Shown here in pieces: positions 1-22,450 of a DNA stretch of 22,450 bases. The notes below the pieces were generated by a model. It searched no databases and had not been told where the DNA came from. It saw only the letters and a program-made list of their open reading frames with translations. Numbering within the stretch: position 1 is the first letter of the stretch; each line of letters begins with the position of its first letter. The position numbers and the translations under genes are program-made. Source of the DNA: a virus; IMG/VR virus record IMGVR_UViG_3300040758_000014, positions 1-22,450 of that record. The stretch is one strand, 5' to 3'.

Positions 1-503
1 GATCCAGTCATACCGTTTACGCCTTGCATTCCGGCTACGCCTGTTGCTCCGACAGAACCAGATACACCCGTCGCACCTTGTGTGGCACTCTGATACGATG
101 GGCCGGTAATTCCTGTCCAGTCAAGAAAGTTACGAATCTGAAATACTACGTTTGGCTCTCGTTGGTCTACAGAAACTATTTGTGTGTCATTCACAAAAAC
201 TGTGACGCCAAACATCATTCCCGACGGAACAGTCGAGTAAGTAACTTTTGAAGGGTCAAAACGAATCATCACGTTGAAACGTGTAGGACTTGCTTGAACA
301 TAAGTCACGCTTAAGTTATTAGCATCTTTGATGTCGGGACTGATAATCGAGTATCTTAAGGGATCGGCGTTTGGGCCAGGCGGTATCACAATATAAAGAT
401 GATACTCGAAAGATAGTATTTCAGTGACGTCTACTGCGAAAAGATATTCTCCAGTATCGCCTATAGACATCGGAATTAACGGAACGCTTTGCTGTAGAGC
501 CAT
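1..503 (-). CDS. Tail-tip/fibre protein with collagen-like tail (partial, runs off left edge)
   Basis: The reading frame is open from ATG at 503 to the window edge (167 codons seen, C-terminus missing). AGAGG lies 5 bases upstream and overlaps the stop region of the preceding gene. Residues 1 to about 135 look like a beta-rich domain and align by eye with the whole of the preceding 121-residue protein: both start M-x-QQ or M-x-LQQ, share a PM-x-x-G-[DE]-T-x-EY segment near residues 11-20, and end in VVFQIR. After this the chain changes to Gly-X-Y triplets (GATGVSGSVGATGVAG and on), as in phage collagen-like fibres. It is probably a host-binding or tail-tip appendage that trimerises through the collagen-like part. 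The exact function and final length are unknown. Confidence 0.8.
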   Translation of the reverse strand, partial: MALQQSVPLIPMSIGDTGEYLFAVDVTEILSFEYHLYIVIPPGPNADPLRYSIISPDIKDANNLSVTYVQASPTRFNVMIRFDPSKVTYSTVPSGMMFGVTVFVNDTQIVSVDQREPNVVFQIRNFLDWTGITGPSYQSATQGATGVSGSVGATGVAGMQGVNGMTG

Positions 504-511
504 AATTGCCT

Positions 512-877
512 CTATTGAACGAAAGGTCGAATTTGAAACACAACGTCAAATTCGCGTTGTCGTGTTGTCGCTGTATCAACAGCGTTTATTAGAATCACTA
601 TGCCATAATACTCGCTATCAATCGTAGAGAGTTGAGATGGCGCAAATCGAGCCAGAAATGTGAAAGCGCCTGTTGATCCACTCTGAGTTACACTCACACT
701 CTGTGGCGTTTGTATATCAGCAGATGTTTTCGTAAAGTACGTGTTATCAGCAGATGGCGTTACTTTATAGAGCGCATAAGAGAAGCTATCAACAGAGTCA
801 ACATCTGCTACGAACGTGTATTCTTGCGTTTCTCCCGATTGCATCGGAAGCACTATAAGATTTGTTTGTTGTCCCAT
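512..877 (-). CDS. Small beta-rich tail-tip/fibre protein, paralogue of the next gene
   Basis: This 121-residue protein starts at ATG 877 with a weak AAGG about 9 bases upstream. I see no enzyme motif or membrane segment. The composition is rich in Thr, Ser, Val and aromatic residues, as expected for a compact beta-sandwich. It matches the N-terminal domain of the gene that follows it (start near 503): similar N-terminus, the same PM..GET-type motif and the shared C-terminal VVFQIR. It lacks the collagen-like extension. The pair looks like a tandem duplication in which one copy gained or lost the fibre. Its position after the tail fibre suggests a structural or adsorption role; this is inferred from context only. 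Confidence 0.75.
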   Translation of the reverse strand: MGQQTNLIVLPMQSGETQEYTFVADVDSVDSFSYALYKVTPSADNTYFTKTSADIQTPQSVSVTQSGSTGAFTFLARFAPSQLSTIDSEYYGIVILINAVDTATTRQREFDVVFQIRPFVQ

Positions 878-879
878 GA

Positions 880-975
880 TTAAGCCTTGCTTCGCGAAAT
901 AAGCAGTTCTGCTAAGTTTTTGCTACGTTCTCTTACTTGTAACTTATTGTCATCTTTATTGTTTCCACCACTCAA
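880..975 (-). CDS. Candidate 31-residue peptide with TTG start
   Basis: A 31-codon frame starts with TTG at 975 and ends with TAA at 880-882, two bases before the next ATG. GGGAG lies 9 bases upstream of the TTG, inside the end of the glycosyltransferase-like gene, which it overlaps by 20 bases. The peptide is charged, with an amphipathic-looking second half (LQVRERSKNLAELLISRSKA). It fills what would otherwise be a 78-base gap in a very compact gene string, and its translation could couple to the 121-residue gene, whose own binding site is weak. The case rests on spacing and the binding site alone. Confidence 0.4.
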   Translation of the reverse strand: MSGGNNKDDNKLQVRERSKNLAELLISRSKA

Positions 976-1516
976 GCACTAATTCTCCCTTAACGCGTCT
1001 TACAGAACATTCTTGAGTGCCCCAACTCATGCCTTCACCTAGATGCTGAGCGTGGCATAAGCCTAGATGGCAGAAACACTCGCGAGGTATCGGTCTCAAC
1101 TCGCTCTTAAACTCGTTGTTCATGACACGCTGTAGCCAGCCTGGCTTATCGTCGGGTTTGTAGCAAGCAAGAATCTTCTTCAGCGTCGTGACGTTCTTAT
1201 TGGCATAGATCACGTCGCCATTAAATTTGCCATCAGGACTCGTTGAGACATACACATGCTTATCGTCAGGCGGTGTAAACCATTTACGAACTCGAGTATC
1301 GGCATCGACCCAAATAGCTTGTGGATCATCGATGAGAGCCTCACAACGCACTTTGTCGCTAATAGATCTTACAAACGAGTTCGTATCGTAAAATCCAACA
1401 GGAAGCAATGTATGCGTCCATCCCTTGGGAAGCGAGTCTTTAACTTGTTGTATGCAATCTCTATAAATTTTCGGAATCTCGTTCCATTCACGATCAAACC
1501 ATGTCACTATATTCAT
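956..1516 (-). CDS. Putative DXD glycosyltransferase (GT-A/GT32-like, short)
   Basis: This 186-residue protein starts at ATG 1516 with AAGGAG 8 bases upstream. Residues 53-61 (SDKVRCEAL) and 68-76 (IWVDADTRV) match the pattern of the sugar-transferase family with DXD motif, where an S-D-x-x-R helix precedes the metal- and nucleotide-sugar-binding D-x-D (here D71-A-D73). The usual GGIY segment before the DXD is replaced by DDPQAIW. The C-terminal part has several Cys and His residues (about 147-170) of unknown role. The protein is shorter than most members of the family. It lies between the tail fibre and the collagen-like fibre genes, which suggests that it glycosylates a virion protein or alters a host glycan. 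The fold is inferred from motifs only. Confidence 0.6.
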   Translation of the reverse strand: MNIVTWFDREWNEIPKIYRDCIQQVKDSLPKGWTHTLLPVGFYDTNSFVRSISDKVRCEALIDDPQAIWVDADTRVRKWFTPPDDKHVYVSTSPDGKFNGDVIYANKNVTTLKKILACYKPDDKPGWLQRVMNNEFKSELRPIPRECFCHLGLCHAQHLGEGMSWGTQECSVRRVKGELVLEWWKQ

Positions 1517-1528
1517 AAGTTTTTCTCC

Positions 1529-2746
1529 TTATACAAAATCGAATCTCGTAACCCATGCTTGATACGACATTCTTATTGCTCCTACTATACGATTCTTTAT
1601 GATAAGTCTCTGTTTGCCGTTAGGACCAACTGTCTCTAAGAACAAACAAACTTTTCCATTCGTATCACTTGTGGCAAATTCAGTGTCAGCCGCGCCTGGC
1701 GAGTCTGGGCTTCCAAGTGTCAGAGTACTGCCAACTTCGTTAGAACTTGCTACAGTAAAATGCGTAATATGGCTGTCACCATTATTTTTATCACCGAATT
1801 GTAGAAAGCCATGCATCATCACGCCAGGTTGTGTAGCAGCTCCATTCTGAAGCTCTATGGCTATCGCACTTCCGCTAGTAAGTGTTCCTGTATCTGCTAA
1901 ATACGTAGTCGGAGTACTAGTATCTTGAGTCCAACTTCCGCTTACTGCTGTTGCTGGCCCAACTTGCGTAACTATTCCCTTAGAAGCATCGTTCCCAACG
2001 TCTTGAATGACGTTCATCACGCCGCCGTTAGAGTTATCGCTTCCTACACTCAAGTTAAAGATCTCAACTTGACCTGTCTCTCTGATTCTCATGCCTTCAG
2101 TCATCTCTAAATTATCGATACCTGTTTGCTTAATGTAGAAATGCATGATTCCACCACGATTGCTACCGTCGCCACCTTGCATTCCTACTTCGATCAAGCC
2201 AAGTCGTTTATTCGTTTGTGAGAGATTAGAGCCAGTAAAGGCAACGCCACCTGTGAGACAGCCATCTCGTCCCGAGTTTTGTGTATCACACTCTAAGTAG
2301 CCGCCGCCATCGCCTGCTTGTAGATCGCCAGCAGCAGCATCTCTACTGAGAGAAGAAACATCGAGATATCGTCCATAGCTTCCAAAGTTAACTTGAATCC
2401 CAGGCGTTAGTATACCAATGCCAACATTATCAGGATCAAGTGAAGGATCAAGATAAACATGAGTGCCGTCAGTAAGCCAAAGCTGACTAGAGAACCCTGA
2501 TACTAGAATATCAGTTATTTGTTGAAGCGTCGTAACGCCTGGATACGTAGGATTCGTATAGTTAATATCAGTGGCGTAGATATAGCCTTTAGCGAGATAG
2601 TAAACGTCTCCAAGAACAGGGTTTTTGAAGAGCATTCGTCTCAAGCCATCTGTCTCATAGCCTACTTGAGATGTTAACAGTGCACTCGAGAGCGTCGCTG
2701 TTGTTTCTGCTTTTTTAAGATCTTGTCCAACCATCATTATAGGCAT
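1529..2746 (-). CDS. Tail fibre / receptor-binding protein
   Basis: This 405-residue protein starts at ATG 2746 with AGAGG 6 bases upstream, just after the stop of the tail hub gene. The N-terminus (residues 15-45, S-A-L-L-T-S-Q-V-G-YETDGLRR) resembles the virion-anchoring segment of many tail fibres, which usually reads like 'GE-i-x-y-x-TD-x-x-R'. The middle is rich in Gly, Asn, Asp, Thr and Ser with short repeated beta-strands. Around residues 215-235 there is an 'EGMRIRETGQVEIFN' stretch of the kind seen before shaft repeats in fibres. No depolymerase or chaperone (peptidase S74) motif is evident. It most likely forms a trimeric side or tip fibre. Receptor specificity cannot be read. Confidence 0.7.
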   Translation of the reverse strand: MPIMMVGQDLKKAETTATLSSALLTSQVGYETDGLRRMLFKNPVLGDVYYLAKGYIYATDINYTNPTYPGVTTLQQITDILVSGFSSQLWLTDGTHVYLDPSLDPDNVGIGILTPGIQVNFGSYGRYLDVSSLSRDAAAGDLQAGDGGGYLECDTQNSGRDGCLTGGVAFTGSNLSQTNKRLGLIEVGMQGGDGSNRGGIMHFYIKQTGIDNLEMTEGMRIRETGQVEIFNLSVGSDNSNGGVMNVIQDVGNDASKGIVTQVGPATAVSGSWTQDTSTPTTYLADTGTLTSGSAIAIELQNGAATQPGVMMHGFLQFGDKNNGDSHITHFTVASSNEVGSTLTLGSPDSPGAADTEFATSDTNGKVCLFLETVGPNGKQRLIIKNRIVGAIRMSYQAWVTRFDFV

Positions 2747-2749
2747 AGT

Positions 2750-5700
2750 TTACCTCTCGTCTAAGACATCGCTTCCTGATGTTCGCTCGTCCAAGGAATC
2801 CACGTATAAGCTAGAACTTGGCCTTTCATCGAGTCCAGCAACTACTGTCGCTGTCATATCTGCTGATAAAAGAATTGCTTGTAAGTTGAATCTATCGTTT
2901 AGAACGTCGACTTCGATACTCGTGATCCAACCAACTAGAGCAACGTTCTTCGTATACACAGCATCTGTGAAGCGAACACAATCTAAAAGTTCTGTATAGA
3001 CTGTGTTTGCGTTAATCGGAATCGAATAAGAAACTAGCCATTTTTGTCTAGTTGTCCATGATGCCAGAATTTGTAAGAACTTATACGCTGAACTGTTAGT
3101 TCCCGTATAAACGCTCGTTGGGTCAAAAAGCGATTCATCGTTGTACCAATACAAGTCTGAGATATCGCTTCCCGCTTGTTGAATTGCTTTATTATCGACG
3201 TACGATTGATGGCATTCATCCCATATGACTTTGGCATCAGCGTAATTCGAAGTGCCAAGACCAGCAAAATACGTCATCCACTTAAGACTGCCATCAGGAT
3301 TCGTATCTGTTGGACTTGGGAAGCCATTTAAATCATCAACATATGCAACGTTTAAGAGCTTCGTAAACTTATTAAGACCGGGATCGTTATTGTATTGCAA
3401 TTGAAAGCTGTTAAACAACTGAGCAAAATCAGTCTTTTCGAAGCTCGTTATCGAATCTTCGTCCATAAGACTCATGTCGTGATTTGACGTTTTTCCAGTA
3501 CCTGTTGTTACATCTGTAGTTGAAGGATTCCACGCTCTCAGCGCTCGTTGTCCTTTTCTGTTACCAAAGATTCCAACAAACGATTGAGTCGCTAACTCAG
3601 ACAGATAGCCTATGCTATTTTGCTGTTGAGTTAGCGTTCGTCCAACTTTCCAATCGCTTCGCGTTGCTGGCACGTTGCCATAATCTATAAGATTGGGATT
3701 GATTCCGTCGTATGTCTCGAGAATCAACTTAAAAGCTCCGTAAACGCTATCGCTTCCGACACCGCCTGTAGTCTCGCCAACGACACTCGTATACAGATCT
3801 CCAGTGACAGTGTCGACCGTTCTTGCTCCTATGAGCGTCGCTTGCTTAATAAAAACATCGAGCGTCCAAATATCAGGAGTTCCTGTAACTCTCGACATTT
3901 GTAGTTCGCATACGAAGTTATCGAAAAAGGGACTCTCTTTCAGTATAGCTTCAGCAGTTCCCATAGTACTAATATCGAAGTATTTATTGAATGCTTCTAT
4001 CGATGGATTCGAGTCAATATCAGCAAGAAACTTACAAACAGTATCTGCAGAAATATTATAATCTGTGTAGTAGCTGTTTGGAATGAAGTTATACTGATCT
4101 ACGCCGCTATGTGCATGTCCCGGACTCGTAGGGAAAGTTAATCCGTTGAAAGGACTCGATGCTATCTCTTTACCGTAAATATCAGTGATTCTCGAATACA
4201 TTTTATCGAAGCTAAAGTTTCCATTCGTCACGTATAACGTTGAGTCTATTAGAAAGTATATCTTATCGTAAGTTGTTAGAAACGGCTTAGTTCTAAACTT
4301 AGCGTAAAAAGATACTTGACTTACACCGTCAGCACCAGCGAATATGCCAAAGTCATAATACGTAAGTCTCGATCTATCTTGCAAGTTGTTCTTATGCGGC
4401 GTTGATGTAACGCTGCCTGCTGGAACAACAATTGCTGAAGGGATAAGATTTGTGAACATGCCAAACTCGATGATTGGCCACCCAAGATCTTCGTAAATTA
4501 ACGCTTGTCCTGTAGCAGAAGCAACTTTGCTCGTAAGCTGTATCAAAGAGCCTGTAGAATTCACGCTTACAAGACTGCTAACGTCGATATACGATTGATT
4601 TGTTGAATCAAGCACATACAGAGAGTTAAGACCTCTACCATTCTGTTGAATCGTAATCGAACTATCGTTCGAAACTTTTGTATTCACAATATACGATGAT
4701 ATCTGAAAGAGCCAAGTGTTAGCACTTGCTCGAGGCGGATTAACTTTCGTGTTATATGAATAAAGATCAGTAGAAGCGTTACTATTAAAATTAGCTGCTG
4801 TAACGAGTCCACTCGAATCTAACAAAATATCAGCAAGATAGACTATTGTGACTTCATGTGCTGCAGCATAATCTGCTCCGCTAAAAGAAGCTTGATTGTA
4901 TAGAATCTTGTAGACTTGATCTGTGTTCGCGTTTTGTCCTGTTACTACAGAAAGATACGAACCCACGAGTCTCGGGTCGTTAGCAGTAAATGAGATTCCA
5001 TCAGTTAGTAACTCAAGTCTACACGGTGAGTCACTATGAGTCCAAGGATACTGCCAAGATTGTAGTGTATCTTTTTGACGATTGAAGTACCAAGCAGGCA
5101 CTTGCGTTGTCTTACCAGCAACGAGCGTTGTTAAGCTAAGATACGAAATTGCCGTTGAAAGTTTTGCAAGTTTCGAATACTTCACATTCCCGATGACTAC
5201 GGGCGTTACAACATTTTCAGTTGTTACAGGAATCGTTGTCGCATCAGTCACAACGTTCGTCATATTAGGTGGCAGAATCTTATGAATCGTAGTTGCATCA
5301 TCAACACAGTCGATAGTAAACTCTGTTTCTGTTTGCGATGTATTACTGATTCTTCCCTGCCACTCCATGTAGAAAACGTTGTTCACGATAGTATAAATTC
5401 TAACGACTCGATTTGTGAGAACTATGCCATTTGCTTCACAATACTCTCGAATCGTCGAGCCATCAATAAGATCGTTACGAATCTTGAAAGAAGCCGTAGC
5501 ACTATTCCCGTAGGAACCACAAGACGTAATATCTATAGAACGTACAGGACTTCCACTAAAACTCTCTTTGATTAGAATGCCTTCGTAATAGACTCTCGTA
5601 TTCGTTTGTCCACTTACACTGTAGCCAGATACGTTAATTTCATCAGGGCCAAAGGTCGGGATTACGTCAACGCCATTAAAAGACGGTCTATCAGAAACAA

Positions 5701-5782
5701 ACGAGAAAACGCCTTGATTCAAGCCGATATCAGTATTTGTCAAAGACGTTTCTGTGTAGATTTCAACAGCACAAACTAACAT
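2750..5782 (-). CDS. Large tail hub / tail-tip protein (1010 aa)
   Basis: The start chosen is ATG 5782, two bases after the stop of the preceding gene, with GGAG about 12 bases upstream; an upstream in-frame TTG at 5821 overlaps that gene and lacks a better site. At 1010 residues this is the largest protein here. It follows the tape measure, membrane protein and distal-tail-like protein, the usual place for the central hub/tail-associated protein (lambda gpJ or baseplate-hub type). The N-terminal third has a 'V-x-YMEWQGRI' segment followed by strands with repeated acidic 'DCVDD' turns. The C-terminal 200 residues contain a 'WTTRQKWLVSYSIPI' to 'GWITSIE' region like that of tail hubs. The last 27 residues hold three LDER motifs. 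I see no lysozyme, peptidase or NlpC motif. Confidence 0.65.
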   Translation of the reverse strand: MLVCAVEIYTETSLTNTDIGLNQGVFSFVSDRPSFNGVDVIPTFGPDEINVSGYSVSGQTNTRVYYEGILIKESFSGSPVRSIDITSCGSYGNSATASFKIRNDLIDGSTIREYCEANGIVLTNRVVRIYTIVNNVFYMEWQGRISNTSQTETEFTIDCVDDATTIHKILPPNMTNVVTDATTIPVTTENVVTPVVIGNVKYSKLAKLSTAISYLSLTTLVAGKTTQVPAWYFNRQKDTLQSWQYPWTHSDSPCRLELLTDGISFTANDPRLVGSYLSVVTGQNANTDQVYKILYNQASFSGADYAAAHEVTIVYLADILLDSSGLVTAANFNSNASTDLYSYNTKVNPPRASANTWLFQISSYIVNTKVSNDSSITIQQNGRGLNSLYVLDSTNQSYIDVSSLVSVNSTGSLIQLTSKVASATGQALIYEDLGWPIIEFGMFTNLIPSAIVVPAGSVTSTPHKNNLQDRSRLTYYDFGIFAGADGVSQVSFYAKFRTKPFLTTYDKIYFLIDSTLYVTNGNFSFDKMYSRITDIYGKEIASSPFNGLTFPTSPGHAHSGVDQYNFIPNSYYTDYNISADTVCKFLADIDSNPSIEAFNKYFDISTMGTAEAILKESPFFDNFVCELQMSRVTGTPDIWTLDVFIKQATLIGARTVDTVTGDLYTSVVGETTGGVGSDSVYGAFKLILETYDGINPNLIDYGNVPATRSDWKVGRTLTQQQNSIGYLSELATQSFVGIFGNRKGQRALRAWNPSTTDVTTGTGKTSNHDMSLMDEDSITSFEKTDFAQLFNSFQLQYNNDPGLNKFTKLLNVAYVDDLNGFPSPTDTNPDGSLKWMTYFAGLGTSNYADAKVIWDECHQSYVDNKAIQQAGSDISDLYWYNDESLFDPTSVYTGTNSSAYKFLQILASWTTRQKWLVSYSIPINANTVYTELLDCVRFTDAVYTKNVALVGWITSIEVDVLNDRFNLQAILLSADMTATVVAGLDERPSSSLYVDSLDERTSGSDVLDER

Positions 5783-5784
5783 TT

Positions 5785-6573
5785 TTACACTTGCTCCGCA
5801 AACGCTAATGTCACATCCCAATTACGAGTATCAGACATGCCTAAGTCTTGAAACCCGACAATCTTCACATTATAAGGATACGTTGTTGATCTTCGACCAA
5901 ATGGAAAATTCACACCGCTAATTGGCGTTAACGAAATCGTTGCGACTCGTTGAGTTGCAATAAAACGTCTTAGAGCTATCATTTCAATGTCATCGAAAGT
6001 AAAAGTTCCTGACCACACTCCAATATCACTCGCATGTTCTTGATAGAACGCTGTTCGATTATACGAGAAAAGTTTGTTTATTGTTCTCGAAGCGTCGCCA
6101 CTATAGCCTACTTTAACAAAACGTAGAGCGGGAAGAAAGCCAACACCGCCTACAAACGTCGGCTGTAGAGCAACAAGGCGTAACGCTTGTCCAAAGCCTC
6201 GAAGAGTGTTCTGATTACGATTGGGAATAATCGCTGTGGCATTTATTGTTCCCGAATAATCGCAGTCGGCTCCGAATACGTGCTCTTGACTATTAAACCC
6301 AGAGAGTTGAACTATATTTGATCCAGCTACTCTGTTTGCCTCTAATTGAGCCGCGAAGTTATTCATCGATTGTGTGTTATTCGTTCCCGTCTCAGTGCCA
6401 TACAATCTAATATCAACTTCGTAAGCATCGCAACTCGCGCCTCTATCAACTGTGGTCCAATTTCCGTTAGAGAGTTGATTCCAGTACGACATGAACGAGT
6501 AACTCGTATCAGGCTGATAGTCTGGTTTGATCTTCCAATTCTGAGTTGTTATGCCTGTGCCTGAGATAATCAT
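5785..6573 (-). CDS. Distal-tail-like / minor tail protein
   Basis: This 262-residue protein starts at ATG 6573 and overlaps the stop of the preceding gene as ATGA. There is no signal peptide, membrane segment or catalytic motif. Two segments look alike: residues about 51-137 and about 185-258 both run from a long strand, through a helix rich in Ala and Arg, to a 'SG-x-N' turn, then 'FG' and a final hydrophobic strand (R-L-V-A-L and V-T-L-A-F-A). This suggests two beta-barrel units, as expected for ring-forming distal tail proteins. Position directly before the hub gene supports the same role. Family assignment is by context and not by a recognised domain. Confidence 0.55.
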   Translation of the reverse strand: MIISGTGITTQNWKIKPDYQPDTSYSFMSYWNQLSNGNWTTVDRGASCDAYEVDIRLYGTETGTNNTQSMNNFAAQLEANRVAGSNIVQLSGFNSQEHVFGADCDYSGTINATAIIPNRNQNTLRGFGQALRLVALQPTFVGGVGFLPALRFVKVGYSGDASRTINKLFSYNRTAFYQEHASDIGVWSGTFTFDDIEMIALRRFIATQRVATISLTPISGVNFPFGRRSTTYPYNVKIVGFQDLGMSDTRNWDVTLAFAEQV

Positions 6574-6809
6574 CGTTTCGCTCTTAACAGTTGCTTAACG
6601 GTATCTAAATCGTGTTGAATCATCTCGACTTTGTTGATTCGAGTCTCGAGATCTACAAGCTTAGCATCTTGCTTCGCTTCTGACGAACCGTAAACGTACA
6701 TGCAAGTCGCTATTACAACTATCGCTCCAGCTACAAGAGTAACGCCCCATTGCCAAGTGATGAAAGTGTTCTTAAGCTCTTCAACGTTTTCGCTTTGTTG
6801 TTTAGTCAT
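6570..6809 (-). CDS. Small membrane protein with C-terminal coiled coil
   Basis: The start chosen is ATG 6809 (79 residues), which has GAGCGAGG about 6 bases upstream; a TTG at 6824 in the same frame overlaps the tape-measure stop. Residues about 20-42 form one hydrophobic segment (WGVTLVAGAIVVIATCMYVY), followed by GSSEAKQD and a helix with heptad-like hydrophobics at 51-75. The C-terminus is very basic (LLRAKR). The topology resembles small phage membrane proteins such as hemolysin XhlA or holin-associated proteins, although in XhlA the coil precedes the membrane segment. The place between tape measure and distal tail gene would also fit a tail-tip or DNA-ejection component. The function is unresolved. 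Confidence 0.6.
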   Translation of the reverse strand: MTKQQSENVEELKNTFITWQWGVTLVAGAIVVIATCMYVYGSSEAKQDAKLVDLETRINKVEMIQHDLDTVKQLLRAKR

Positions 6810-6820
6810 AGATGCCTCGC

Positions 6821-8881
6821 TCAAGCGTTCTGAATTACAAGATTCCCTGCTGCGTTAACTTTAATCTTGCCGTTAGTCTGAAACTCTTTAAGATCTGCCA
6901 TCATTTGACGTTTACGTTGATTTTCACTCTGTATTGCTCCTTTGATGTCAGAGACTGTTTGGCTACTAGCATTCCCTTGAATTGTGATATGAGTATCGCC
7001 AAGATGAATATTCGTATTGCTAGTAGAAGTGTTTCCGCCCATAGCACTTGCTAAAGCAGGATTAGGCATCGCTGGATTGTAAACGATTTCACCAGGCATA
7101 AGCATAGTAGGAACTGAATCTATTCCAGCAGTTCCGCCTCGAACTATGCCACCGTACGCCATCTTAGCAGACTCAATCTTAGAGATCTCAGCAGCTGTGT
7201 TAGCTACTATCAAGCCAATTTCAACGCCTTCGGCAATAGGACCAGCAACAGGACCAAAAGCACCGATATATGAGCCTGTATTCTCGATAACACCGAGTAC
7301 TCCTTTGCCGCCTTGTACGATAGCCTCGCCTTCGGCTAGTCTCTTCTTTAGAATAGAGTTTGCTTTGAAAGCATCAGCGATATTCGAAAGCATACCGATA
7401 GTCGAAGACGCATAATCAAGTCCAAACTGAATCTTCATATCTCGCTCGTGTTTAGCGAACTCGATACGTACTTCAGCTTGTTGCTTCTCGAGAAGAGAAA
7501 CATTAGCGCCTAGCTTCTTAGCATCGTTAAGTTCTTTCTTTTGATCGTCTTCGAGTATCTTTAAGCGACCAGCGGTCGTCTTCTCGAGTTCAGTACGAGA
7601 GACTTTGTTGTAGAACTCTTCGAGCTTTATGAGTCTATCATCGCCTTTCTGTTTCTCTTTAGCGAGTCTATCGTTTTCTTCTTCGGTTAGCTTTTGTACT
7701 TTGCCTGAATAAGCTTCAGTCAAGGCTGTCGTATCTTTGTGATACTTCTCGAGAAGATTTAGCTCTTGTTCGTAAGTGTCTGTCAAATCAGCAATCTCAG
7801 CTTCTTCTTTCGAGAGATTGATATCACGAGCTTCTTTAGTTGCTTTAACGAGAATCTCGTTAACATCTGTTAACTCTTTCTTACGTTGAGCATCTACTTC
7901 TCTTTCTGCTTCTTTACGAGCTTTCTCTTCTTCTTCAGTTGCTTGTTTAACTCTCTTGAGATGATCGCCTAGCTTTTTACGTTCAGCAGCGCCTTCATCA
8001 TCCCAGATCTTACTGACTTGCTCGAAGTTTTTGTTCATGTCTTTCACGATGGCACCCATCGCATCGTGAGTTGCGTCTTCAGCACTCTTCAAAGACTTTT
8101 GCCATGGCCCTGGGATTTTATCGAGAACTGAGAGAGTCTTATTGAACAACAGCTCGATTCCGAGAATGATAGTCTCGAAGCCAGCAATCGCAAGATGTCC
8201 CGTACTAAGAATGATTTTTGTAGCTTTTACAACGCCATCGGTAAGATCAGGCAGATTTGTTAGCAGATTATCTAATTCTGGAACGAGTTGCTCTCCAACA
8301 GCCTCAGCAAGCTGATTGAAGACTTTGTCCATCTTTTCGATAGGGCTCATCGCAGCAAACATAGCTGCATTCTGATCGCCTAGAGCAGCATTTGTTTGAC
8401 TGATGATTGAGTTGAGTCTTTCTTGGCTTCCGGCAGTTCCATGAACGAAGATTCCATAACGTTGTAGAACGGGAGAGCCTTTTTCGAAAGAAGAGCCCAA
8501 CATCTTAGCAGCAGTTTCAGTAGATCCCGTAACAGCAGCAAGATTCAACATCACAGGTGTAAGAGCTTTGATGTTGTCTTTACTCTTTGTGTACATGCCT
8601 AAGAGACGTTCGCCTTGAACAATCTCATCGGCTCTAAACTTCGAAGTCTTCGCAGAAGCTTGTCCAAGCTTTACGAGATCATCAGCTTGAGTCCCTAATT
8701 CTTCTGATAAGCCAGCGCTAGCCTCTTGAAGCTTCGCAAACTCTTCAACGCCTGTTTTAGCGAACTCAACAAGCTTGACAACAGCGAAAGCTTCAGCAGC
8801 GTACTTCGCGATCTCTGAGAGTCCGCTTTTAACGGCTTCTTTGCCTATAAGCGTTATCTTTACTGGAACTTCAGCTGTCAT
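6821..8881 (-). CDS. Tail length tape measure protein
   Basis: This 686-residue protein starts at ATG 8881, overlapping the stop of the frameshift extension as ATGA. Residues 290-485 are almost uninterrupted charged helix (long Glu/Lys runs) typical of the extended tape-measure rod. A hydrophobic stretch lies at about 222-246 and another Gly/Ala/Ile-rich one at about 535-562, the kind of segment thought to insert in the host membrane during ejection. Residues 577-599 read GGIVRGGTAGIDSVPTMLMPGE, a C-terminal signature common in siphophage tape measures. Using the usual 0.15 nm per residue, the tail would be roughly 100 nm long. Placement directly after the G/GT chaperones is the classic arrangement. 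Confidence 0.93.
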   Translation of the reverse strand: MTAEVPVKITLIGKEAVKSGLSEIAKYAAEAFAVVKLVEFAKTGVEEFAKLQEASAGLSEELGTQADDLVKLGQASAKTSKFRADEIVQGERLLGMYTKSKDNIKALTPVMLNLAAVTGSTETAAKMLGSSFEKGSPVLQRYGIFVHGTAGSQERLNSIISQTNAALGDQNAAMFAAMSPIEKMDKVFNQLAEAVGEQLVPELDNLLTNLPDLTDGVVKATKIILSTGHLAIAGFETIILGIELLFNKTLSVLDKIPGPWQKSLKSAEDATHDAMGAIVKDMNKNFEQVSKIWDDEGAAERKKLGDHLKRVKQATEEEEKARKEAEREVDAQRKKELTDVNEILVKATKEARDINLSKEEAEIADLTDTYEQELNLLEKYHKDTTALTEAYSGKVQKLTEEENDRLAKEKQKGDDRLIKLEEFYNKVSRTELEKTTAGRLKILEDDQKKELNDAKKLGANVSLLEKQQAEVRIEFAKHERDMKIQFGLDYASSTIGMLSNIADAFKANSILKKRLAEGEAIVQGGKGVLGVIENTGSYIGAFGPVAGPIAEGVEIGLIVANTAAEISKIESAKMAYGGIVRGGTAGIDSVPTMLMPGEIVYNPAMPNPALASAMGGNTSTSNTNIHLGDTHITIQGNASSQTVSDIKGAIQSENQRKRQMMADLKEFQTNGKIKVNAAGNLVIQNA

Positions 8882-9276
8882 CCTTCGCCTCTCACGATGT
8901 CTACGTATTTCTTTACGTAGTGTTCAAATGCTCTAACGCCATATAGAAACTTTGCTGATTGCTTCTCGTAGTCTGGAGGCGTTGCCATATGATTCTTGTA
9001 AGCATCTAACTTCTCTAATAGTTCTGAAACAGACGCTGGAACAAATCTCATAGGACAATTGAACCAGGCTTCATTTTCTCCAAACCAATCCGCTGGATCT
9101 TGTGTTGGCTTCTCACAGCCTCTAGCATCTCTAAGATAAGGCGCTTGCTGGCATCTATCGCATGTAGGAATAGGTAGACCAGCACGCAGTCCAGCGACTA
9201 TTTTAAACCCAAATCTTCGATCGCTGTAAGACCACTGATCTTCTTTACGTAGTTCAACATAGATCTCGAAAGCCAT
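8878..9276 (-). CDS. Tail assembly chaperone T domain, read by -1 frameshift from G
   Basis: This open frame overlaps the end of the G-like gene by 79 bases and lies in its -1 frame. Its own ATG at 9276 has no Shine-Dalgarno sequence (upstream bases are pyrimidine-rich), so I infer that it is expressed as the tail of a G-T fusion through the slippery site at 9201-9210. The shifted frame would start at about 9201 and add 107 residues, giving a 253-residue product, as in lambda gpG/gpGT. Four cysteines in the added part (fusion residues 160, 163, 175, 195; CxxC then two single Cys) could bind zinc. The fusion would recruit the tail tube protein to the tape measure during assembly. Confidence 0.8.
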   Translation of the reverse strand: MAFEIYVELRKEDQWSYSDRRFGFKIVAGLRAGLPIPTCDRCQQAPYLRDARGCEKPTQDPADWFGENEAWFNCPMRFVPASVSELLEKLDAYKNHMATPPDYEKQSAKFLYGVRAFEHYVKKYVDIVRGEG

Positions 9277-9638
9277 AGAGGAAGTCGCTTAACGATATCT
9301 CTATAAGTGCTCTCTTCATACAGAATCTCGGCACCCGTGCCTGCATCAAAGAAATTCCGCCAGCCTTTAACACAGTTACAAATCAGATCTACGTTAGCAT
9401 CTGCTTTCTGTATAATCGCTTCATCGGTGACAGCAACATGCGAAGCAGCAAAGCCGTTAATACGAAGCTGTGACATCTCTGCTTGCGTGAGTGATCGAAG
9501 TATAAAGGTGGGACGATATGCTTCAGGAATTTCTTGTGGAGACCACTCGATTGTGACTTCTGTACTGAAAGGCAGATAGCCTAGCAACTCTTTTCTCGTT
9601 GCTTCATCTAAAACTCGAGGCGTTTTTTCTTCTGACAT
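9198..9638 (-). CDS. Tail assembly chaperone (G-like)
   Basis: This 146-residue protein starts at ATG 9638 with GGGAG about 7 bases upstream. It lies between the tube gene and the tape measure, where tail assembly chaperones sit. It is acidic at the N-terminus (MSEEK...), with a strand-rich first half and a helical second half. Its last codons run into an exact slippery sequence and then TAG, and a long frame in the -1 register continues downstream. By homology of arrangement, the short form should coat the tape measure and be released before virion completion. I recognise it from context and the frameshift, with no domain motif of its own. Confidence 0.8.
   Translation of the reverse strand: MSEEKTPRVLDEATRKELLGYLPFSTEVTIEWSPQEIPEAYRPTFILRSLTQAEMSQLRINGFAASHVAVTDEAIIQKADANVDLICNCVKGWRNFFDAGTGAEILYEESTYRDIVKRLPLWLSRSMLNYVKKISGLTAIEDLGLK
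9201..9210 (-). promoter_or_regulatory. Programmed -1 frameshift site GGGTTTAAAA before TAG
   Basis: In the zero frame of the G-like gene the last codons are ttG GGT TTA AAA TAG. This contains two overlapping canonical X-XXY-YYZ heptamers: GGGTTTA (9204-9210) and TTTAAAA (9201-9207), with the stop codon adjacent to the second. A -1 slip at either leads into the open T frame. A TGCTGG/CCAGCA pairing starts about 20 bases downstream and could form a weak stimulatory stem with a long loop; this part is speculative. Confidence 0.85.
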
Positions 9639-9701
9639 ACTTGTTCTCCCTTGATGTAAACAATTGAGACTTCGTTAATACCTTTATATTCAGCTCAGTC
9701 T
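9639..9701 (-). other. Leader between terminator and tail chaperone gene
   Basis: These 63 bases have no convincing gene. They carry GGGAG close to the chaperone start. A very weak sigma70-like pair can be drawn (TTTAGA, 18 bases, TATTAA; each box 4 of 6 to consensus) straight after the terminator hairpin, so a promoter for the downstream tail genes is possible but not shown. Confidence 0.3.
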
Positions 9702-9746
9702 AAAACTTGAGGCTCATTGGCAGGCAATGACGTCAATGAGCCTCAA
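9702..9746 (-). terminator. Intrinsic terminator after the tube gene
   Basis: A perfect 13-bp inverted repeat (arms 9707-9719 and 9734-9746, TTGAGGCTCATTG type) encloses a 14-base loop and is followed on the minus strand by GTTTTA. It lies 26 bases after the stop of the probable tail tube gene. The U-run is short (four), so some read-through into the chaperone and tape-measure genes is likely. This would give high expression of tube protein and lower expression of the downstream genes. On the plus strand the hairpin is not followed by T residues. Confidence 0.8.
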
Positions 9747-9771
9747 ATGGAAGTACTAGAAATTAATCTGA

Positions 9772-11127
9772 CTATGATCGTGCGCCAATCACAATCTCGC
9801 ACATCGCGCTATCAGGCATTGTCGCTTCAGTAGCTCCTCCGCCCAAGTTGTTACGTAGAGCTCGATATGTACGATTTGTGTTCATATAGCCTTCTCTGCT
9901 AGCCTGAGCGGGAGAAAGCATCTGAGCATTCGGAACCTCGATGAACATATGCGTACTCGTGATTTTGATAATGCCTGTTTTCATTTGCGTTGCCACGTAA
10001 TCGATATCATCGAGCGACTTTCTGACGTGATACGGATTGATCGTCAGTTTGATATCTCTATCGCTCGTTACGTAGAACGCATAGCCTGTTGACGTGTTTT
10101 GATCTGTAAACGGATTAACGACTCCGCCAAAGTCAAGACTGAACTGACTAATCTCAACGTTTTTCGTAGTCATCACGCCGTTAACGTACGCAGGAACACT
10201 CACGGTGTTGTTCGTCATCACTTCAGGCGTTGTCGTCTCAGGACTTGTTAGCGATCTCGCTGCTGTGAGCGGAATTTCCATCGTTCCAATATACGCAGCG
10301 TTAAACTTTCCAGTTAACATCCAAGGATCGCTGACTTTTCCAACTGAAATACTCGAAGCGTTGCCGCCATGAGCTCCAACATAACGATACACTGTGTTTG
10401 AAGGCGCCGCGCCATTTTCAGGTCCAAGAACCCAGATAGTAGCTGTAATCTCGTTGGCAAAAATCGACGGTATAAAGCCGATACCGGTAGTCGAATACTT
10501 CTTAACGAGAAAGCCCATCGTTCGCATAAGCTTGGCGTAAGTAGGAACTGTAGTAACGGCTCCCGCCCAAGCAAGCTTTTCTGTGAAGTTAACTTCAGAG
10601 CTTCTCGCGCCAGCGATAGAAAGATCACGGCCTTCATCGCCAGTTGCGAAACGTGATGCTTCATCGTCAAAGTCGATCTTCGGAGCATCTGATAGAGTCT
10701 TGAAGCGACAATTGAAGTCAGAGCTTTGAATCGCCATTTCTACGCCCGGACACAGAATCGTCGGATTGTTGGCAACGCTATACGTATTCTCTAAGCCACC
10801 GCCCCATCCACTGGTGCTATACCCGCTCACGAGAAGCGTTGCCGAATACAAATAGCCGATTCCGTCTGCATTTGGAGTTGCTGAAGCACCTGAAATGCTG
10901 TTAATGCAAACTCTCTCAGCATTAGGCAAGCCATTGGCTCCCACAGCAAACGACTGATCGATCAGAACATACGGTCTGTTATCTCCAGCAACGAGTGGTG
11001 TGTTGCTCATCGTATACCCAGAGACTTGAACTGATCCTGCCCCAGCATTCGCTGTAACGAAGATCTTTAACTCCTCGACAGCGAGTATACCGGTCTTATA
11101 GACTTGGTTGAGAGCGTTGGTACTCAT
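9772..11127 (-). CDS. Probable major tail (tube) protein
   Basis: This 451-residue protein starts at ATG 11127 with GGGAG 6 bases upstream and overlaps the stop of the preceding small gene as ATGA. It has no membrane segment or enzyme motif and is rich in Ser, Thr, Gly, Ala and Val. Features fitting a tail tube are the position between the tail terminator-like gene and the chaperones, the strong terminator behind it, and internal segments such as 'EVNFTEKLAWAG' and 'LTGKFNAAYIGTMEIPL' which resemble the beta-strand and loop pattern of tube proteins. It is longer than the common 150-300 residues, so it may carry an extra decoration domain. A sheath protein is less likely because no separate tube gene follows. 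Confidence 0.65.
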   Translation of the reverse strand: MSTNALNQVYKTGILAVEELKIFVTANAGAGSVQVSGYTMSNTPLVAGDNRPYVLIDQSFAVGANGLPNAERVCINSISGASATPNADGIGYLYSATLLVSGYSTSGWGGGLENTYSVANNPTILCPGVEMAIQSSDFNCRFKTLSDAPKIDFDDEASRFATGDEGRDLSIAGARSSEVNFTEKLAWAGAVTTVPTYAKLMRTMGFLVKKYSTTGIGFIPSIFANEITATIWVLGPENGAAPSNTVYRYVGAHGGNASSISVGKVSDPWMLTGKFNAAYIGTMEIPLTAARSLTSPETTTPEVMTNNTVSVPAYVNGVMTTKNVEISQFSLDFGGVVNPFTDQNTSTGYAFYVTSDRDIKLTINPYHVRKSLDDIDYVATQMKTGIIKITSTHMFIEVPNAQMLSPAQASREGYMNTNRTYRALRNNLGGGATEATMPDSAMCEIVIGARS

Positions 11128-11282
11128 TTCTGGCTCCCTTTCTTTGGTGATTTAAGTGTATAGTTTTCCTCGAACTGTCGAAGATGTTTCTTCTTTTCTT
11201 CTTCACTTTGCGGGTATTCTTCACCCGCTCGATAGATACAGCCGTTTACTACTCTGACTTCTCTAGGCGGAACTTTTAGCAT
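11124..11282 (-). CDS. Small 52-residue protein, unknown
   Basis: The frame starts at ATG 11282 with AAGGAG 6 bases upstream (the site overlaps the stop of the preceding gene) and ends in TGA at 11124-11126, overlapping the ATG of the tube gene as ATGA. The peptide is highly charged: a short strand-like start (MLKVPPREVRVVNG), then an acidic/basic helix (EEYPQSEEEKKKHLRQFEEN) and a basic tail. The good binding site and the tight coupling on both sides argue that it is real. It could be a minor head-tail joining or assembly factor. I do not recognise a family. Confidence 0.75.
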   Translation of the reverse strand: MLKVPPREVRVVNGCIYRAGEEYPQSEEEKKKHLRQFEENYTLKSPKKGSQK

Positions 11283-11291
11283 ACAAGCTCC

Positions 11292-11816
11292 TTATGAAGA
11301 CGCATATTGCGTCGGATTTTTACGATCTTGAGCATAAATCACGAGCCACGTTGTTCTCAAACGAGCTGGTGATAGAATATCGTTAACTCTATCGTACTCA
11401 ATTTGTGAGCTACGATAGAGAATGTTATCACATGCACCTTCGCCAGCAGGCGTTAAACGTAGTTGCGGATTTCTACCGAAATACATCTTCATATCGTCTA
11501 AGGCGCTACGTAATACTGTTCTGATCTTAAAGTTAGCGTTATCATCGAATTCTGGTAGCTCACCCGTTACGAGAATCGTATAGTAAACTTCGTTAGTGTA
11601 ATCGCCAGAGCCAAGTCCCGCAAGTGTATCTACGTTTGTTTCTCTATCAGCAACACTCTCGTGCGGATTGATAATTGCTCTAGGAAAATCGCCTATAGCT
11701 TCGTCTTCTTCGTTTACGATAGACCAGTCAAAGTTGTACCCAGAAGACGTATTCATTTGACTAAAAGCGAGAACAAGTCGTTCTTCGATTACATCTAATA
11801 TCGTTATTCCCGCCAT
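11292..11816 (-). CDS. Tail terminator / minor tail protein
   Basis: This 174-residue protein starts at ATG 11816 and overlaps the stop of the preceding gene by one base (TAATG). It lies after the HK97-gp10-like gene and before the tube gene, the standard place of the tail terminator (lambda gpU / SPP1 gp17 type). The sequence begins with a helix (ILDVIEERLVLAFSQM) and continues with strands including 'YTILVTGEL' and 'RLRTTWLVIYAQD', as in this compact alpha/beta fold. The function would be to cap the tail tube and join it to the head. The call rests on position and length. Confidence 0.6.
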   Translation of the reverse strand: MAGITILDVIEERLVLAFSQMNTSSGYNFDWSIVNEEDEAIGDFPRAIINPHESVADRETNVDTLAGLGSGDYTNEVYYTILVTGELPEFDDNANFKIRTVLRSALDDMKMYFGRNPQLRLTPAGEGACDNILYRSSQIEYDRVNDILSPARLRTTWLVIYAQDRKNPTQYASS

Positions 11817-12193
11817 TATGCGCCAGCCTCTCGAAGTCCTTCTTTAATTGCATGTTCCATTCTGTCTCGAATCTCAGGCTCTCTCTTCTTGAGAGCTTCA
11901 TCGAGAAACTGATCAGGCTTCCAAGAACCATGTCCCTCGTGAACGTAGACCCCATAATCGGCAATACTATCTTCCAGATAAATCTCGCCTGTTAGTCCGT
12001 TATCGAGAATTTCCGTTTGTACAGACTTTTCAAGCATACCTGTATGAGTCTCGAACCTGTGTGTCTTTCTTGCTTCTCTTTGTACTTCAGTGACTTGATT
12101 CTTCATCTCTTTCGCTACAGATCGAACGATAGCATCTGGGATCTTCGAGAAGATCTTTTGAAGATCTGTCATATCGATTTGTACAGCAATCAT
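11816..12193 (-). CDS. HK97 gp10-like head-tail completion protein
   Basis: This 125-residue protein starts at ATG 12193, one base after the stop of the connector gene, with no strong ribosome binding site, so translation is probably coupled. It has a basic amphipathic helix at about 15-45 (VRSVAKEMKNQVTEVQREAR) and then a 'H-T-G-M-L-E-K-S' segment, strands, and 'YGVYVHEGHGSWKPDQFLDEAL' near residues 80-101. The 'R/H-TG-x-L-x-x-S' and 'Y-x-x-x-V-x-x-G ... P-x-x-F' pattern is characteristic of the HK97 gp10 / minor tail component family, which sits at the neck or tail end. Length is typical for the family. Confidence 0.8.
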   Translation of the reverse strand: MIAVQIDMTDLQKIFSKIPDAIVRSVAKEMKNQVTEVQREARKTHRFETHTGMLEKSVQTEILDNGLTGEIYLEDSIADYGVYVHEGHGSWKPDQFLDEALKKREPEIRDRMEHAIKEGLREAGA

Positions 12194-12194
12194 G

Positions 12195-12629
12195 TTAACA
12201 CATCACTCTGAAAGAGTTTCCACCGGCTCTCGTATAGTTCTGTTGCATCGTACCCGACACGATGATTTCATAACTTAGTTGCGAGGCTATGCTCTTAAGA
12301 TCATCACGGAAGATCTTATATTTGTAGTTCCAGATATCGTTAATGATGGGATCATTCCCTAGACCAACGAGATTCTGAGCAACAAGCATTTGTAGACAAG
12401 TGATGAGATATTGTAGAACTAAATCGTGAGGAGGATTGTCTGTTCTATTCAGAACGGCGAGCGTTGTGTCGTTGATTCCAAACTGATTGCATAAGCTAAT
12501 GAATCTCTTAGCAGTCAGATCGTAGAAGTTATTGCCAGGGTCTGGGTGAGAAATCAAGTAGTCATCTTTTTGCTTCTTGACTTTTTCATCCTGTAGATCA
12601 GCAAACGTGATCATCCATGGATAGGACAT
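12195..12629 (-). CDS. Head-tail connector / head completion protein
   Basis: The start chosen is ATG 12629 (144 residues), with GAGGAG 7 bases upstream. A TTG-started frame extends to 12722, but it would overlap the coat gene and the hairpin, and it adds an unlikely N-terminus. The protein is mostly helical with 'YDLTAKRFISLCNQFG' and 'LVLQYLITCLQMLVAQNLVG' helices, like the small adaptor proteins that bind under the portal. It follows the coat gene directly and precedes the gp10-like gene, the common place of the gp6/gp15-type adaptor. The family itself is not recognised with certainty. Confidence 0.6.
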   Translation of the reverse strand: MSYPWMITFADLQDEKVKKQKDDYLISHPDPGNNFYDLTAKRFISLCNQFGINDTTLAVLNRTDNPPHDLVLQYLITCLQMLVAQNLVGLGNDPIINDIWNYKYKIFRDDLKSIASQLSYEIIVSGTMQQNYTRAGGNSFRVMC

Positions 12630-12653
12630 GGGTACGCTCCTCGCGATGAGTAA

Positions 12654-12696
12654 GGCGGAGAAAGCTAGAAGGGAGAACCAAAAAGCTCTCCCCGCC
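12654..12696 (-). other. Strong RNA hairpin after the coat gene
   Basis: In the minus-strand transcript, 13 consecutive pairs can form between 12684-12696 and 12654-12666 (11 Watson-Crick and 2 G-U), with a 17-base loop. The hairpin starts 6 bases after the coat stop codon and ends 24 bases before the connector start. It has no U-run behind it, so it may stabilise or process the coat mRNA, or act as a partial terminator. A second, mutually exclusive pairing GGGAGA/TCTCCC exists inside the same sequence. Confidence 0.6.
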
Positions 12697-12702
12697 TCAA
12701 GT

Positions 12703-13875
12703 TTAGTAAATCGAGAGAACAAGTCCCTCAGGTTTTACTAACTTGTTTCCCCATGCAGCCGCAACAAGGTAGATCGTCTTTCGGAAGCCTTTGTACTCCG
12801 AAACTTCGAAGTTAAGACCCGAAATCTTATCCATGACCGTTGTTCTTGCTACAGCCTGGTCTCCACCTTCCGGTAGATTCGGCAGAGCAGAAATAAGAAC
12901 AATCGCGTCCTCGTTGAACGCCAAGTTGGCAGTGTAACCCGAAATCGTGTTATTGCCAATTGTCGTGATCGCGGTCGTTGTCGGAATCGCAGCAGCAAGA
13001 ATACCCGGCAGATTCAACGACAGAGTCGTCGCTGCAAGACCTGTCGATCCCGCAACATACTGTCGACTATCTGTCGCAAACTTAACAACGTCACCCGAGA
13101 GAATCGTTCCTGAGCCACTCTGGACAGTAACAGCAACAGCGTTAACGGCGGTTGAACCGTTAGTCGTGTAGTTCGCGCCTGTACCATTTGTGTGTTTCGG
13201 AGCGAAGCCGGTCTGGAACATGTCAAAGCCTTCAAGCTGAGCCACGTCACCTTTCAGCTGACCGACTGTGTCACCTCTCTCGAGGTACTTAAAGACGATG
13301 CCCTGATATCTACGAAGATTCTTGGCAGTCTGGTTAGATGCAACGAACTTCATCTTGCCATCAAACCACATACCGTTATCTTCCAGAAGTTGACGCGTTT
13401 CCGCTGTCGCATCGAGATCGTCTTTCGTCGCAAACGGCACTGTTCCCGGTGTTCCAAAAGCGGCGGAAGCACCTACATACAGAGACGTCAAAGACGCTTC
13501 GATCTGATTCACGTGAGCTCTAAACGCCTGTTTGAAAGCGTCTTCGAGAGTCGTTGCGAAGATTCCTGAATTGCCGAGTCCCGTCGCCTCTTCGCCATTC
13601 CAGCCGAACGAGATTCCGTTGACCTGATCCATAAGCATCGTGTCACGACCAACCACGATACCTGAGGGATCAGCGATGATGTTACTTGCCGAGATCGGCG
13701 AAGGCGCCGAGAAAGCAGGAACGATCGGATACGTAATAGGCTCGTTCTGAGCTACTTTACGACCCGGAAAGCTCCACTTGCGAACAGCCTTGATCATACC
13801 GACTTGCTCGCGAGCCACCGTGTTGAGGGCATCGTAAATCGTTACGATTAACCCAGTAAGTGTATTGTCAGCCAT
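12703..13875 (-). CDS. Major capsid protein, P22 coat-like
   Basis: This 390-residue protein starts at ATG 13875 with AAGGAAG about 6 bases upstream. The N-terminus (MADNTLTGLIVTIYDALNTV) and the following 'REQVGMIKAVRK' and 'A-Q-N-E-P-I-T-Y-P' segments match the N-terminal arm of P22-gp5-like coat proteins. Residues about 225-315 look like the inserted I-domain of that family (a 'SGDVVKFATDSRQYV' strand pair and Pro-Gly turn). There is no N-terminal delta domain and no capsid protease gene in the module, consistent with a separate scaffold and no proteolytic maturation. Sampled lines of this gene are richer in G+C than the tail genes (about 47-53% against about 32-33%), as expected for a highly expressed gene. 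Confidence 0.88.
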   Translation of the reverse strand: MADNTLTGLIVTIYDALNTVAREQVGMIKAVRKWSFPGRKVAQNEPITYPIVPAFSAPSPISASNIIADPSGIVVGRDTMLMDQVNGISFGWNGEEATGLGNSGIFATTLEDAFKQAFRAHVNQIEASLTSLYVGASAAFGTPGTVPFATKDDLDATAETRQLLEDNGMWFDGKMKFVASNQTAKNLRRYQGIVFKYLERGDTVGQLKGDVAQLEGFDMFQTGFAPKHTNGTGANYTTNGSTAVNAVAVTVQSGSGTILSGDVVKFATDSRQYVAGSTGLAATTLSLNLPGILAAAIPTTTAITTIGNNTISGYTANLAFNEDAIVLISALPNLPEGGDQAVARTTVMDKISGLNFEVSEYKGFRKTIYLVAAAWGNKLVKPEGLVLSIY

Positions 13876-13887
13876 AGTTGACTTCCT

Positions 13888-14619
13888 TTACTTGTCGAAT
13901 GACGCCTGGCCCTTTTTAACAGATGCAACAAACGCATCTTTGGCTGCCTGACTCGGCAAAGAGTCAAACTCTTCGAGCGTGAGCGTTTTTGGGTTTCCGT
14001 CACTAGACGCGATTCTGGTACTCACGTCTTTGCCACCAGTGACTTGTTTAGTAATTACGAATTTCGGATAAAGCTCCTTGAGTACGTCAATCGCGCTCTT
14101 TTGTCCCTTTTGAACATTCAAGGGATAAAAATCTTCACCATTTACGACTCCAGGCACTCCATCCTTACTCGCGATTTGTTTCTTCATTAAAGCGTAATCG
14201 AGAAGAATGTCTGTAGCATCTCCAAAGTGATCTGGAAGTTTCGTCATGAAAGCCGATCTGGCTCTCTCGAGTATCGCTTCTTCTTCTTTGCGAGTTGCCG
14301 TATCTTTCCAGCTCTTAATCTCGTCTTTAAGACCTTTTACAGTCTTAGACAACTCTTCAACTTCAGACGCAGGTTTCAAGCCGGTCTTTGACTTCTCAAT
14401 ACGCTCTGAAAGTTGCGACTCCAAATCCTCATCTAAGTTCAAGCCTACTTTTTTGGCTTTCTCAGCAATCGTGTTAAACTTCGACTCAAAGTCTTTCAAC
14501 TTAGCCTTACGTCCAAGCGATTCTTGAGTCACCTCATCAAGCACCGAACCTAGTTTCTCAACTTCTGCTAAGATTGTGGGATCTGAAATCTTCGCCTTCA
14601 ACTCTACAGGAATCGGCAT
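13888..14619 (-). CDS. Capsid scaffolding protein
   Basis: This 243-residue protein starts at ATG 14619 with AAAGAGG about 5 bases upstream and lies directly before the coat gene. Residues about 15-120 are highly charged helix with heptad-like hydrophobics (for example SEVEELSKTVKGLKDEIKSW), a coiled coil expected of scaffolds. The C-terminal 30 residues (LTLEEFDSLPSQAAKDAFVASVKKG) match a helix often seen at the C-terminus of phage scaffold proteins of the gp20/minor structural type, which contacts the coat. The protein would guide coat assembly and leave the prohead before or during packaging. Confidence 0.82.
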   Translation of the reverse strand: MPIPVELKAKISDPTILAEVEKLGSVLDEVTQESLGRKAKLKDFESKFNTIAEKAKKVGLNLDEDLESQLSERIEKSKTGLKPASEVEELSKTVKGLKDEIKSWKDTATRKEEEAILERARSAFMTKLPDHFGDATDILLDYALMKKQIASKDGVPGVVNGEDFYPLNVQKGQKSAIDVLKELYPKFVITKQVTGGKDVSTRIASSDGNPKTLTLEEFDSLPSQAAKDAFVASVKKGQASFDK

Positions 14620-14634
14620 ACTTGCCTCTTTCTT

Positions 14635-14711
14635 GGAGCTACTGCTCCGTTTTGACCGAACTACTGCTCGATCGCGTTAACTGTGAGAAAAATTGTTGTA
14701 ACAGCTACTGC
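14635..14711 (-). repeat. Short direct repeats and hairpin upstream of the scaffold gene
   Basis: The 94-base gap before the scaffold start holds three copies of CTACTGC (plus-strand sense, beginning at 14639, 14661 and 14705), spaced 22 and 44 bases apart. The copy nearest the gene lies in a perfect 5-bp hairpin GGAGC-tact-GCTCC (14635-14648), 15 bases before the scaffold ATG. This may be a regulatory or mRNA-structure element. No clear promoter boxes are seen. Confidence 0.4.
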
Positions 14712-14713
14712 CG

Positions 14714-14836
14714 TTACTTATACATTTTGTTGTTCTTGTGCACTTCGCCACCGCCAACCATCGTATTCTTGCCAGGTTTCTTATTGGCATGAATGTGATC
14801 AGTTTTCTTCATGGCGTTCTTCGCATGCTTCGACAT
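14714..14836 (-). CDS. Small basic 40-residue protein
   Basis: The frame starts at ATG 14836 with AAAGGAG 6 bases upstream, 11 bases after the stop of the head morphogenesis gene, and ends with TAA at 14714-14716. The peptide is strongly basic and rich in Lys, His and Asn (begins MSKHAKNAMKKTDHIHANKK, then a GGGE segment). The strong ribosome binding site and location between head genes support it. It could be a small DNA-binding or internal head protein, or a minor assembly factor. No family is recognised. Confidence 0.75.
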   Translation of the reverse strand: MSKHAKNAMKKTDHIHANKKPGKNTMVGGGEVHKNNKMYK

Positions 14837-14847
14837 AATAGCTCCTT

Positions 14848-15618
14848 TCACATAGTTTGATCATCAGACAACCCAGAATCATCAAGATCTTCTTCAGTTA
14901 CGCCCTCTGGTAGTACGAATACGGGCGTAAGATGGCATCGGCAGAACGGATGTAACGGGGTCTCGGGACAATCATCTCGCCTATAGATTCCAGGGCCTGC
15001 CCCATTATCCTGATTAGCATACTCGACACACTCGTCACAATTGTTTGTTCCAGTAGAAAGATCGAGTCTTATCGCTTCACAATCAGGATCTGCTAACGCT
15101 CTATCGTGTACGCCTCTATTGTAAGCTTTATTCGTTTCCGTAGCTGCAATTCTAAAGGCGTTGTTTAAGGCTTTACGATCAATCGAATCAGCAATCGTCT
15201 CTTCAAGACTTGCGTCATTAAACGACTCGACCTTATCACTTACTTTTGTGGCTATCTTCTCAAGTTGACTAAAATCTTGGCTCTCGATAGCTGTAGCGAT
15301 TTCGTCTTTAGTATCCGACAAGAATCGCTTGAACTCTACTAGATCAGATCCACTCGCGAGTCTCTTTGCTTGACGTTCCATCTCTCTTAAAGCTACAGTT
15401 GCACTCTCTTCTGTTGTGTATTGTGAGAGTTCTCTCGATAGCTTTAAAAGATTTGACCCTTGTTCTAAGTTGATTCGTACAGACTCGATGACTTGATCTT
15501 GCAACTCGAGCTTCGTAATTCGTTGCGATAACGTCGAGCCATAATAGCTCTCATTTAGAAACCACTCACGAGGATACTTGAAACGACTGTTAAACTGATC
15601 TGACTTCTTAGTCTTCAT
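14848..15618 (-). CDS. Phage head morphogenesis protein, Mu gpF / SPP1 gp7-like
   Basis: This 256-residue protein starts at ATG 15618, 5 bases after the stop of the collagen-like gene, with no good binding site, so it is probably translated by coupling. Residues 20-150 are mainly helical. The C-terminal third carries the family signature: 'R-I-A-A-T-E-T-N-K-A-Y-N' at 156-167, a C-D-E-C pair at 194-197, and C217..H223-P-F-C226-R-C228 near 217-228, the usual 'CxxC ... HP-x-CRC' metal-binding pattern. Members of this family associate with the portal inside the prohead and help ejection. The acidic C-terminus (EEDLDDSGLSDDQ) is variable in the family. Confidence 0.9.
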   Translation of the reverse strand: MKTKKSDQFNSRFKYPREWFLNESYYGSTLSQRITKLELQDQVIESVRINLEQGSNLLKLSRELSQYTTEESATVALREMERQAKRLASGSDLVEFKRFLSDTKDEIATAIESQDFSQLEKIATKVSDKVESFNDASLEETIADSIDRKALNNAFRIAATETNKAYNRGVHDRALADPDCEAIRLDLSTGTNNCDECVEYANQDNGAGPGIYRRDDCPETPLHPFCRCHLTPVFVLPEGVTEEDLDDSGLSDDQTM

Positions 15619-15623
15619 TCAGT

Positions 15624-16037
15624 TTAGGCAACGCCAGTTGCGCCTTGCGAGCCTTGGATGCCAGTGTTACCTTGATGTCCTTGGACTCCGTCAACACCGG
15701 TCGACCCTTGTGTTCCCGCAACTCCGGTTGACCCACTACCGGCTACGCCCGTAGAACCACGAGATCCGGCAACTCCAGTTGCACCAGCAGCAACAGACGT
15801 ACCAGCAAGAGTCAACACAGCGGTAGCATTCAGATAAAGATCTGGCTTGAGTTCAATCTGACTCGTGTAAGGAAGATCTTTCCACGCTGTTGAGCCATCG
15901 GCTACTTTATAGTGATACTCAGTCGTTCCAGCAAGAGTAGTCTCAGTCTTATCGCTTGATAGCATAAGAGATCCTGCCGCTAGAGTAGGATTCGCTGACG
16001 TCCAGTTTGCTTCTGAATCGAAATACTTTACTGACAT
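15624..16037 (-). CDS. Fibre-like protein with collagen-like tail, candidate head fibre
   Basis: This 137-residue protein starts at ATG 16037 with AAGGAG 6 bases upstream. Residues 15-60 resemble the short anchoring domain of phage fibres: 'L-A-A-G-S-L-M-L-S-S-D-K-T' followed by 'Y-H-Y-K-V-A-D-G-S-T-A-W-K-D-L-P-Y', close to the common 'KvGDGtt-W-dLpy' ending. Residues 85-137 are Gly-X-Y triplets, about 17 in all, with one two-residue interruption near residues 100-102 (GSG). The triplets are rich in Ser, Thr, Val, Ala and Gln, with no Pro in the Y position. The chain stops within the collagen-like part. Its place in the head module, away from tail fibres, suggests a capsid surface fibre or decoration, by analogy with head fibres of other phages. 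Confidence 0.75.
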   Translation of the reverse strand: MSVKYFDSEANWTSANPTLAAGSLMLSSDKTETTLAGTTEYHYKVADGSTAWKDLPYTSQIELKPDLYLNATAVLTLAGTSVAAGATGVAGSRGSTGVAGSGSTGVAGTQGSTGVDGVQGHQGNTGIQGSQGATGVA

Positions 16038-16047
16038 ATCTGTCTCC

Positions 16048-16326
16048 TTAAGACAGTACGATCAACACTTCGTGATCGAGTAGTAAACGATAGTTTTCTT
16101 TCTCAATTGTGATGTTCGCGCCGCTTCCCGCACTATACATAATCGTATCATCTACGGCACAACATATCGGAATCACTGTTCCATTCATCGATGTGCCACC
16201 GGGACCTACAGCAACTACTCTAGCGAGACGAAACGGAGTTTCGCCTGGTAAGACAAGCCCGCCTTCAGACAAGTTATCAGACGGAAGCTCTTTAACAACA
16301 ACACGGTTGTACGTTGGCTTAAACAT
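16048..16326 (-). CDS. GroES-like co-chaperonin (Cpn10)
   Basis: This 92-residue protein starts at ATG 16326, overlapping the preceding stop by one base (TAATG), with GGGAG 7 bases upstream. Cpn10 features in order: 'P-T-Y-N-R-V-V-V-K-E' at 4-13 (GroES 'PL-DR-V-V'), a mobile-loop equivalent at about 15-34 with GGLVLPG holding a hydrophobic Leu-Val-Leu triplet where GroES uses Ile-Val-Leu to bind GroEL, 'A-R-V-V-A-V-G-P-G' at 35-43, 'V-D-D-T-I-M-Y' and a final 'H-E-V-L-I-V-L'. Length is close to the usual 95-97. It probably caps host GroEL during folding of a virion protein, as T4 gp31 does. P22-type coats depend on GroEL/GroES, so the coat protein encoded 2.2 kb downstream is the likely client (inference). 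Confidence 0.87.
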   Translation of the reverse strand: MFKPTYNRVVVKELPSDNLSEGGLVLPGETPFRLARVVAVGPGGTSMNGTVIPICCAVDDTIMYSAGSGANITIEKENYRLLLDHEVLIVLS

Positions 16327-16574
16327 TATTTTCTCCCTTTTCTGTAAGCCTGTTCAACACAATCCAAAATCAGTGATTGCAATCTATCCCTTATTTTATA
16401 GCGTTTAAGGGTTATCTCAATCGCTTGACGTGGTTTCTTCGTCTTCAGCTCTCGTTTTATAGCAGATTTTAACGGTTGACTGATGACTCGCCACTTTTTA
16501 ACGAAGTCGACTTCGAGTGAACGTACAGGTGATAGCCTGAAGCCAGATTTCGGACTAGAGCGAATTGCAGTCAT
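16326..16574 (-). CDS. Small basic protein, unknown
   Basis: This 82-residue protein starts at ATG 16574 and overlaps the metallopeptidase-like gene by 20 bases; GAAAG upstream is a poor binding site, so coupling is likely. It has a very high share of Lys and Arg, a central segment 'VKKWRVISQPLKSAIKRELKTKKPRQAI' without acidic clusters, and a C-terminal helix ending RKGRK. There is no Cys or His pattern. It might bind DNA or an acidic partner. Its tight position between two coupled genes suggests that it works with the ATP-grasp/metallopeptidase/GroES group. I do not recognise a family. Confidence 0.7.
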   Translation of the reverse strand: MTAIRSSPKSGFRLSPVRSLEVDFVKKWRVISQPLKSAIKRELKTKKPRQAIEITLKRYKIRDRLQSLILDCVEQAYRKGRK

Positions 16575-17136
16575 CTTCGTATTCTTTCCAGTTCACGTTA
16601 AGAAGAGCTGCCATCAAACGTTCAACTGCAGTTGCTACACAATGTTCTTTGCGATATGGAGCGAGTGGACTATCGCCTGGTTCGTCTAAGTTGCCCTCTT
16701 TACGTGCTTCTTCAAAAGCAATATCGAACTTCGTAATAGCTTTCTCGCTTACGCCGTTATGCTCTGTTTGTAGAACTTCAGCTAACTCGTGTAGTCCAAC
16801 AAGCATCTCGTGTCGATTATCGCTCATCTCGCTCACGAAGATTCGTAGAGTGCCTTCAACATCGAAGTAGTAATCGCCTACTGTCTCGTAACGTTGTCTC
16901 TCGTGAGGGATCACTTCGATGACGATCTTCTTGATCGGTCTCCCCGTCCGATCAGAAAGAAACTCTTTAAGATCTCTCACGTTATTTTCTTCTAAAAGCT
17001 TAACTTTTCGCCCTAGAGACTTAAGTACTTCGTAGACAGCTTTTCCACTAACAGAATCTTCTATTTCGAGTTCGCCATCAAAGGTTTTAAGAATATCGAT
17101 CGCTTCATTAATACCGCCGCCAATTTTTACTTTCAT
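16555..17136 (-). CDS. Predicted zinc metallopeptidase-like protein (HELAE)
   Basis: This 193-residue protein starts at ATG 17136 and overlaps the ATP-grasp stop as ATGA. Residues 98-126 have a strand-then-helix pattern leading to H116-E117-L-A-E120 and H126, resembling minimal metallopeptidases in which strand, HExx[HE] helix and a later acidic or His ligand form a metal site. Further conserved-looking residues follow: F137-D138, 'E-P-G-D-S-P-L-A-P-Y' at 152-161, H165 and E172 in the last helix, and a W-K-E-Y end. I recall similar small phage proteins with this HE...PGD...APY...H...E arrangement, but cannot confirm a family name. It may cleave a virion or host substrate, or be an inactive structural relative. 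Confidence 0.6.
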   Translation of the reverse strand: MKVKIGGGINEAIDILKTFDGELEIEDSVSGKAVYEVLKSLGRKVKLLEENNVRDLKEFLSDRTGRPIKKIVIEVIPHERQRYETVGDYYFDVEGTLRIFVSEMSDNRHEMLVGLHELAEVLQTEHNGVSEKAITKFDIAFEEARKEGNLDEPGDSPLAPYRKEHCVATAVERLMAALLNVNWKEYEDDCNSL

Positions 17137-18371
17137 AGTTGCATTGCCTCGTTAAGTGTTTCTTCAGCAGTATCTAACGTATCGATACGACACGACACGT
17201 CAGGACCTTCAATCAGTTCAGCCACTTTCTTCACGTTGTTAATCGCTTCTTGTACTGAGTTTCCTAAGCCTACGACTGCTCCGATGTCATTTGATCCTGT
17301 TGGCACGATGTACGATAAGTCGTCACACACGATGCGTTTCTTCAACTTGACCCACTGTGATACGTTACTTGGAAAGTAGACTGGACAAAAGTGATTCGTA
17401 GCCCAATTTGATTCGATTAGCAACTCAACAGCGTGAATGGCAACGTTTCTCGGAGCAATCAACTCGCCATTCATGCCTGCCCAGATGAACTCGCCCAAGT
17501 TTTCGATCATCTCGAGATAGATTTCACCTGGAGGACATGGCTCTCGCGCCGTAAAGTCGATCATGTAGCCTGTTCCACTTTGATCGATTCGAGTTTCTGT
17601 ACTAAAGAAGCCACAATAGCCGTATTGCTTAAACGTGTCGCTCATCGCCGACGTGAAGTCTGTGATTTGGCTTGGAAGCGAAGTAAAGTCGCGCCATAAG
17701 CCTGCATAAGCCTTGTCTTTGACTTCGACTCCGAAAAGCCAACTTGCAGGGTACTGACCGTTCACACTCGCGCCATCATAGCCAATCTCGATGCCATCAA
17801 TCGGCCACTCTATCACGAACTCGATGTATTCAGCGAGAGGCCCTAAGCAATAAGCAAACTCGTCTAACTCAGGCGCTACGAGGTCGTAGTTCTTAGCAAA
17901 GAACGTTTCGATCAAGCCTCTCCACTTATTCACTTTGACGTAGACGCCTTGATTCTCTTTTAGAAACGCTCTCAAGTTCGATAAGCCAACGACTTTTGCC
18001 CACTTGTTGACGGGAAGCCCTAGATCTTGCATGTGTTGTTTGATAAGATCACGTTGCAACTCGAGCTCTTCTCCATTACGTGATCCCCACACCTTCTCGT
18101 CGTTTCTCGCTAAGAAGTCCAGAAAGCTTCCGTAATACACGTCAGGAGAGATCCAGCCATCAATCTCGTCATACACATCCCAGATGTTCTCGACGACTTC
18201 GACCGAAGTACCCATGCCGATATAAGTCTTGTTGGGTTTTGGGTATGCATCTTGCCAGGCTGGATTAGAGTAATATACTCTCTTGTACTCACGTGCAAGT
18301 CGCTCAGCTAAAGGCAAATAGTTGCCTGAAGTGTCGATTACACAAGCAACGACGTCTTTAGTCTCTTTCAT
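17133..18371 (-). CDS. ATP-grasp ligase-like protein (PurD-like fold)
   Basis: This 412-residue protein starts at ATG 18371, overlapping the portal stop as ATGA, with AAAGGTGG upstream. The order of elements matches the ATP-grasp superfamily: a pre-ATP-grasp region (1-115, ending 'W-G-S-R-N-G-E-E-L-E-L-Q-R'), a linker 'M-Q-D-L-G-L-P-V', a 'V-Y-V-K146-V' lysine strand for ATP, E182/E184 in the hinge strand, 'DGIEIGYDG' at 192-200, and a metal-binding end 'F-S-T-E259-T-R' with 'M-I-D272-F-T-A-R' at 256-276, where many members have E-x-N-x-R. The C-terminal 75 residues resemble the rudiment domain of PurD/carboxylase-type members. It should form an acyl-phosphate and join it to an amine. Substrate unknown; placement next to portal argues against plain purine synthesis. 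Confidence 0.78.
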   Translation of the reverse strand: MKETKDVVACVIDTSGNYLPLAERLAREYKRVYYSNPAWQDAYPKPNKTYIGMGTSVEVVENIWDVYDEIDGWISPDVYYGSFLDFLARNDEKVWGSRNGEELELQRDLIKQHMQDLGLPVNKWAKVVGLSNLRAFLKENQGVYVKVNKWRGLIETFFAKNYDLVAPELDEFAYCLGPLAEYIEFVIEWPIDGIEIGYDGASVNGQYPASWLFGVEVKDKAYAGLWRDFTSLPSQITDFTSAMSDTFKQYGYCGFFSTETRIDQSGTGYMIDFTAREPCPPGEIYLEMIENLGEFIWAGMNGELIAPRNVAIHAVELLIESNWATNHFCPVYFPSNVSQWVKLKKRIVCDDLSYIVPTGSNDIGAVVGLGNSVQEAINNVKKVAELIEGPDVSCRIDTLDTAEETLNEAMQL

Positions 18372-20122
18372 ACACCACCTTTAGCAACAGTGAAGCCTTT
18401 CTTTAACGGCACTTTGCTAACTTTCTTTTGTGGCGTTAGATTCATCGTTGGAATCGGCTGTTGCATCTGAGCAAGTTGAGCTGCTTGTTGCTCTTCAGGC
18501 GTCATCATCAACTCTTGATCACTTGGCATCTCAGCTTGTGTCTTCTTGTCTTCTTTAGCCTTTTCTCGAATCTCGTCAATTACAGGCTGTACTTCTTCAT
18601 CATCCAAGTCGTTGAACACACTGCGTGTGACTTGTTCGAGTGCAAGAGCACGTCCCGATACACCAGGGTCAAGTGCTATGTAGTCGCCGTAAAGCTTGAC
18701 AGTACTATCAGGATCTTCAGGATGATAGTCTTCTTCATACAAACTTGTGAAGTCATGTTGTTCGCTTCTCACGTATTGTTGAAAGATTCGAGATATCGCC
18801 TCTTCAGCGTTTTGTACCATCTTGGCAGACTCTTTAAGCACCCACTCTTTCGCCTGAAAGCGATATGCTTCTGCCTTTCCGGACGTGGGCACGCCTTCTA
18901 CGCCTTGTTGTCCAGCCTGACGAAAAATGTCTTCACGTAAGTCTTTGACTGTATTGCCAAGTTCTGTATACGGCCCTGTAGGCGGCGCTAGATACATCGG
19001 GAGCGGATAAGTCTCCTGATTAGGCCCACCATTTGGCGGGAGCCATAAGCCTCTGAGTGGTCCCATCGCCTGTATCGTATTAGAGTTAGCATCTGATGTC
19101 TTTGGCAAACAGGGAATCGGAAACATCTGAGAACGAACTAGACGTATCTGCCACGAGTCTAGATTGTAGATTGACCAGTTACACTTTGCAACTTGATAGA
19201 ACTGAGGATGAGGAAGAATCGTGTCTTCTTCAACTTCGCCAGGCATTACGGGAATGACAGGACACTCGTCGAGTCCCAACGTGACTTGCGTCTCTTTCAT
19301 CTCTTGCCAATCGCCTTTGTCGTTCTTACGAAGCTTCACTGAGTAGTCTTTTGTCCAAAGCTTCCAACGTGGGTCGTCAATGATTTGACCCGTCTTCGGA
19401 TCTTTCATCTTCTCAGGTCGCTCTCTAAAAGCGATTTTGGTTATCTGACAGAAGTCATCAAGCTCTAAGAAAGCTGTCTCGACTTGTTGGGGAAGACGCA
19501 TGTAAGCAAATGGGAATGTACGATTCTTGAGTGCATCTGTTCTAAACAGACTCACTAAGGGAAAGTTATCGATAACGATGAAAGAGACACTCAAGAGACG
19601 TGCATATCGAGCGATCTTCTTCATAAACGTGCCAATATGACGATGCCGACAGTCAACGTTGTCTAAAAATGCATTCCAGAGTGGCGCTAGTTTACCGGCT
19701 TCATCGAGTACTCCATTAACTTCAGTCTTGCGTGTTGCTCCACAAGCAAAGACAGGAATATACGTAGCATCGATAATCTGAGGTACGAAGTTACGATAAT
19801 GTGTTGTGGCACGTCTCTCTAAGAACTCGTCATCTAGTTCTATTTGGCTCTTATCGAGAATCGTGCCATCTTTGAAGCCACCCGTCCCGAAATAAGCATT
19901 TAGCATAAAATCGTAGTGATTGATTCGGAAGATCGGCGGCTTCTTGGGCGTGTTACGTGAAGTTCCTGAGATGCTTGATTGCGCCGTTTGAGCTGAAGTC
20001 CCCGAGCCTGTAGTTGCAGCTATCGGAAGATTGATCCCTGCACCTGGATCCATCAATCCCATTCCCGACGCTGTATCGCCACCTTGATCAAGTCCCGGCA
20101 AGAAAGTTATGTCTTGTGCCAT
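18368..20122 (-). CDS. Portal protein
   Basis: This 584-residue protein starts at ATG 20122 with GAGG about 5 bases upstream and follows the terminase large subunit after 37 bases. It has the mixed alpha/beta make-up of portals: a clip/stem-like middle (residues about 300-400), then 'T-S-G-K-A-E-A-Y-R-F-Q-A-K-E-W-V-L-K-E-S-A' at 413-432, which resembles the long crown-proximal helix region of many portals ('SG-x-A-x-x-x-x-x-...-A'). The first 60 residues are disordered-looking (Gly, Ser, Thr rich), and the C-terminus is Gln/Met/Pro rich. Length is usual for large portals. It forms the dodecameric DNA gate at one capsid vertex. Confidence 0.85.
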   Translation of the reverse strand: MAQDITFLPGLDQGGDTASGMGLMDPGAGINLPIAATTGSGTSAQTAQSSISGTSRNTPKKPPIFRINHYDFMLNAYFGTGGFKDGTILDKSQIELDDEFLERRATTHYRNFVPQIIDATYIPVFACGATRKTEVNGVLDEAGKLAPLWNAFLDNVDCRHRHIGTFMKKIARYARLLSVSFIVIDNFPLVSLFRTDALKNRTFPFAYMRLPQQVETAFLELDDFCQITKIAFRERPEKMKDPKTGQIIDDPRWKLWTKDYSVKLRKNDKGDWQEMKETQVTLGLDECPVIPVMPGEVEEDTILPHPQFYQVAKCNWSIYNLDSWQIRLVRSQMFPIPCLPKTSDANSNTIQAMGPLRGLWLPPNGGPNQETYPLPMYLAPPTGPYTELGNTVKDLREDIFRQAGQQGVEGVPTSGKAEAYRFQAKEWVLKESAKMVQNAEEAISRIFQQYVRSEQHDFTSLYEEDYHPEDPDSTVKLYGDYIALDPGVSGRALALEQVTRSVFNDLDDEEVQPVIDEIREKAKEDKKTQAEMPSDQELMMTPEEQQAAQLAQMQQPIPTMNLTPQKKVSKVPLKKGFTVAKGGV

Positions 20123-20159
20123 ATTGCCTCATTGCGTTTTTTATGTGACTGACAGCCGT

Positions 20160-21659
20160 TTAATACGTACGTATCGTTGCTGCCTCAGCTAATCTTGGGA
20201 CGCAACGTGTAAAGTAGATAAGTGCTTGTGACATCGCGTCTACACGATCTTTAAACTCGCTATTTGGAAACGCTAAGATCTCTTCGAGGTACTTTGTTCG
20301 ATTGTACACACTGTCGTGTATGTAGACGTTGCCTGTTTCCCAAAGTGCAGAAATCGACTCAGCACGTACTTCTTTACCACCAAACTTCGAAGGATTGAAC
20401 TGATAAACAGAGTGCTTCATCTTCATCTTTTCAATCACGTAGTAGCCGTTGGCAGCATTCTCCACTACGGCTATCGCGCCTCGATATAGCCCTAAGAGTT
20501 TATCGAGTTGTGTAGCTGTCTCTATCGCTCCCATGCGTGTCGTTAAGTCATACAGCATATAGTAGTTAGGAGTCTTCTTAGCCCACACTTGCAAGCTGGC
20601 GGGACACGATGTTGCTGCATCCGTAAAACTTGCATCGACGCTCACGATGATCTGATCGAATATCGGCGTTGACTCTTTTGTAAACCACTGTGGCCAATGC
20701 TCTTTGAAGAAACGACCACCTACAACTATCGGTGACTGATTGTATTGTCCTGAGTACGCTGTACGTTGTACGATTCTCGCTTCTGCTAGAATCTCTTTTG
20801 AGAGTCTTTCAGGGAACATCAAGCCATCAATATAGAATTTCTCTAACTCGATTGGCTCGGGATGATGTCCATCAGTCAACTCAGCAGGCAACGAGATGTA
20901 TCTGTACTTCGTTCCATACTGCTTCTTAATGTGTCCCGTCAAATCTTGATTGTCAATACGCTGTTGAATCACGATGCGAATACCTACGTCCTGATTATCA
21001 AGACGCGACCACATGCCTTCATCCCACCAGCGTTTAACGAGATCTCTATCAGCTTGACTGTATCTATCATCAGCGGCGTTAGGGTCATCAGCCAAGATGA
21101 TGTCGGCTTTATGACCTGTCGGGTTGCTATGAGGAGACGTTGTACGTCTCTCGCCGCCTCGATTGTTAAGTAAGTACTCGTTTGTATCAGTCGTTAACTC
21201 GAAGACGTCTTTCCAGTAAGTTTGAAACCACTCGCTCACGATTAGCAATCTCGAAGCGCGTACATCTCTACCAGCAAGCCCAGGTGAATACGACGTTGTG
21301 ATGAATTTTAAGTGTGGGGCTCTTATCCAACACCATGCAGGAAACGCAACGCTACAGATTGCACTTTTGAGTGATTTAGGCGGAGTATTAATACAGAGAT
21401 CGTAGAACTTCTTCTCTCCCTTGAAGACTCGCTCCGCCATTGCTTGCAACTCGTCACAGAACAACTTTAGATGCCAGTTCTTTACAAGCGTTACGCCAGG
21501 AACGACAACGTGCCATGAACAAACAAAAAAGCTGTAGAAAGATGCTTCACATTGCATCCTCTCAAGCTTTTGTGATTCCCGCTCCCGTTGTCTCAGCAAG
21601 TCTTCTATCGATTTCAGCGATTCTGGACTTAACGGCTTCGATAGAGTCGCTGTCTCCAT
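20160..21659 (-). CDS. terL: Terminase large subunit
   Basis: The start chosen is ATG 21659 (499 residues), with GGGAGAG 7 bases upstream; an in-frame TTG at 21683 lacks such a site. ATPase half: Walker A-like NTPPKSLKS at 91-99 (the terminase form of G-x4-GK-S, as in PPRHGKS), Walker B DIILADDP at 186-193 with the acidic pair D191-D192, and a coupling-like VIQQR segment at about 230-234 followed by D-L-T-G. Nuclease half (RNase H fold): first Asp in IIVSVDASF (D342), Glu in AVVENAANG (E400), and a third acidic site in FKDRVDAM (D471/D474). It cuts concatemers and pumps DNA through the portal. It overlaps the small subunit gene by 98 bases. Confidence 0.96.
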   Translation of the reverse strand: METATLSKPLSPESLKSIEDLLRQRERESQKLERMQCEASFYSFFVCSWHVVVPGVTLVKNWHLKLFCDELQAMAERVFKGEKKFYDLCINTPPKSLKSAICSVAFPAWCWIRAPHLKFITTSYSPGLAGRDVRASRLLIVSEWFQTYWKDVFELTTDTNEYLLNNRGGERRTTSPHSNPTGHKADIILADDPNAADDRYSQADRDLVKRWWDEGMWSRLDNQDVGIRIVIQQRIDNQDLTGHIKKQYGTKYRYISLPAELTDGHHPEPIELEKFYIDGLMFPERLSKEILAEARIVQRTAYSGQYNQSPIVVGGRFFKEHWPQWFTKESTPIFDQIIVSVDASFTDAATSCPASLQVWAKKTPNYYMLYDLTTRMGAIETATQLDKLLGLYRGAIAVVENAANGYYVIEKMKMKHSVYQFNPSKFGGKEVRAESISALWETGNVYIHDSVYNRTKYLEEILAFPNSEFKDRVDAMSQALIYFTRCVPRLAEAATIRTY

Positions 21660-21996
21660 TTTTGATCTCTCCCGAGTGTTCAACTTTTACGCCTGGTGTC
21701 CACTTACGTGTTGGATCGTCGAAGCATGGCGTATGAGTCTTAACGAACTTCGCCATCTCGGCTACTAATGCAGACTTCTGTGTTGCTTCGAGCGTCGCTA
21801 AGATAGCATCGTCTGCTATATCGTGAAACTTAGATCTCGCTCGCTCAAACGCCTCTTTGATCGCTGGATACGTATTTCTGTACATGTAGACAGTTGAGGG
21901 ATCGATCTTCAACACTCTCGCGATGTCGTTGACAACACCGTAACGTGCTTCGACAACCTTGACGACTCGCTTCAGATATCGCTCGCTCATTGGCAT
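21562..21996 (-). CDS. terS: Terminase small subunit
   Basis: This 144-residue protein starts at ATG 21996 with AAGGG 8 bases upstream (a second ATG at 21990 is possible). Residues about 18-45 form a helix-turn-helix ('Y-G-V-V-N-D-I-A-R-V-L-K-I-D-P-S-T-V-Y'), followed by a basic helix and a middle region for oligomerisation. The C-terminal part (residues 118-144) is helical and charged and could contact the large subunit, which is encoded immediately downstream with overlap. Small subunits bind the packaging start site; the 15-bp palindrome just upstream (22016-22030) is a candidate target. The identity is supported by the HTH, the size and the position next to terL. Confidence 0.8.
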   Translation of the reverse strand: MPMSERYLKRVVKVVEARYGVVNDIARVLKIDPSTVYMYRNTYPAIKEAFERARSKFHDIADDAILATLEATQKSALVAEMAKFVKTHTPCFDDPTRKWTPGVKVEHSGEIKNGDSDSIEAVKSRIAEIDRRLAETTGAGITKA

Positions 21997-22015
21997 ATTC
22001 TAAGCCCTTCGTGTT

Positions 22016-22030
22016 GTCGCGACTCGCGAC
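22016..22030. promoter_or_regulatory. Perfect 15-bp palindrome upstream of terS
   Basis: The sequence GTCGCGACTCGCGAC reads as two 7-base arms with a single centre base, perfectly self-complementary. It lies in the 77-base gap (21997-22073) between the 64-residue gene and terS, about 20 bases before the terS start. Such a site can be an operator or a binding site for the terminase small subunit near a packaging origin. Apart from this, the gap holds only A+T-rich sequence with a TATAAC that lacks a good partner -35 box. Confidence 0.5.
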
Positions 22031-22073
22031 GTTCGCTCTATTGAAAATCAATAAGTTATACATTTAACAGCCA

Positions 22074-22268
22074 TCAATTTAGATTCGACTGATCAAGTGC
22101 TAACGGGTCACCATATGGTGTTTCCTTTGTTAATAGCAAGTCAGTTAGGTACTGAAGTATCTTAGCGTTGGCTTCCATCGTTAGACCAACAACTTTTGCT
22201 GATTTGTTATCCTTTATGATAGTCATCTTGCCAGACTTGTAATCATACAACTTTAAAATGACTTCCAT
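22074..22268 (-). CDS. Small acidic/mixed protein, unknown
   Basis: This 64-residue protein starts at ATG 22268 with AGGAG 7 bases upstream, the site overlapping the stop of the gene to its right. Two strands at the start (MEVILKLYDYKSG, KMTIIKDNKS) are followed by a helix with hydrophobic spacing (A-K-I-L-Q-Y-L-T-D-L-L-L) and a polar tail. No Cys, membrane segment or known motif. It is probably a small regulatory or accessory phage protein just before the packaging genes. Function unknown. Confidence 0.75.
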   Translation of the reverse strand: MEVILKLYDYKSGKMTIIKDNKSAKVVGLTMEANAKILQYLTDLLLTKETPYGDPLALDQSNLN

Positions 22269-22278
22269 ATGCGATCTC

Positions 22279-22450
22279 CTACTTATTAACAGCTTTTAAG
22301 GGTAATTTCAATTTCTTAGGGGAACATCGACCAGTAGGGCCATGCAGAGCACGCCGTCTTTCCCATAACTTTTTGACTTGCTCGCCACGATAAGGCTCTT
22401 TTCTCTCTTGTAGCGTCTTTTCAATCTCTTCGTGTATGCCGAAAGTTGGA
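22279..22450 (-). CDS. Partial basic protein at right edge, unknown
   Basis: An open frame enters from the right edge and stops with TAG at 22279-22281; 56 residues are visible and the start is outside the window. The visible part is Lys/Arg/Glu rich (for example KKLWERRRALHGPTGRCSPK) and ends LKLPLKAVNK. The stop is directly followed by the binding site of the 64-residue gene, which supports a single transcript. No function can be assigned. Confidence 0.65.
   Translation of the reverse strand, partial: PTFGIHEEIEKTLQERKEPYRGEQVKKLWERRRALHGPTGRCSPKKLKLPLKAVNK

Follow-up and report, generated by a model that had tools for sequence, protein, structure and literature searches.

A PurD-type ATP-grasp ligase and a small protein with a putative HELAE metal site are encoded side by side among the head genes of an uncultured virus, and very probably act as a functional pair. 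Single-sequence searches of Pfam, PHROGs and the PDB match neither protein, yet the pair is found in dozens of phages from environmental metagenomes. The two genes have been brought together repeatedly in unrelated phages, and for viruses that have not been cultured this is an unusually strong case for a functional link. We consider the best explanation to be a two-gene unit in which a PurD-derived carboxylate-amine ligase and a zincin-shaped small metalloprotein would carry out small-amine chemistry, and give this reading a probability of roughly 45%.

Gene layout and search for relatives

The window analysed here, meaning the whole stretch of DNA, is a 22,450-base IMG/VR virus record whose head genes all lie on the minus strand (Table 1). 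Downstream of the portal gene and the reported genes come genes for collagen-like, MuF-like, putative scaffold and P22-type coat proteins. The original prediction described portal, ATP-grasp, HELAE, basic and GroES genes joined by short overlaps; all five are present and the overlaps are exact, including the 20 bases shared by the HELAE and basic genes and the TAATG junction (a 1-base overlap) between the basic and GroES genes. The GroES protein scores 54.3 bits against Pfam Cpn10 over residues 2-90, where the cut-off is 21.1. Homologues of the ATP-grasp, HELAE and basic proteins (55%, 48% and 41% identity, respectively) stand at matching places in loci L006 and L014. Strong purifying selection is seen in close pairs from both the ATP-grasp and the HELAE family (pS 0.19-0.83 vs pN 0.03-0.17).

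Table 1. Features of the head-gene region in the window.
Feature	Position	Strand	Evidence or remark
Small terminase	21562-21996	-	By position
Large terminase	20160-21683	-	
Portal protein, upstream context	18368-20122	-	PHROG 145, E=6.8e-26
Overlap (ATGA) of portal and ATP-grasp genes	18368-18371	-	
PurD-type ATP-grasp protein, 412 aa	17133-18371	-	Core of the unit
Overlap (ATGA) of ATP-grasp and HELAE genes	17133-17136	-	
HELAE metal-site protein, 193 aa	16555-17136	-	42-member family
N-terminal extension of HELAE protein, 66 aa	16939-17136	-	Low-confidence model; no counterpart in most relatives
Conserved domain of HELAE protein, residues 67-193	16558-16938	-	Secondary structure and conservation
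HELAE codons, residues 116-120	16777-16791	-	H116 and E120 invariant, E117 not
Basic protein, 82 aa, pI 11.1	16326-16574	-	Lineage-specific neighbour
GroES (Cpn10) co-chaperonin, 92 aa	16048-16326	-	Pfam Cpn10, 1.4e-14; PHROG 3188, 7e-15
Collagen-like gene, GxT repeat, 137 aa, between GroES and MuF-like genes	15624-16037	-	Pfam Collagen, 3.6e-7

Searches with the single ATP-grasp and HELAE sequences likewise found no match in INPHARED or by peptide patterns in IMG/VR, and family profiles were therefore needed to test the folds guessed in the original prediction. We opened the ligase family with a degenerate DNA pattern for its DFTxRxPxPPxE motif, which retrieved true relatives of 30-55% identity. 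Profiles built from these led to at least 80 ligase loci and, separately, at least 27 HELAE loci in IMG/VR; as the searches rest on conserved patterns, the family frequencies are lower bounds. The relatives found are environmental phages. Bacterial and archaeal genomes, one per species (~85,000), yielded matches in four short MAG contigs only, and hence no sign of a common prophage or host gene. The sole ligase relative in INPHARED is an unannotated clade-B member in the metagenomic myovirus MW202796.1, and the unit is absent from the window's portal-based INPHARED relatives NrS-3, Tunturi_4, hairong and Cyrano. MT838712 (L013) was rejected as a phage relative, being a distant match with the look of a bacterial contig.

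The ligase, the HELAE protein and their pairing

The ATP-grasp fold claimed for the ligase was borne out by its family profile, AlphaFold, Foldseek and VIA. Searched against the PDB, a profile of 74 family sequences found PurD (2yw2, E=4.9e-24) and no other family at a comparable level. The AlphaFold model of the 412-aa protein (pLDDT 96.4) has a GAR synthetase as its best Foldseek match (2yrx, E=4.7e-23); among the 746 chains at E<=0.001, the top 50 are all ATP-grasp enzymes. VIA places PurD in rows 1-13 of its ranking (3lp8 with Z 32.0, 3.3 Å, over 372 residues), followed by PurT with Z 25, and GARS_A and GARS_C of Pfam each match four family members. Homology to PurD thus runs over the full length, in fold, domain order and profile. 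That the protein is a PurD-type ligase we regard as nearly certain; it is also very probably an active ATP-grasp enzyme.

At low overall identity, E104, K146, R151, E216, E259, R276, P280 and N291 are invariant in the 70 main-clade members, and R107, E155 and D272 are nearly so. The conserved ATP/Mg residues R107, K146, E259, D272 and R276 place these members in the ATP-grasp superfamily. Between PurD and the phage ligase, the ATP-site positions for lysine/arginine, glutamate/aspartate and arginine align; by this alignment, R107 and K146 would contact the ATP phosphates, and E259 and D272 are the likely Mg pair. Unlike PurD, however, the main clade (window included) has replaced the PRA-binding GGREHA loop, the P-loop GLAAGKG and EFNxRxGDPE (now IDxxxRxxxPP), has likewise lost GPNTG and has gained E259, and the phage ligase is virus-borne among late genes. 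The GPNTG loop survives in most members of a divergent clade (L098, L104, L107, L110, L114, L115 and L117). Because the PRA, P-loop and EFNxRxGDPE motifs are replaced, we do not file the protein as a GAR synthetase; it is PurD by descent, yet probably not a GAR synthetase.

Its partner carries seven residues that are invariant in all 42 HELAE members (H116, E120, G154, P160, Y161, H165 and E172), forming an H-x3-E...H-x6-E set; most members also have E117, though in L035 and L046 it is replaced by Ala or Ser. The domain model (pLDDT ~95-98) has three strands followed by helices, the first long one of which carries the HELAE motif; H165 and E172 are also on the domain's helices. This order of strands and an HExx-bearing helix resembles that of ImmA/IrrE, SprT and other zincins, and the claim that the protein is metallopeptidase-like survives weakly to that extent: zincins (PprI/IrrE, CapP, BlaR1, abylysin and SprT) dominate the structural rows, and SprT and IrrE recur in a viral structure library. 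The rows themselves are weak (Z 3-5, with a best of 5.1 for PprI), and Foldseek gives nothing significant (E above 0.004). Unlike zincins, the protein has HExxE in place of HExxH, with E120 invariant, and an invariant His and Glu on a later helix. From the model, we read HELAE as a putative minimal zincin-like metal site, made of HExxE and a later His. The protein may act as a hydrolase, with chances a little below even.

The strongest evidence of joint function is the independent arrival of HELAE beside the same kind of enzyme. When HELAE was searched alone, a PurD-like gene lay within the locus in 22 of the 27 loci listed and elsewhere in the record in one more; the four loci without one are all fragments of 8-30 kb. 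Conversely, HELAE stands within 500 bases of the ligase in 36 of 81 non-redundant cases (23 upstream, 13 downstream), and the ligase tree has at least 20 switches between its presence and absence. The two genes abut or overlap in 21 of these 36 pairs, 16 of them by 4 or 1 bases. The HELAE ORFs of L069 and L098 are 77% identical while the ligases share only 20% identity and the gene order is reversed; DNA similarity between the two stops at the borders of the HELAE ORF. A MAG contig (L121), where the ligase is followed by HELAE, is an independent case. Protein distances of the partners are uncorrelated (mirror-tree rho -0.18), so co-inheritance is rejected and partners are exchanged. Of 48 records where HELAE is not near the ligase, 47 contain no HELAE at all, which suggests that the ligase can act alone. 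The functional link between the two proteins that the original prediction drew from one genome is thus upheld by recurrence across relatives, on either side of the ligase. In L064, L066, L104, L105 and L113, both genes are in one record, kilobases apart or on opposite strands, showing that adjacency is not obligatory.

The rest of the proposed four-gene cassette did not hold up: only the ATP-grasp and HELAE genes recur together. The basic gene has a homologue on one contig only, from a close relative (seen as L006, L014 and L102), and GroES occurs in the window and in no other locus of the ligase and HELAE families. The window's Cpn10 gene compares with phage co-chaperonins of the T4 gp31 type; the likeness is its place in the head operon, whereas elsewhere co-chaperonins are not linked to the ligase pair. 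We regard GroES as a separate folding aid. The tie to the portal fell away too, since the pair in relatives follows internal virion or ejection proteins, lies by tail fibres or is found elsewhere. What remains of the claimed virion-gene setting is the late location among virion genes in most relatives, and these genes vary (internal virion/ejection proteins, portals, tail proteins and terminase).

Decarboxylase genes beside the ligase

An AdoMet_dc (SpeD-like) gene lies near the ligase in 14 non-redundant loci, mostly adjacent and overlapping, with PF02675 E-values of 1.2e-17, 3.4e-15 and 2.5e-6 among those beside the ligase. By Pfam, AdoMet_dc is found in 10 of 50 records at E<=0.001, six of them over the cut-off, and is lacking from the records of 36 further relatives. 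In L017, the ligase is instead followed by a pyruvoyl-dependent arginine decarboxylase (PvlArgDC, 4.9e-45). On the ligase tree, L017 nests among SpeD-bearing relatives, and PvlArgDC, which is non-homologous to SpeD, takes SpeD's place. In all, 15 relatives have a SpeD-like or PvlArgDC gene beside the ligase. We sought spermidine synthase and arginase-family (arginase/agmatinase) genes in the decarboxylase-bearing records and found none. The window's 22.4 kb contains no decarboxylase gene that we could find.

Decarboxylation of arginine or ornithine is reported for phage SpeD homologues (PMC9992855), and an 'anomalous SpeD', encoded without spermidine synthase, marks arginine or ornithine decarboxylases (PMC10407285); neither paper mentions a ligase. 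The AdoMet_dc genes of our relatives resemble these in standing beside the ligase without spermidine synthase in the record; unlike them, the ligase-side copies mostly have Asp for His68, and the window has no SpeD. With positions assigned by motif resemblance, the pyruvoyl Ser is present in 14 of 14 copies and Cys83 wherever the protein reaches, while His68 is Asp in most c7-type copies and is kept in L034 and L055. Asp at this position makes SpeD-like activity uncertain. Copies with Asp for His68 lie beside the ligase in L018, L020, L023, L024, L035, L048, L054 and L116, and may possibly represent a new functional class of AdoMet_dc.

Because of the AdoMet_dc and PvlArgDC neighbours in relatives, a small amine is a tempting candidate for the ligase substrate, with not quite an even chance of being correct. 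As neither the window nor most relatives have a decarboxylase, this is an extrapolation, and in the window the amine would have to come from the host. Pathways ending in agmatine or putrescine amides do include ATP-grasp enzymes (PMC12568646). In E-64 biosynthesis, the ATP-grasp enzyme joins the amino acid, whereas the amine is put on by another enzyme, so this precedent is indirect (PMC12568646). Glutathionylspermidine synthetase (Gss) and YgiC/YjfC are alike in chemistry, the ATP-dependent formation of an amide to a polyamine, which for the phage ligase is only proposed. Gss also pairs its ligase with an amidase, much as the phage ligase is paired with HELAE. These enzymes differ in belonging to another branch of the ATP-grasp enzymes, and the amidase of Gss is a cysteine enzyme. 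A GNAT-like acetyltransferase gene stands directly before the ligase in L057 (5529-5945) and L070 (5478-5918); spermidine acetyltransferases are known in phages.

Proposed function and alternatives

In the mechanism we favour, the ligase would use ATP to phosphorylate a carboxylate and join the activated group to a small amine, with agmatine or putrescine the likeliest choice; the amine would be supplied by a phage decarboxylase where present and otherwise by the host. The metalloprotein, with H116, E120 and H165 (and E172) as likely ligands, would work on what the ligase consumes or makes, and would most likely be a hydrolase, either a deacylase or an amidase. That the unit is expressed with late genes points to a product for virion formation, which might be a polycation or a conjugate formed with packaged DNA or with part of the virion; this is the least certain step of the mechanism, and we consider a use in the virion rather doubtful. 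Put together as an undescribed amine-ligation system in many uncultured tailed phages, in which a PurD-derived ligase and agmatine or putrescine would yield a late polycation or conjugate that the HExxE metalloprotein edits or releases, the scheme is unlikely to be correct in every part.

Several other readings deserve consideration. The patchy presence of the unit and the exchange of its partners resemble accessory modules, as would be expected if it were an anti-defence or hypermodification cassette placing an amine such as agmatine on DNA, a nucleotide or a host or defence molecule. Amine-linked base modifications do exist in phages. However, the genes lie at a late structural location, and base-modification genes were not noticed near the unit; we consider this reading improbable, though the strongest of the alternatives. 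Somewhat less probable is that HELAE is non-hydrolytic, serving as a metal-binding regulator or scaffold like the metal domain of DtxR-type repressors. Weak matches to that domain (Fe_dep_repr_C, PF02742) occur in 7 of 42 members, with a best of 3e-4, and the catalytic-base position E117 is not invariant, whereas E120, H165 and E172 are. The best match nevertheless reaches only 21.1 bits against a cut-off of 27 and spans ~30 residues, covering the H-x3-E helix only, and the three strands before that helix suit zincins better.

In the original prediction, the ligase would attach a peptide or another amine to a protein of the virion, the metallopeptidase would trim it and GroES would help the product to fold. 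The late setting in most relatives (by portal, internal virion/ejection or tail genes), the translational coupling to the portal in the window and the zincin-like shape of HELAE all fit this model. Against it, the GroES and basic genes are not conserved with the pair, the neighbouring virion genes differ among relatives and offer no obvious common protein target, the decarboxylase neighbours favour a small amine, and the ligase descends from PurD, a small-molecule ligase, rather than from a peptide-tagging ATP-grasp family; we judge it less probable again. Least likely by far is a role as an auxiliary purine gene, in which the ligase would be a phage-encoded GAR synthetase that raises nucleotide supply. 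PurD is the closest family by both sequence and fold, and clade B retains the GPNTG loop, but the motif changes in the main clade, a place among late virion genes and not nucleotide genes, and HELAE and decarboxylase partners that make no sense for purine synthesis all oppose it.

ATP-grasp ligases, SpeD-like phage decarboxylases and zincins are already known kinds of protein. The phage ligase family and its recurrent pairing with HELAE, on the other hand, have no match in the libraries and papers searched; we found no paper linking phage ATP-grasp, PurD or agmatine, although an earlier mention in reviews of amidoligases is possible. If the amine link is true, phages would have turned an enzyme of purine synthesis into an amide ligase that works with decarboxylases of their own. 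The occurrence in phages of SpeD-like decarboxylases without spermidine synthase might then be easier to explain.

Some further genes were seen in these records. At window positions 956-1516 (minus strand), near the tail end, a 186-aa protein has a WVDADTRV stretch and a glycosyltransferase-like look. A recurrent glycosyltransferase-like 'PFLWLEPDCVPL' protein is encoded a few kb from the ligase in L042, L066, L081, L082 and L086. L011 encodes a 429-aa protein (1079-2368) in which degenerate 'NIGANIRD' repeats follow one another over a long stretch.
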